DNA from: Henricia sp. BOLD:AAB3569
Lineage: Eukaryota > Echinodermata > Asteroidea > Spinulosida > Echinasteridae
DNA length: 64,000 nucleotides
Reading direction: 5' to 3'
Assembly: GCA_037783545.1 (NCBI GenBank)
Contig: JBBELK010000571.1
Coordinates: 310,001 to 374,000, forward strand
The notes below the pieces were generated by a model. That model was not told the origin of the DNA and did no database searches. It saw only the letters and a program-made list of their open reading frames with translations. This document shows positions 1 through 64,000 of the stretch, piece by piece; positions within the stretch are counted from its first letter, which is position 1, and each line of letters begins with the position of its first letter. Position numbers and translations under genes: made by a program.

Positions 1-499
1 GGGTCACACTTCTAGAGACCGGTCAGGGAATGGCAATAGGGTTTTAACGTTGTGACGATATTCTTTGAATTGTCACTTTACCGTACCGCGTTTGTAAGCG
101 CCCAAACGCCAATAAATGGAAAAGGCACCTTAAATTCTACCATTCAATTAATAAAGTGAAGAAAATGTTGCCTGTTCGAGCTTCTGACAAACAAATACAA
201 AAAAAATTACCCTTAGTTTCCAGTTTGCACATGCCTTTACAAATTACAGGCGCAGGCTTGGTGCATCTCAGAAATATTAACGTTGCTAAACAAATACCTG
301 GTTTGAACGTCAACTTCTGCTGTGAGTTGATAAAAACCACCAACAAAAACCCAAACGAATAAAAGTACACACGGCCGAGTCAAAAAATCGCAAAGACCGT
401 CTGAAGCCGGATCGACTACTTTTAAAAACGGCCATAATACATCGTATTCGCGCCAAAATATCTGTGGGACTTGCAGACTACCGGCGATGCGCTGCGTGG
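1..499. other. unassigned non-coding sequence
   Basis: No recognisable gene or repeat. Short frames of about 70 codons are open on both strands over the same bases (137-370), as expected of AT-rich non-coding DNA, and neither reads like a known protein. Confidence 0.5.
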
Positions 500-640
500 T
501 TTGTATATTACGGGCAGGTTATCATATCTGATAGGGGCAGGTTATCATATCTGAATGATGTGACAATAGATCCACAAAGTGCCTACTCGTGCATAACACG
601 GTGACAATGTAACTGCCTCCTGTCATGGATACCCGTGCAC
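500..640 (-). mobile_element. diverged miniature element, relative of 27531-27639
   Basis: The reverse complement aligns by eye with 27531-27639, sharing CACTTTGTGGATCTA and CATTGTCACCGTG in the same order and a CATGACAGG end. One end holds a 20-bp direct duplication (GGGGCAGGTTATCATATCTG at 512-532 and again at 535-554). The inverted ends seen in the other copy are eroded here. Confidence 0.5.
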
Positions 641-1439
641 ATAAAGGGTCTAAAGTTTAAAAATCTGACAGATGTCCGAGCAGAATAAACATTTAAATAA
701 TTGAACGCAGCCAAGGTTTTGCATAAATGATTCGTCGTATCGAATTTTAGCTGCAGATTAATTTCCTGTCATTACATGTCAACATAATACTCGACGTTTC
801 TGAGAGCCGGAACAGGCGTGTAACATGAGATTGTTATATCCTGACTAACGGCCATTAGTAGCAAAGCCGGCTGACACTTTGCATCGCTTTAAAGAAGAAA
901 AGGTGACTTACATGTATTTTAATGATTCTGCTTTCGTTACTAATCCTTGAAACTCATTAGGAAATGAAGCCATCGAATATTGGGCATCTCGCAACACAGA
1001 TTTCGGACCCCCGTATAGGATGTAAGGTGTTGTATTTCAGTTACAAGTCTGGCGAGTATTTTTCCAGGGAGGAATTTCGCTGCTAATGGGATTTTAATGT
1101 CCATACTCTCTATATAGCGCCCTCTTGAAATTGTGTAAATATTTCGTAGGTTTGGCGAGTTGATCGTTCGTCTACTAGTCCATGAACCACAGAACGAGGG
1201 ACTAATTACACGAAAAAGTATTACTCGTATAAGAACGCATTGAATTTGTAAGGCTTCAGGCTATGCATGGTGGAAATTAATGTGCATATTATTTGCGGCA
1301 GCACCATGTGAAATCTCTTTTGAAACAAAAACCGGTAAATGTGAACTCGACGTTTCTCACTGTGTGTTCTGTTCGGTGTTTAGACACCGATATAATTTAT
1401 CTCCCCAAGTTCGCGTGGATTATACCGACTTGTCGTGAT
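641..1439. other. unassigned non-coding sequence
   Basis: I see no gene, clear repeat or inverted terminal structure. The sequence is AT-rich with scattered stops in all frames. Confidence 0.4.
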
Positions 1440-1469
1440 AATTTAAGTCGACTCACTAAGGGGGTCGGT

Positions 1470-1652
1470 ACGAGCGAAATTGCGCACGGTGGAATCTTGA
1501 CAACACTTGGTGACAGCAGCATCGCTGCGCACAATGGAATCTTTACGCCCCTTGGTGGCAGCAGACTCGTTAGGCACAATGGAATCTTCACAACGCCCGG
1601 TGGCAGGAAACTCATTCCGCACAATGCAACCTGTACAACGCTTGGTTGCAGC
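1470..1652 (+). repeat. 45-bp minisatellite, diverged left part of array 1
   Basis: Degenerate copies of the same 45-bp unit that forms the cleaner array at 2908-3250 (unit begins GCTTGGTGGCAGCAGACTCG). Because 45 is a multiple of 3 and the unit has few stops, long frames open on both strands; these are not genes. The array continues at 1930 after an inserted element. Confidence 0.75.
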
Positions 1653-1929
1653 CATCGAATATAATCACTGGATGAAGCAACGACGTCTAAAATTGAAGCC
1701 ACCGTCCGCTATTGTACCCCACAAAATACAATGACTTGCCTAGACTGGTCATACTGTCTTCACTAGTCTACATCATGGTCTACATGTGTTAAGTGGAACG
1801 CAAGCGATCGCATGGACAGGGGAGCAGTCTAGGCCAAGCATTGTTCGTGGGGTACAATGGCGGCCGGCGCCTGGCTTCAATTCTCGTATAGCCAACTGCT
1901 ATTGCATATTCCATCCAATATATATCGAT
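1653..1929. mobile_element. miniature inverted-repeat element with 9-bp target duplication
   Basis: A 277-bp element inside the 45-bp array. Its ends are inverted (CATCGAATATAATCACTGG on the left, CCAATATATATCGAT on the right). A second inverted pair inside runs from CCGTCCGCTATTGTACCCCA (about 1706) to its mirror near 1865. It is flanked by GGTTGCAGC at 1644-1652 and 1930-1938; removing it restores an intact 45-bp unit. A 9-bp duplication is typical of Mutator-like elements, but no transposase is present, so the superfamily is inferred. A related copy lies at 4666-5145. Confidence 0.7.
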
Positions 1930-2115
1930 GGTTGCAGCAGACTCGTTCTCCACAATGGGATCTTCACAACGCTTGGTGGCAGCAGACTCATTCCGCAGAC
2001 TCATTACAACGTTTGGTGGCAGCAGACTCGTTCTCCACAATGGGATCTTTACAACGCTTGGTGGCAGCAGACTAGTTACTCTCAATTTAATCTTTACAAT
2101 GCTTGGTCCCCTGTC
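1930..2115 (+). repeat. 45-bp minisatellite, right part of array 1
   Basis: Continues the unit interrupted at 1652. About four partly degenerate copies with GCTTGGTGGCAGCAGACT spacing. The distal flank (2100-2167) is the reverse complement of the proximal flank of array 2 (2838-2905). Confidence 0.7.
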
Positions 2116-2796
2116 CATGTGCACTACGCTGCTCTCGCTATACAAGGACAGGCACACGCCGAGCAATAACCACGGGTGATTGGCCGTTGTATTACCACGC
2201 GTGATTGGTCGTTGTATTAAATATATGCATGATCTATTTTTAGAGTTTGCTCAACAACGAGTGAATTTCGCAATCGTTAATTTTGTCGCTGGGTTTTGCA
2301 TATCCTATTCAATCTTTGCCATCCCTTATATTTATTTAGTAATTTTGGCAGTGGTGTACTCGTCAACGCACAGGTTTGTACTGATACATTACTTTTTACT
2401 TGAAATCGCGCTGTTTGCCGTATTTTTAAGCCGCCAAACATCAATATCACAGTGCGGCCGTACGTTGTTCAAAAAAAGTTTTTCATCGCATAAAAAAAAC
2501 TCGACAAAACATGACAGAAACCCCATCGAATGATATGAATGACATGGTTGGATATAGAGCTATTTGTTCAACCTTGATTCCCACCGAACCCAGGATGTTT
2601 ATTTGGTTCTGACAGCAATTTTACAGGCATATCTTCTGCTGTCGATGCAAAAATACCGCTGCTGCCGCCGCTGTAATTTTCCCAGACATTGATTGCGTAG
2701 CGCGCGCGATGCCAAATCGAACGAAGGCGCGCAACACGCTGTATTCTGGGCGCCTGCTTGGCGCTTGCGCAAACCGTGACACAGTCCTTTGGATTT
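2116..2796. other. unassigned; tandem ATTGG duplication at 2171-2220
   Basis: Two ~23-bp tandem copies of a segment containing GTGATTGG (inverted CCAAT) are followed by an AT-rich AAATATATGC stretch, which could resemble a promoter. The 117-codon frame downstream (2180-2533, +) is hydrophobic but unlike any protein I recognise. From 2600 to 2796 the sequence is GC-richer and open in several frames on both strands at once, so no frame is preferred. Confidence 0.35.
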
Positions 2797-2830
2797 GCAT
2801 AAACATCCAGGAATTCCTGGATATTTATGC
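2797..2830. repeat. 34-bp near-perfect palindrome
   Basis: The arms GCATAAACATCCAGGAA and TTCCTGGATATTTATGC are complementary with one mismatch and no loop, centred on GAATTC. Function unknown; it can form a cruciform. Confidence 0.75.
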
Positions 2831-2907
2831 CAAACATGGCGGCGTGTACCTGTCCTCATATACGACGGAGGGGAAGTAAATATGTGGACAAGGGAACCAG
2901 TCTAAAT

Positions 2908-3250
2908 GCTTGGTTGCAGCAGACTCGTTACTCGCAATGGAATCTTTACAACGCTTGGTGGCAGCAGACTCGTTACTCGCAATGGAATCTTTACAACGCT
3001 TGGTGGCAGCAGACTCGTTACTCGCAATGGAATCTTTACAACGCTTGGTGGCAGCAGACTCGTTACTCGCAATGGAATCTTTACAACGCTTGGTGGCAGC
3101 AGACTCGTTACTCGCAATGGAATCTTTACAACGCTTGGTGGCAGCAGACCCGTTACTCACAATGGAATCTTTACAACACTTGGTGGCAGCAAACTCATTC
3201 CGCGCAATGGAATCTTTACAACGCTTGGTGGCAGCAGGCTTATTGCTCAC
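2908..3250 (+). repeat. 45-bp minisatellite, array 2 (about 7.5 copies)
   Basis: The unit starts recur at 2908, 2953, 2998, 3043, 3088, 3133, 3178 and 3223, exactly 45 bp apart, with the middle copies identical. All frames read through the array, giving repetitive peptides on both strands, so these frames are satellite artefacts. The right flank (CGCTCGTACCCA) is the reverse complement of a motif at the left edge of array 1 (near 1466). Confidence 0.9.
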
Positions 3251-3621
3251 ATCCGCTCGTACCCAGTGCTCATGAAGGGCTAAATGCGTTTCACAAATTG
3301 TTGTGAAGGAATTACATCACACGAGGTCACAGCTACATACGCGCAGAGCATTGTGGGTTGCTTTCTGTCCGGTACAGGTGCATGCACACTATGGTATAAA
3401 CGATGGTATATCTAGCGCAAAATGGTAATGTGTGTGATATGTGCAAAACCTGCCTAGCCTGCTGAACAAAACTCGTGCTATATGTCTGTTTACAAGAGGA
3501 AATGAAGACCTCTCGGTCACGTGTCGTATACAATTTGGCCAATGAGAGCTCAAAGCGATTTGCTCTTCCCAGCAGCGGGTAAGGGCAGTGGGTACGAGGG
3601 AAGATGATGCAGTCATAAACT
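3251..3621. other. unassigned non-coding sequence
   Basis: Nothing recognisable except a weak relative of the TACGAG flank motif near 3590. Confidence 0.35.
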
Positions 3622-3662
3622 CGTGGGGAAACCTATGAAATCAAGCAGGGATTGAGAACCAT
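3622..3662 (-). mobile_element. SINE-1 body fragment
   Basis: Matches the middle of the SINE-1 copy at 4534-4665 (AATCAAGCAGGGA-TTGAG core). No tRNA-like head or tail remains. Confidence 0.45.
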
Positions 3663-4301
3663 GAGTTGCTTAATTTAAGGAATAACGGAACGAACATTAG
3701 ATGGTTTGGCGCCGGGTTAAAAGTGTTAAAATGGGCCTGTTGCATTGAGCGTATTTACAAGATGGAAATGTGGACTATACAAATTATAGTTAAATTTTCG
3801 CAATCTATCAGCATACAGACGAATAGAACATGTCACAAAAATCAGCGTGTTTTGAAATAATTGTTCTGAAGGCGGAACAATCTGCTTTAAAATGAAACCG
3901 TTTTCGTCCGAAATAAATGCCAATGTTTTCGTATACTTATTTTCGAGGCAAATATTTATTCTAGATAGAAGGTCGACGAATTTAGAAGTAGTTTCGTTAT
4001 TTTCAAAAACTGTGTCAACAATTCCCTATATTTGCTTGTTTTAGCACGTGCACGGAATACCGTGTGTAAACTGAATGATCGTTTTATATATAAACTGAAT
4101 AATTACTACGAATCTAATAAATTATTTCGTATCATTTGTAAAGAAGGCGTGGAGGCGACTTTTTACTCCAAAACTGTGGCTACATCCCCTCATTGAATCA
4201 AGCACGTGATCTGTAAGTATAACATTTAATAACTAACCGGCCCGTTATGTAATTTGTAAATGAAACTTTTTTGCGAATTTCGGGTTTTATATCTAACGAT
4301 G
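3663..4301. other. unassigned AT-rich sequence
   Basis: No gene, repeat unit or inverted structure seen. Confidence 0.4.
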
Positions 4302-4438
4302 AAAGGCAGAGGCTCGTCAATGCGCGCGTGAGGCCAAATTCGTGCCACAAAATACGCAGCTCCGTGCCTTTGCAATGGAGCTGCGTATTTCGTGGCACGA
4401 ATTTGGTCTCATGCGCGCATTGACGAGTCTCTGCCTTT
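4302..4438. mobile_element. hairpin miniature element (TTAAAGGCACAGGCTCGTC family), diverged copy
   Basis: A nearly complete fold-back of about 137 bp. The arms of ~62 bp run from AAAGGCAGAGGCTCGTCAAT to its mirror ending CTGCCTTT, with a short loop near 4364-4376. Same family as 12193-12333 and 59347-59486; the TTAA ends are lost here. Confidence 0.8.
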
Positions 4439-4462
4439 AATGCTGGTAAATTAGTGTGCAGA

Positions 4463-4533
4463 CAGTGACTTAAAAACAGATTACATGATTCGATCTGGAA
4501 AACGTTTAAAAACAAGAGCAACAGTATTACATC
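4463..4533 (+). repeat. family A fragment (left end only)
   Basis: Carries the left-end motif of family A (ACAGATTACATGATT, then GGAAAACGTTTAAAAACA, then GCATTACAT-like sequence). The rest is missing; it abuts a SINE-1 copy. Confidence 0.5.
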
Positions 4534-4665
4534 ACCAACGTGTGTGGAAACCCACGGAATCAAGCAGGGACTGAGATAACCCAATCCACATACTGACCAG
4601 GACGGGATTCGAACCAGGGCCGCATTGGTGGAAGGCGAGGAGAGAACAGCTACGCCAACCGTCGA
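4534..4665 (-). mobile_element. SINE-1 copy, tail truncated
   Basis: On the minus strand it has a tRNA-like head with a box A-like GGCGTAGCTG and box B GGTTCGAATCC, then the shared body (GTATGTGGATTGGGTT, CCCTGCTTGATTCC). The 3' tail seen in full copies (44334-44624) is absent. Confidence 0.75.
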
Positions 4666-5145
4666 TTTCCCGTCCGCCATTGTACTCCCCAAATACAATG
4701 TCTTGCCTATAGACTGGTCATACTGTCTTCACCAGTCTACATGTGTTAAGTAGAATGCAAGCGATCGCATAGACCGGGGAGCAGTCTAGGCAAAGCATTG
4801 TTTGGGGAGTACAATGACGGCCGGCGCATGGCGTCAATTCTCGGAAATGTATAAAACCCGGAGGTCGAAGGTGGTTGGAGGTACCCAAATGAGGTACCCG
4901 GAGGTATATTGTTTTTGCTAACGAGTAGTTGGTGTGTTGACGGTGGCTCCGGAGCTACGTGGTATTAGAATAACAAGCCGGAGGTAGGTTGTAGCATATA
5001 CATGTACTACACGATCACAATAAATTCTACCTCCGAGTTACCTCCGACCTCCGGCTACCTCCGGGTTTCAACCACACCCTCAATTCTCGTATAGCCAACT
5101 GATATTGCATACTTTATCCAGTGATTATATATCGATGGTCCCAGC
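4666..5145. mobile_element. second copy of the 1653-1929 element, interrupted
   Basis: The inverted core (CCGTCCGCCATTGTACTCC to its mirror before GGCCGG) spans about 4670-4825, and the right end (CAGTGATTATATATCGATGG) lies at about 5120-5143. The copy is split by the element at 4844-5079. The left terminal ~50 bp of the first copy is replaced here by the head of a SINE-1. Confidence 0.7.
4844..5079. mobile_element. nested 236-bp element with 10-bp target duplication
   Basis: Flanked by TCAATTCTCG at 4834-4843 and 5080-5089; the uninterrupted sequence is seen at about 1875-1890. Both ends contain the inverted motif AAACCCGGAGGT and are rich in GGAGGT/ACCTCC, so most of the element folds on itself. 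No coding capacity. The 9-10-bp duplication suggests a Mutator-like mechanism (inference). Confidence 0.75.
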
Positions 5146-5450
5146 ACCATGTAAGGCGGTGGGTACGAGCGAAACAACGTCCATAAACTTTGTAAACAGC
5201 GCCCTCATATTGTGTGGGCATTTACATTTTTCTCAGACGCGCGTTGACACTGGGTGCGTTCGATTAGTCTCAAGCAATAAAACTACTCAATAGTTTGTAC
5301 GTCAATAAGCTGATCAAGTAATGCTCAGATAAAGTATTATTTTAACAAAATTTCAACAAGCCACCGTAAGACGAACCCAAATTCGGCTCATAGGCTATGC
5401 CGTGCCAGTAAAAATGTACACATAATAATTATGTATGTACAAAGGAAATT
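5146..5450. other. unassigned non-coding sequence
   Basis: No gene or repeat identified. The start has GTGGGTACGAGCGAAA, related to the flank of the 45-bp arrays. Confidence 0.35.
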
Positions 5451-5895
5451 GTTTAGACATGGGACTACTGAGACCGAAAAGGTCTAACATTCCGCGGTCG
5501 CTGCGGGGGACTTTTTCTGGCCTAAAAACTGAGCGTTCAGACATGACCGAGTTAGACCGAAAACGGTCTATCTAAGGTCACGCAGCTGCATCCTGACTTC
5601 CGCTATAAACGCCAAAAATACATGCCGCACGCTTTGCGCGTTCGCACGCTTGAATAAGGTGGGTCACGGCAGCGACTTAGATAGACCGGATGTTCAACCG
5701 AAAACGGTCTACGTAGACCGCCTCTCCTCGGCGGTCTACGTAGACCGCCTCTCCTCGGCGGTCTACGTAGACCGCGGAGTTCGTTTTTGGTACTAAAAGC
5801 GGTCTATATGTAACGTAGACCGTTCAGACACAACTGAGATAGCCCGTTTCCGGTTGAACCGAAGTAGTCCGCGTTTAGTACTATGTCTGAACATG
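5451..5895. mobile_element. 445-bp element rich in AGACCG/CGGTCT palindromes
   Basis: Imperfect inverted ends (GTTTAGACATGGGACTAC on the left, GTAGTCC...ATGTCTGAAC on the right). Inside, CGGTCT and AGACCG recur, and GCGGTCTACGTAGACCGC is an 18-bp perfect palindrome repeated with a 27-bp period around 5705, 5732 and 5759, separated by CTCTCCTCG. No coding potential. Confidence 0.65.
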
Positions 5896-5904
5896 GCCTA
5901 TTAG

Positions 5905-6115
5905 TCAGGTCACAAAATTTTCATACTTCACGGCCTGTTGGAGTTGAGAAAACAAGCGTTCAATCCTGACGTCATCAATGCAACTGGTTGACGTCATCCT
6001 ACCTTTTAAAATGTTAAATATGGCGCAAAATATAACCGAATTGGTTTGAAAGTTTATCTCTAAAATTAATTGTATTGCCGACGTTGAAAACATAACAGGT
6101 GCCCCAAATTCCCAT
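5905..6115 (+). repeat. dispersed repeat H, copy 1
   Basis: Aligns along about 200 bp with 15131-15340: shared AGGTCACAA, ACAAGCGTTCAATCCTGA, TGACGTCATC-like and ATGGCGCA motifs in the same order and orientation. Confidence 0.65.
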
Positions 6116-6169
6116 GAGAGTTTAATGCATGGTGGGATTTTTACTAAAATATGATCAATTCTAAACAAA

Positions 6170-6262
6170 TGTTTCCTCTTCATTCAGATTACATAATTAC
6201 AAAACGCTTAAGAACAGGAACAACAGCATTACTTAACTAAAGAATAATGTATATATGCTGTC
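6170..6262 (+). repeat. family A left-end fragment
   Basis: Contains CAGATTACATAATTAC, AGAACAGGAACAACAGCATT and ACTAAAGAATAATGT, the conserved start of family A. It stops where the 224-bp tandem array begins. Confidence 0.55.
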
Positions 6263-6302
6263 ACGTTTTATAAATAATATATTATTAATTTTTCAACAAA
6301 AC

Positions 6303-6968
6303 TACAGGGTGGCACACGAAGAATGGATATTGTTTTTGTGCGATTTGCTTAACCCTAATTCCTCGGCTAACTTCACCGCCACTCACCCAACGTGTGCTAT
6401 GCACGTCCTTGCCGGGATATTGCGCTGTTTCAATTTCATTGTGTTCCCGCCAAAAAACAACGCGGAGGAAATTGTTCTAATTTGGATGTATGATAGCTTG
6501 ATGTTTGAAGATTATTCAAACAAAATTACAGGGTGGCACACAAAGAATGGATATTGTTTTTGTGCGATTTACTTAACCCTAATTCTTCGGCTAACTTCAC
6601 CGCCACTCACTCCACGTGTGCTATGCACCTCCTTGCCGGGATATTGCGCTGTTTCAATTTCATTGTGTTCCCGCCAAAAAACAACGCGGAGGAAATTGTT
6701 CTAATTTGGATGTATGATAGCTTGATGTTTGAAGATTATTCAAACAAAATTACAGGGTGGCACACAAAGAATGGATATTGTTTTTGTGCGATTTACTTAA
6801 CCCTAATTCTTCGGCTAACTTCACCGCCACTCACTCCACGTGTGCTATGCACGTCCTTGCCGGAATATTGCGCTGTTTCAATTTCATTGTGTTCCCGCCA
6901 AAAAACAACGCGGAGGAAATTTTTCTAATTTGGATGTATGATAGCTTAAAGTTTGAAAATTACAGGGT
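6303..6968 (+). repeat. 224-bp tandem repeat, three near-identical copies
   Basis: GGGTGGCACACNAAGAATGG recurs at 6308, 6532 and 6756, exactly 224 bp apart; the copies differ at only a few bases and the third ends near 6968. Each gives a frame of about 70 codons, but 224 is not divisible by 3, so the copies do not form one protein. Likely satellite or local duplication. Confidence 0.9.
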
Positions 6969-7097
6969 TGAATTGTGATTTACGTGCCATTTATTTCACT
7001 TTTACGACATTATTTTAAAGAATGTTGCAATTTTAAGCATCAAAATTCCAAAAAGTCCAAATGTGAAAAATTGCAAATAAATGTGAAGGTGTTTAAA

Positions 7098-7355
7098 CTG
7101 CCTTGTAGAAATTCCACCACATAGATGCAGTAATACTTCAGAAGACTTTAGAAAAACCATAAAAATCCATCCATAGTTTTTGTGTTGAATGAATGGTAAA
7201 AAATTGTCTGTTTTAAAATAAAAAAACCTTTAATTGGCAATTTCTTCGACAAAGGTACCATTCTACACGGATGAAGTCATGTGGTGTTTGTTACCATCAA
7301 CATTTTTAGTCATTTTTTCTTCTTAAAAAGTAGAATTTCGAGTAACTGCAAATCA
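7098..7355 (+). repeat. family A copy
   Basis: Has the conserved family A blocks in order: CTGCCTTGTAGAAATT, ATAGATGCAGTAATACTTC, TTGGCAATTTCT-CGAC, GTGGTGTTTGTTACCAT and ACTGCAAAT. The left end is replaced by unrelated AT-rich sequence. Confidence 0.7.
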
Positions 7356-7499
7356 CTTTAATGACAGTTGCTTGGATTAGTCTACACTTGTCAGTTTTCG
7401 AACGAAAGAAGTGGTTAATTGTGGAAATTACTCTTGGCGACTTTTTATGTGAATTGGGAAGTAGTAAGGAAATGCCTGGCTCTGTGGGGGTGGGGGAGT

Positions 7500-7531
<32 letters not shown>

Positions 7532-8037
7532 TCCAGGATTTTAAAAAGGGAGGGGGGCGTGAAATTTTTAAGCGTGAAATGCTGATGACAATGAAATAGT
7601 GAGCGCGTAGCGCGAAGCCCTAACGGCTTCTAGATGGATTCTAGATGTTCTGTGGTGCGATCTGGGGCAATATTTAACCACTTTAAGCAGGAAAAGTGTG
7701 CAAAGAAAATGGTTTGTTTTGTTTTTTTGTTTTTTTGAAAAAGGGGGGGGGGGGGGGCGTGCAATTTGGACGCACACAGGCGACGGATATTACTCACAGC
7801 GGGCGAACTTGACCTAGTTTTGCTCAATTGGGTTATGGGTTTATTGATATGATAGCATTTACAGTGGGAAATCCGATATGTTTGGAGTTTTGGGAACACA
7901 ATTTCCGTCCTTGAAAGTGAAACACATGGCTATAGTCTCTGTTCAGTCGCGATATCTATTTACTTGACACTAGTGACAGACAAGGTATACTCTCTCGTAC
8001 GAAGCCAACTGTGTCCCATGCCAATAGTTTATACTAA
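7356..8037. other. unassigned, with two poly-G tracts
   Basis: A run of about 30 G residues lies near 7501-7530 and is followed by GGATCCAGGATTTT, resembling the end of the CAGTGGCGGATCC element family. A second G run is near 7744-7757. Otherwise nothing recognised. Confidence 0.5.
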
Positions 8038-8110
8038 CTTGTGACGTCAGTTGCCATGGTAATTGGGTCTAAACATTCGCTGGTAATCTGAAACGTCCAT
8101 TGCTAAAGCC
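8038..8110 (+). repeat. dispersed repeat C, copy 1
   Basis: GACGTCAGTTGCCATGG, TCTAAACATTCGCTGGTAAT and CATTGCTAAAGC match copies at 11590, 54108 and 55217 in the same orientation. Confidence 0.65.
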
Positions 8111-8119
8111 CCATTTGTT

Positions 8120-8572
8120 TTATGGGTGTTCAGATTTTGATACCATATAATGTCTCATAATGTTTCTCATTACCATTCTGAAATTTCTCGCCCTCAATCC
8201 GTATATTTCCAGGGACATCGTCCAAAATCCACCGAAGTTTTGTATACACTAATTTATCCGGTACACTAATTTTTCGGTTACATAACCTTTTTTCTTCCAC
8301 GTCCAAATTGGAAATTGCAAATTTCCTGTTTTCTTGCCATGGATAATATTTTGGGTAGCAGTGGCGGATCCATCCTCATTAAAATACAGGAATAACCTGG
8401 TTAAATCCATGGTATTCCTATAATGTAATGCGGCTGAATCCAACCACCTGATATCCATTGTAGTCCTGTATTTTAATGAGGCTGGATCCGCCACTGGGTA
8501 GGTATTTTATAATCCTCAGGTTAGAACGAAATCCATCTTTTGGCAAATTATGGTCACGCTCCTTTAACTTGA
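8120..8572 (+). mobile_element. family B copy, most complete, with nested element
   Basis: Conserved blocks: GGTGTTNAGATTTTGATACC, CATTACCATTCTGAAATTTC, TTTATCCGGT, TTGGAAATTGCAAATTTCCT, GAACGAAATCCAT, ending GGTCACGCTCCTTTAA. The right end is the inverse of the family's left end (TTAAAGGAGCGTGNCC), so B looks like a TTAA-flanked inverted-terminal element without coding capacity. It is interrupted at 8359-8496. Confidence 0.7.
8359..8496. mobile_element. 138-bp element, TIR CAGTGGCGGATCC, 5-bp target duplication
   Basis: Inverted ends CAGTGGCGGATCC...GGATCCGCCACTG; subterminal CTCATTAAAATACAGGA is also inverted. Flanked by GGTAG at 8354-8358 and 8497-8501, and removal restores an uninterrupted family B sequence. 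A CAGTGGCGGATCC terminus recurs in several animal DNA transposons; superfamily not assigned. Confidence 0.85.
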
Positions 8573-9334
8573 CCGGCCAAGCAGTTGCGAACTCGAGCTC
8601 AGAAACAGTGGTTCTTATCAAGGGCAGAGCAGGCAATGCGCAAAAGAATACGTCTTCGCAGTAGGCCTATCAAAGAATTCAGAAAAAAAGGTCTTTGCCA
8701 TTCCTTACTTGTAAATCTATCCCCAGCAATATGAATGGATCATAGATAGCTATTGTAAATGACCTGCGGGGGCAACACCTCCCGTCTGCGGTATTTCGAA
8801 TATGATTTGTTGAGTGAACACTGGATTGTGAAATGTACAACGCTGCGATTCATGTGCACTGTCCTGTGGCAAGTTCGCAATGAACGCGCAGTAGTCGTGC
8901 ACGCAGCTAGCTAGACATACAGACACGTATACGGTCATTGCTGTACACTACATGTGTATTGCATGTCGATACACACGTGCATGTAAAACTGTGTCATTAC
9001 CTGTGATACGCAAATTGATTGCAACACACGTGATAGTGAAGGCACTTGACAGGTGATATTGACCATCAGAAATAAACACCGAATAGTTCGTATATCGTTT
9101 ATTGATTTAGTTTAGCATTCCGGATTGCGTGTGGCACGCGTTCGAGGGGGATTGTATAAGTTTTTGCAGTCCGTGGATACAGCAGCATGAGTAGTACGGT
9201 GTTATGTGTGTAGCTTGGAGTACCAGAAAATGACAACACATTCTGTGGCTTGGTTCGCTTAATCGTCGATTCTCTCCGGAGTCCTGTGCAGATTTTTGGA
9301 TTTCGAGTTTGGAATTATCACGCAACTAAGCTGA
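8573..9334. other. unassigned sequence upstream of the exon candidate
   Basis: No repeat identified. If the frame at 9335-9616 is a real first exon, its promoter and 5' untranslated region would lie here. I see no convincing TATA box or initiator. Confidence 0.35.
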
Positions 9335-9616
9335 ATGTCCGTCCCGGACACCTTTGATCAGATCGAGCCCGTGACATGGCACCGATGTAGCAGCAGGCGT
9401 GGGAGCATGTACGCCGTGGGGCGTCACGGCGCGGGCGTCCCGGCCGTCACGGGCGGGCTGTGCATCATCTCTGGTCCGTTGCCCGAGAGACGCCGTAGCG
9501 AGCCGGCCCCGAAACCGCCGAAGCACCTCTTCCGGCTTGGTTCGGTCCAGCGTCGAGTGAGCGTCGGACCTGTCCATGATCAGGTGCAGGAGGTCGCACA
9601 ACCAACACAAGATGAG
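9335..9616 (+). CDS. candidate first coding exon, protein unrecognised
   Basis: A 94-codon segment opening with ATG at 9335 and ending with GAT GAG directly before GTGGGT at 9617, a good splice-donor context, in phase 0. The segment is markedly GC-richer than its surroundings, and about 80% of third codon positions are G or C, as in many animal exons. The predicted peptide has a basic, proline-rich stretch (PERRRSEPAPKPPK at about residues 50-63) and no domain I recognise. Caution: the antisense frame (9326-9610) is also open, so strand and coding status are uncertain. The frame continues past 9616 into a C-rich minisatellite that is not coding. A small GC island or promoter fragment is the alternative. 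Confidence 0.33.
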
Positions 9617-9717
9617 GTGGGTTTTTTAATCAAAGTTTCAAGCTATGTTCTTCCTCCATACTCGGCTAAGTGGTTCTGTGGGCACTTGCCACCTATAAAC
9701 AAAGCAAAGCAAAGTGA

Positions 9718-10110
9718 GCCCCACCCCAGCCCTGAAAAACCCCACCCCACCCCTCCCCCTCCCCTCCCCACCAGCACCCCCGCCCCACCAGCACCGCTTC
9801 CCGCCCCACCAGCACCGCTCCCTACCTCACCCCACCCCACCCCTCCAAACTCCACCCCACCCCTCCAAACTCCACCCCACCCCTCCAAACTCCACCCCAC
9901 CCCTCCAAACTCCACCCCACCCCTCCCCACCCCTCCCACCCAAACCCCACTCCATCCCTCCCACCCAAACCCCACTCCTCCCACCAAAATCCCACCCCTC
10001 CCACCAAAACCCCACCCCTCCAACCCTTTTGCAACCCTACCCCCTACGCCACCTCTCCCATCCTTTTCCCACCCCTACCTCACCCCGAACGCACGACCTG
10101 TAGAATTAGC
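9718..10110. repeat. C-rich minisatellite (about 20-bp unit)
   Basis: Unit near CCACCCCTCCAAACTCCACC, clearest at 9840-9925 (four to five copies) and degenerate on both sides. Proline/threonine-rich frames on + and glycine/tryptophan-rich frames on - are artefacts. The G-rich strand has many G3-G5 runs. Confidence 0.9.
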
Positions 10111-10816
10111 AGGGACGGATCCAGGAATTTTTCTAAATCTATGGAACGGTTTTGCCAGTGGCGTACCGGGAAAATTGGCTTGGGGAGAAGGTGGGGGGAG
10201 GGGGGTGGGGTGTTTCCAGTCAGATATTTAAATAAGCTTGTTGCCAAAAGGCGGACATGCAATTATTTTTGAGTCGGAGCAGGGGGAAGGGGTGGTTTTG
10301 ACACCCCACCTCCCTCCGGATCCGCGCCTGCAAGGTCTTAAGTTCGAGTCATTAGGCCCCTCGGCCATGATACCCCATGATAAAACAGTGAATTCACTGT
10401 GTGCTAAGTGAGGCACGTATGCTCAGAATTCTCCTTCAGTATATAATCTCCAATCACTGTCAAAATTATTATGAAATTACGGGAGTGCCCGAATTTGACC
10501 ACCGCTAATTGAACGCAGTCGAAACATCACAGCCGCCCAGGCACCAAGCTTGCTACACGCTGAAAATACGTCAGCTTTGTTTACAGCATATACAGCTGTT
10601 TAGCACGTACAGTGTAAAAACTTCATGGCGCGATTATGGTGAGCTAAACCGTTCTATTAAAGACATTAAAACGACCTCTTTGACAAAGATACGACCCCCG
10701 ATGAGGATGTCGATAGCAGAATTGCAAGATGTCACCATGTCCGAACGTTCGGGCAGCTAGGATTTTTCGATGGCCTCGAACGACGGGTGATCTAGCCGAA
10801 CTACATTGTATTGTAT
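10111..10816. other. unassigned, with decayed element ends
   Basis: Near 10116 GGACGGATCCAGGAATTTT and near 10153 CCAGTGGCGTACC resemble ends of CAGTGGCG-type elements, and GGATCCGCGCCTG lies near 10318, suggesting a decayed insertion. The rest is unassigned. Confidence 0.4.
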
Positions 10817-11030
10817 GGTTAAAGGAGCGTGTCCAAATCACATTTTTGAGCGCACCTCCCTCACACCCCATTTTTCCCATGGGTGTTGAGATTTTGATAC
10901 CAGACATTTGTCATGTTTTTCTCATTACCATTCTAAAATGTCGCGCTCTCAATCCATCTATTTTCAAGAATATCCTAAAAAACCACAGATGTTTTGTACT
11001 CTTGTAAACTAATGTATCTGGTTCCATAAA
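10817..11030 (+). repeat. family B copy, right part missing
   Basis: Begins TTAAAGGAGCGTGTCCAAAT (start near 10817) and continues through CCATGGGTGTTGAGATTTTG, CATTACCATTCT and GTAAACTAATGTATC. It ends after CATAAAGCAG. Confidence 0.75.
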
Positions 11031-11589
11031 GCAGGAGTCAAACTACTCTGTCTTGGGAGTAGCCTGCAATTGACCCTGGAACGATAGTCATTTGATATGG
11101 TTATGTGTTAACAAGGCATGCGTATTATCACTTTCATCAGCTCGAAATAAAATATTTGTGAATTTTTGATCCAGAAGATAAGGACGAGCTCTTTGGGAAA
11201 GAATCGAATGATCTGTGCATTGTCAGAAGGACATTGTTTACATTTTGTTAGTGCCGTGTCAAGACATCTTGCATGTTTGTGTGCACAGTATTAAGAAAAC
11301 ATTTCGAGCTTGAACAGAATTAATGTCGCCGTGTTTCCTTAAAATAGCAGCGTGATGGTAGATGTTCGCCGCTTATCCTAAGCCTATACACGAATGCGGT
11401 AACTAAGGACTCACTCCCTGCGCGTCCGCCATAACTGGGGGCCATGAAGTGTGCGTTCTGTGTTGTTGTTAAAATTGAACAGTGCACAACGCGCCCCCTT
11501 TGTGCGCACAAGCTTCACGAGGTTTCAACAAAGAACGCGCAAATTGTTCGAAATGACAACATAATGTAACGTACAGTTCATGGTAATGG
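11031..11589. other. unassigned non-coding sequence
   Basis: No gene or repeat recognised. Confidence 0.4.
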
Positions 11590-11735
11590 ATGGCACCCCA
11601 GTTATGGCAGATGTACAGAGAACAGTGAGAGAAATTAAATATTCGCTGGTAATAAGAAACCTCGATTGCCAAAGCACATGTAAACCGTTCACTGGTTTAG
11701 TGTACACCCAGTAATCTTGGCAACACACCCAGTCT
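11590..11735 (+). repeat. dispersed repeat C, copy 2
   Basis: ATTCGCTGGTAAT, TTGCCAAAGCACA, AACCGTTCACTGGTTTAGTG and TAATCTTGGCAACACA match the other copies; the left part has diverged. Confidence 0.6.
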
Positions 11736-12192
11736 TGTACACACCTTCCACCGCGGACGTCCAATATCGTTCCTCTTTTGTTTGGACTTATTATTTTTTT
11801 GGCGACTGCTCTCATTTGTTTTGTACACGATTCCAAATCGCGGACGTCCTTGACAATTCGGATCCTATTGTTAATGTCCCCCGTTTGAACACATAAACTG
11901 CACATATTAAGGACACGGGTATTCTATGAAGGGTTTTCACACTGAATGTCTCTCAACCCAGGTTGAATTTTTGATATTTTGTTGTTTTCAATTTTTTTGC
12001 GGTCTTCTGTTGAATTTATATTTGCATTTGAATGGACTTTCTTGGGATTAAGTTCGTATTCATTTGCCCATCCTCGACCTCCCGTTCAATCAAGTCCTGC
12101 TTCTCAATCAAGGCAAGCAAGCAAGCCTATATGGTCACGTGGGAAAAGGCTCTCGAGGTCTTGTAGTATATAGCGTTTAAACCACCAAGTCC
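11736..12192. other. unassigned non-coding sequence
   Basis: CGCGGACGTCC occurs twice (near 11750 and 11838). No gene recognised. Confidence 0.35.
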
Positions 12193-12333
12193 TTAAAGGC
12201 ACAGGCTCGTCAGCAATGCGCGCCCGCCAAATTCGTGCCACGAAATACGCAGCTCCATGCATTTGCTATGGAGATGCGTATTTCATCGCACGAATATGGC
12301 GAGCGCGCATTGCTGACGAGCCTGTGCCTTTAA
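12193..12333. mobile_element. hairpin miniature element flanked by TTAA
   Basis: A 141-bp near-perfect fold-back. It starts TTAAAGGCACAGGCTCGTC and ends with the mirror GACGAGCCTGTGCCTTTAA; the arms are ~62 bp (through CGAAATACGCAGCTCCATG). TTAA lies at both ends. Other copies: 59347-59486, 4302-4438 and the deleted form at 36787-36830. Confidence 0.9.
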
Positions 12334-12364
12334 AGGTATTGTCTGTGCACGGGGCCAATTTCAG

Positions 12365-12700
12365 CTTTAAAAAAAAAAAAAAAACAGAAGAAAAAGCTGG
12401 ATAATCCACCAAGTTGACTAATTTAAAGGAGAAGTATATGTACTCAGGAGAGAAGACATTATAAACAAGTGCAACCCAATGCATCAATAGATGCACCAAT
12501 ACTTTAGAAAAACCTTTACAATTCCTGCATGGTAAAAAAAAACACATGTGATACACTAATGCACTAATTTTGCAGTTGTTAATTTGTTACAAATACTACC
12601 ATCCATCTTGGACAGAAATAAATTCATGTGGTGTTTGTAACCATTGATATCAACACTTTGAATAAGCTATTTTGGTTAATTTCAAACGATACAGTGGACA
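12365..12700 (+). repeat. poly-A tract and diverged family A copy
   Basis: After a run of about 15 A residues (12368-12383) come weakened family A blocks: ATGCACCAATACTTTAGAAAAACC, then TTTGTTACAAATACTACCATC, then CATGTGGTGTTTGTAACCAT and CAACACTTTGA. Confidence 0.55.
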
Positions 12701-12879
12701 CTCAACATTTCTTTGTGCTCGTGGCCATGCTGAAGAACATCCTAAAAGGTGGCTACAGGACAATGACGTATATATATATAACTCGGATAATGTTGAGCAA
12801 CTCTGTTCTGTTATATACGGAACTTGCAAACGAAGAGGAACTTAGTAAAAACCGATAAATAATCTGTTTTAATTAGTAT

Positions 12880-13235
12880 TTGTCCAGATTTATCAAGAAA
12901 ATTGATTTCGTTCTAACCTAGAAATCATAGACATGTAAAATACCTCCCAAAAATACTGTCAATGGGAAGAAAACGGGAAATTTGCAATCCCCAATTTGGA
13001 TGTGGAAGCGAAAATGTTGGTGTGATCATTGCACTGCTTTACGGAACCGGATAAATTAGTTTACAAAACATCAGTGAGTTTTTGACGATATCCTTGAAAA
13101 TATACGGAGTTGAGAGCGCGAAATTTCAGAATGGTCATGAGAAAAATATGACGAATGATATGGTATCAAAAATCTCAACATCCATGGGAAAAATGGGTAG
13201 TCAAAAATGTGATCTGGTTACGCTCCTTTAACTTG
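12880..13235 (-). repeat. family B copy
   Basis: The reverse complement contains GTTACGCTCCTTTAA at its family-left end, CCATGGATGTTGAGATTTTTGATACC-type block, GCGCTCTCAA, TTTATCCGGTTCCGTAAAGC and TAGGTTAGAACGAAATC. No second TIR at the far end. Confidence 0.75.
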
Positions 13236-13516
13236 GGTGAATGATCTGTCTCGCCTGCTGTACGAATGACAGGATACGGTCGTCATTTCATCTGAACGGC
13301 GTCTTGGGACGTGCTCCTGCGGGTCGCCAGTTTCTCGTGAATTCATGGATTGGGAAATTATTCTGTAAAAACAAGGGTTCGTGCCGGTTGCCCCTCGAAA
13401 TTTATAAACCGCGACGACCACCTGTATTGTTTCCATGGAGATCAAGGATTATTGTGACAGGACCCAAAACGTTGGAGAGATGGATTATTGGATCTGACTT
13501 AATGTTATCCGATAAA
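13236..13516. other. unassigned non-coding sequence
   Basis: Nothing recognised. Frames on both strands are open for 75-120 codons but overlap neighbouring repeats. Confidence 0.35.
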
Positions 13517-13860
13517 ACGTGTTTTTACCCAATTTCAATTTTCCAAGCGCAGACTTTGGACTGGATTTATTGCCAGTCCTGCATATATGCCTTGTCAAAA
13601 AGATGTTTTTGAAACTCATAATGTCGGCATTTTGTCACATTTTAATTCAGTTAATTCTAAACTGGGTTTGGATCCGACTGCATGTTATTCGATATATATA
13701 ACATGTTTTTACCCAATTTCATTTTTTTTCTTCTCCAAGCGCAGACTTTGGACTGAATTAATTGTCAGTCCTGCGGTATGCCTTGTCAAATACATGTTTT
13801 TGAAACTCATAATGTCAGCATTTTATCTCATTTTGATTCAGTTAGTTTTTAAAATGGGTT
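13517..13860 (+). repeat. tandem duplication of about 187 bp
   Basis: The second copy (from about 13704) repeats GTTTTTACCCAATTTCA, CCAAGCGCAGACTTTGGACT, CAGTCCTGC, TGCCTTGTCAAA and TTTTTGAAACTCATAATGTC in the same order, with small insertions. Confidence 0.85.
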
Positions 13861-14070
13861 GCACCGTTGTGTTGTGGTGCATCGTTTTCAGTGTAATTTC
13901 GCCTGTTGATGTGCACCGTGTAGCGATTCCGAAAATTCCGTATTGTGTTTTTTTCCCAACAACAAAAAAACGCTGGAAAACATTTAAAATAGAAAATATA
14001 TTTCAATGCTGGTCCATGCATGAAGACCCAAACATTAATTTTTGATTGATTGCCACTTTTTGATTGAATA
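13861..14070. other. unassigned non-coding sequence
   Basis: AT-rich, no feature recognised. Confidence 0.3.
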
Positions 14071-14305
14071 TACAGCCTTGGAAAAAAACAATTATTGGAC
14101 TACCTCTGTCTTGAAGATTTATAAAGATCACTCCTCTTCGGCAGCAACCGGGCTTATGTTTATGATGTTTCGTCTTAGACGATAGTCATTAGCTCAGGGG
14201 GCTATACATTAAATATTGCTATATAAGACATTCCTTAACAAATTGTTATGTACTTATTTTTGTTGTCGGGTTGTAGGTGGTCGAATATTTTTTTCCAAGG
14301 CTGCA
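14071..14305. mobile_element. 235-bp miniature element, TIR ACAGCCTTGGAAAAAAA
   Basis: Left end TACAGCCTTGGAAAAAAACA is mirrored by TTTTTTTCCAAGGCTGCA at the right. A flanking TA is possible on the left only. The TIR is Tc1/mariner-like in style (inference). Confidence 0.65.
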
Positions 14306-15130
14306 GGCCAAACAAACTTTATCAGTTTATACGTTCGTTATAAAAAGGTCATTGCTATTTTACAAATGATCTTAAAATAACAGGACATTTTTGTATATCA
14401 GGAATAAAAACGATAATGGGACATAAAATGTTATGAAAGTCAATAAATGATCCACAAACGAAAGACGATCAAAATAATACTTTCGCCAAGGATTGAATTG
14501 CACGCTTATCACCCTCAACCATGCCACGTGCAACACGAGATAGTGTAAGATACAGTATTGTTGATATACATGTATCTTACATGTATGGCTAGAGTTAGAA
14601 AAAAACGAAATGAATTTTGAATTTTTGATCATGCGAGTTTCAGCCATTTGTGTAATATAAGCAATGGATTTACCACGGGGAACGCATGCAATGAATTTTT
14701 ATACGGGAACAAATTCTCCACACGTGTATGCTCCATGCACACACAAGGGACGTGCAACGTGATCCGATATGCATAGAAGACACCATAATGCCATTCAATG
14801 TCTTTGGGAGACTGCAGTGTGGAAAAAATTTCTCCCACAGTTTCTGTAGAATATACTGTTACGATATATATGCCGTTTCTTTTCATATGCATGAATAGAC
14901 TGCGTTAAATTCATTAAAAGAAGGGAAACAATTGTGCAAAAGGTTGCCTAATTCTCCAGAATATCGCCATCACAGCAAAGTTTGTTAGAAAAGTAGCACA
15001 AGGAAGCTTATATTTCAAACCGTATCCCTTCTGATCAATGAAAAAAATCAATTCCAATTTGTTTCTATTTGCGCTTCATGTAAGTCGCCATGTTTTGCAA
15101 ATTGGTGCTCGAACTTGAGAGGGCGTGAGT
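14306..15130. other. unassigned non-coding sequence
   Basis: No gene or repeat recognised. Confidence 0.4.
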
Positions 15131-15340
15131 CAGGTCACAACTAATTTATCATATACTTCAGGGTGTGTTGGAGTCGGGAAACAAGCGTTCAATCCTGATG
15201 TCATCCATGCAGTGTTGCATGGTTGTGACGCCATCTTTACCTTTCAGCATTTTAAAATATGGCGCAGCACATGGCGGCATTAGTTTAAACGTTTATCACC
15301 AAAAGGTGTTGTTGACAACGTTGAAAACATGTATCCTGGA
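15131..15340 (+). repeat. dispersed repeat H, copy 2
   Basis: Same block order as 5905-6115, including TGTTGGAGTCGGGAAACAAG, CGTTCAATCCTGATGTC, AATATGGCGCA and GACAACGTTGAAAACAT. Confidence 0.65.
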
Positions 15341-15395
15341 ATGGATTCACTTTAGTGTTTATACATCGGGCAATACTTATAGGTAGCATTTGTCA

Positions 15396-15546
15396 TAGAC
15401 CGTATCGAATAGCCGCCATCTTTTGCATGTGGGGCAGTTTCTTTGTTCCTTGAGGACATGCATGGTTGCACTATTTTGCTTACATTGTTGAACAGTTTAA
15501 GTAACAAAAGGTGCCCCACAAGATCGCAGCTATTCGATACGGTCTA
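15396..15546. mobile_element. 151-bp miniature element, TIR TAGACCGTATCGAATAGC
   Basis: Inverted ends TAGACCGTATCGAATAGCCG and its mirror ending ATTCGATACGGTCTA. The TA at each end is consistent with a TA target duplication (mariner-like). The internal part folds partially. Second copy at 24392-24533. Confidence 0.85.
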
Positions 15547-15566
15547 TTAAATATGACGATAATTTC

Positions 15567-15816
15567 ATACCTGCCAACTAGTCCGATGTTATAGTATTTG
15601 TTCCGATTTGTTGAAATCCGGAACAGTTGGTAAACGGTCGACTTGACCTGACTTCCCGCGCGCCACATGTGTACATGAAAACGGGTGCAGTACACAACTT
15701 TCTATTTAATGAATATCTGTGGTGCAGTACAAGGTCAACTTGACCGTTATACCAACTCGACCGTTGCAAGTTTCACTACAGTCTGATTTCTTTACTCGGC
15801 AATGTTGGCAGGTATG
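15567..15816. mobile_element. 250-bp miniature element, TIR CATACCTGCCAAC
   Basis: CATACCTGCCAAC at 15567-15579 and GTTGGCAGGTATG at 15804-15816. Subterminal GGTCGACTTGACC/GGTCAACTTGACC motifs are near-inverse. No coding capacity. Confidence 0.65.
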
Positions 15817-16239
15817 TAATTCCAAACAAGTATATTCCTCTTCCTTAATTCGAATGAACTGTATAGAAATATACTGCAACGCCACATACGTACGCCTACT
15901 TTTTAAGTCACAGGACGATAGTTGATATTTGTTAAGCCCAACTCTGTAATTTTCCAGAATAAACCAAACATGCAAACGCGAGAATAACTTCATTGTTTTA
16001 AATTTATGCACTGGAATTGCACTCTTGTTAACAAGCATGAATTAGGTTTTCACTACAAATATAAGATATCAATTGGACTAAAAATAGACTTTACAATTGG
16101 TTTTTAGCACTCCGTGTATTTGCGGGTAGGGCATCAGCCACTGTTGTAAATTCGCCATGCGTATCAGGCACAGAGAAACACACATCAAGCGTTTGAGGTA
16201 TCTGCAGGGACAGTATACCTTGTCACAGTCGTCTACAGA
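15817..16239. other. unassigned non-coding sequence
   Basis: Nothing recognised. Confidence 0.35.
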
Positions 16240-17010
16240 AGTGTATGTGGACTGTAGAGTATTTCAAAATAAAATGGATTTTCAAATTCATGCCCTGTAA
16301 CAGGCTGTTCAGCAATAAGGGCAATTCTGCAAATAGGTGGACATGAGGAAAAAAATAAAACCCCAACAATTTATTAGAAACTACTTAGGATGGTTAGAGT
16401 ATGCCTTTAAGGTTGTAAATTTGTATAGGACACTTTGTATTGTCCGTTTTGTAGGTATTGTGGTATCCACTTTTTTGTTATAAGTTGTAATGACAGAAAA
16501 TGTAACGTCAGTCACCTGTAACGTCAGTCACGCATATTTTCATGTGTACACATATACTGATGCAATATTTCTGACTCCAAATGGTGTGTTTGTTAGGTCC
16601 AACTCTTCTATTTTGAGGGGTAAAATAACCATTTTGAATGTATCATTAGTTTGAGAAGAAATTGAAAATAAAGATGATTGATTTTTTTGCATGTCATTTT
16701 TTTGTAACGTCAGTCACGCACATTTAATAAGCTCCCCTGCATACAATATTGCATTAGTAAACAAAGTGACAGTTATTTTAACAGCTATGGGGGCTTAGCT
16801 ATTCAGTTAGATAGAAGTAGGGGATCACCCTTGATTAACCTGGGGAATACAGAACAATATGCCTTAAAACCTGTAACGCCAGTCACTACGGAATTGCCCA
16901 TAACTGCATCAGTTATTTCGCATGTTTCATGAAATGTCTTGTGTGTTGGGCATTACCAAGCTTATGTGCCCGTACAAATTTCATTCTGGAATTATATGGT
17001 TGTTTTAAAA
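16240..17010 (+). repeat. dispersed repeat F with TGTAACGTCAGTCAC motifs
   Basis: Both ends match, in reverse orientation, an internally deleted copy at 50110-50300 (CTTGTGTGTTGGGCATTACC, AGCTTATGTGCCC; and at the other end the TTGCTG-CAGCNTGTTACAG block). TGTAACGTCAGTCAC stands at 16501, 16517 and 16703, with a one-base variant at 16872. Confidence 0.6.
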
Positions 17011-17025
17011 ATATAAGTAAACGAT

Positions 17026-17335
17026 TAAAAAAAAACCTTCAGTTGGCAATTTATCCCACAAAGGTATCGTCAGTACTCCTAAATCCACGCGGTCCTATTT
17101 CTACGCACTCGCATTATGTTTGCCGGCCAATGCGCGCGCGTACATCAGCGTTAGGTGCGCAGATTATGGAGGATCGAGGATATACCATTTAAAAAACAAT
17201 CATGTGGTGTTTGTTACCATTGCTATCAACACTTTTAGTCGTTTGTTTCTTGTCAATTCGCGAAGTACATTTGTAAACGTTTGGGCCACTGCAAACGATG
17301 TAGTGGGCTTAAATAAAAATGGGCGGGAAGAGTAG
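17026..17335 (+). repeat. family A copy with small GC-rich insertion
   Basis: CCTTCAGTTGGCAATTTATC, then about 100 bp of unrelated GC-rich sequence (17090-17185), then CATGTGGTGTTTGTTACCAT, ATCAACACTTTTAGTCG, CACTGCAAACGATGTA and GGGCTTAAA. Confidence 0.7.
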
Positions 17336-17669
17336 GCATTTTTTGTCTGACGAATATTTTGGCACAGAAGTGTCTAAAAAACATACGATGCTCTTCAGTC
17401 ACATTCAGTGTGTATTAGCTAATTCATTTGATAGAACATGTTTTGGGGGTGCACGCAAAATGTGGAGTGTATACTAAAAAACGTGACATGATTATTTTCA
17501 CTGGCCTTTTTGACCGTGCTTTGCGTCGTGTTTGCCCGACAACGCGGATACTACTATTCCTTCTTTCATTCGTTCATTTTATCTGCCACGACTTATCAAT
17601 TAGCCATACCCCACCCCTGCCCCCACGTCCGGGTGAGTGAAAACAATTCCTGAATTATATAGAGTGAAT
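17336..17669. other. unassigned non-coding sequence
   Basis: Nothing recognised. Confidence 0.35.
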
Positions 17670-17850
17670 CTGGTTTGGCGTGACGTTCTTTCCTCGTTTT
17701 TCACCTCTGTGTCTCTGGTTCGAAACCCGTCCGGATCAGTACTATATATAGATCGTGGTTCCAGTCCCCGATGCTTGATCTCGTATATATAGGTGTTTTT
17801 TTATTCCAACAGAAGTGTGTAGAGTTTTCCTCCCACCTCTAAAACTGACA
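17670..17850 (+). mobile_element. SINE-1 copy, diverged
   Basis: tRNA-like head with TTCTTTCCTCGTTTTTCACC and box B GGTTCGAAACCC, then a body with TTCCAGTCCCCGATGCTTGA, and tail-side TTTTCCTCCCACCTCTAAAA. About 40 unrelated bases interrupt the body near 17780-17820. Confidence 0.75.
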
Positions 17851-18120
17851 ATTTCTTGTGTTTCTCTCGCACATTGTGGCAATTATATAAAGAACCTCCT
17901 GGCTACAGGCCAACCACTATTTTGGCCAATTTCAAGAACTCTGTTCTGTTGGGAATCACACGAAATCAACATCAGAGTGTGTGTGTTGCCAAGGTTACTG
18001 CATGGCTCCACGATGAACTGTTTCCTTGTGATTCATTTAGCAATGGACGTGTCAGATTACCAGCGAAAGTTTGGAACCATACCCTAATACTGACGCCACA
18101 CCTTAGTTGTATCTTTGGCA
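17851..18120. other. unassigned non-coding sequence
   Basis: A frame runs from 17856 to 18317 (+) but extends into family D, which is a dispersed repeat, so I do not call it a gene. Confidence 0.35.
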
Positions 18121-18411
18121 AAATTATAAGAGTTGCACATCATGGATGCGTCTGGTGTACTGACGTACTTCCTTTGACATGCACACTTAGTATCCACCTC
18201 ACCAGACTAATTTTGTGTTGCTATGTGGTGCACGCGGCAGGTGTAAAGTACAACATCAAATACAGCGTTCACCGTATAGGAAGAAATGCATCAAGCAACC
18301 AGACTGTTCGTTGGTAGGCATTGGCGTGCACCAACGTAGCAATAACAGCGTAGTATGTCGACCTTTTTAAACTACACCTCCATTTGAATGTAAAGTATTC
18401 GGGGCGCCAGG
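18121..18411 (-). repeat. dispersed repeat D, interrupted copy
   Basis: The reverse complement matches copies at 25128, 34829 and 58750: GTGCACCACATAGCAACACA, AATTAGTCTGG, ACTAAGTGTGCATGTCAAAG, GTACACCAGACGC. It breaks at GGCGCCAGG where the 489-bp fold-back is inserted. Confidence 0.75.
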
Positions 18412-18900
18412 TAAACTCCTCAAACAAAGTTCGGAAAGTCAAGTTTGACTGACGATTTCTCTCTTGTTGCAAAATAATTTTCCTTGAATTTTATATCATT
18501 GGAAAGCCCTGTTATTCCTCTTTACGATGATGTGTCATTTGTTACGATTAAGCAATTGGGGGATGTCCAGCACAGCTGAATACGGGGGCGGGTGTAAAGT
18601 GAAATGTCACAAAATGCATTGATATTGTCAAAAAGTGCATTGACACATTCCCATCCTCCAAGCAAAAGGGGAATGCACTGCATGACAATAGCAGTGCATT
18701 TTGTGACATTTCACTTTCCACCTACCCCTGTATTCCGCTATACTGCATATCCACAATTGCTTAATCATAACAAATGACACATCACTGTAAAGAGGAATAA
18801 CGGGGCTTTCCAATGATACCAAATTCAAGGGAAATGATTAAGTAACAAGAGAGAAATCGTCAGTCAAACTTGACTTTCCGAACATTTTTTGAGGAGTTTA
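18412..18900. mobile_element. 489-bp fold-back element inserted at TA
   Basis: The arms extend almost to the centre: TAAACTCCTCAAA...GTCAAGTTTGACTGACGATT on the left is mirrored at 18850-18900. The target in family D reads GGCGCCAG-N-TATT when rejoined, supporting a TA target duplication. A second copy at 49571-50058 has nearly the same length. No coding frame. Confidence 0.9.
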
Positions 18901-19232
18901 TATTGCAAAAGCTTACACGCAACAGGCTAATATTATTGAACTCTTTTATACTATCGTTTCTCTGTATTGTTGAAATGTGTTCCATTCATTTCCTTTGACA
19001 TCGGGCTACTCCGAGTTTGCCTTATTTGTCTACTCTTGTTACGGACGGCTGAGGTATCATAATCGGATGTGACGCACATTGAATCCTGCTATAGAATCGT
19101 CTTTGGGCGGGAAATACACCGATCCCTTTATGCACCGATGCATGTTAACATAACCTCGCTGGTTATCATAACATTGATTGGTGTAAACATAACACAGTAT
19201 CCCCAGATATGGCATTACTATCGGTATAAACC
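18901..19232. other. unassigned non-coding sequence
   Basis: Nothing recognised beyond a possible short remnant of family D at the start. Confidence 0.35.
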
Positions 19233-19795
19233 TTAAAGGGCCCCTGAAATGCTCAATAACTTTATGCACAATTTTTGCTGCATATGAAGGATTACTTGCG
19301 TATAGAAAGACAATACTACTGTTCATTTTGAAAATTTCTTCACACAAATTAAACTTACAGAAAGAGGGCGCTGTTTGGGGCCTGTCACTTTTAGGAACAC
19401 ACAGCAGAAAAGCAAAGTAAAAACATAAGACTTCAAACTGGAATTGTGGAAAAATGCTGCAGTTTCCAGCCTTAGTTTTTTCATGGTTTGCAACAGGCAA
19501 CATGTAAAACAAACCTAAACCGTCATGGGTTACAAAAGTTTCAGCGAGTTGGAGAAAATTGTGGAAACTTTTGTGCACAGTTGAATGAGATTTTCTTGTG
19601 TTTTCCTAATGTGACATCACACTTTGCTCATGCATATGTAAATTTTCATAAGCATACAAATCAAAAACCTTGATTTTAACCCCCAAACAACTTCCAAGTA
19701 GGGTTTTTATGATTGTAAATTAATGGACTAGTTCCATATAGCATATAGATTTCATTGATAAAAACACCATTTCAAGGCACTTTAAAGGGCCAATA
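19233..19795. mobile_element. 563-bp TTAA-flanked element (TTAAAGGGCCCCTGAAATG)
   Basis: Left end TTAAAGGGCCCCTGAAATGC; right end, read inverted, TTAAAGTGCCTTGAAATGGT. The interior is AT-rich without a credible frame; the open frame at 19057-19578 (-) crosses the left boundary and is rejected. One of several TTAAAG-ended families here. Confidence 0.65.
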
Positions 19796-19797
19796 TA

Positions 19798-20015
19798 TCT
19801 TTTCAAAGTGAACTTTTTTTGTGGATTCATCGAACGAGGACATTACATATCTAAAGAAGAATGTTGGTAAACTAGTCTGCAGAAATTTCATCTACATAGA
19901 TGCGTCAATGCTTCAGGACCTTCAAAATCCATGAATAGTTTTGGTTTTATTTTGTAAATGGTGAACAGTTGTTCATTTCTGACAAAAGGTACCCTCTTAT
20001 GAGAGAACTAAATTC
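19798..20015 (+). repeat. family A copy, diverged
   Basis: CTAAAGAAGAATGTTGGTAAACT, TGCAGAAATTTCATCTACATAG, ATGCGTCAATGCTTCAG and CAAAAGGTACC in family A order; the right half is missing. Confidence 0.6.
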
Positions 20016-20460
20016 ATTAGAAGAGGAACAATGGGACGTCCGCGGTGGGAGGTGGGTACGCATATTTTGTTCTATTCACTCAACACAAAAAACATCAAAT
20101 TTTATGAGGGTGTGCAAAAAACTAATAAGATCTGCGCTATAGGATCTGCAAGATTTGTTTTGGTAAGGTGCGCCCTAAGCAGCATTTTGGAACGTTTATA
20201 CAGCGTGGCACCTCCGTATAATCACCACATTAGACTTAACGGAACTGATTCCGCGTGAATAAGATATATAGGTTGGTTACAAGCGGCGGCACCGACAGCC
20301 TGTGCGAGATACCCACGGCGACAAGTATTCAACCCACTCGCGCGGAAAATGCAAAGGTCGCGCGAAATACCACTTAATTAGAACTCGTGTCCGGTTTAAA
20401 TGTTGACAACGTACCGAGAAGGAGTAAAGAACTTCTCCGGAGGGGAAGACGTTTATTAGG
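20016..20460. other. unassigned non-coding sequence
   Basis: No gene or repeat recognised. Confidence 0.35.
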
Positions 20461-20490
20461 GGGCACGCAAGCGGCAGCTTTGCGTGCCCG
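20461..20490. repeat. short GC-rich hairpin
   Basis: GGGCACGCAA and TTGCGTGCCC form a perfect 10-bp stem around a 9-nt loop. It looks like a factor-independent terminator but sits in a eukaryotic context with no gene upstream. Confidence 0.7.
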
Positions 20491-20583
20491 TTTCTTAATA
20501 TGTAGGCCTACTTCTGATTTATTTAGCGCCTTTTCGTAGAACCGCTGCAGTTCACAGATACAGTGCCGGTGTTCTGGGCTGAT

Positions 20584-20860
20584 TTAAAGACAGATAATTA
20601 TATACATGATTGGAAAACTTTTAAGAAAGGAAACCACAGCATTACATAAGAATAATGTTGATAAACTGCCTTGTAGAAATTTCAGCCACATAGATAATAC
20701 TTCAGAAAACCTGAAAAATTCATGCATGGTTTTTGTGTCGAATGGTAAAAAAAGCACTTTTAGTTGGCAATTTCGCCCACAAAGGTATCATTGTACACGG
20801 GAAAAAACATGTGGTGTTTGTTACCATTGCTATCGATACTTTTAGTTGGATTTTTGGATA
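20584..20860 (+). repeat. family A copy, left two-thirds complete
   Basis: Begins TTAAAGACAGATAATTATAT, then AGGAAACCACAGCATTACAT, AATAATGTTGATAAACTGCC, CTTGTAGAAATTTCAGCCAC, TAGTTGGCAATTTCGCCCAC, CATGTGGTGTTTGTTACCAT and GATACTTTTAGTTGG. The best copy for defining the left end. Confidence 0.8.
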
Positions 20861-21494
20861 CTTTTAGTTGGGCTTTATTCAGATGCAAAATAATACTCCA
20901 CCATATGCAATGAATAACTGTATAGTTGTTGCTACAAAAAGTATATATCTTAGTGCTTATTTTCCCTTCATTCGCCCCAGGAACGAAATGTCTGTAAATT
21001 GCCAGATGCGGTGGGTTAATTTAATGTTCGCAACGCCGTTCTTTCAGGCAGCCTATAGGCCTACCTAGCTCTGAAATAACCGCGTACCCTAAAGCAATGA
21101 CGCACCTTCCCCCCATAAATAGCAGTTATATCAAATGAGACGCAGATAGATATGCCAAACGAGCGAAGCACGGCTGTGCGTTGTGCATTCGAAAACTAAA
21201 TAACGGGCAAATATTTTCGGTGCGAAAAGAAACGTTTAATATTACATGCCGTTGACAAAGTGCCGCAATTTATTTGATCAAATCGATTTTCTGCTGTCGC
21301 CTAGTGTCGTATTCGAAGTGATTCACGACCCGCAGGATTTTTTTCATCACGGGTACATATAACTCCACCTGCCGATGGTGTATCTGTAAGGTATAGAGGA
21401 GAACGAGGGTCTGTGCGTGACGTATAATGGCTCAGCATCTTAAACGAGACTGTCGGTAATATTTCTTCATACTTGGATATCTTGTGTCCGTTTG
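20861..21494. other. unassigned non-coding sequence
   Basis: No gene or repeat recognised. Confidence 0.4.
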
Positions 21495-21600
21495 CTTTTG
21501 GATACTACATGTACATATAAGAAAAACCAGACTAAAAGTGTTGATAGCAAACAATTATGGTAACTAACACCACATCATTTGTTTCCCCGTGTAGGATGGT
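21495..21600 (-). repeat. family A fragment (right half)
   Basis: AGAAAAACCAGACTAAAAGTG, TTGATAGCAAACAATTATGG and AACACCACATCAT are the reverse complement of the family A right half; it stops at CCCCGTGTA. Confidence 0.65.
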
Positions 21601-21984
21601 TCCCTAAATCGTGAGGTTCGAAAAGAACTAGTTTATGCTTGCTGTCAACTTTAATATAAACGTCGATGAAGAATTGGCATATCGCTCCAAAATGAAAATA
21701 TATACCAGTGGGAATTTGTGGAACAAAATGTTTAAATTTCTTCTCGTACTTTTTATTTCTTAGATTTCCCACCAGAATCAATTTAAGAACCAATTCATGG
21801 AAAACCAATCCATAGAAAACGCACTGGAACGCACGTGTGGGTGATGATTACAATAGACGGTGGCCTACTTTCGAAAGTAAATTTGTTTACGACTGACGAT
21901 TAAGTGACAGGTGTCCACACGGGACTTCAATACAATTACTAAGTCGCAGGTAAACGTGTCTCCATGGCCGTATAGGCTGGGGCA
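21601..21984. other. unassigned non-coding sequence
   Basis: TCGTGAGGTTCGAA at about 21609 also occurs at about 22158, just before a SINE-1. Nothing else recognised. Confidence 0.3.
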
Positions 21985-22152
21985 AGGGGGTGGGTGAAGG
22001 GGAGGGAGGGGGTGGGGGAAGGGGAGGGAGGGGGTGGGGGAAGGGGAGGGGGTGGGGGAAGGGGAGGGAGGGAGAGGGGGGGGCGGTGGGGGGCTCGGAG
22101 GGGGGGGGGGGGGGGGTGGGGGGGGGGGGGGGGGGGGGGGGGTTGGGGGGTT
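21985..22152. repeat. G-rich tract, potential G-quadruplex
   Basis: About 165 bases almost entirely G with A or T spacers, from GGGGAGGGAGGGGGTGGGGG repeats to near-pure G. Frames here (glycine-rich on +, proline-rich on -) are artefacts. Confidence 0.9.
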
Positions 22153-22164
22153 GGGTCGTGAGGT

Positions 22165-22432
22165 TCGAACGAACACCCACCCCTCTTTCCCCGCCTTTCA
22201 CCTCCGGCGTACCGGGTTCGATTTCCGTTCGTGTATGGATTGGGTTTGCAGTCCCTGCATGCTAGACCGCGTGGGTTTTCCTCCAGGAGATTTCCCTGGG
22301 GGTTTTCCTCCAAATTCTGAAACTGCATCTCCTTCTTCGTCGTCCCAAGTTGATAATAAAGTAAAGTTAAAGATAAAACCAGATAGTTTAGGGCATAAAG
22401 GACATTAGTTGCCGAAGATGCCATACAATTAA
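22165..22432 (+). mobile_element. SINE-1 copy, near full length
   Basis: Head with CCCCGCCTTTCACCTC and box B GGGTTCGATTTCC, body TGGATTGGGTTTGCAGTCCC, repeated GGTTTTCCTCC blocks, CTCCTTCTTCGTCGTCCCAA, and tail GCCGAAGATGCCATACAATT. It matches 44334-44624 throughout. Confidence 0.85.
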
Positions 22433-22714
22433 CTAAAACAATTAACAACATGCACCTTAGTATACCCGTTCAATCCTGAGCTCGAGTTCTGCTCTTGTAC
22501 ATTTACAGCCAAACACACACACATACACATGTTCGTTTTACAGACTGTGCAGTGAAGTTCCTTTAAATTACCCATCATTCCAATTGACAGTTTGTTGGGC
22601 ATTTTTTCAATAACATCAAGTACCTTGGCATCCTGAAAATGATCTTTTGAAATCAATATGTGGTAATTAGTCAGTAAATATACGGCGCCGGCGTTCGTTG
22701 ACGTCTATATGCAC
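22433..22714. other. unassigned non-coding sequence
   Basis: Nothing recognised. Confidence 0.3.
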
Positions 22715-22825
22715 AAGGGCACAGGTACCACGGCCCGGGTATCGAACCCGCAACACCAAGTTTTCACCGACCAAATCGTTGCCAGTCAACGACCTAAACC
22801 AGTCGGCCACGGCACCGGTGCCTAA
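22715..22825 (-). mobile_element. SINE-2 head (tRNA Leu/Ser-like)
   Basis: On the minus strand GTGGCCGACTGGTTTAGG resembles a class II tRNA 5' part with box A, and GCGGGTTCGATACCCG is box B with a good T-stem, followed by GGTACCTGTGCCC as at 62490-62575. The long variable arm suggests derivation from a Leu or Ser tRNA. It is not a functional tRNA because the acceptor ends do not pair well. Confidence 0.7.
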
Positions 22826-23027
22826 GTTATTTAATTAGTAATCAAACAACTTGGGAGAATTCTAGAGAGGAACATGTTACTGGGCAAATCTTTCTGTCGG
22901 GGTTTCCATGGATACGTGTAACAACGCGTTCTTTTATTTGCCTATACATCGATTGCGTCAATGTGGCGCTTTCGCGCCAATTATTTTCTCCTCGTCCAAT
23001 GTTAGACTTATTGAATTACAACACTGA

Positions 23028-23072
23028 ACACTTTGCCCGTGACTTTGCCCGTGACTTTGCCCGTGACTTTGT
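23028..23072. repeat. 12-bp tandem repeat
   Basis: ACTTTGCCCGTG repeats about 3.5 times. Confidence 0.85.
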
Positions 23073-23584
23073 CTGTAAAGTAGGACCATTCTCGGGAACA
23101 ATTTGCGTCGGTTTCATCGCAAAAGCGAGCCTCCAGATATAACTGTGCATACTTTATGACTGTATCGTGTAACGTAAGAAGATAATTTGAGTCGGAAGGT
23201 GCACGGGTTTTATAAACGACCACTTGATATGCACGCAGTTTTGCAGTATACTGATATTATAACAATATCCTTGGGACTTTGCAAATTGCATTTTGCATCA
23301 GTTATCTGTGGCCAGATTATCCAGGTTGATTGCCCTGGCAACTGGCCGCTTTAGACAGTGGCCACAATACCAAGGTTCCACCTCCATATGCTTGTGTACA
23401 AACTGACTTGGGACCAAACAAAATATGGCCTCTTTAGGCAGGTGGTGGTTACTGTACAATATTGCCTTAATAGGAAGTCTGACTTTCTATTTATTCCCAT
23501 ATTTAAAAACGCACCCCACCCCTTATTCTTGTGGGATGAACGCTATTTGGGTAGGCCTCTATGTGATCGCATTTTAGGGAGCAT
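23073..23584. other. unassigned non-coding sequence
   Basis: No gene or repeat recognised. Confidence 0.35.
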
Positions 23585-23937
23585 GTACAGATTTTTTTCT
23601 CCAGAAAATGGATTTCGTTCTAACCTATAACAAGCATATAAAATACCTCCCCAAAAATACTATCCATGGGAAGAAAACATGAAATTTGCAATCTCCAATT
23701 TGGATGTGGAAGCAAAAAGTTTGGTGTAATTACTGCACTGCTTTATGGAATGGATAAATTAGTTTACAAAACATCGGTGGTTTTTGCGACGATATCCTTG
23801 AAAATATACGGATTGAGAACGCACAATTTCAGAATGGTAATGAGAAACATATGACTAATGATTTGGCATCCAAATCTCGACACCCGTTGGGGAAAAGGGG
23901 GTTCATAAATGTGATCTGGTCACGCTCCTTTAAAGGA
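23585..23937 (-). mobile_element. family B copy, nearly full length
   Basis: From CCAGAAAATGGATTTCGTTC to GTCACGCTCCTTTAA, carrying every conserved block (GAAATTTGCAATCTCCAATT, GGATAAATTAGTTTACAAAA, AATATACGGATTGAGAACGC). It ends in TTAA like the other copies. Confidence 0.8.
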
Positions 23938-24391
23938 AAATGTTAAAAAGCTCAATTAATTCCGTTTATTTGAGACTAAATAAGATTGCTGTAATATCAT
24001 TTCACTTCGATCAGGCGAGCTTGCGCGATTGTTTTTGAGCGTCTTCAAATTATGTCCCCCGAGTATTGAATGAAATGGCAAACATGGAATTTGGACGAGA
24101 AAATGGAGATTTAATTTCCTTAGTCTTAGCGGCTTTTTGTCGTGAACAATCACCATCAGCTTCAACTACTCGATTTCTATAGCCTATTCGCCTTTTGGAA
24201 AGGACAGGTCTTTCCGTTTAAGAAAGAAGCACTTAATCAGCGAGAGCTGTAGTCAATTGCCTTTTAACAGGAACAGAAGTGTGTGTGTGCAAGTTTTGCA
24301 ATCGTGCAAGAGCCGAACCACTCCAAATACAACAGCCCTCTTCTCGTTAAAGCTACACTGTATCCGAGGTTGTATTCGAGATTTCGGGCAA
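23938..24391. other. unassigned non-coding sequence
   Basis: Nothing recognised. Confidence 0.35.
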
Positions 24392-24533
24392 TAGACCGTA
24401 TCGAATAGCCGCCATTTCGTGGGGCACCATTTGTTAAACCGTTCAAAAATGGAAGCACAATATGTACAACCATGCATGTCCTCAAGGAACAAAGAAACTG
24501 CACTACGAAATGGCGGCTATTCGAGACGGTCTA
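24392..24533. mobile_element. 142-bp miniature element, TIR TAGACCGTATCGAATAGC
   Basis: Second copy of 15396-15546, with inverted ends TAGACCGTATCGAATAGCCG and GGCTATTCGAGACGGTCTA. The internal part is in the opposite orientation (CATGCATGTCCTCAAGGAAC here versus its complement in the other copy). Confidence 0.85.
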
Positions 24534-24734
24534 TATTATAATACAGATTGCCCTTAAAGCCATCGCACAACATTTGGTTTTTGTCTATTAGACATAATCT
24601 CTATATTTACTGTGAATAAACAGTATGTAGTAACGTTCCCCTGAGGTAAATATGTCAGCCTCATTGGTTATTTCATATTCAAGAAAAAGGCGAAAATCTT
24701 GAACGATATTTCAATGGCAATCGGGGAGGCGGTG

Positions 24735-24905
24735 GATTACAAAATCCAATTCTCGTCTCATGAGACGAACAATTATCGTTTACTAATTTCTCAAAGACTA
24801 TAGCACTTTAGACCAAACCATTTAAGGGGAAGGTTTATACCATCATCATGTTTATATTGTGTAAGTTAACTGTAAATCTGTGAACATTTCTGATTTTTGA
24901 TATTC
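24735..24905 (+). repeat. dispersed repeat E, copy 1
   Basis: Matches 38030-38205 in reverse: CGTCTCATGAGACGAAC, CATCATCATGTTTATATTG, GTAAATCTGTGAACATTTC, TTTTTGATATTCCC. Contains the palindrome CGTCTCATGAGACG. Confidence 0.65.
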
Positions 24906-25127
24906 CCAATGAGCAGGGGCTCACTGATGACCTTGGTATGACTTAGTTGTCCGAGCAATATAGCCACTGAATCAGTCTAACTATAGACGGCGGCTTTGGA
25001 CAATTTCTTGAAAGCATGGTCACAGTCCAACGGTTGTTTTTTATCATACACCTCGTTAACCACGGGTGGAGACAACGATTGTAACAATAATCTGTTTTTA
25101 ACAGTTAGCCTTGTGTGTGTAACATTT
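24906..25127. other. unassigned non-coding sequence
   Basis: Nothing recognised. Confidence 0.3.
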
Positions 25128-25400
25128 TGTATAATAGCTGGCGCCCCGAACTCCTCACTTGCAGTTTAGATAGTCCACATACTATGCTGTTGTTGCTACG
25201 TGGTGCACACCAATGCCTAGCAACCGACATTCTTTCCAATGGCGAACACGGTATTGATTCTGTACTATACACCTGCCGCGTGCACCACATAGCAACACAA
25301 AATTAGTCTGGTCAAGTCGATACTAAGTGTGCTTATGAAAGTACGTCAATACACCAGACGCTATTCATACGAAACACGTAAAAGGTTAATTGCACCATTC
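25128..25400 (+). repeat. dispersed repeat D, uninterrupted copy
   Basis: ATAATAGCTGGCGCCCCGAA at the start gives the empty-site sequence for the fold-back at 18412. Two inverted segments (GTTGCTACGTGGTGCACACC and GCGTGCACCACATAGCAACA) make part of D palindromic. Confidence 0.75.
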
Positions 25401-26003
25401 CAACTATAATAGCTTCACGTTCCTTCAATAAGGATGTTTGTCTCATAAAATCTAGCAATTCTCAGGATCACAGCTAATAACAGTACGTCTCTTGTGGCGC
25501 GACAAACGACATGTGCCCTTCTAATCTGCAGACGTTATCCACGTTAGCAGTTGAATAATTGCTACATGTCTTTGGTTAACTTTGTATCGAGCGAATTATT
25601 GGCATGCAGAACCATTGAGCGTTAACACTGGACTTGCAAATTCATGAGCTGGATTGAGGATATGCATATTTATTACGGTACCTGCATTGTCTGTTCTTTG
25701 CATGCAAACCCAATCGATGGTAGACATTAAAAGGCTTATGGTGCGGTGGATTCATCGACCGGCGATGATCGGATCGAGTTAATGTATAATCTGTTGAAGA
25801 GCAGTTTTAATCATGAATGAGACGCGCGGCTGTTTCGTATCCGGGAGGCTGTTTAAAGCTCGTATGTAGACACTTTTCAAACATCAAAAACAGAAATGTT
25901 CAGTTTGTTGTGTAGTAGTTTATTTGATTTAAACTGTGGTGCTTAACATCCTGTAAAAGGACAGTTGGGATAGGCTTTCACGACGGGAATGCGAAACTAA
26001 GGC
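25401..26003. other. unassigned non-coding sequence
   Basis: No gene or repeat recognised. Confidence 0.35.
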
Positions 26004-26072
26004 CTTGGGCTCAGGCTCAGGCTCCATGTAAACCACATGGAGCCAATGCCGGAGCCTGAGCCTGAGCCCAAG
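26004..26072. repeat. 69-bp hairpin
   Basis: CTTGGGCTCAGGCTCAGGCT and its mirror AGCCTGAGCCTGAGCCCAAG enclose a 25-base loop that itself pairs (CCATGT/ACATGG). Confidence 0.85.
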
Positions 26073-26150
26073 TCAAGATTTGGAAAAGGGCCTATAAGGT
26101 ATAAAGTGAAGCCCCTGTCACATACGTCGCAGGATACTGCTAGAAGCATC

Positions 26151-26318
26151 TTAAGCGGGCCTCCCACTGTGCGATTTTTGCCACGAATTTTCAACGATTA
26201 GGTACGATTTAGTGAGATTACCAGAGACTGTCTATAGACTCTATACACAATCGTACCAAATCGTACCTAATCGTTGGAAATTCGTGGCAAAAATCGCACA
26301 GTGGGAGGCCCGCTTTAA
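26151..26318. mobile_element. TTAA-flanked hairpin element, copy 1
   Basis: TTAAGCGGGCCTCCCACTGT and its mirror ACAGTGGGAGGCCCGCTTTAA; the arms continue through GCGATTTTTGCCACGAATTT to a loop with CTATAGACTCTATACACA. A second copy in the opposite internal orientation is at 26512-26667. Confidence 0.9.
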
Positions 26319-26511
26319 TCTTAGCCGCAGTCACAAAGGAAAATCATGTCGTGCGTCCGTCGTGGGAAAAATTTGGCACTTTATCGTAGGTAAATCGTGC
26401 AAATATCCTGCGACCGTCCTACGTTTGTTTTTTCGCCGTACGATTGTCGTAAGACAAAACAACCATGCACGAGCATCGCAGGACCATCGTCGACAATCGT
26501 ACGTCAATTGT

Positions 26512-26667
26512 AAAGCGGACCTCCCACTGTGCGATTTTTGCCACGAAATTCCTACGATTGGGTACGATTTGATACGATTGTGTGTAGAGTCTATAGACAG
26601 TCTCTGCTAATCGTACCAGTTCGTAGGAAATTCGTGGAAAAAATCGCACAGTGGGAGGCCCGCTTAA
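26512..26667. mobile_element. TTAA-type hairpin element, copy 2
   Basis: Same ends as 26151-26318 (AAAGCGGACCTCCCACTGTG and GGGAGGCCCGCTTAA) but the loop (GTGTAGAGTCTATAGACAG) is reversed, so the element sits in the opposite orientation 360 bp away. Confidence 0.9.
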
Positions 26668-26765
26668 GACTGTCCTACGACATGCGTACGATTATCGTAC
26701 AATTTTGAGGGCATTGGAAGACCCTAAAATCGTACGATAATCGTACGCATGTCGTAGGACAGTCA
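26668..26765. repeat. 98-bp hairpin adjoining the element
   Basis: GACTGTCCTACGACATGCGT followed by ACGATTATCGTAC, with a perfect mirror ending GTCGTAGGACAGTC; the arms are about 33 bp. It starts directly after the hairpin element. Confidence 0.85.
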
Positions 26766-26940
26766 TACGATTATGCTACGACATGGCCACGAGCGAAAAA
26801 AATCCCACGACAACATTTTGATTTTGGTCCAGACCAAAACCCCACGACAGTCCTCTACGACGTTATTTTTCATCGCAGGACACCCAAATATCGTAGGACA
26901 GTCTCACGACTATCGCAGGATTTTGCCCTATTTTCTGTCG

Positions 26941-27530
26941 TGGACGCGAGCTCGGGAAGTGGTGGCCTCAACCGGGCCAGACTCGTGTACCACGTGAAGG
27001 CTAAAAATCGCTCTGGTGTAAGTTGGAGTTACACGGTGTATATGAGCATCTGGAACGCCCCTAAACAAATATGACGGTAATGTGATGCTCGGCTCATGAA
27101 CATCTCCTTTAACTGTAGTCGTTGCACAAAATTTGACCACGGAGGTCGACCACGAAGCCTTTATTTTTGTGAGACACAAGAACGATGATTACATGTACTT
27201 GTCGCGGTCTGTTTAATACACAACAAGTCCCATGTCGTTTCGTCGAGATAGACTGAAGAGCTCGTCGACCCCTTATTTCCTGTCCGCTAGGAAATCATCG
27301 TCTCAGCCTTACACGCGAATCAGTAGTCACTTCTAAGTAGTATTCGATCCCCATTTGAGTGAAACGAGTTGGTAAAATATGAAAGAACACGTTGTTTGGT
27401 GTGAGCTTTGAGGCACTGTTGTATGCTCCTCGGGTTTTCAATAAGATTCTACTTTTGTCGTAGTGCGTGGATGCGCAACTGATGAGCAATGTAACGGACG
27501 TATTGTTTGGTATAGACCCTTGCACGGGAG
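26941..27530. other. unassigned non-coding sequence
   Basis: No gene or repeat recognised. Confidence 0.35.
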
Positions 27531-27639
27531 GCCATGACAGGGGACAGTCACATTGTCACCGTGGGTCATGTACGAGTATAGGCACTTTGTGGATCTAATT
27601 GTCGCACGTTTAAATATGAAAATCTGCCCCTGTCATGGC
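27531..27639 (+). mobile_element. 109-bp miniature element, TIR GCCATGACAGGGG
   Basis: GCCATGACAGGGGACAG and CTGCCCCTGTCATGGC are inverted ends. A diverged relative lies at 500-640 in the opposite orientation. Confidence 0.75.
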
Positions 27640-28028
27640 CGCCGGAACAAAGGGGCTATATAGCGCCACTACCACAGTAATGGATTAACCATGCACATAT
27701 GTGATGAGATAATTCACTAATATGACAATTTGCGATCATCGCGACAGCGATCGCTAACGAAAAATTCATCGTTGTTACGATGGCAATGAACATTGTGTTT
27801 CACTAAACCCTTCGCAATAGCGATGAGCAGTGTGCATTGAAAATAATCACCTTGGGCGAAGATGATCGCTAAAAATTACGTAACTTAAATATGAGTCGCG
27901 AATCGGTATATAAATACCTTTAACTGAATCCTTGAAGACTGGAGGGGGGAATTATGAAATGCCAATAAATTGGCGCCAAACAAATTGGTGCCAAACAAAT
28001 TGGCGCCAAATGTGACGCTAAAAAAACT
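27640..28028. other. unassigned, with short motif clusters
   Basis: GCGATCGC-like motifs cluster at 27735-27860. At about 27965-28012 AAATTGGCGCCAAAC is repeated three times with a 17-bp period; TTGGCGCCAA resembles an E2F site, though a simple tandem repeat is enough to explain it. Confidence 0.5.
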
Positions 28029-28610
28029 TTAAAGACAGATTACAAGAGGAACAACATAATTACATATTAACTAAAGAGTAATGTTGATAAACTGCCTTGT
28101 AGAAATTTCAGACACATAGACCTACATGTATAGTAATACTTCAGAAAACCTTAAAAAGCCATGCATGTTTTGTTTGTGTTGAATGAATGGTAAACAATGT
28201 TTGCAGACAATCAGTTGTCAAAAAACCACATTCAGTTGGCAATTGGCCATTTTACACGGGGAAAATCACATGGTGTTTGTTATCATTGCTATCAATTGAT
28301 AGCTTTCTCATGACGTCATGTTGTGTGTCAAACAACGCCGCGCCACTGCGGAAGCAATGCGCGCGCGCGCCGCGTGTGTCCATAGCACGCGTAACGCTCT
28401 GTACGAAGGCTCCCATTGGTGAACTAAACCGCGCTACGCCCACTAGAGACACACGCAACGCGCACGCACATCACTTCCACAATTATTTGACTTACAAAAT
28501 GGCGTATTCGCACGTGTTCGAATACTATCTATACTTTTAGTCTGGTTTTTCTTGTCAACTCGTAAAGTAAAATTTCGGATCACTGCAAATGATGTATTGG
28601 GGCTCTAATC
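28029..28610 (+). repeat. family A copy with internal insertion
   Basis: Starts TTAAAGACAGATTACAAGAG, with all left blocks, CATGGTGTTTGTTATCATTG, then about 235 bp of unrelated GC-rich sequence (about 28291-28525), resuming at ACTTTTAGTCTGG and ending GATGTATTGGGGCTCTAA. Confidence 0.75.
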
Positions 28611-28951
28611 AAAGTACATTGACAAAAAGTCAGCGTGTTTCGATTTTACGATCATATTATTTCTCTACTTAGCGTTGCATTTTAGTCGTCGCAAATAATC
28701 CATCGCAAAACGATGAGAAACTTTATCGCAAATTTTTGTGATGCAAAACATATTTTGTTGACCAATTTCCAGCCAGGAAGTTGATTTTTGTTTTTATATT
28801 TTTTCGCGTACGGTGTCTTTTGGTCATCGATTAATAATTTCAAATTAAAATTTAATTTATGGAACCTTTTGCAATTTGTCAGAAAAGATGTAGGTCTCAT
28901 TCTATAGGTTAGTTTCTTGTACTTTGTGAGAACAGAGCGACTCTTTCTGCG
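28611..28951. other. unassigned non-coding sequence
   Basis: Nothing recognised. Confidence 0.3.
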
Positions 28952-29462
28952 TTTAAAGCCTGTATCCCACTGGGCTGCGATAGTTCGAGACTGTTTGCAG
29001 ACTTGAAATTGGCGACTGTTTCAAGACAAAGTACGCGAACAGAGTTGCAGTCCCACTGAATCAAATACAACATATTTTTCTTGGCATGTACTCTCGTGTC
29101 TGATGTTGTCAAGATGGCAGTACTGACTACGCATGCACAGAATGTCTGATGACATTCTGAAGACATTTTAAAAAAACATTCTAAAGACATTCTGCTGACT
29201 ATTTCGCGATTGTTTCATGAATTTTCCCCCCCTTATTCTCAAGACAATCTGAAGACATTCTGAAGACATTCTGCAGACAATTTGGTGCACATTTCAAAAC
29301 CTTGGCGACCACAGCTGTCGCAAACAAATTTTTGAACACGTTCAAAATTTCCGCGACATCATGACGACCTCCACAAACAGACACAAATTCTGCAGACATT
29401 CTGCAGAATGACAGTCGCAAATGTCGCCAAACAGTCGCAACCTTAGTGGGATACAGGCTTAA
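28952..29462. mobile_element. 511-bp TTAA-flanked element (TTAAAGCCTGTATCCCACT)
   Basis: Left end TTAAAGCCTGTATCCCACTG; right end, inverted, TTAAGCCTGTATCCCACTAA. The inside is full of GACATTCTGAA and CTGCAGACA motifs in both orientations. A fragment of the same family (TATCTCACTGGGCTGCGACA) is at 52207. Confidence 0.8.
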
Positions 29463-29993
29463 CTACCAGACATTTTTCAGTATAGTAGTATTGTAAAAAC
29501 CCGCATGCAAACTCTTCGCATTTGATTGATGCTGATTAAAAGCAATGCACGGAAAATCCAATTTGTGCACTTATTAACGGTACGTAATAAAACCACTTAT
29601 CTCCGCGAAGAATTATGGAAAAGCTTCTAGCGCATTCCGATCTTTTGAAGAAAAAATAAATCGTCGAATGCTGCTTAACGCTTACGTGAACGAACCCATC
29701 TAACCTTTTCAGCGGCCGCCATATTACATTAAGGTAGACATTTCCTGTCAAAAGGAATTTGGTCTGGATCGTTGACTCCGGTGGTCGGTGAGGACAGCTC
29801 TCTTTATTACTGATAAAGCAAAGAGTCCATTCCAACCAATTTAGTCATTTCTTTCACTGCGATACGGAACTAAATTACATGATTTGTGCATTATGACTTT
29901 TCTAAAATTGCGCATTGATTCATATTAGCGGTTTCGTGTGCTAACACGAGTCTACTGTATTTTGCTGAAGAATGAAATGTCGTTTTGGCAATT
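29463..29993. other. unassigned non-coding sequence
   Basis: No gene or repeat recognised. Confidence 0.35.
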
Positions 29994-30306
29994 TAAAGGA
30001 TCACATTTTGACCGCATCGCCCTCCCCCACCCCCTATTTTCCGATGGTTGTTTTCTTTATACCATTCTGCAATTTCGCGCTCTCAATCCCTATGATTTTC
30101 ATGGATATCGTAAAAAAACACCCATCTGATTTTTTAAAACTATTTTTTCTCGTTACATAAAGCAGGACAGTAATTACACCAACCTTTTTGCTTCCAAATC
30201 CAAATTGGAGATTTCAAATTTCATGTTTTCTTCCCATACTATAGTATTTTGGGGAGGTATTCTATATGATCGATATGTTAGAACGAAATCCATTTTCTGG
30301 AAAAAC
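29994..30306 (+). repeat. family B copy, diverged
   Basis: TTTAAAGGATCACATTTTGA at the left (the GAGCGTGTCCA part is lost), TTTCGCGCTCTCAATCCC, TCCAAATTGGAGATTTCAAA, GGGGAGGTATTCTATATGA and GTTAGAACGAAATCCATTTT. It runs into the element at 30309. Confidence 0.75.
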
Positions 30307-30308
30307 AT

Positions 30309-30587
30309 GAACACAATATCTGGTATGGTGCCTGATCACCATTGACATGAAACGACCAAACTTGGAATGAGCAAACAATCGTAAGTGCCTTATCGGGATT
30401 CGAACCCGAGACCTCTGACTCACTAGGCAGATGCGCTAAGGCACAGTTGGTATACTCCCTCAGGTTGTCCCAATGGACCCAATTCTTCTCTCGGTGTTGC
30501 ATGGTAGCGCAACTGGGCAAAGTAACGAACACAAGTTTGGTTGTTTCATTTCAATGGTGATCAGGCACCATACCAGATGTTGTGTTC
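30309..30587. mobile_element. 279-bp inverted-terminal element carrying a tRNA-like sequence
   Basis: About 58-bp inverted ends: GAACACAATATCTGGTATGG then TGCCTGATCACCATTGACAT, mirrored at 30530-30587 with few mismatches. Between them, on the minus strand, about 30390-30450 reads as a tRNA-like fold: a complementary GTGCCTT/AAGGCAC acceptor, a perfect T-arm TCGGG-TTCGAAT-CCCGA, and a shortened D-arm. Either a SINE or tRNA landed in a miniature element, or the element captured a Pol III promoter. Confidence 0.8.
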
Positions 30588-30590
30588 GTT

Positions 30591-30608
30591 GCTGACGAGC
30601 CTGTGCCT
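30591..30608. repeat. fragment of the TTAAAGGCACAGGCTCGTC hairpin
   Basis: GCTGACGAGCCTGTGCC is the right-terminal part of the hairpin family, immediately beside the TIR element. Confidence 0.5.
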
Positions 30609-30923
30609 CTGTGTCATTTCAAAGCGAATAACTTTATGTTTCTATAGAAAAATATCAATTTAAAAAACTTTTCGAGGTGCCACACCCAAAACGCACAGAC
30701 TGTACATCTTTAACATTTACCGTTTGAAGCACTTTCTTTATAAAAAAAAAAGCAAATTTGACGCAGCAATTTACAAGACGTCTGCAGCTATTGTTTGACA
30801 TTACATGAAAGGAGATTTTTATCAATAACTTTGCCATTCCATTTCCGAATGTTTCTAAACACATTTAACCATTCACCACTAACGCGATACTTCTCCAGTA
30901 TGTTATACAGACTGCAGACTGCA
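30609..30923. other. unassigned non-coding sequence
   Basis: Nothing recognised. Confidence 0.3.
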
Positions 30924-32190
30924 TTAAAGCCCAATACATCATTTGCAGTGACCCAAAATGTTACTTCAAGAGTTGACAAGAAAAATGATAGCAATGGTAA
31001 CAAACACCACATGATTCCCCCCGTGTAAAGGCTGGCTCACACTATGACGAATAGGGGGATACGGCAAGCTACGTTAAGCTGCGAATTGCAATTGTGAATT
31101 TACCGCCAATCATCGTGTGTTGCCTTCAATTGTCGCTGACGAATTCGCTGGCGACCGCAGACGGCCGAAATCATCAGTCGCGTCCGTCGGCAAATTTTCA
31201 ACATGTTGAAAATTTTGTGGCGGCAAAAAAATCGTTGTTATTCCGTTAAGATTTCGTTGGAGACCGCAACCCTCATTTCCTTGACGTTTCCATGCCGTGC
31301 GAGGCCGTCTCTAGTCGTTTTGAGGTCGTCACAATTTCGTTGGTAGTCGTTGTCAACAACCATTGACGACAAAACATCGGCAAGTGACGTCACATATCGA
31401 ACCCTGACGACACATTGCGGCAAGTAACGAAATTGTAACGACCTTGGTGCGACAATGGCTTGCGAATTTTGTCCGGAGGGTGACGGGTGATGACTGTTGA
31501 TGGCGGGTCGTTTGCGAGTACCTGCGGCATTGCAACGGTGGTCTGCGATGGGTTACGATTTTGAAACGATGGTCCACAATTTTAAACTTTTTTGTAAAAT
31601 TTTTGACGTTTTTTGACTATTTTTGAAGTCGACTATTTATACGACCCGCACACACACAGGCTATGATGTCGGCCGCTGAGCCACGTCATCGACGCCGCAA
31701 CCCACCGTTAGCCGCCGTTCCTTGCCGCCAGCCAATCCACCGCCAGCCGTCTGACCTCGTTCCTTGTTGCCGGGCTCCGTCGAGACATCGTCACTCGCCG
31801 CCCAGACAACGTCCGATTTTGGTCGCTAGACTCCGTTCCCTGCCGCAGCCATTCGTCCCTTGCCGTCGTGTTGTCGCTGAAGGTCGTTCCCACCCGTCAG
31901 CGAATCTTGCTTTTTCCCTTTTGCCGTCGTTTTGCCGCCAACATTTTGTGATTTTCACGTCCGTCGCCTTTCGCGGGTTATCTGCCGCTACTATGTGAGC
32001 CAGCCTTAAGATGGTACCTTTATGGGAGAAATTGCCAACTGAAGGTGTTCTTTTAAAAAAATCTTTGCAAACGATTTTTGTTACCATTCATTCAATGCAA
32101 AAACCAAGCATATATATTGGTTTTTCATAGTATTACTGCATCTATGTGGCTGAAATTTCTACAAGGCAGTTTATCAACATTGTTCTCTTG
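30924..32190 (-). repeat. family A copy split by a 978-bp insertion
   Basis: Starts (right end on the minus strand) TTAAAGCCCAATACATCATT, through GACAAGAAAAATGATAGCAA and AACACCACATGATTCC to CCCGTGTAA. It resumes at 32007 with GATGGTACCTTTATGGGAGA, AATTGCCAACTGAAGG and TTTCTACAAGGCAGTTTATC. Its last ~60 bp are cut off by the element at 32193. Confidence 0.8.
31029..32006. mobile_element. 978-bp element with TAA target duplications (PIF/Harbinger-like)
   Basis: Inverted ends AGGCTGGCTCACA...TGTGAGCCAGCCT, flanked by TAA at 31026-31028 and 32007-32009, inside a family A repeat. Three-base TWA duplications are characteristic of PIF/Harbinger transposons. No transposase or Myb-like frame is present. 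The interior is rich in GTCGTTG/GACGAC-type short motifs and GC-rich at the right; the 111-codon arginine/proline-rich frame at 31663-31998 looks like compositional chance. Confidence 0.8.
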
Positions 32191-32396
32191 TCACAGCACA
32201 AATATCAAATGATAACCTAAATACAAGCTAAATCAATTGACAAAAACATAAAATATTGATTTAAGTCACCTCTTGGAATCTGAGGTATTTGCGTTGGAAG
32301 TTCAGTTAGTATAACAACCTTTTGAAATCGATAGCATAAGCTGATAAATGGAACTGTGAGATACGAATGTGCACTTGCGTGTTGATAAAGAGTCCA

Positions 32397-32433
32397 TGGT
32401 GCCTCACAATGATTTTATCATTGTGAGGCACCA
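32397..32433. repeat. perfect 16-bp-stem hairpin before the SINE head
   Basis: TGGTGCCTCACAATGA and TCATTGTGAGGCACCA around a TTTTA loop. Its right arm overlaps the 5' end of the tRNA-like head. Confidence 0.85.
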
Positions 32434-33030
32434 CGGCCGAGTGGTGTAGCGTGCTGAATTAAAGACTTTGGTAAATCCACATGTCGTGGGTTTGAATCCC
32501 GTCCATGGTGCGTGTGCTCTTGGTCAAGGCACGTTGCCATGGATTGCCTCTCTCAACCCAGGTGTATACAAGGGTACCAGCACCATGCTGGGAGGGTAAA
32601 CAGACTCGCTGTGTAGGAGGAGTGGTGAACCCCCCACCCCCCTCCCCCCATAGCAAACCAAACAGAGGATTCTCCCCCCTCCCCCTTGTGCACGACACTT
32701 TGCTTGACTTGCCTCTCTCAACCCAGGTGTATAAATGGGTACCAGCACCATGCTGGGAGGGTAAAAAGACTCGCTGTACTAAGAGGAGTGGTGAACTCCC
32801 CCCCCCCCCCCCCCCCCAACCCCCCACCCCCACCCCCACAGCAAACTCAACAGAGGATTCTTCCCCCTTGGGCAAGACACTTTGCCTCACTTGCCTCTCT
32901 TTACCCAGGTGTATAAATGGGTTCCAGCGTCATGCTGGGAGGGTAAATAGACTCGCTGTGTGGGAGGAGTTGCGAACCCCCCACAGCAAACTCGAAACAG
33001 GAGTCTGGCCCCCTCGCTAGTGAAAGAGAG
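32428..33030 (+). mobile_element. SINE-3: class II tRNA-like head plus three ~170-bp tail units
   Basis: The head at 32428-32511 has GCACCAC pairing with ATGGTGC (one mismatch), GGCCGAGTGGTGTAGCG (box A), a long variable arm and box B GGGTTTGAATCCC, as in tRNA-Ser/Leu. The tail repeats TTGCCTCTCTCAACCCAGGT at 32544, 32709 and 32891 with CACCATGCTGGGAGGGTAAA, each separated by C-rich tracts (32620-32700, 32798-32840). Open frames across it are artefacts. Confidence 0.75.
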
Positions 33031-33413
33031 ATGGGCACTCTGGCTTGTAAGTACAAGCATGACCTTATGATGTATTGGGTCTTTGATAACATGCAAGTAC
33101 ACATTCGTATCTCACAGTTCCATTTATCAGCTTATGCTATCGATTTTAAAAGGTTGTTATACTAACTGAACTTCTTACCCAGATACCTCGGATTCCAAGA
33201 TGTGAATTAAGTCAATATGTTATGTTTTCATCAATTGATTCATCTTGTATTGAGGTTATCAGTGGAGTTTTGTGCTGTTACGTCTGCAAGGATTATTAAA
33301 CTTTAAATGTTTTATTCAAAATAAAATTCGTTGGCCTTGTTAAATAAAAACAACTCTTCGAAAACTCAACGACACAGTAAAAACAATTAAAACTGTAACA
33401 ATATCTTGTTTAT

Positions 33414-33484
33414 CGTGCGTGCTCAATCGTGCGTGCTCAATCGTGCGTGCTCAATCGTGCGTGCTCAATCGTGCGTGCTCAATC
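33414..33484. repeat. 14-bp tandem repeat, about 5 copies
   Basis: GTGCGTGCTCAATC repeats perfectly; period 14 with no spacers, so not CRISPR-like. Confidence 0.9.
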
Positions 33485-33487
33485 TAG

Positions 33488-33575
33488 GGAATCGGGTTAA
33501 CGTAGCGGTACTTTCCGCGCCTTTCACCTCTGTAGCCCTGGTTCGAATCCCGTCCGAATCGGTATATGTCAGCGA
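33488..33575 (+). mobile_element. SINE-1 head only
   Basis: AACGTAGCGGTACTTTCCGC (box A region), GCCTTTCACCTCTGTAGCCC and box B GGTTCGAATCCCGTCC. It breaks off at the start of the large inverted-repeat element. Confidence 0.7.
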
Positions 33576-33608
33576 GAGTATGCTCTCGCTACTCCCCGAC
33601 GCGACTAA

Positions 33609-34403
33609 TGGGCTGCGTTCGGGCGTGCAGTTCTCGTTACTCGGGAGTAATGCGTGCGCATTGCACTCGGGTCACATCACGCGAACGGCAAGTCCGCAGT
33701 CCGCGTGCGCGATTGGCAATCAGTGAAGATGGCCGTCTCTTGCCATCACTGCACAAAAAATGCCGTTGCTCACAAGAAACGGAGGAAATACAGGCCGTAA
33801 GTCGTGAGAACCTTTGATGCCGCCTAAAACAAACCTTAGTGAGTTATTGTTTCAGTTATTGAGTTGACACGTTGGGCAAATTCACCAAAAATCCCACCCA
33901 TATTCCACCATCTTCGTACAAATCACATGACACTTGACAGAAGTACGAGCACACTCCCCATGTGTTGGGGAGTAGTGAGAGCATACTCTCACTGACCCGA
34001 GTGTCGTTATTCTTGCCGTTCACGCGCGCAGGAGTATAACTCGTGTTAACACGAGTACACGCCCGAACGCAGCCATGGGGAGTGTGCTCTTACTCCTGAC
34101 GAGTGCCATGTGATTTGTACGAAGATGGCGAAATATGGCTGGAATTTTGGCTGAACTCGATAACTGAAACAACAACAACTCACTAAGGTTTGTTCTACTC
34201 CGCAAAGTTTCTCACGACTGTACGTCTGTATTTTCTTCAGTTTCTTGTGAGCAGTGAAACAGCGTTTTTTGTGTAGTCATGGCAAGAGACGGCCATCTTG
34301 ACTGATGGCCATTCGCGCATGCGGACTGCAGACTTGCCGTTCGTGTAATGTGACCCACGCATTACTCCGGAGTAACAAGAACTGTGCACTCAAACGCAAC
34401 CCA
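33609..34403. mobile_element. 795-bp element with ~350-bp inverted arms
   Basis: Ends TGGGCTGCGTTCGGGCGTGC and its diverged mirror at 34380-34403. The arms share TTACTCGGGAGTAATGCGTG, AGATGGCCGTCTCTTGCCAT, CCTTAGTGAGTTATTGTTTC and CATCTTCGTACAAATCACAT, all inverted on the right. The centre (33960-34080) carries a further partial copy of the terminal sequence. No coding frame. Confidence 0.8.
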
Positions 34404-34828
34404 GAGCCCGGGTAGCGGTGGCTGACACCGGTGCTGGCATGGGTATCCGTCGCGTGATGCAAATCGAACGCGCTCGTGTACGTTTGTGTTACATGTTTTA
34501 GCTGAACGAAAGTCACGTGTATGTCACTTGTAGCTGCGAAGTCCCTTGCAAAAATGGGAATTTCGCGACTCTCTGCCCGTTATAACAGGCAGCATCCTTC
34601 GTCGATACTTAGAAAGTCGAGGCCGATTTATCCGAAACGCCTATCTCGTATAGCGATACTGATCTAACAAACTTTACGGCCGACCTTATTCACGAAGCGG
34701 CCATTTCAATCGTTTGGCCCGAATTGAGTTTTATAAAATGCTTTTTAAGATGGCGTCACTTAATGGGTAATGCATATGCCTTCCAAAATAGTCTGTCAGT
34801 GTACGTGTCACCATTTTTGTGTCTGCTG
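34404..34828. other. unassigned non-coding sequence
   Basis: Nothing recognised. Confidence 0.35.
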
Positions 34829-35130
34829 GCGCCCCAAATTCTTCACTTCCAAATTAAGGTGCAGTTTAAAAAGTCACATAATTACTATACGCTGTTGTTG
34901 ATACGTGTTGCACGCCATTGCCTATAGCAACCAACAGTCCGGTTGCTTTATGCCATTCTCTCCTACGGTGAGCACGGTATCGATTATGTACTTCACACCT
35001 GCTGCGTGCACCACGTAGCAACAAAAAAATAGTCTGGTCAAGTGGATACTAAGTGTGCATGTGAAAGGAAGTACGTCAGTACACCATACTATAATTCATG
35101 CGAAACACGCAAAAGGCTAACTGCACACAT
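34829..35130 (+). repeat. dispersed repeat D copy
   Basis: GCTGGCGCCCCAAATTCTTC, TTGTTGATACGTGTTGCACG, CTGCGTGCACCACGTAGCAA, AGTCTGGTCAAGTGGATACT and GAAGTACGTCAGTACACCA. Confidence 0.75.
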
Positions 35131-35137
35131 CACACTA

Positions 35138-35605
35138 TACTCACAATAGGTTAGGGATGATTGGTATGTTGTTAATTTTGTTGTTGTTGTTGTTGTATAT
35201 TTTATGGCATCTTCGGCAATTAAGGCCCTTTATGCCATCAACTATACGGTTTTAGCTTTAACTATACTATATTATCAACTTGAGATGACGAAGAAGGAGT
35301 TGCAGTTTTAGAAGTGGGAGGAAAAAACCCAGAGAAATGCCCCAGGGGAAAACCCACGCGGTCAAGTAGGGACTGCAAATCCAATCCACATACACGCCCC
35401 GGATTCGAACCCGGGACGCCAGAGGTGAAAGGCGAGGAAAGAATTGTCAATTTTGGATTTTTTGTCCTCAAATGACCGTTTCCTGTGCATGTGACAAGGT
35501 GTGTCTGTCATGCAGGTACAATTGTCTAATCATATATACAAAATCATACCCTCAGTAAAATATCTGCGTTACACCCCACAATATCCCTAACTCATTGTGA
35601 GTAGT
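35138..35605. mobile_element. possible inverted-terminal element holding a SINE
   Basis: ACTCACAATAGGTTAGGGAT (35139-) is mirrored with few mismatches by ATCCCTAACTCATTGTGAGT (about 35583-35602). A SINE-1 occupies most of the interior. Confidence 0.5.
35180..35443 (-). mobile_element. SINE-1 full-length copy with target duplication
   Basis: Read on the minus strand: head with TTTCCTCGCCTTTCACCTCT and box B GGGTTCGAATCCGGGG, body, CTTCTTCGTCATCTCAAGTT, GCCGAAGATGCCATAAAATA and a (CAA)n tail. Flanked by TTGTTAATTTT (35169-35179) and TTGTCAATTTT (35444-35454), a target duplication with one mismatch, as expected of LINE-driven insertion. Confidence 0.85.
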
Positions 35606-36005
35606 ACTACAACAGAATGGTTATGATTATTGCACGTCGATTCCGTTTGTTGTTTTGAGAAGGTAGAATCGTGACTCGCGCATGAAGGGGGAAATCTTAC
35701 CGCGTCGTTGTTTGCATAATGCCCCGCGGAAATGTGCAGGTGTGTTCAAGCTTGTAAATTCAACCACAGACCTTTTGCGGTGGATTGTTTTCTGTTTTGT
35801 TTTGCTTTTTGTTTTCCCGCTTTAACTGTGACCCTTTGAGGCAATTTTCCCCTGTCGTTTAATTCCGGACATGGTGATGAAAGTCGTGACGTCGTTTCCA
35901 AAATGTCTTTTGTGTGAGCCTTATAGACTTTGTCACGATATTTTTGGACAAATGTGGACAAATGTCCATGAGTTTGGGAAATCTAGATACAGTGAAAAGC
36001 AACTT
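35606..36005. other. unassigned non-coding sequence
   Basis: Nothing recognised. AAAA at 35995-35998 gives a TTTT on the minus strand just downstream of the tRNA-like gene, a possible Pol III terminator. Confidence 0.4.
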
Positions 36006-36077
36006 GGCTCCACCGGGATTCGAACCGCGGACCTTCTGCTTAACGTGCAGACGCCCTACCAATTGAGCTATGAAGCC
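36006..36077 (-). tRNA. tRNA-like gene or tRNA pseudogene (apparent anticodon GTT)
   Basis: The 72-nt cloverleaf has a fully paired acceptor (GGCTTCA/TGGAGCC, one G-U), D-arm GCTC/GGGC with AATTGGTA loop, anticodon stem TCTGC/GCAGA perfect, variable loop AGGTC, and T-loop TTCGAAT. TTTT follows seven bases after the 3' end. Against function: the anticodon loop reads ACGTTAA, so base 33 is C instead of the near-universal T, and the T-stem has two mismatches (CGCGG/CCCGG). The GTT anticodon would be Asn, but the body does not look like an Asn tRNA. Reversing only the anticodon hairpin would give loop TTAACGT with T33 and a Val (AAC) anticodon. Confidence 0.45.
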
Positions 36078-36786
36078 AACTGGTGGTCTCGAATCACGGT
36101 AGTGCAGTTGTTCCTTACTGATTGGGATTGGCTATCACGTGAGCTTAGCAAGCCCTACAGAGGGATAAACCCTTCAATGAGATAACCACCCCTCCCAGAG
36201 ATCATTTAAGATATGCCCCAAAACCCCTGCCCGGCTTGCCCCAATTATTAAGTATGAATAAGTGAACATTTTTAGGGATTATGACGATATGTTTGTGTAA
36301 AAATTCAAAATTAAAGAATCGCCTATTACATACTCATCTGATGCAGTGAATAAACTTTAACATACTCTAAATAATGAATTATGTGCCTATAACGTATTTG
36401 AATGATACTGTATGCGATATTACGATAATGCAAGGAAAACAAATAAACTACATTCCTTGGAGAACACCCCTCGAAATAAATGGTATAATCTCCTCAGAGG
36501 TCAGTGGCTTTGCCCAAAAAGTTAAAGCGACTCGAAACTCGATCGTAAAAAGCCCCCTTTTCCTCTGAACTAATTAAGACAGTTTTTATATGAGTGAAAA
36601 GGAAATATCTTTAACTTTACTTCAACATCTGATCTGGCAGTATCAAATGGTTTTACCATTCGATTTAATGCGCTGACCTCTCAGAAAACGTCGGTCCAGA
36701 TTCGTGTTGACTTCCATAGGAATTTTTTTTTTTAGTATTTGCACCCATTTTTAAATAGATACAAAGCCCAATTTCCCTGCATGGAT
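36078..36786. other. unassigned non-coding sequence
   Basis: No gene or repeat recognised. Confidence 0.35.
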
Positions 36787-36830
36787 GCACAGGCTCGTCA
36801 GCAATGCGCGCACGAGCCTATGCCTTTAAA
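36787..36830. mobile_element. internally deleted hairpin element
   Basis: GCACAGGCTCGTCAGCAATG joined to CACGAGCCTATGCCTTTAAA: both ends of the TTAAAGGCACAGGCTCGTC family with the middle ~100 bp missing. Confidence 0.75.
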
Positions 36831-37082
36831 TGGTGTGCAGTCTGGTATATAGGTACAGTTTTTAGTATAACCATGGAGGAAGAAAACCTCCATGGTATAA
36901 CAGAGGAATATTTAGGGAGAGCGCCCGTTTAGCCCGCGATTTCCATGTGTTAAACAAGAAGTCGAGAGGCTCCGTGAGCAAATGTCCCCAAGTTTTTGTC
37001 TTCATATTATGACGTGTAAAGACGTCACGTGTAGTTGTCGACGTATTCATAATAAACACTATGCGGCCCGTCACTTCCACCT

Positions 37083-37383
37083 TAGGCTGGATTCACACCA
37101 GCCTAAATTTGACGCGCGTCGATTTCTGTCGGTGATTTTCAATACATCGTTGCACTCAAACATCCCTGGGGTCGATTTCACAAAGACGTGCGATGAGTCG
37201 TAAGTACCAAATCCACGCCGAACCCTTTGTAAGTTTGCCATGGGTTCGGCGAGTTGCGATGTATTTGGTAGTTACGACGCGTTGCAAATCTTTGTGAAAT
37301 CGACCCCTGGCCCTCCACACCGCTTTTTCTCAAAGCGACGCGCGTCAAATTTGCGCGCGAAAAGGCTGTGTGAATCTAGCCTA
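37083..37383. mobile_element. 301-bp miniature element, TIR TAGGCTGGATTCACAC
   Basis: TAGGCTGGATTCACACCAGC at the left and GTGTGAATCTAGCCTA at the right; subterminal TTTGACGCGCGTCGA/CGACGCGCGTCAAATT are also inverted. It contains a second complete element. Confidence 0.8.
37170..37305. mobile_element. nested 136-bp element with 5-bp target duplication
   Basis: Ends GGTCGATTTCACAAAGA and TCTTTGTGAAATCGACC, flanked by CCTGG at 37165-37169 and 37306-37310. The interior has GGTTCGGCG and its partial mirror, so most of it folds. Confidence 0.85.
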
Positions 37384-38029
37384 TAAGTGATTGCACTGAC
37401 ACGGCCTTATCTCGATGACACATCACTCGACCAACCGCGAACAACGCCAGGAGGACCATACCTGATAATATTACGCTTTCATCAAACTGTCAGATTATCT
37501 ACTGTTAAACGCCAGCTTTGTTCACGCTTTACAAGTCCAACCAGCGGAAAATGCCACCGTATTTATTCAGTTGGATTGATTTTAATTCAGTGATGTTTAA
37601 TTGTATATGTTTGCGTATAGTGTTACATTGATAGCTTATACTGATAATAAATACTTGTTATTCATTACCGGTGACCCGGCGGTGCGAGAGTAACTGTGTA
37701 AACACCGTACAGTTCATTGCTGCAGGCTCGCCAATTATTGCACATGCAGCGGCCACTTCAGCGTGCCGCCCTATTCAAGCGAATAAGGACACCATATAGG
37801 ACCCCTAATCTACACTGGAAATTGCCTGGGTTATATGAAAAACTGAAACCACTCAAATTTTGGGTCCTTTAGGCCTATACTAATTTAATGCAAACTATTT
37901 GGGTACCCCAAAATGGGTTCGTTAACACCAAATATAAAACAGGTATAAATGAAGGCCTGCAGTGGGTATACCTTTTGAGTAAGAAAATCTGAAGGTGCTA
38001 TCGCAAATTATGTAGAGTTAAAGGTAGAA
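37384..38029. other. unassigned non-coding sequence
   Basis: No gene or repeat recognised. Confidence 0.35.
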
Positions 38030-38205
38030 CACATGATTGGTATCTCGAAAATCAGAAATGTTCACAGATTTACACATAACTTACACAATATAAACATGAT
38101 GATGGCGGAAAACTTCCCCTGAAATTGTTTTGTCTGAAGCGCTATTATTGGCTTTTATTATTTTTTTTATAAAACAATTAATGTTCGTCTCATAAGACGA
38201 ACATT
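38030..38205 (-). repeat. dispersed repeat E, copy 2
   Basis: Reverse complement of 24735-24905 with GAAATGTTCACAGATTTACA, CAATATAAACATGATGATGG and CGTCTCATAAGACGAAC. Confidence 0.65.
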
Positions 38206-38224
38206 TACTTCACCCTTGACCACT

Positions 38225-38284
38225 TCGCCCCCAAACCACTTCGTACACAGGCCCTGGTGCAGGGCGAAGTGGTTTTGGGGGCAA
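38225..38284. repeat. 60-bp hairpin beside the large composite element
   Basis: GCCCCCAAACCACTTCG is mirrored by CGAAGTGGTTTTGGGGGC with a GC-rich loop. Confidence 0.85.
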
Positions 38285-38510
38285 ACCCAGCAAACACATA
38301 ACATTTTAAAAACATTGTTGAAAGGTTGTAAGCAAAACATTGTGAAACTAACATAAAATAACATTATTAAAACGTTAAAATGTCGTCTAATTGAAAACAT
38401 TTTCTCTATAACATTTTTATAATGTTGTGAAAATGTTAAAACTGTGCAGTCTAAAGACGTTATATTGATAACATTTTAAAAACATTCTTAAAAAGTAATA
38501 TACAAAACAT

Positions 38511-39012
38511 TTGTGAAAAGATACACAGTGACAAAGTATTGTGGCAACGATTCAGCAAGCATTTATTCGCTTCAAACAGACTGCGTGACCCAACAATATA
38601 ATGGTCAACAATTGCCTTTAACATGAGACAAGAATAACATGTACCCAACGGTACGATAATGATACACATGTACCCAACGGTACGATAATGATACACATGT
38701 GCCCAACGGCACATAAACAAGTATACCCAACGGTATAACACGAATTCGCTAACAACGTACCCAAAAGTACGATAAATACAATCGATACCACCATATCGAT
38801 AACCCAAATAAAAGCTTTGTTGACGCATGTCAAAAAGATGGCCAATCGGCCGACTCAAATAGCAATAAAGCTTGAGGGGAGAATGGCTGAGATCCCAGGA
38901 AGGCAAAGAGCATTGGAGCCCGCACTCCCGGGGATAGTTCACTCGACCGTTTGTGCGGACCCCACCGCTGAAAATGTACGATCCCACCTCTCCTCCGGGG
39001 CTCAAACCATCC
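38511..39012 (-). repeat. split direct repeat B2 (502 bp)
   Basis: Identical by eye to 39365-39866 at a fixed offset of 854. It holds a 29-bp tandem motif (GTACCCAACGGTACGATAAT..., three copies at about 38640-38710). The long minus-strand frame through it also appears in B1 and is most likely fortuitous. Confidence 0.85.
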
Positions 39013-39088
39013 AGCCCTCCAACTTAACCAAGCCCATGCAATTTGCTCAAAGCATACAGCCAAGTGGATGCCAGGGGCGGGAGGCGGG

Positions 39089-39366
39089 TCGCAGTCTGTT
39101 ATACGCGAAAGCTAAACCGAAAATGAACAGTTCCCACGGTCTGCAAGTGCACATGCACTATAATTCAGTCGCACCGCGCACGAAGCACGCATGCGCGTTG
39201 TTTCCAGACATGCAAATTGGCACATCAAAGGCGCCGCATTCCAAGTCAAGCGCATTCGCTTTTACACATGTTTGGGGCCAACGGGGGCGCGCGCCCAGAC
39301 ATGACCCGCGCGACCTCGATGTGTCCTTTCACAAATGTGTTTACTCTCGAGCGGGCAAACATTGTT
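39089..39366 (-). repeat. split direct repeat A2 (278 bp)
   Basis: Identical by eye to 45200-45477 at a fixed offset of 6111; starts TCGCAGTCTGTTATACGCGA and ends GCGGGCAAACATTGTT. Its last two bases overlap the start of B1. Confidence 0.85.
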
Positions 39367-39866
39367 GTGAAAAGATACACAGTGACAAAGTATTGTGGCA
39401 ACGATTCAGCAAGCATTTATTCGCTTCAAACAGACTGCGTGACCCAACAATATAATGGTCAACAATTGCCTTTAACATGAGACAAGAATAACATGTACCC
39501 AACGGTACGATAATGATACACATGTACCCAACGGTACGATAATGATACACATGTGCCCAACGGCACATAAACAAGTATACCCAACGGTATAACACGAATT
39601 CGCTAACAACGTACCCAAAAGTACGATAAATACAATCGATACCACCATATCGATAACCCAAATAAAAGCTTTGTTGACGCATGTCAAAAAGATGGCCAAT
39701 CGGCCGACTCAAATAGCAATAAAGCTTGAGGGGAGAATGGCTGAGATCCCAGGAAGGCAAAGAGCATTGGAGCCCGCACTCCCGGGGATAGTTCACTCGA
39801 CCGTTTGTGCGGACCCCACCGCTGAAAATGTACGATCCCACCTCTCCTCCGGGGCTCAAACCATCC
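39365..39866 (-). repeat. split direct repeat B1 (502 bp)
   Basis: Directly abuts A2 with no spacer and ends at CTCAAACCATCC like B2. Beyond this point the two copies diverge. Confidence 0.85.
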
Positions 39867-39884
39867 AAACAGCCAACATTGGTT

Positions 39885-39942
39885 TTTTTTTTTTTTGGTT
39901 TTTTTTTTTTTGGTTTTTTTTTTTTGTTTTTTTTTTTTTTGT
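39885..39942. repeat. interrupted poly-T tract
   Basis: Four runs of about 12 T separated by GG or G (poly-A on the element's sense strand, just inside B1). Lysine-rich frames here are artefacts. Confidence 0.9.
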
Positions 39943-40529
39943 GTGGCATGAGCCCCCATAACAAGAGTTTGGAAAACGCTTGAAAAAACGGCACTCGAAC
40001 ATGCAAACTGTAATGTTTTGATGGTGAACGTGGGAAGAAGACTGTTAAGGACAGCAAGAAACCGACAAATTTGCAATGGCAGGAAAAATCCTCCACTGGC
40101 ATCGGATGTTCTGGCACCCAAGTACCGACTCTTGCAAACAGTAACAAAAATAAAATGCAAATATCTGCACCGTCTTTCTTCCCCGAGCACTTGAAACTTA
40201 CATTATGCAAATTCTGCCCTCCTTAATTCAATGAACACAGATACATGTAGATATAAAACTGTTTCTGCTATTAACAGGAACAACAAAACCCATCAAAACA
40301 AAATGTGTTCGTATAGATGCCTGGACAAAGAATTAACCCCCAAATTGTCACACAAAAACATGTAATTGCAACTGAGGCCTTGTCACTATTGCATCCTACT
40401 GCACAAGTGCAACTGCAAATCCTGAAGATGTCTAAACTCGCCTTGTTAACGAGAACTCCATCTTTGCAGTATAAATGCCTTCATGCAGCTAAAATTTCAG
40501 GATGAAAGATAACTGAAATTTATCACCAA
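39943..40529. other. unassigned internal sequence of the retrotransposon
   Basis: No frame or motif recognised. Confidence 0.35.
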
Positions 40530-41375
40530 TTTGTTTTTAAAACACGAATCAGAAGATCAAAGTGTTGCAGAAAAAGGGGCAAACCCAAATCTGTTTTCAT
40601 TTCAGAAATGTTACCCTTTCTCTACTTAAAAATTGTCATAGAGGAAACCCACAATTAAAAACAAAGAAAGAACATTACAGTTCAACATTACAATTCAAAC
40701 CGTAACTGTACAGTAGTCCACTGATCCATTTTTGACCCAAACCAACTTGTTGGGATTGGTGCAATTGACATACTAAACAAACTCAGTAAACTGTTACAGA
40801 TCATAACACCAAGAAGTCACTGAAAATGACAAAAACTTTGTACACTAGACATTGGAGATTTCCTCTGTTGTCCTGAGATGATATCACGGATTTGCTCATG
40901 AATATGTAAATTCATTAACATAAAATTATAAAACTTGCAATTATAGCAATTTGTTTTTACACACGGATCAGAAATCAAAGTGTTGCAGAAAAAGGGGCAA
41001 ACTCAACTCTGTTTTCATTTCAGAAAGAAGTTACCTTTTCTCTACTTCAAAATTTTCTTAACAGACGAGGTCGCGGTTTATTGCTAGTCATGGAGGGAAC
41101 CCACAGTTGAAAAACAAAGAAAGAACATTACATTTCAAACAGTAACAGTAGTCCACTGATCCATTTGTGACCCAAACTTGTTGGGATTGGTGCAAATGAC
41201 ATACTAAACAAACTCAGTAAACTGTTACAGATCATAACACCAAGAAGTCACTGGAAATGACAAAAACTTTTGTACACAAGTCATTGGAAATTTCCTCTGT
41301 TGTCCCGAGATGATATCACGGATTTGCTCATGAATATGGAAATCATTAGCATAACATTAGAAAACGTGCGATTAC
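40530..41375. repeat. tandem duplication of about 430 bp
   Basis: About 40530-40955 is repeated at 40963-41375: AAAGTGTTGCAGAAAAAGGG, CAGTAGTCCACTGATCCATT, TTGTTGGGATTGGTGCAA and ATGATATCACGGATTTGCTC recur in order, with a few percent divergence plus indels. Confidence 0.85.
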
Positions 41376-41458
41376 AATAAAACGGAACAATCAAATTTTC
41401 TGAAGTTGACCGAAATGTGTAAAACACACCCTCTACTATTAGTATATTTCATAAAACC

Positions 41459-41844
41459 CTATTTCACATGTCCTTTAGGCCAACCTTTATAATTAAGCCG
41501 GGTTAAAATCGAGGACCAAAAGATGTGGCGGCATGGCATGAAAATGCGTGATGTGGTTATTGCGGCTGACACCGTACCGCACTGCGACAATCCTAGGCTG
41601 AAATTCGACCCACGTCATTGGAACCTAGGTGCAAAATTAATATTGACGGTAGCACGGGACTCGACTCCGTAACAGTCGCTTGAGCTCCTAAAGGAAGTCT
41701 CAGCGTCCCGCCGCTACCGAACCAGTGAACCTCTGTACCGTGGGTGCCAAGGGATGTCGCCTGTGTAGCCAATGCGCGGTCCTTAACCCTGCGTATGAAG
41801 CTGGCGTCCATCATCCACACGATGCGTGTCTCACCTGTAGGCAT
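41459..41844 (-). pseudogene. SGNH/GDSL-hydrolase-like segment, frameshifted
   Basis: The frame at 41844-41593 reads with the layout of the SGNH-hydrolase-like domain found in transposon proteins: block I-like VWMMDASFIRR (the catalytic GDS is degenerate as MDAS), a HWFGSGGTLRLP block, then block III ILHLGSNDVGR with the conserved N. It stops at a TAG right after. About 35 codons further on, in another frame, comes IFWSSILTRLNYKG, matching the family's WSDILPR.-W motif, so at least one frameshift separates the parts. On the sense strand the segment follows a pyrimidine-rich TTTTTTATGCCTACAG, which could be a splice acceptor. Family SGNH domains hydrolyse ester bonds; this copy lacks an intact serine motif and is presumably inactive. 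Its place near the 3' end of the element fits Ngaro organisation. Confidence 0.6.
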
Positions 41845-42049
41845 AAAAAACGTTCCTTTGTGGGTATTTAATTAGGAGATCGGAACTGATTCCGATCACC
41901 TACAATGTATTACTACATGTATTGTACGATTTAGTCGTTTTTCTTTTCTTTTTCCACGCAAACGTTTCCCTAGCTTTTCTTCAAAACGGATCAAGCTATG
42001 AACTTGACACTTGGTAGGAACCTCAACCCCCATGTAAAGGTGTGTACAC
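41845..42049. other. unassigned internal sequence of the retrotransposon
   Basis: Nothing recognised. Confidence 0.3.
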
Positions 42050-44040
42050 AGGTGTGACGTCACTGTGACGTCATCGGGTATCAAATTACAAAACAAATGA
42101 CCCAAAATGCATATTTTAAAATGCTTCCGTCTGGAAAACCACGTGACCCAGGATCTTCGCATAGCGTATAGATCAGATCATGAGCGTATAGATCAGATCG
42201 TGGCCTGCAATTTGCTTCGTGTGGGCATTTTATCTGACCCTTCCTTCTGGGTTAAATTTGAGGTCAAAGTTCAACAGAAACGAAAATCTAAATTGTTGCA
42301 CTTATTGAGTAGCAATGGCCATAAAACCAAGCTGAATCTTTAAGAAACTAAGTACAGGCATAGGTCCAATGGCAGACTTTCACCAGCAGCATGTAAAATC
42401 ATGATGCCATCACGTGTGACGTCATCGTGACGTCATCAAGTATCAAATTACATCCCAGAAATAACAAAAAAATGCATGTTTTAAAATGCTTTCGTTTCGA
42501 AAACTACTCGACCCAAGATCTTCGAATTTGGAAGGCTTATGGATCAGATAGTGAGCACAAGTTTCTTAGTGTGGGCATTTTCGTCTGACCCTTCCTTCTT
42601 GGATCAATTGGAGGTCAAAGTTCAACGAAAACGGAAATCTCAGTGTTTACACTTACCGAGCAACGTCCAGTGCCCATCAAACCAAGCTGGATCTTTAGTA
42701 AATTAGATACAGGCATGAGCCCTATGGCAGACTTTCACCAGCATGTACCATTATGGCATCAAGTGTGACGTAATCATGACGTCATCAGGTGTCAAATTAC
42801 AAAAATTCAAAAGTTATTATTTCCAAAATTCAAATCTCAAGAACCGTAATAGATACTTGAACAATTCTTTCACAGCATGAAAAGTCTAAATGAACTGAAC
42901 AATCAAACGATGTCATGACCCCTGTGTGACGCCTACTTCCGGTCCAAACCGGAAGTTGTTCGAAAATTGAATTTGTTGAGCATTTTGAATGCAAAAGATT
43001 CAAAGTGGTAGTGAATTTTACCATATTTCTATGGAACGAAATGTTTCCACACATGTGGACCTTTTGACTAAACCATTGGTGACGTCATCACCTGATGACG
43101 TAATCATAACGTCATCAGGTGTCAAATTACAAAAATTCAAAGGTTATTATTTCCAAAATTCAAATCTCAAGAACCGTAATAGATACTTGAACAATTCTTT
43201 CACAGCATGAAAAGTCCAAATGAACTGATCGATCAAACGATGTCATGAACCCTGTGTGACGCCTACTTCCGGTCCAAACCGGAAGTCGTTCGAAAATTGA
43301 ATTTGTTGAGCATTTTGAATGCAAAAGATTCAAAGTGGTAGTGAATTGTACACATGTGGACCTTTTGACTAAACCATTGGTGACGTCATCACATGGACGG
43401 TGGTTACGTAATGTGGTGTCAAGTTACGCAAGTTTGGAGCTGAATTGTTTAAAACTGCTGTATCTTGAGAACTACAGCAGATATTTGCATGATTCCTTCG
43501 CCAACATTGAAACACTTGATGTTTATCAAATTGTTGAACAATTTGTGCACAACCTTGTGACGTCATGATGCCGTCACAGGTGTCAAATTACACAATTCAA
43601 AGGTCATTATTTCAAAATTCAAATCTCAAGAATCGTAATAGATACTTGAACAATTCTTTTCCAGCATGATAGGTCTCAATGAACTGAACAAATCACACAA
43701 TGACATGACCCCTGTGTGACCCAAACCTCCGGTCCAAACCGGAAGAGGTTCGAAAATGTACAATTTGTAGCATTTTGAATGCAAAAGAGCCAAAGTGGTA
43801 GGGAATTTCACCATAGTTCTACGGAACGAAATGTTCCCGCACATGTGGACTTAATGACTACAAATATAGCCCTGATGACGTCATCACGTGCACGGTGGTT
43901 ACGTAAAATAATCTCAAATTCAACATCTTGAGAACTGTAATAGATATTGGAAAGATTCTTTCACCACATATGCATGTCCAAACTTGTTCTTCAGTATCTT
44001 TGAAAAATCTGTGCATACAATAGTGACGTCATGTTGAGAT
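42050..44040. repeat. array of ~330-360-bp degenerate repeats marked by TGACGTCA
   Basis: Two unit types. Type 1 (42050-42414, 42415-42765) shares TGACGTCATCGNGTATCAAA, ATGCATNTTTTAAAATGCTT, TCTGACCCTTCCTTCT and AAACCAAGCTG. Type 2 (42766-43097, 43098-43400 and a diverged copy from 43555) shares GTCATCAGGTGTCAAATTAC, CAAGAACCGTAATAGATACT, CGGTCCAAACCGGAAG and CACATGTGGACCTTTTGACT. About ten perfect TGACGTCA sites occur; this is the consensus for CREB/ATF factors. A 21-bp duplication (GCGTATAGATCAGATC) lies at 42166-42200. Confidence 0.75.
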
Positions 44041-44323
44041 TGACTTTCAATATTGACGACATCAGATACACAATTTTAGCGTGGAATAGTCAGCGTCATG
44101 TCTTGAGAATTGCAATACTTTTTCAACCTCAAACAACTCAAGTTGTCAAACAATCTCAAAGCTGTGTCGTCATCATCTTATTAATGTCTATGTCGCCCAA
44201 TCACCTTGCGTTTGTAAAAACACAAACGCGAAGCTCAGTTATTGCTGGCTTTGAAATCGGACCCAAGCACAACTTCTCTCGTAGGTGTTGCTTGGGAGCC
44301 TATAAATTAAACCACTGTCATAG
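44041..44323. other. unassigned internal sequence of the retrotransposon
   Basis: Nothing recognised. Confidence 0.3.
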
Positions 44324-44333
44324 GAGAACGCCC

Positions 44334-44624
44334 AGAGGGCGGTCGGGTTGGCCTACGGGTTCTTTCCTCGCCTTTCACCTCTGGCGTCCCGGGCTCGAAT
44401 CCGGGGCGTGTATGTGGATTGTGTTTGCAGTCCTTACTTGACCGCGTGGGTTTTCCCCTGGGGCGTTTCTCTTGGGGTTTTCCTCCCACTTCTAAAACTG
44501 CAACTCCTTCTTCGTCATCTCAAGTTGATAAAAAAGTATAGTTAAAGCTAAAACCGTAAAGTTTATGGCAAAAAGGACCTTTAATAGTCGCCGAAGATGC
44601 CATAAAAAATACAACAACAACAAC
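44334..44624 (+). mobile_element. SINE-1 full-length copy with 10-bp target duplication
   Basis: Flanked by GAGAACGCCC at 44324-44333 and 44625-44634. Head with GTTCTTTCCTCGCCTTTCAC and box B GGGCTCGAATCCGGGG, body GTATGTGGATTGTGTTTGCA, CTCCTTCTTCGTCATCTCAA, and end GCCGAAGATGCCATAAAAAA followed by (ACAAC)n. The reference copy for SINE-1. Confidence 0.9.
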
Positions 44625-44634
44625 GAGAACGCCC

Positions 44635-45199
44635 GGCCACAAGTATTTTCCCCGGACAAGTCTGCAGGCCCCGAGATCTGCCCTACCAACAAATTAGAGA
44701 ATCCCGTGTAAACTGGGATTTGCTCACCCGGTATAAATGGGGCATACGTGAACGAAAAAAACTCCCGTTGTTAACGTGGCCCTGGAAGCAGCTTCTCCGC
44801 CGATTGTCCCATGACCCCCGGTTCCGATGGCTGATGGAGGGGCGGCACCTCGTGTAGATGTCGTGCTGTACTACATGTACTACGGCTACTATTAGTGGTA
44901 TTTACAGCCAGTAAGGTCGGGTACTGGTGTTGGCAGATCCTCGGCGTTTACTGCTGGTACTTTCGACGCGTTGCCTGTCTATTGTACCCGTCCTCGCCTG
45001 GCTCGTTTGGTGACCGGGTTGCCCGTGTTGCTGAGTTTTCTGCCTCGTTTACCTATGACTAGCTGTCCGTAGTTCCGAGATTAGGCTGGAACTCAATTGT
45101 TTAACGTTCTTACTTATTGCCAGTTCACCCCTGATGGCTGGCTACATGTCAACGGCAACGAATATTAAGGCAGGATAGAGCTAGGCCCAAGCAACCCGA
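44635..45199. other. unassigned internal sequence near A1
   Basis: In a minus-strand element this would be the 5' region after A1 where gag-like coding would be expected. I see no frame that supports it. Confidence 0.4.
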
Positions 45200-45477
45200 T
45201 CGCAGTCTGTTATACGCGAAAGCTAAACCGAAAATGAACAGTTCCCACGGTCTGCAAGTGCACATGCACTATAATTCAGTCGCACCGCGCACGAAGCACG
45301 CATGCGCGTTGTTTCCAGACATGCAAATTGGCACATCAAAGGCGCCGCATTCCAAGTCAAGCGCATTCGCTTTTACACATGTTTGGGGCCAACGGGGGCG
45401 CGCGCCCAGACATGACCCGCGCGACCTCGATGTGTCCTTTCACAAATGTGTTTACTCTCGAGCGGGCAAACATTGTT
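45200..45477 (-). repeat. split direct repeat A1 (278 bp), element 5' end
   Basis: Identical by eye to A2 (39089-39366). It ends at AAACATTGTT, where the 232-bp array of the outer element resumes with TTTAAATAGCG. Confidence 0.85.
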
Positions 45478-47009
45478 TTTAAATAGCGTAAAAGAAACGT
45501 TATCAAAATGTTTTACTTCGTGGTCACTGAAAACGTTTTGCGTATAGCATTAAAATAACGTTCTTAAAACGTTAAACTGAAGTCTAATTGCAAACATTTT
45601 CTCTATAACATTTGTATAATGTTGTGAAAATGTTAAAACTGTCCAGGCTAAAGACGTTATTTTGATAACATTTTAAAAACATTCTTAAAAGTAATATACA
45701 AAACATTTTTTAAATAGCGTAAAAGAAACGTTATCAAAATGTTTTACTTTGTGGTCACTGAAAACGTTTTGCGTATAGCATTAAAATAACGTTCTTAAAA
45801 CGTTAAACTGAAGTCTAATTGAAAACATTTTCTCTATAACATTTTTATAATGTTGTGAAAATGTTAAAACTGTGCATGTTAAAGACGTTATATTGATAAC
45901 CTTTGTAAAACATTCTTAAAAAGTAATATACCAAACATTGTTCAAATAGCGTAAAAGAAACGTTGTCAAAATGTTTTACTTCGTGGTCACTGAAAACGTT
46001 TTGCGTATAGCATGAAAATAACGTTATTAAAACGTTAAACTGAAATCTAATTCAAAACATTTTCTCTATAACATTTTTATAATGTTGTGAAAATGTTAAA
46101 ACTGTGCAGTCTGAAGACGTTATATTGATAACATTTTAAAAACATTCTTAAAAAGTAATATAAATTTTTTTTTTTAAATAGCGTAAAAGAAACGTTATCA
46201 AAATGTTTTACTTCGTGGTCACTGAAAACGTTTTGCGTATAGCATTAAAAAAACGTTCTTAAACGTTAAACTGAAGTCTAATTGAAAACATTCTCTCTAT
46301 AACATTTTTATAATGTTGTGAAAATGTTAAAACTGTGCATGTTAAAGACGTTATATTGATAACCTTTGTAAAACATTCTTAAAAAGTAATATACCAAACA
46401 TTTTTAAAATAGCGTAAAAGAAACGTTATCAAAATGTTTTACTTCGTGGTCACTGAAAACGTTTTGCGTATAGCATGAAAATAACGTTATTAAAACGTTA
46501 AACTGAAATCTAATTGAAAACATTTTCTCTATAACATTTTTATAATGTTGTGAAAATGTTAAAACTGTGCAGTCTTAAGACGTTATATTGATAACATTTT
46601 AAAAACATTCTTAAAAAGTAGTATACAAAACATTTTTTAAATTGCGTAAAGGAAACGTTATCAAAATGTTTTACTTCGTGGTCACTGAAAACGTTTTGCG
46701 TATAGCATTAAAATAACGTTCTTAAAACGTTAAACTAAAGTCTAATTGAAAACATTTTCTCTATAACATTTGTATAATGTTGTGAAAATGTTAAAACTGT
46801 GCAGGCTAAAGACGTTATTTTGATAACATTTTAAAAACATTCTTAAAAGTAATATACAAAACATTTTTTAAATAGCGTAAAAGAAACGTTATCAAAATGT
46901 TTTACTTCGTGGTCACTGAAAACGTTTTGCGTATAGCATTCAAATAACGTTCTTAAAACGTTAAACTGAAGTCTAATTGAAAACATTTTCTCTATAACAT
47001 TTGTATAAC
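45478..47009 (+). repeat. 232-bp tandem array, seven copies
   Basis: AAATAGCGTAAAAGAAACG (or a one-base variant) recurs at 45481, 45712, 45944, 46176, 46407, 46639 and 46870 (231-232 bp apart). Each unit contains CTTCGTGGTCACTGAAAACG, TTTGCGTATAGCAT and many AACATT/AACGTT hexamers. The last copy breaks at 47009. The 225 bp at 38286-38510 are the detached start of the same sequence. Confidence 0.95.
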
Positions 47010-47105
47010 GTGGGAGCGTGTGTGGTCTAGTGGGTATGAAGCGGGACTCCCAACCAGAGGTTGGGGGTTCGAGCCCCACTTCGACCAACGTGTCTGTGTC
47101 CCTGG
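47010..47105 (+). mobile_element. tRNA-like SINE head inside the array
   Basis: GTGGTCTAGTGGGTATGAAG (box A-like), GGGGGTTCGAGCCCC (box B with T-stem) and the SINE-style TGTGTCCCTGGGCAA. The middle folds as CCCAACC-AGA-GGTTGGG and is not a normal anticodon arm, so it is not a functional tRNA. It marks the switch from 232-bp to 183-bp units. Confidence 0.7.
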
Positions 47106-47490
47106 GCAACGATGTTGTGTCCAAATGTTTTTACAACGTTTTTAAAACCACACATTTTAATGTTAAAAAAACATTTTTCGGAAACATTGCTATAACATTG
47201 TTAAAACGTTCTTACGGCGTTTGATAAACATTTCAAAAACATTTCCGTGATGTTTTGACAATGTTAATAAAACGTTATAAAAACATTTTCGCGATGTTGT
47301 GTCCAAATGTTATTGCAACGTTTTTAAAACCACACATTTTAATGTTAAAAAAACATTATTCGAAAACATTGCTATAACATTGTTAAAACGTTCTTACGAC
47401 GTTTGATAAACATTTCAAAAACATTTCCGTGATGTTTTGACAATGTTAATAAAACGTTATAAAAACATTTTAATGACGTGTTATAAACGT
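47106..47490 (+). repeat. 183-bp repeat, two copies
   Basis: GATGTTGTGTCCAAATG at about 47110 and 47293. The unit includes AACCACACATTTTAATGTTA and TAACATTGTTAAAACGTTCT. Confidence 0.9.
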
Positions 47491-47925
47491 CTTTTTCTAG
47501 CTGTTAAAAAATGCAATGCATTGTGGGATTACATGTAACTCAACAGATTTACCGTGTAAAAAGGCTAATTGGCTTCAGTTTGGGCAGTTGTTTTGATGTT
47601 TGTAAATGGGTTTTTGCTTGATAATAGACAAATTGGCAATTGTCGGGGATGAACAAACTCAAAGTGGCGAGAGATTATAATTACATTTGGTATTCGGTTA
47701 GTAGGTGTGTGCCAACCATGGTTACAGGGTGCAGGTTTTTGTGGAGCATAAATAGAAGTCGCGCATAAAGCTAATGTATGAGTAGTGTATGTAATGTATG
47801 AGTAGTGTAATGTATGTGTAATGTATGAGTAGTGTATGAGTAGTGTACGAGTCATGTAATGTTAAGTAATGTATGAGTAATGTATGAGGCGTCAGGAAAC
47901 GACGTCTTTGAAATTACGTCTTTTG
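47491..47925. other. unique core of the outer element with a GTATGAGTA microsatellite
   Basis: Not part of the hexamer repeats. Contains GCAATGCATTGTGGGATTAC and, at 47775-47885, imprecise (GTATGAGTAGTGTAAT) repeats. The 96-codon minus frame is driven by this microsatellite. Confidence 0.6.
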
Positions 47926-48473
47926 ACATTTTAACAACATTTCCGTGATGTTTTGACAATGTTAATAAAACGTTATAAAAACATTTTCACGATGTTGTGT
48001 CCAAATGTTATTACAACGTTTTTAAAACCACACATTTTAACGTTAAAAAAACATTTTTCGGAAACATTGCTATAACATTGTTAAAACGTTCTTACGGCGT
48101 TTGATAAACATTTCAAAAACATTTACGTGATGTTTTGACAATGTTAATAAAACGCTATAAAAACATTTTCGCGATGTTGTGTCCAAATGTTATTGCAACG
48201 TTTTTAAAACCACACATTTTAATGTTAAAAAAACATTTTTTTGGAAACATTGCTATAACATTGTTAAAACGTTCTTACGACGTTTGATAAACATTTTAAA
48301 AACATTTCCATGATGTTTTGAATCTGTTAATAAAACGTTATAAAAACATTTTCACGATGTTGTGTCCAAATGTTATTATAACGTTTCTAAAACCACACAT
48401 TTTAATGTTAAAAAAACATTTTTTGGAAACATTGCTGTAACATTTTCGGAAACATTTTAAAAATGTTATTACA
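47926..48473 (+). repeat. 183-bp repeat, three copies
   Basis: GATGTTGTGTCCAAATG at about 47992, 48173 and 48355 (181-182 bp apart), leading into the right terminus. Confidence 0.9.
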
Positions 48474-48655
48474 ATGTTATTGTGTTTGCTGGGAAGTGAC
48501 TGGAAAGCTTTTTTTAAAACTGTTTTCTCAAAAGTTAGTACGGAGCTGACTTCTACTCAGGTTGGTTTTAATCATGTATATGTTCAATCACACAAGGAGA
48601 TAAAACTATTTGTAACGGTTTATCAGTCATGTTGGATGCGTTGCACTATGGGGCC

Positions 48656-48892
48656 GCCATTTTGTCCAATCACTGCATTGCTTTATGTAACCGGACAAAT
48701 TAGTTTACAAAAGATTGGTGGATTTTTGACGATACATCCCTCTGGAAATATGCGGATTGAGAGAGCGAAATTTGAGAATGGTAATGAGAAAAATACGACA
48801 CATACATGATATTGTATCAAAATCTCAACACCCATGGGAAATATTGGGGACGTCAACAATGTGATCTGGTCACGCTCCTTTGAGCGACTGAA
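48656..48892 (-). repeat. family B copy (left half)
   Basis: Reverse complement of GGAGCGTGACCAGATCACAT, CCATGGGTGTTGAGATTTTG, CATTACCATTCTCAAATTTC and TTTACAAAAGATTGGTGG. It ends in CTCCTTTGA rather than TTTAA. Confidence 0.75.
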
Positions 48893-49570
48893 ATGCACGA
48901 ATTGATGACTTAATTTGCCGTCGTTATGACATGCAATACCTCATCCGACGTGTGCTGCAGACATTGGCATGCGCATTCAATCGCGTGTATGCGTTTACGA
49001 CTTTCATCAGAAGGCATTAATGTGGTAGGGATGGTGACGTTATTATATTTAATATAAAATGTTATACGAATAGCTACAGTCTACCAAACATATTTTGACA
49101 AACTGACGCCTAGCATAATGTTTTTGGGGTGTGCCAAAATAACATGAAATATCTGTCGACCATAATTTCAAAATTTTAAGTGACTTGAAATAACCATATT
49201 TCTACAAATTTTGAACCAGTCGGTACACCATATCTTTTGAGAAGTGGCAGTGTTATAAAGTACTTTCAGCCACATTAGGGTCGATAATAGAAATCAAAGT
49301 GACAAATCAGCGAAACTAGTGTTAGCCTATACATGTGGGCCGTCCCAAAGTTGTCAATATTTTCACACTTGTATACAAAGAGTGGGAACGGGGGAGGGGT
49401 TCAAAGGCCGCGTATGACTTTACATGCACTGCAAAGTGATGTTATGCGGTACCCACAGAAAAGTGTTGATATGTACTATTTCGGGAAAGGGAGAGGGGGA
49501 TAGGTGGGGTCTTGTAAAACTGTCACTGTCACTGTGAACATAAATGTTGACAACTTTGGACGACCCATTA
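48893..49570. other. unassigned non-coding sequence
   Basis: No gene or repeat recognised. Confidence 0.35.
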
Positions 49571-50058
49571 TATAAACTCCTTAAAAAAGTGGAACCTCAA
49601 GTTTGACTGACAATTTATCTCTTGTTACAAAGTCATTTTCCTTAAATATGGTATCATTAGAAAGCCCTGTTATTCCTCTTTATAATGATGTGTCATTTGT
49701 TACGATTAAGCAATTGGGGGATGTGCAGCGCAGCTGGATATTGGGGTGGGTGTAAAGTGAAATGTCACAAAATGCATTGCTATTGTCAAAAAGTGTATTG
49801 ACACATTCCAATCCCCCAAGCGAAAGGGGAATGCACTGTATGACAATAGCAGTGAATTTTGTGCTATTTCACTTTACACCCACCCCATATTCAGCTGTGC
49901 TGCACATCCCCCAATTGCTTAATCGTAACAAATGACACATCATTGTGAAGAAGAATAACAGGCTTTCCAATGATACAACATTTAAGGAAAATGATTTAGC
50001 AACAAGAGAGAATTCGTCAGTCAAACTTGAGTTTCCAAACTTTTTTGAGGAGTTTATA
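49571..50058. mobile_element. 488-bp fold-back element, copy 2
   Basis: Ends TATAAACTCC...GGAGTTTATA. The interior matches 18412-18900 along its length (CTCAAGTTTGACTGACAATT, GATGTGTCATTTGTTACGAT, GTGAAATGTCACAAAATGCA) with the second half mirroring the first. Confidence 0.9.
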
Positions 50059-50109
50059 ATATGGGACACTTCTTCAGTTGACGCAAAAGGCATTATGCAG
50101 CGTGAGACA

Positions 50110-50300
50110 CATATATGGGCCTATTTCAAAGACAACCATACCGGAATGAAATTTGTGGGTGCACATAAGCTTGGTAATGCCCAACACACAAGACATTTCA
50201 TGAAACATGTGAAATAACTGACAGTTATTGCTGGCCAGCATGTTACAGTGAAGAATTTTAAATTTCATGTTGCATTGTATTTTGAAACATTTTAGCACCC
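50110..50300 (-). repeat. repeat F, internally deleted copy
   Basis: Reverse complement of the two ends of 16240-17010, joined at about 50220; the TGTAACGTCAGTCAC-bearing middle is absent. Confidence 0.65.
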
Positions 50301-50749
50301 GCCATTATCATCTTTAAATTTTACAACGCACAGTAGGGACAGATGTTTTAATCAGTATAAATTCATCTCCATCACGCGGTAAAACAATCTAGAGACCTAT
50401 GTTTCCCTTTTACTGTTAAAATGTCCGTCATCTCCAGCACTGCAATACCCAAGTGTTGACAAAGTCCATCGATTTTTTCTTTCTTCCGCGAAATTCACGC
50501 CTTTTGCGGGTATCAGTCCAATCACATTAGGTTCGACCCGTGCTGGTTGAGAGATATAAGAAAAGTGTCCGCAAGACGTTGTTTGGAAAATGCACTGCCT
50601 TTGTGAATTAATCTGGCAAAAGACAGGACATGTTGTTAAGACACGAGTTCTCTCACGAGGGTAGGCCTATACAGAATTGTGGCAGCAATACCACGTACGC
50701 TTATGCACATATGCACTTTTTTGTGTGTGCATTTAAAGCAGCGTGTTAA
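50301..50749. other. unassigned non-coding sequence
   Basis: Nothing recognised. Confidence 0.35.
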
Positions 50750-50970
50750 TATTTTTCCCCAGAAAACGATTTCGTTGTATAAAATACTTCCCCTTGCAAA
50801 TATATGGATAGTGAGCGCGACATTTCAGAATGGTAATGAGGAAAATATGATAAATGATATGGTATTAAAATCTCAATGGCCATTGGAAAATGGGAGGTGG
50901 GGGAGAAGGAGGAGGGGGTGGGGACGGGGGAGTGCCGAGATGGTCAAAATGTGATATCTGGACACAATGC
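50750..50970 (-). repeat. family B copy, internally deleted
   Basis: CCAGAAAACGATTTCGTT, then a direct jump to AATATATGGATAGTGAGCGC, ATTTCAGAATGGTAATGAGG and TGGTATTAAAATCTCAATGG, ending near AAAATGTGATATCTGGACAC. Confidence 0.7.
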
Positions 50971-51142
50971 TTGGTTTAAGTTCTTTTCTCAATAACTCAA
51001 AAAACAGTTGATGGTGTTTGGTTCTTCAAGTGTATTCAATTGTGTATTTTGCGCGGGCAGTAATCAAGAAAGGTTTGAATTTATCCAGAAACGACTCGAC
51101 GTACGACAGTATTCTATAAATATTTTTAAATAAAAGTTATAC

Positions 51143-51984
51143 TTAAAGGGAACACCGGCTTTGTTGGGCCATTTTGGGCTTGAAATAGACCTAGGCCTTT
51201 ACATGATTCTGAAAGTCTTTCCGAAATAGACTGAGGAGAACCTGAAAAGAAACCACAAAATTTTGCCGTTTTTGAGCATTTTTCAAAAATCTCGAGGTCA
51301 CGTGATTTATCAGAACCAGATTCTGGTTCCGATAAATCACGTGTCCTTGGAGTTAGTTTTATTTCCAGCCGTATATGGCCGTGTGATACACAGTTCATTC
51401 CTGAAGTTTATTACTGCAGTACTGCTGCATCAAATTCAGCTCTGAGCATTTGACAAAAGAGACTATTTAAACAAAGTTAAACATAACTCTGAAAAATCGA
51501 ACATAAAATATTGACACAAAGTCCGAGGAACCGGAGCGAGTTCCACAGTGAACAGTCTACCGGACAATGTGACATTAAGCCCTACGGAACACAGTCACGT
51601 TGCCCGCCCAAAACCGGTACCAGTGCTGTGACACTACAATTGTACGTTCGTGAAGACAAACCATGAATGATAAGCTCCTCTACGGAAAACGGACAAACCG
51701 GTCGTCCATGCTGTCCAGTGAAATCTTCAGCAGAAAATGAGAGATATCCAAAGCAAAAAGCTGAAGAGCGAAGTGTTTCCGACAAAGTCGTGAGTTTCGC
51801 GCGATAGTGAACGGCTGGTAAGGCGTATAACTCGACTATTGACCGTTTTTATTAATTTTTAAGCTTTTGTGGTTAATTACGGGACATTTTGATGATCTTT
51901 TTTTCACAAGGACCATCAAAAGATTATTGTCAAGGATGCTGTATCACTAAATTACGTAAACAGTAGGCCGGTGTGTACCTTTAA
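51143..51984. mobile_element. 842-bp TTAA-flanked element (TTAAAGGGAACACCGGC)
   Basis: Left end TTAAAGGGAACACCGGC; right end inverted TTAAAGGTACACACCGGC. It contains the palindrome at 51299-51343. Minus frames of 90 and 67 codons lie inside but match nothing I recognise. A TTAA target is used by piggyBac- and Kolobok-type transposons; no transposase is visible. Confidence 0.75.
51299..51343. repeat. 45-bp palindrome with CACGTG at both ends
   Basis: CACGTGATTTATC-AGAACCAGA followed at once by TTCTGGTTCCGATAAATCAC-GTG; one mismatch plus one extra base. Both ends are E-box sequences. Confidence 0.85.
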
Positions 51985-52199
51985 CTAGTTGGCATTGAAC
52001 CGTATTGCCATAGTGAATGAAAATTACACAATTTGCTATTGGGAGCACCTGCAGCTCTGCAATCAATCGAACGCCTTGCGTACCAGTGGCAAGTATATTG
52101 CATTTCGTGAAATTAAATGTCCGATTGTGGTAACAACTCTGCTTTTGTGAGGGAATACAATGTCACCCGATTGATTGTTTGGTTGGTTTATTGAGCGAT
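51985..52199. other. unassigned non-coding sequence
   Basis: Nothing recognised. Confidence 0.3.
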
Positions 52200-52405
52200 T
52201 ACTAAAGGTGTTATCTCACTGGGCTGCGACAGCTGGCGACTAGTTCGAGATACAAAATTGCGAGAAAATACGTGAATTAGCGACAATTTTCACTTGGAAT
52301 CACACTGAATTGGTACTTACGACACGTTTGCGAAGTTCGCATACGTGTCGCGCCACACTCGCGCGACACTTGCGCGACACTTGCGCGACACTTGCGCGAC
52401 ACATA
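52200..52405 (+). repeat. fragment of the 28952-29462 family plus an 11-bp tandem repeat
   Basis: TATCTCACTGGGCTGCGACA matches that element's left end. At 52360-52402 CGCGACACTTG repeats four times with period 11. Confidence 0.6.
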
Positions 52406-52429
52406 TGAGTTCATTTCTTTTTAATATGG

Positions 52430-52910
52430 TATTTGTTTGTGAGAAATTAACAAAGGTTTTTTTAAAAAGTATATGCACACACATTTTTTTACCATTCACT
52501 TAAAGGTAGTATACATGTTTGGTAAACTTCAGCCACATATGCAGTATAATACTCTAGAAAACATGACAAATTCAAGCATGGTTTTTGTATATAAATGAAT
52601 GGCTCCAAAGATTGCCTGCAGGCGATTTCTGGAGATTCAATTAGTTTTGTCATATGTCTCATGGGGGCACCTCAGACAAAATGGTTTCACAGAACGATTA
52701 CTACCATTACTATCTTGATAACAAGTAAGCTTTTAGATAAAAATTCAGAATTGTTTGGAGGGTAATTACCAAACAAGTAGAATACCTTTAACACAAACAT
52801 CATGCATGGATTTTAAAGGTTTTCTGAAGCATTGCTGCATCTATAGTTATATGTAACTCAAATTTCTGCAAGCTTTTTACCAACATTGCTTTTAGATTAT
52901 GTTGTGCCTT
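52430..52910. repeat. two diverged family A pieces in opposite orientations
   Basis: Plus-strand blocks at 52510-52620 (TTCAGCCACATATGCAG, GAAAACATGACAAATTC) and minus-strand blocks at 52795-52905 (CATGCATGGATTTTAAAGG, CAAATTTCTGCAAGC). Confidence 0.5.
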
Positions 52911-53244
52911 TATTCTATAATGCCTTATGCCTTTAATCTCTACAAAAATCTTTCAAATGATGTATTGCGCTTTACTAAAACGGGCTGCCTATGCATTCAC
53001 CCATATAAACTAGGTTAAATATTTTGGTCTAGCTAGTTTGAAAATGATGTGAACATGCGAATCGATAGTACATTGCCTTATGGCAGACGGGGAAGTTCCT
53101 GCTGTCCCGAGGCTATAGAGTCGGTTAACTGGGGTCGGTTAAAGCATAAACTCAAAGGGCTGAACATTGGCAAGGGGTACACTACTCATCGATTCAGACG
53201 GAAAGCACCGGAGGCACCCTCGTGGAGTTTAAAGCCCCGGTATA
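52911..53244. other. unassigned non-coding sequence
   Basis: Nothing recognised. Confidence 0.3.
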
Positions 53245-53440
53245 TCATTTTCAGTGACCCAACATTTTACCCGACAAGTTGACAAGAAAGACCTGACTAA
53301 AAGTGTTGATAGCAATGGTAACAAACACCACATGATTTTTCCCGTGTAAAATGATAGCTGTGTGGTGCCTTTTTAAAATCATTTGCAAACGATTTTTTTT
53401 TTTACCATTCATTCAAAACAAAAACCATGCATGCATCTTC
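53245..53440 (-). repeat. family A copy
   Basis: Reverse complement: ACTAAAAGTGTTGATAGCAA, TGGTAACAAACACCACATGA, CCCGTGTAAAATGATAG and ACCATTCATTCAAAACAAAA. Confidence 0.75.
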
Positions 53441-54107
53441 AAGGTTATGGCTTTTAAATCTCACCCTCTTGGACAAAGCTGATGCAACTCACTCAATAAA
53501 ATTTGCCAGGCCTTCTTTACATGATCTGAAATGTTGGTTTAAATCCGTTGGCAAATGACAAAGTTATTCAGGATTAAAAGTAGGACTTTTTTGACACGTG
53601 GTACCTCGGTGGAAATAAACGAACGGCAATCGTTCACATAATATACAGAGACTGAGCTGGAATTATTCCAGGGGCTGTGGCTTTAAACGGGCCGGGCGGT
53701 CAGGCGTGGTTGATTAGACAGCTGATCCTACAGCTTACACCCTGAGGTGCATGGAGTCTGACATTTTGAGGAAAGGTCCCAATACAGACTCCATCGGTTA
53801 AAAGGTTCTCCGTTGGGACACTTGCCTCAAGTGATAAATCCTACCGTTGTCCTTTTTATTAGGAGCTTGCAGGTTAAATGGACACAAGAGAAAAACACAA
53901 TTTCCCGTGAGAATTCTTGTCTGATTAAACTGATGTTCTAAAGAGGATGCCGGAATTGTATAATTGGGACATTTAGCGATGGGGCTATCTAAGCTCGGCT
54001 TAAATACAACCCGAGGCATGAAGTATACTCAAAGCAAGGGGTAATACTGTATAGTCATTGCCGTGAGCATATTGTGTGGTGAATAGACTACTGGAGTGTG
54101 CAGTGAG
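53441..54107. other. unassigned non-coding sequence
   Basis: No gene or repeat recognised. Confidence 0.35.
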
Positions 54108-54212
54108 ATGCCAGGGTAACTGGCTCTAACTAAACATTCGCTGGTAATCTAAAATGTCCATTGCTAAAGCACAGGGAAACAGTTTAGTGTAGAAACAATT
54201 TGACTAATCACC
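54108..54212 (+). repeat. dispersed repeat C, copy 3
   Basis: ATGCCAGGGTAACTGG, TAAACATTCGCTGGTAATCT and CATTGCTAAAGCACAGGGAA. Confidence 0.65.
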
Positions 54213-54254
54213 TTTAAAGGCATATCATTTTCAGATGCAACTTTGTTTTACGAA

Positions 54255-54527
54255 ATCCAGAAACAACAGCATTACATAACTAAAGAATAATGTTGATAAA
54301 TTGTCTTGTAGAAATTTCAGCCACACTTCAGAAAATCTTACAAATCCATGCATAGTTTTTGTGCTCAGTTGGCAATTCCTCCGACAAATGTACCACATTT
54401 TACAAGGGGGAAATTATGTGGTGTTTGTTACCATTGCTATATCAACATTTTTAGTCGGGTTTTTCTTGTCAACTCAAGCAGTAAAACCTCGGGTCACTGC
54501 AAATGATGTACATGTATTGGGCTTTAA
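54255..54527 (+). repeat. family A copy, intact right end
   Basis: AACAACAGCATTACATAACT, TTGTAGAAATTTCAGCCACA, CAGTTGGCAATTCCTCCGAC, GGTGTTTGTTACCATTGCTA, GGGTTTTTCTTGTCAACTCA, CACTGCAAATGATGTA and GGGCTTTAA. It defines the right end. Confidence 0.8.
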
Positions 54528-55000
54528 GGAATATTTGTGCGCATCATTGGACCATCTGTTCATATATTACATCAGTTAAGCCCTGCATTGCCAAGTCTCG
54601 AACATAAGGTACTTTCCATACAAAAAAATTGACATTTAATCGTTGTCAATATGTTGCATATGCAGTCCGGCCAAACAAAAATGGGAAAAAAAGGGGGGGG
54701 GGGGGTGGGGGGGGGGGGGGGGGGGGGGGATCGGGATCCGTTTTGAAAATTTGATTTCCCCTCGAAGCACTGATTGCAAACATGTGGCTCATTCATTAAC
54801 GTGCGGTGAGGCAATCATTCTGTGAGCCCTTGTAATTATTTTCAGTTTTAATTCCAACGTTTCGTGTATCGCACAATAGATCGTTTTATTGACGGGACAT
54901 AAGGCCACCTGTACCTTCAATCGTATGTCCCATCATATTTTCTATCCTTCAGCGGTTCCAAACGTGATTTAGGTTTTATTTCGTAATTATTTCATATTCA
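54528..55000. other. unassigned, with poly-G tract
   Basis: An almost pure G run spans about 54692-54730 with one or two T, followed by GATCGGGATCC. Otherwise nothing recognised. Confidence 0.5.
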
Positions 55001-55147
55001 CCACTTGCACGGAACCGCCATATTGGCAAAACAGCGAGGCTTTCCTCGAGTCGTTACCATGTCGGTTGCTGTGACGTTGACTTTTGTCCATTGTAAAATA
55101 TGATGTATGCCCGGAAAGCCTCGTTTTGAACGCGACCGTGCAAGTGG
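55001..55147. mobile_element. 147-bp miniature element, TIR CCACTTGCACGG
   Basis: CCACTTGCACGG and CCGTGCAAGTGG at the ends; ACGAGGCTTTCC-type subterminal segments are also inverted. Confidence 0.7.
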
Positions 55148-55216
55148 CGAGTAAAGGGTGTAATATGTGGTTGTCCTAGACGCGAATATTGGCCGGAGCC
55201 GAAGGTGATGACCATA

Positions 55217-55345
55217 GACTATAACGTCAGTTGTCAGGGTAACGGGGTCTAAACGTTCGCTGGTAATCTGAAACGCCCACTGCTAAAGCGCAGGGAAACG
55301 GTTCACTGCTGTTTTAGTGTATAATCTTGGCAACACACAAAATAA
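55217..55345 (+). repeat. dispersed repeat C, copy 4 (longest)
   Basis: AACGTCAGTTGTCAGGGTAA, CGTTCGCTGGTAATCTGAAA, CAGGGAAACGGTTCACTG, TTTAGTGTATAATCTTGGCA. Confidence 0.7.
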
Positions 55346-55506
55346 GGCACATATGAATCAAAGGGAGATATCTTCTGTTAAGGTTGAATCTCCTCTTTAG
55401 AATGACACCCTGATCATGTCATTATGTTTTCGGTTGACTGAGCAGTGACCAATGTTATGCAAGGGTCTAGTTTGGGAATTGCGCCACTTTCTTTAATATG
55501 GCGTCC

Positions 55507-56100
55507 TGGGCCCATGTGCATAAAAGGCTACTAGTTTAGCTGCCAACTAGTGCTTAGTAAGATTATAAATTCCCTAGTTTATACCTACGGAGTAGGCAAC
55601 TAATTTGTGTTGCATAAAACCTCACTAGGCACATTGCTTACTAGTTGCATACTAGGACAATTTGTTTTGTAACTGATTTGGGTGCTATGGCCTTGGAGAG
55701 GAGGTGATTATGTCAGATAGAAAAGGCTTGTAGACAAGTTTATTGTGTTTGAGCTTCGAACCACATTCCAACTGAGCATAACTCATTTCTAAGGGTCTTT
55801 GTAACATTGCATTACTGCCCAGTGTACAAGTAATCCGTCATTGTGAAGCAAAGCTTAGGCACAAAGTTGTTTAGCTCCATGATTCTACGAGCCATGTTGT
55901 CCAAAGGCAGACTGATTAGTTGTCATCTAGTGACTTAGAGGTACCCCAGATCAACTCTAACTTTTGCCAGAATTTTAGAATGTTACTATATCTAGTTGGG
56001 TTTTATGCATCACAATTAGTAATCAACTAGGCTTAGTAGGCAACTTAAGTCCATTTTAGTTGCCAACTAGGCCTAGTAGCCTTTTATGCACATGGGCCCA
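55507..56100. mobile_element. 594-bp element, TIR TGGGCCCATGTGCATAAAAG
   Basis: The left 28 bases (TGGGCCCATGTGCATAAAAG then GCTACTAG) are perfectly mirrored at 56073-56100. TTGCCAACTAG and CTAGTTGGC motifs recur inside in both orientations. No coding frame. Confidence 0.9.
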
Positions 56101-56153
56101 GTGGCCTAACATCGAACCATGTTGCCCCCTGGGTTCACCTCAGTCAGTTTTCC

Positions 56154-56432
56154 TTGATATCTTATTTGGAAACTGATAACTTCACTATCGTGAAATGCAA
56201 TTTTTATTGTGGATTTTTCCAGGTGTCATCATCCCTCGTCACAGACAATTACCTTTTACCAAATGAAAACAAGCAATATATCCGAATGCACATAATCAGA
56301 CGAACGATCAATATGCAAGGAACGTCAACTCAAATGCGGCTTACCGTCTGTTATGGCGATCTCTTAGTTATAACTCTTAAAATAACCTTTTGTCGAGAGG
56401 AAAAAGAAAACATTGACCACGCCGTGATGTAA
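56154..56432 (+). CDS. weak candidate terminal exon, protein unrecognised
   Basis: An open frame of 92 codons ending in TAA. At 56211-56222 ATTTTTCCAG|GTGTC gives a usable splice acceptor, after which 69 codons remain open (RMHIIRRTINMQGTSTQMRL region). I recognise no domain. The base composition is no different from the neighbouring non-coding DNA, and frames of this size occur by chance in a window this long. Kept only because it lies outside every repeat I could define. Confidence 0.15.
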   Translation: MISYLETDNFTIVKCNFYCGFFQVSSSLVTDNYLLPNENKQYIRMHIIRRTINMQGTSTQMRLTVCYGDLLVITLKITFCREEKENIDHAVM

Positions 56433-56659
56433 ATCGTTGCCATGGAAACCAAAAGGTGGCGCCTGTGAAAAGCAAGTTAATCTTTTATTCTGCCGCCAAG
56501 TACAAATGTAGGAAGCCTTGGTATTAAATTTCATCATTTTAGTGTTTTTTTTTTTTTTAAATATTCATTATACCAAGGCACGCGGATAATAATTTTCCTC
56601 TTTGGAAAGAGTTGAGAAGCAATATTGTGAGTCCATCGGCAACACCCGTAAATACGATT
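56433..56659. other. unassigned non-coding sequence
   Basis: A T run at 56546-56558. Nothing else recognised. Confidence 0.3.
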
Positions 56660-56880
56660 AGCTTATCTCTCTCAAATAATTAATCAATAAATAAGTATCG
56701 CTTAATCGATCATGAATAATAATCAATAAAGAAGAATCGCTTAATCGATAAATAATAATCAATTAATTGATGAATAAGAATCGCTTAATCGATAAATAAG
56801 AATCGCTTAATCGATAAATAAGAATTGATTAATCGATAAAAAGAATTGATTAATCGATAAAAAAGAATCGATTAATCCAA
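56660..56880. repeat. AT-rich ATCGAT microsatellite
   Basis: Imperfect repeats of AATCGATAAATAAGAATCG and related forms, full of ATCGAT and ATTAAT palindromes. Confidence 0.85.
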
Positions 56881-57454
56881 TTTGAAAAGAAAATAGCGTG
56901 TATAAGCTCATCTCAAACCTCTCATTGTAACTGACTTCATATTAGGTGCGTTCATTTAGCTTACACGTGTAACACCAACTTACACCAGCGCGTTCGTTTG
57001 ATGTCGCGTGATACTCGCGTCTGCCGGTCAAGTTGAGTTCTCAATTTCGCTGGTAAAAGATTCCGCGTTTCGTCTTAAATTTATCAAGTCGATTTAATTC
57101 CCGGTGACTTTGGCGCGAACTGTCGGTCGTTGGCTTCCATTCTTTTCCCTCTAATGCAAATCAGATGTCGCGCGCGCGTTACAAAAATATTTGAAGAGGA
57201 TTTTGACAAAACAATGAACTATCGACGGCAGAGCCGAAGTGACGAAATCCAAACCCGCGAACTACGTCATTAAGGCAAGGTAAACTGAATTCGATTTGTC
57301 CCGTTGGAAACGTGAGGACCGCGCCAACGACCCTTGGGGGACTGTATATAAATATAGTCGTCTGCGATGGTCGGAAAGTACGGTGCTCTGTAACTGTCAT
57401 ACTACCCACTTAATACATGTCATTCACATCCATGGTGAAAATGGCCACTTAGGG
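56881..57454. other. unassigned non-coding sequence
   Basis: No gene or repeat recognised. Confidence 0.35.
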
Positions 57455-57725
57455 CTATCTCACACACACGGACAAATCTTAGGCGCGAGCGGCAGGAGCT
57501 TCACGAGTTGGCGAATTCCGGAAACTCGGGAAAACTCGTGGGACAACTCGGGATGAATCGTGTAACTCGGGCACAACTCGTAACAACTCGTATCAACTCG
57601 TATCAACTCGTAGCAGCGCGAAACTCGTGGCGAAAACTTTATAAAATTAGCAACTCGTACCAAACTCGTGCAACTCGGAGCAAACTCACGCAACTCGTAT
57701 ATATAACTCGTATATAAATCTATAT
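57455..57725. repeat. degenerate (CAACTCGTAT)n region
   Basis: CAACTCGTA, AACTCGGG and AACTCGTG recur about 17 times with irregular spacing, in one orientation. It may be the inside of an old element, like the GACATTCTGAA and TCGTAGGAC regions. Confidence 0.75.
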
Positions 57726-57734
57726 ATGGATTTT

Positions 57735-57915
57735 GTGTACAAGTGAATTTAGAAAACCACATTCGGTTGTCAATTTCTAGCATGAAATACCATTTTGGAC
57801 GGAAATAAATTCATGTGGTGTTTGTTACCAACACTTTGAGTAAGGTTTTTCTTGTCAACTCATGAACAACTAAATTGGGTCATTGCAAACCATGTAATGG
57901 GGTTTAAATTGTAAA
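57735..57915 (+). repeat. family A copy, right half
   Basis: CACATTCGGTTGTCAATTTC, CATGTGGTGTTTGTTACCA, AAGGTTTTTCTTGTCAACTC, GGGTCATTGCAAACCATGTA, GGGGTTTAAA. Confidence 0.7.
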
Positions 57916-58505
57916 CAGAATCAGGCTAATACTTTGTAATATGTGTAGGATTTGCATGAATAAATTCGTTTATATCCCTTGTTTCCAGAACGTTTTCAGT
58001 AACATAAATAGATAATTGCTTGAGCGTGCTGGCTGGATTTTAAATAATTCTTCCGGTCAATCCGACCCGCGGAAATATTTAACCGGCTACATCTTTTGGT
58101 TGGATAAATCCTTTAGGCTATATACATCCTTGACTATGTCTGAAGATTGTCCACCCGAGCGCCCATGGACAATAAACGTCCCTTCGAACAAATCCGGCAG
58201 AATATTACCTCACTTTAAGTATAAAACCACTGACGGAGACGATCAATTCCGAGGAGTATAATAAATTGGAAATTTCATCTCTCTCTCACCTTTTTGTTAT
58301 TTCAAGGTCATTTCTGTCATTGCAGCGTACAAAACATTGTTGTCCTTGTCAGCTCCGCCCAGGCACCCGGTTTTTTCTTTCTTTTATATACACAACTGAC
58401 AATATGGACGGAAGACATAATGGCGTCAGCCTTTGTTTTTTACACGTGTGCATTTGCACGGGAGCTCAAAGAACCAAGTTGCAGGGAACCACTTAGCCTT
58501 TTGCC
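57916..58505. other. unassigned non-coding sequence
   Basis: An 81-codon frame (58016-58261, +) starts ATG and stops TAA with no homology I recognise; see the rejected list. Confidence 0.3.
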
Positions 58506-58744
58506 TGTAACACATAGAGTGAGATATAGAAAACTAGAGTGCGCACTATCAATACATGATGTGCCGATATGGACGCCGCCATTTTGGCTTAACGCTATGG
58601 GTGCACAATGGGCAAAGCTGTGTTTCCCATTTTGCACTCGTAACGTTAAGCAAACATGGCGCCGCCCACATCGGCACAGTTCACACACGTGCTTGAATAG
58701 CCAGTCCACACTCTAGTTTTATATATCTAACTCTATGGTGTAAC
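58506..58744. mobile_element. 239-bp imperfect palindrome element
   Basis: GTAACACATAGAGTGAGATA mirrored by TATCTAACTCTATGGTGTAAC; CATTTTGGCTTAACG and CGTTAAGCAAACATGGCG are also inverted. It lies immediately before repeat D. Confidence 0.75.
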
Positions 58745-59290
58745 ATTCGCATAATGGCTGGTACCCCGAATTCTTCACATTCAAATGGAGGTGCAGTTTA
58801 GAAAGTCACATAGACGATGTGCCCTTTTGTTTATATCTAAAGCGCCCTCTGTTGACAATTGGTCATCGATATGCGCGCGCATCTTGTTTTGCATAAATTT
58901 GGTTTGGTAATGATGCCAAAGGTCACATAATCCAAAGACGATTTGACATGCGGGTGCCTAAACCCAATTTATGTAAAACATGATGCGTGCGCATAACGTC
59001 TGGCCTGTTTTGGTTTGTTGTGACGCCAGAGGACAAATCATCTATATACGCTGTTGTTGCTATACGTGGTACATGCCGTTGCCTTGCAAACAGCAGTCTG
59101 GTTGCTTTATACCATTCTCTCCTGCGGTGAACACGTATTGATTCTGTACTTCACACCTGCCGCGTGCACCACATAGCAACACAAAATTAGTCTGGTCAAG
59201 TGAACACTAAGTGTGCATGTGACAGGAAGTACGTCAGGACACCAGACGCTATTCATGCGAAACACGTAAAAAGGCTAATTTCATGTTTGA
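58745..59290 (+). repeat. repeat D copy with ~205-bp insertion
   Basis: CATTCGCATAATGGCTGGTA, AATGGAGGTGCAGTTTAGAA, then unrelated sequence (about 58836-59040, with a TGCATAAATTTGG and CCCAATTTATGTAAAACA partial inverse), then GCTGTTGTTGCTATACGTGG to GAAACACGTAAAAAGGC. Confidence 0.7.
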
Positions 59291-59346
59291 GTACACAAGC
59301 TAAAAAAAAACCTTCACATCTGAAATCTGATATTACAAAACCAATA

Positions 59347-59486
59347 TTAAAGGCACAGGCTCGTCAGCAATGCGCGCCCGCCAAATGTGTGCCACGCAAT
59401 ACGCAGCTCCATAGCAAAGGCATGGAGCTGCGTGTTTCGAGCACGAATTTGGCGAGCGCGCATTGCTGACGAGCCTGCGCCTTTAA
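59347..59486. mobile_element. hairpin miniature element flanked by TTAA
   Basis: TTAAAGGCACAGGCTCGTCA and its mirror ending GAGCCTGCGCCTTTAA; same size and arms as 12193-12333. Frames on both strands across it are mirror images. Confidence 0.9.
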
Positions 59487-59848
59487 GCTAAAAACTGGAT
59501 GGCTTGGATCTAGGGCTTCCTTAGATACACATAATACACATAATACACCCAAGCGATCTAAATCCGGACAATTGGAAATTGGAAACCAACCCCCGTACAA
59601 ATCGGCTGTAATAAAATCCTCAAAGCAAGCCGGCTGGTTTTCAGTTTACGCGGGAATCGAGCTTGCTCCATTTTCAATACCATCACGGATTAGCGAGCTG
59701 GACAGCTGAAGCGGGCATCGTGCTGGGACCTATATCCCAATTACTGAAGGTCCACCGCAACATTTAACTCGATCGAATACCGAAAATACTTGATCTAACT
59801 CAGGTTGTTATGAATCCACGCGTCAGTTGCTAAGGGTGGATTCACATG
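59487..59848. other. unassigned non-coding sequence
   Basis: Nothing recognised. Confidence 0.3.
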
Positions 59849-59914
59849 CACTGAAACCGCGTTCACACTATCGCGGCAAAATGGCTTTGCAAGCGCCTGT
59901 GCCATTAAGCTAGG

Positions 59915-60082
59915 TTCATACTTCTCCGCCGAACTCACTCGCCGCATACTCGCCGCACTTTCGCCGAGTGTAGTCGCTGAGTTAATACTGACCGCGCACT
60001 GTTGAACTTGTTTGACCCTACTCGGCGGACAAAATTTCCGTTCCGCACGTAGGTCGCCGAGCGAGTATGAATTGGGCTTTAG
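59915..60082. mobile_element. inner element 1 (TTCATACT ends)
   Basis: TTAAGCTAGGTTCATACTTC and, inverted from the right, TAAAGCCCAATTCATACTCG. Contains CGCCGA and TCGGCG motifs. Confidence 0.6.
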
Positions 60083-60379
60083 GCATGTTCAGACGGGCAC
60101 TACCTTCGAAGGTAAAGTTAACAACGACAGTCCCACTAACAACGACTCCTGTCCACTTGGTGCTTTAACAACGACGCGCAAGCATGCACACGGCCCATAT
60201 ACCAACAGTGCGCGCTCGTAAGTAGCGCGCTACTCATAAGATTTCTCGTGGGTAAATCGTCGTCACTTGGTAACTTGTAAGTAAGTGCGTCCACACGGTC
60301 ACTACTAACGAGCTTACTCACGAGTGCCCACTAACAACGACTTACTTATAAGTTAACAACGATCGTCTGAACGCACCTA
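60081..60379. mobile_element. inner element 2, TIR TAGG-GTTCAGACG
   Basis: TAGGCATGTTCAGACG at 60081-60096 and CGTCTGAACGCACCTA at 60364-60379; the interior is rich in AACAACGAC. It shares its first two bases with inner element 1. Confidence 0.7.
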
Positions 60380-60650
60380 TTGGTTTGTACAGAAACTGGT
60401 TTGCCGCTTGTGCGCAGCCTATCGCGACGCGCAAGACGTTTTGAGCTGGGTCAAAGTTCAAATTTGTTGAACTTTGACCGCGGTGCGCTGACCTTTCCAA
60501 CTCGCAGCCAATAAGGTATCAGAGAAGCCCCAAGTTACCGGAGGGGAATTTTCTATTAGAAAGATCGTGGAATCGGAGCTCATGCATGCAACGCGGTAAA
60601 CGTAGCGTACAGGCGTGGTTTTCCGCGATAATGTGAACGCCCCTTCAGTG

Positions 60651-61272
60651 GTCAACCGCTTAGAATGGTCTATTGCGCGCGTGACGGTTCCTAACTTCAT
60701 AGTAGCATTTTTATAGCTTGTACATTTCCTGAAGTCCAATGGATAATTGCATTTTTGTCGACAGAGCAAAGACTATCCGTTTTTTCTTCACGCATCGACC
60801 ACGACCATCTTGACCGACCACGAACCACTCGGGGCAGACTTGGGGCGACCCGGGAAGACTAAACGAACGCGTCTTTTATCTCAAACATAAGTAAACAGTT
60901 ATGGCGGGTTTGTTTGCTGCCCCCACGCGTTTCCAAATTGTCATTTTTCAATGCATTATAATTGGCCAGATATAAAGCGTTATTTATGAGACTTCGCCTT
61001 GGGGAAAATGTATAGCACGAGAATGTTTATGAAGACAGACCTAATATTTTATCAGCGCCACGAACATTTTAATGTTCCCTGTGTTTTCTTTACGCATAAC
61101 TTCCCGCTTTTTTAACTTAGCGCGCGTGCCGTCAGATTTAAGACTCGGATTTCAGACTCAGACTTTTGCAATCACACCCACAGGGCTGGGACTTTCCGCG
61201 CCTAATCCGGGACGAGCCATCCCGCCCGAATCGCGCGGGAAACGCTTCCGGAAACGCGGTCGTCTGCCTGCC
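60651..61272. other. unassigned non-coding sequence
   Basis: No gene or repeat recognised. Confidence 0.35.
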
Positions 61273-61765
61273 CGATTAAAGGAGCGTGTCCAGATCACGT
61301 TTTTTTATTTTGAAACCCCCGTTTTTCCCATGGGTGTTGAGATTTTGATACAATATCAATTTTCTCATTACCATTCTGACATTTCGCGTCCTCATCCCGT
61401 ATAGGCCTACATGTATTTTCAAGGATATCGTCAAAAACCACCGATGTTTTGTAAACTAATTTATCCGGTTCCATAAAGCAGTGCGGTAATTACACCAACC
61501 TTTTTGCTTCCACGTCCTAATTAGAGATTGCAAATTTCCTGTTTTCTTCCCATGGATAGTATTTGGGGGAGGTATTATAATCACTGCACTGCTTTATGGA
61601 ACCGGATAAATTAGTTTACAAAACATCGGTGGATTTTGGACGATATCCTTGGAAATATGTTGATAATTAGACAAATGTGACAGACTATCAAAATCTCAAC
61701 ACACATGGAAAAAATGGGGGAGGGGGGCCTCAAAAATGTAATCTGGACACACTCCTTTAACCCTA
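61273..61765. mobile_element. family B, head-to-head fold-back of two half copies
   Basis: Begins TTAAAGGAGCGTGTCCAGAT (+), reads through to GGGGAGGTATTATAAT at about 61580, then continues as the reverse complement of the same family from CACTGCACTGCTTTATGGAA to GACACACTCCTTTAA. TTAA stands at both outer ends. Confidence 0.85.
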
Positions 61766-62334
61766 ACTCTCTATAGGGTGTATGTAAAATCGCATTGATT
61801 TTGGAGGATGTTATAGGGTAAAGGAAAGACCAATTCGGTCGATTGCGTATCAGGTTAGCCTATGCGTTATTGTCTAATTATTTTACATTTCTAGTTACAT
61901 ACCACTTTTTGTTCAACGATAAAGAAATGAATTAAGCTAGAAAAATTCCAGGAATAATTTATTAAGCTAGAAACATTAAGCTGGACAAATTCCAGGAAGA
62001 CTATACCTTAAAAATGCCTGATTAAAACGAGACGATTGAGAAAGCGCCAGATACACGTTGGAGCGGAGCACCGGAGGCTCTGTACTGCGAAGCTGGTGCG
62101 CGCATATCAATGCGCGGAAGTCATAAATGACTGATGCTTATTGTCGGGTGCTAACATATTTCTTTTTATTGATAACTGATGATAACTGTGAATTGGGGCA
62201 AAATATTTGGGCTGGCACCCCTCAAGCAAAGTGTATTTTTATTATTTATTTATTATTATTTCTTTGTGGTATTCATACCAAGGATTACTCAATAGTGTTC
62301 ATTGAACTGTCACTCGTAAGCGTGAGGAAACCCA
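61766..62334. other. unassigned non-coding sequence
   Basis: CAAATTCCAGGAA-type motifs repeat near 61940-62000; nothing else recognised. Confidence 0.35.
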
Positions 62335-62575
62335 TGAAGAATTAGAATTAGAAATGGCCAGAGGCACCGGGGATTCCCCTTGCTCTTAACGAAAGAATGC
62401 TGTGGGATCTTTAGAGTGCGTCACCATTACCATACCTAACACACTGGACCAACGGCTTTACATTCCTTCCGAAGGATGGAGCAAGTGTGGTTGAGTGCCT
62501 TGCCAAAGGGCACAGGTACCGTAGCCGGATTCGAACCCGCAACCCCAAGTGTGGATGACCAAATTTCTATCTAAA
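62335..62575 (-). mobile_element. SINE-2 copy with body
   Basis: On the minus strand: TTTGGTCATCCACACTTGGG (variable arm), GCGGGTTCGAATCCGG (box B), GGTACCTGTGCCCTTTGGCA, AAGGCACTCAACCACACTTG, then the body. Matches 22715-22825 through the head. Confidence 0.75.
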
Positions 62576-63411
62576 ACAAACATTTTTCCCCATAAAAATA
62601 CCAACCACGATGTCTTTTCCTACTGCCCTTGTTTAAGAAGGACAAAATTTAATGTTACGTCCTAATTCGCCGGGTAGCGCATATCTAAGAAAACAAGATG
62701 GCGTTCCCCATGACTGCAGATTGTCGTAACTCTCGCTATGAACACAGCACGGTGCCCGCTATATGACAAAACAAAAAACAACACGAACATCTGCCTCTTT
62801 CGAAGACATAACAAAAAAGTATCTGCCTCAAATATACCTTGTATAATAACTGACACAAACAATTCTTGAATAACAACGTTGATTATGCAAGCAGCCCGTT
62901 CAGTAATCATGTTTGGAACACAATGGTGAATTTAATATTCCCAAGTCATTTTTGTCTTGGTTCTTGGCCACGCGTCGCTAATTGAATACAGTTCAGCTAC
63001 AAAAACATCTCAGATCGCTGTACATACAATGCACCCCTCGTGTTTGAATTGGGTAAAAAAAACGCACAGTGATTGTACAGGGCATGTTTTGCTCAAAGCG
63101 TTCTAAACTGAACGATGGTAAATTTCACGGGTGTCTGATTCTCCCTATATAATGCGAATGTAATACGTTTACCTTAAGGTCGTTTTGCCGGAGTAAACTG
63201 TAACATGGATTGCATAAAATTATGTAAACTGCTCCAGAATGGATGTTATATACCTGCCAATTTTTTCCCCTTATTTTGTTACTCCATATATAAATATGGG
63301 AACGGAGCAATATTCCTAAACGGGCATTATAGTTGTTCTGAACGGGATATTAAAGGTGGTGTTCAAAATCGAATAACATCGACCCCAAACTTTCATCGTC
63401 AGTAAGACACA
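62576..63411. other. unassigned non-coding sequence
   Basis: No gene or repeat recognised. TATACCTGCCAA near 63249 resembles the end of the 15567 element. Confidence 0.35.
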
Positions 63412-63466
63412 TCAAACAAACAAACAAACAAACAACCCAACAGAAAAACAAACAAACAAACAAATC
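63412..63466. repeat. (CAAA)n microsatellite
   Basis: Two runs of CAAA repeats separated by a short AACCCAACAG stretch. Confidence 0.9.
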
Positions 63467-64000
63467 AAAAACACCAAAGTTTTGTAAACCAATTCGATTT
63501 GGTTTAATTCATCCCTCTGCTTGACTATAGCGTACTCGGTCAAAATAAAAATTGGACCTTCTAAAAATAAATAGGCCCCCATTTCTAAATATTTAACCCT
63601 CCGAGCAGCCAAGGTACCGTTGTCCTAGTTTTTTTAGTTACTAAATATTTTTTGGCCGATAAATCTGAAACCATAGGTATTTATCTATCAACCCTTCTAG
63701 CTTGAGCATGTGCAGTCACCTTTAATCCGGGGTTCACCCTTCGGCCACAGTGAACCGCAGAAGGCAAAGGGCCTCCAAGGAATCCCCATTGAACTGTGTA
63801 CAAAACTTTATTTTGTTTGTGATGCCGCAGTCAATCACCCATGCTTTCTCAGCCCTGTGTCAGAAGTGCAACTTCCATTTTAGACGATGCAGGGGATCTC
63901 CATTCAACATTTCACACCATTAGACTGGTATTTCGTCCACCGAAGAAGGCCATATACGCGTAAAACAAACACTGTTCAAAACAGTCGCTAGGATCAACCG
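63467..64000. other. unassigned non-coding sequence
   Basis: Nothing firm. CGAAGAAGGCCATATA near 63940 resembles 3' sequence of some retroelements, which is too short to use. Confidence 0.3.

Follow-up and report, generated by a model that had tools for sequence, protein, structure and literature searches.

The window, as the whole 64,000-nucleotide stretch of DNA analysed here is called, carries on its minus strand an element in which two direct repeats, A and B, are interleaved in the order A1-interior-B1-A2-75 bp-B2. In sense orientation the left (5') terminal repeat, A1, occupies 45200-45477 and includes a TT core at 45476-45477. It is followed by a non-coding interior of 5332 bp (39868-45199); by B1, the internal copy of the right terminal repeat (39365-39867, with a TT core at 39365-39366); by A2, the internal copy of A (39089-39366), which abuts B1; by a spacer of 75 bp (39014-39088); and by B2, the right (3') terminal repeat (38511-39013), in which the sequence of the element begins at 38513 and the TT core lies at 38511-38512. 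Without its cores the element extends from 38513 to 45475.

Pairwise comparison of the two A segments (278 bp) and of the two B segments (503 bp) of the window copy gives 0 differences in each case, and identity over such lengths is beyond chance. An earlier note on this DNA had described two interleaved pairs of direct repeats, the B1/A2 abutment and a recent event; all of these are borne out, including the 278 bp of the identical A repeats, and the identity of the repeats supports the recent date. The B pair exists as claimed and is identical, but measures 503 bp rather than 502 bp, and the gap between A2 and B2, also real, is 75 bp and not 76 bp. On the plus strand the last two bases of A are the first two of B, forming one TT (39365-39366) that is common to both, and the internal junction reads CATTG-TT-GTGAAAAG, a single TT between exact termini. 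Since B1 abuts A2, the B1A2 block reproduces the two ends of the element in joined form. The window copy thus has the layout of split direct repeats, with A1 equal to A2, B1 equal to B2 and B1 abutting A2.

The two repeats differ in their content. The CpG observed/expected ratio of A is 1.35, compared with 1.00 for the whole window, and A holds a CCAAT that overlaps ATTTGCAT at 147-157, as well as GCGCATGCG at 171. CCAAT, ATTTGCAT and GCGCATGCG are promoter elements, and by inference from these motifs and the CpG ratio A1 is a candidate promoter region. A hairpin excess was not found in A (2 compared with 1.49 in shuffles, 219 of 500 shuffles reaching 2), and its RNA folding is near that of shuffled sequence (z 0.17). 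In B, an AATAAA in the sense orientation begins 57 bases before the end of the repeat, and an array of six small hairpins lies at 39495-39654 of the minus strand in B1 and, in the same form, at 38641-38800 in B2. The hairpins start 25-34 bases apart, and the loop CAAC (plus strand) is kept in four of the six; their stems differ and stay self-complementary. From one unit to the next, changes in one arm of a stem are matched by changes in the other, which makes selection for the pairing plausible. B yields 9 overlapping hairpin records, corresponding to 7 distinct hairpins, where shuffles average 1.75 and 1 of 500 reaches 9, and its RNA fold has a z of -2.54; two of the six hairpins belong to a 29 bp tandem repeat and are therefore not independent, so that the hairpin count overstates the case. 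That helper proteins recognise these hairpins is a guess.

The interior contains 76-105 stops per frame in the six frames, somewhat below the 108 of shuffled sequence. No Pfam family is reached at E below 0.05, either by the six frames of the window interior with X at stops or by ten stop-to-stop ORFs; the matches to CC_BshC, CEP76_N, FF and DUF4136 (E 0.051-0.21) all fall under their cut-offs and were rejected. With stops in all six frames and no Pfam support, a coding interior was rejected. Reverse transcriptase (RT), RNase H and recombinase were not found in the six frames of the window interior; this includes the tyrosine recombinase (YR) gene by which YR elements with split direct repeats are recognised, and the combination of RT and RNase H with no methyltransferase domain by which Ngaro is recognised. 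No Rfam family reaches its gathering score in the interior; the Rfam matches are limited to weak miRNA-like ones and a single sRNA match. Ten other ORFs of the window have no Pfam match up to E 0.1.

An A-rich tract (sense orientation) at 39883-39940 of the minus strand adjoins B1; this A/T tract is the sole length-variable place in the first 900 interior bases of five copies. The interior also houses a dispersed SINE-like repeat (44360-44624), which matches 35183-35443 (minus strand) at 92% and 22184-22441 at 80%, and stretches of degenerate repeated modules (about 42026-43960 and 40527-41374). The modules of 42026-43960 carry the palindrome TGACGTCA, of which there are 10 in the interior.

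The element belongs to a multi-copy family. A search of the 740.7 Mb genome with A gave 40 scored matches of 66 candidates, which is a lower bound. Manual pairing of the 40 scored matches by contig and strand gives 15 pairs and leaves 10 matches unpaired. The spacing is 6043-6111 bp in 13 of the 15 pairs, 6701 bp in one, on C380, and 9970 bp in another; the last of these, at C638 (416332 and 426302, with equal scores), is possibly a longer relative whose interior is coding or holds a nested insert. The bit scores of A1 and A2 are equal in 12 of the 15 pairs, the exceptions being C597 and two pairs of C328, amid a range of 455-502 bits for all 40 matches. Equal bit scores are not proof of identity between A1 and A2, yet such equality is what would be expected if each move used one template. 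A1 equals A2 wherever both were read, namely in the window and in both copies at C1029.

Five copies were read (the window, C597, C630 and two at C1029), representing four independent insertions. At C1029 the two copies appear to stem from a single insertion that was duplicated along with the array around it: their left flanks show 0 differences in 924 bases and their right flanks 3 in 1502, and they share the same single B2 difference. Further pairs that lie close together, for instance on C1338 and C328, may likewise go back to one duplicated insertion. B1 and B2 differ at 0, 0, 0, 1 and 1 of 503 positions in the five copies, and both single differences trace to one insertion, given that the C1029 copies look duplicated. 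Between copies, B1 differs at 0-1 positions, B2 at 0-2 and A2 at 0-2; because B hardly varies between copies, its identity within a copy offers little contrast, and the comparison depends mostly on the scores of A.

The block B2-spacer-A2-B1 recurs in all four other copies read, and the 75 bp spacer is identical in five of five. The idea that this spacer is a departure special to the window copy is therefore wrong. The interior was compared at sampled ends, over 900 bp next to B1 in all five copies and over 1500 bp next to A1 in the window and at C1029. Next to B1 the window differs from each of the four others by 3-8 substitutions, and these four differ among themselves by 0-2; next to A1 the window differs from the two C1029 copies by 8-9. 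Near-identical interior ends elsewhere, together with the constant pair spacing, suggest that members of the family carry the non-coding interior along when they move, and seem to move without genes. The earlier note had proposed that the interior has lost RT, RNase H and recombinase; their absence stands, but a loss in the window copy itself does not, and the genes were probably not lost there.

The element interrupts a satellite array with a 232 bp unit, which lies at 45476-47008 on one side and at about 38300-38512 on the other. When the window flanks are joined with one TT and compared with an intact 232 bp unit, 232 of 238 positions are identical and no gap is needed. The array thus resumes cleanly, as had been claimed, and this empty site with one TT supports a clean insertion of the kind that fits a circle. 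In the window the left border reads AAACATTTGT, and the internal junction and the right border both read AAACATTGTT. All four independent left borders read TTT-GTGAAAAG, the hyphen marking the border, preceded by ACA, TCA, TCC and TCA; at the three loci outside the window the bases before TTT-GTGAAAAG are CTCC, GTCA and TTCA. Both independent right borders that were read, in the window and at C1029, are CATTG-TTT. The four left flanks have no similarity to one another, so that the same terminus is found at four dissimilar loci. At C1029 the flanks joined with TT give CTCCTTTTCGCACG, which is intact twice in the left array; the units of the right array are 11 bases longer at the joining point, from which it follows that this element sits where two unit variants meet. 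The insertion there separates units of 193 bp on the left (L007 1-921) from units of 206 bp on the right (L006 1969-3278). At C630, too, the uninterrupted site is present twice in the left array.

The shared core is TT, perhaps TTT. A long recombination core, AAACATTGT, was considered and rejected, as it is missing from the target flank at three other independent loci; the shared border motif described earlier is literally right in the window, but only TT is common elsewhere. Since the other loci have no AAACATT before the border, the AAACATT at the left border of the window is the satellite's own. At the borders read there is no target duplication beyond a core of 2-3 bp, and this core is also present at the internal junction. 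In DIRS1-like elements, a 3 bp circle junction is described as recombining with an identical target, with no duplication and with ends that are mostly NTT (PMC3266345); the DIRS1-like elements of Xenopus are given as having TTT ends (PMC9210276). A core of TT, perhaps TTT, would fit this junction model (PMC3266345). YR recombination sites are usually described as two inverted arms of 11-13 bp round 6-8 bp (PMC3212892). The internal junction shows imperfect inverted pairs but no arms of that size, a point against recombination by a YR.

The split-direct-repeat part of the proposed Ngaro-like nature holds; the assignment to Ngaro does not, as the layout is also described for PAT and VIPER/TATE (PMC4157794, PMC6681497) and no distinguishing protein was found. 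Like the window element, Ngaro elements are reported with split direct repeats in the form A1-[interior]-B1A2B2 and a size of about 6-7 kb (PMC8547959), and with repeats identical within a copy, for example DIRS-53_XT with an A of 236 bp and a B of 152 bp (PMC9210276). Unlike Ngaro, the window element is without detected Gag, RT/RNase H and YR, and has a 75 bp spacer between A2 and B2. The VIPER/TATE elements of kinetoplastids are described with the same A1, B1, A2, B2 order (PMC6681497) and with no target duplication (PMC12278014), but encode their own proteins, none of which was found in the window interior. SIRE of Trypanosoma cruzi, a short form of VIPER (PMC6681497) that is called a truncated non-autonomous version (PMC6681497, PMC12278014), is described as A2 and B2 with about 30 bp of SIRE-specific sequence between them, a counterpart of the A2-75 bp-B2 part of the window element (PMC6681497); as a single short A-B unit, however, it lacks the complete set of split repeats and the long non-coding interior. 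PAT, Kangaroo and TOC, of the DIRS group, are likewise described with split direct repeats and carry RT, methyltransferase and YR (PMC4157794), whereas none of these was found in the window interior. DIRS1-like elements, for all the likeness of their junction, have inverted terminal repeats and internal complementary regions, not split direct repeats. Crypton, described as having a YR with no reverse transcriptase and no long direct repeats (PMC3212892), was tried and rejected, as the window element has long split direct repeats and no YR was found in its interior.

The window element is probably a recent copy of a non-autonomous family of tyrosine-recombinase retrotransposons with split direct repeats, integrated as a circle. 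The element works like one with split direct repeats and is not filed as Ngaro, because the proteins that define Ngaro were looked for in the window interior and not found. The RNA intermediate, the circle, the recombinase and its helper are putative. The RNA would start in A1, where the promoter-like motifs are, and end in B2 past the AATAAA, and would thereby lack both outer ends of the element. For split direct repeats in general, the customary argument is that an internal block restores the outer ends lost from the RNA. Here the internal B1A2 block would be the template that restores the lost ends and closes the circle. A tyrosine recombinase would then come in trans from an autonomous relative and cross the TT of the circle with a TT of the target, with no target loss and no duplication other than the TT.

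The layout can formally be written as A-interior-B followed by A-spacer-B, and could thus arise as a head-to-tail dimer of another type of element, either Penelope-like or a DNA transposon that moves as a circle, in which a full A-interior-B unit is joined to an internally deleted A-75 bp-B unit; the 10 of 40 A matches that are unpaired could be solo units. We regard this origin as unlikely, given that the same block is found in all 5 copies read, that 13 of 15 pairs have one spacing and that a single TT stands between the units, as at the borders. Penelope-like elements often carry a hammerhead ribozyme in the terminal repeat, a frequent and not universal feature, and there is no hammerhead among the Rfam matches.

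A somewhat poorer candidate is a dead Ngaro copy that was once coding and whose genes have decayed or been replaced in the window copy alone. Its layout would be that of Ngaro, and its size is near the 6-7 kb reported for that group (PMC8547959), but the identical repeats leave little time for decay, the four other copies are near-identical next to B1 (two of these also next to A1), and 13 of 15 A pairs share one spacing; such an origin is improbable.

The TT core can equally be called a 2 bp target duplication, and with TT at both borders the element could formally be the product of a DDE integrase, LTR-like and itself non-autonomous. The repeats A and B, however, are split and do not form whole LTRs at both ends; TT(T) is found at every border read, which is unexpected from a sequence-tolerant integrase; and the internal block has the same TT between the ends. 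All this makes an integrase product very improbable. Hardly any weight is left for a segmental or tandem duplication or an assembly artefact with no transposition, for although duplication of a single insertion together with its array seems to account for the two copies at C1029, one terminus is common to four loci whose flanks are dissimilar, and the empty site of the window matches intact array units.

End regeneration in elements with split direct repeats is a model drawn mainly from sequence, and a protein-less family in which every repeat is kept would reveal the cis requirements: A, B and the B1A2 block, and perhaps the hairpins and the spacer of 75 bp. Because tandem arrays supply natural empty sites, the TT core can be placed with single-base precision. 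As exact phrases, non-autonomous DIRS, Ngaro or YR were not found in the open-access literature, nor was a long non-coding family that keeps all split repeats seen among the papers listed, the latter being a weak statement.

Of the four independent insertions, three are embedded in tandem arrays whose units are unrelated (232 bp, 193/206 bp and 309 bp), and the fourth is separated by 443 bp from a degenerate array with a 61 bp unit. By comparison, arrays with units of at least 100 bp make up about 5% of the window, the target array included. An insertion preference for tandem arrays is suggested by these four loci, which are the best A matches and a non-random sample; survival in neutral DNA would yield the same pattern. 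Among the open-access papers listed, none has a title or abstract opening that reports a satellite-array preference of YR elements. One may tentatively imagine that non-coding circles borne by RNA parasitise a YR retrotransposon in trans and prefer satellite arrays, with the B hairpins serving as a tag recognised by the helper. If the satellite preference were true, retroelements would thereby have a means of seeding satellite DNA or of breaking it up.

Two satellites, with units of 232 bp and 182-183 bp, lie at 45476-48444, and both are crowded with AAACATT. Between the 232 bp and 182 bp arrays, the sequence at 47009-47109 resembles the head of a tRNA-derived SINE (GGTTCGAGCCCC), a likeness judged by eye, ARAGORN making no call there. 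A tRNA-Asn (GTT) gene is located at 36004-36078 on the minus strand.
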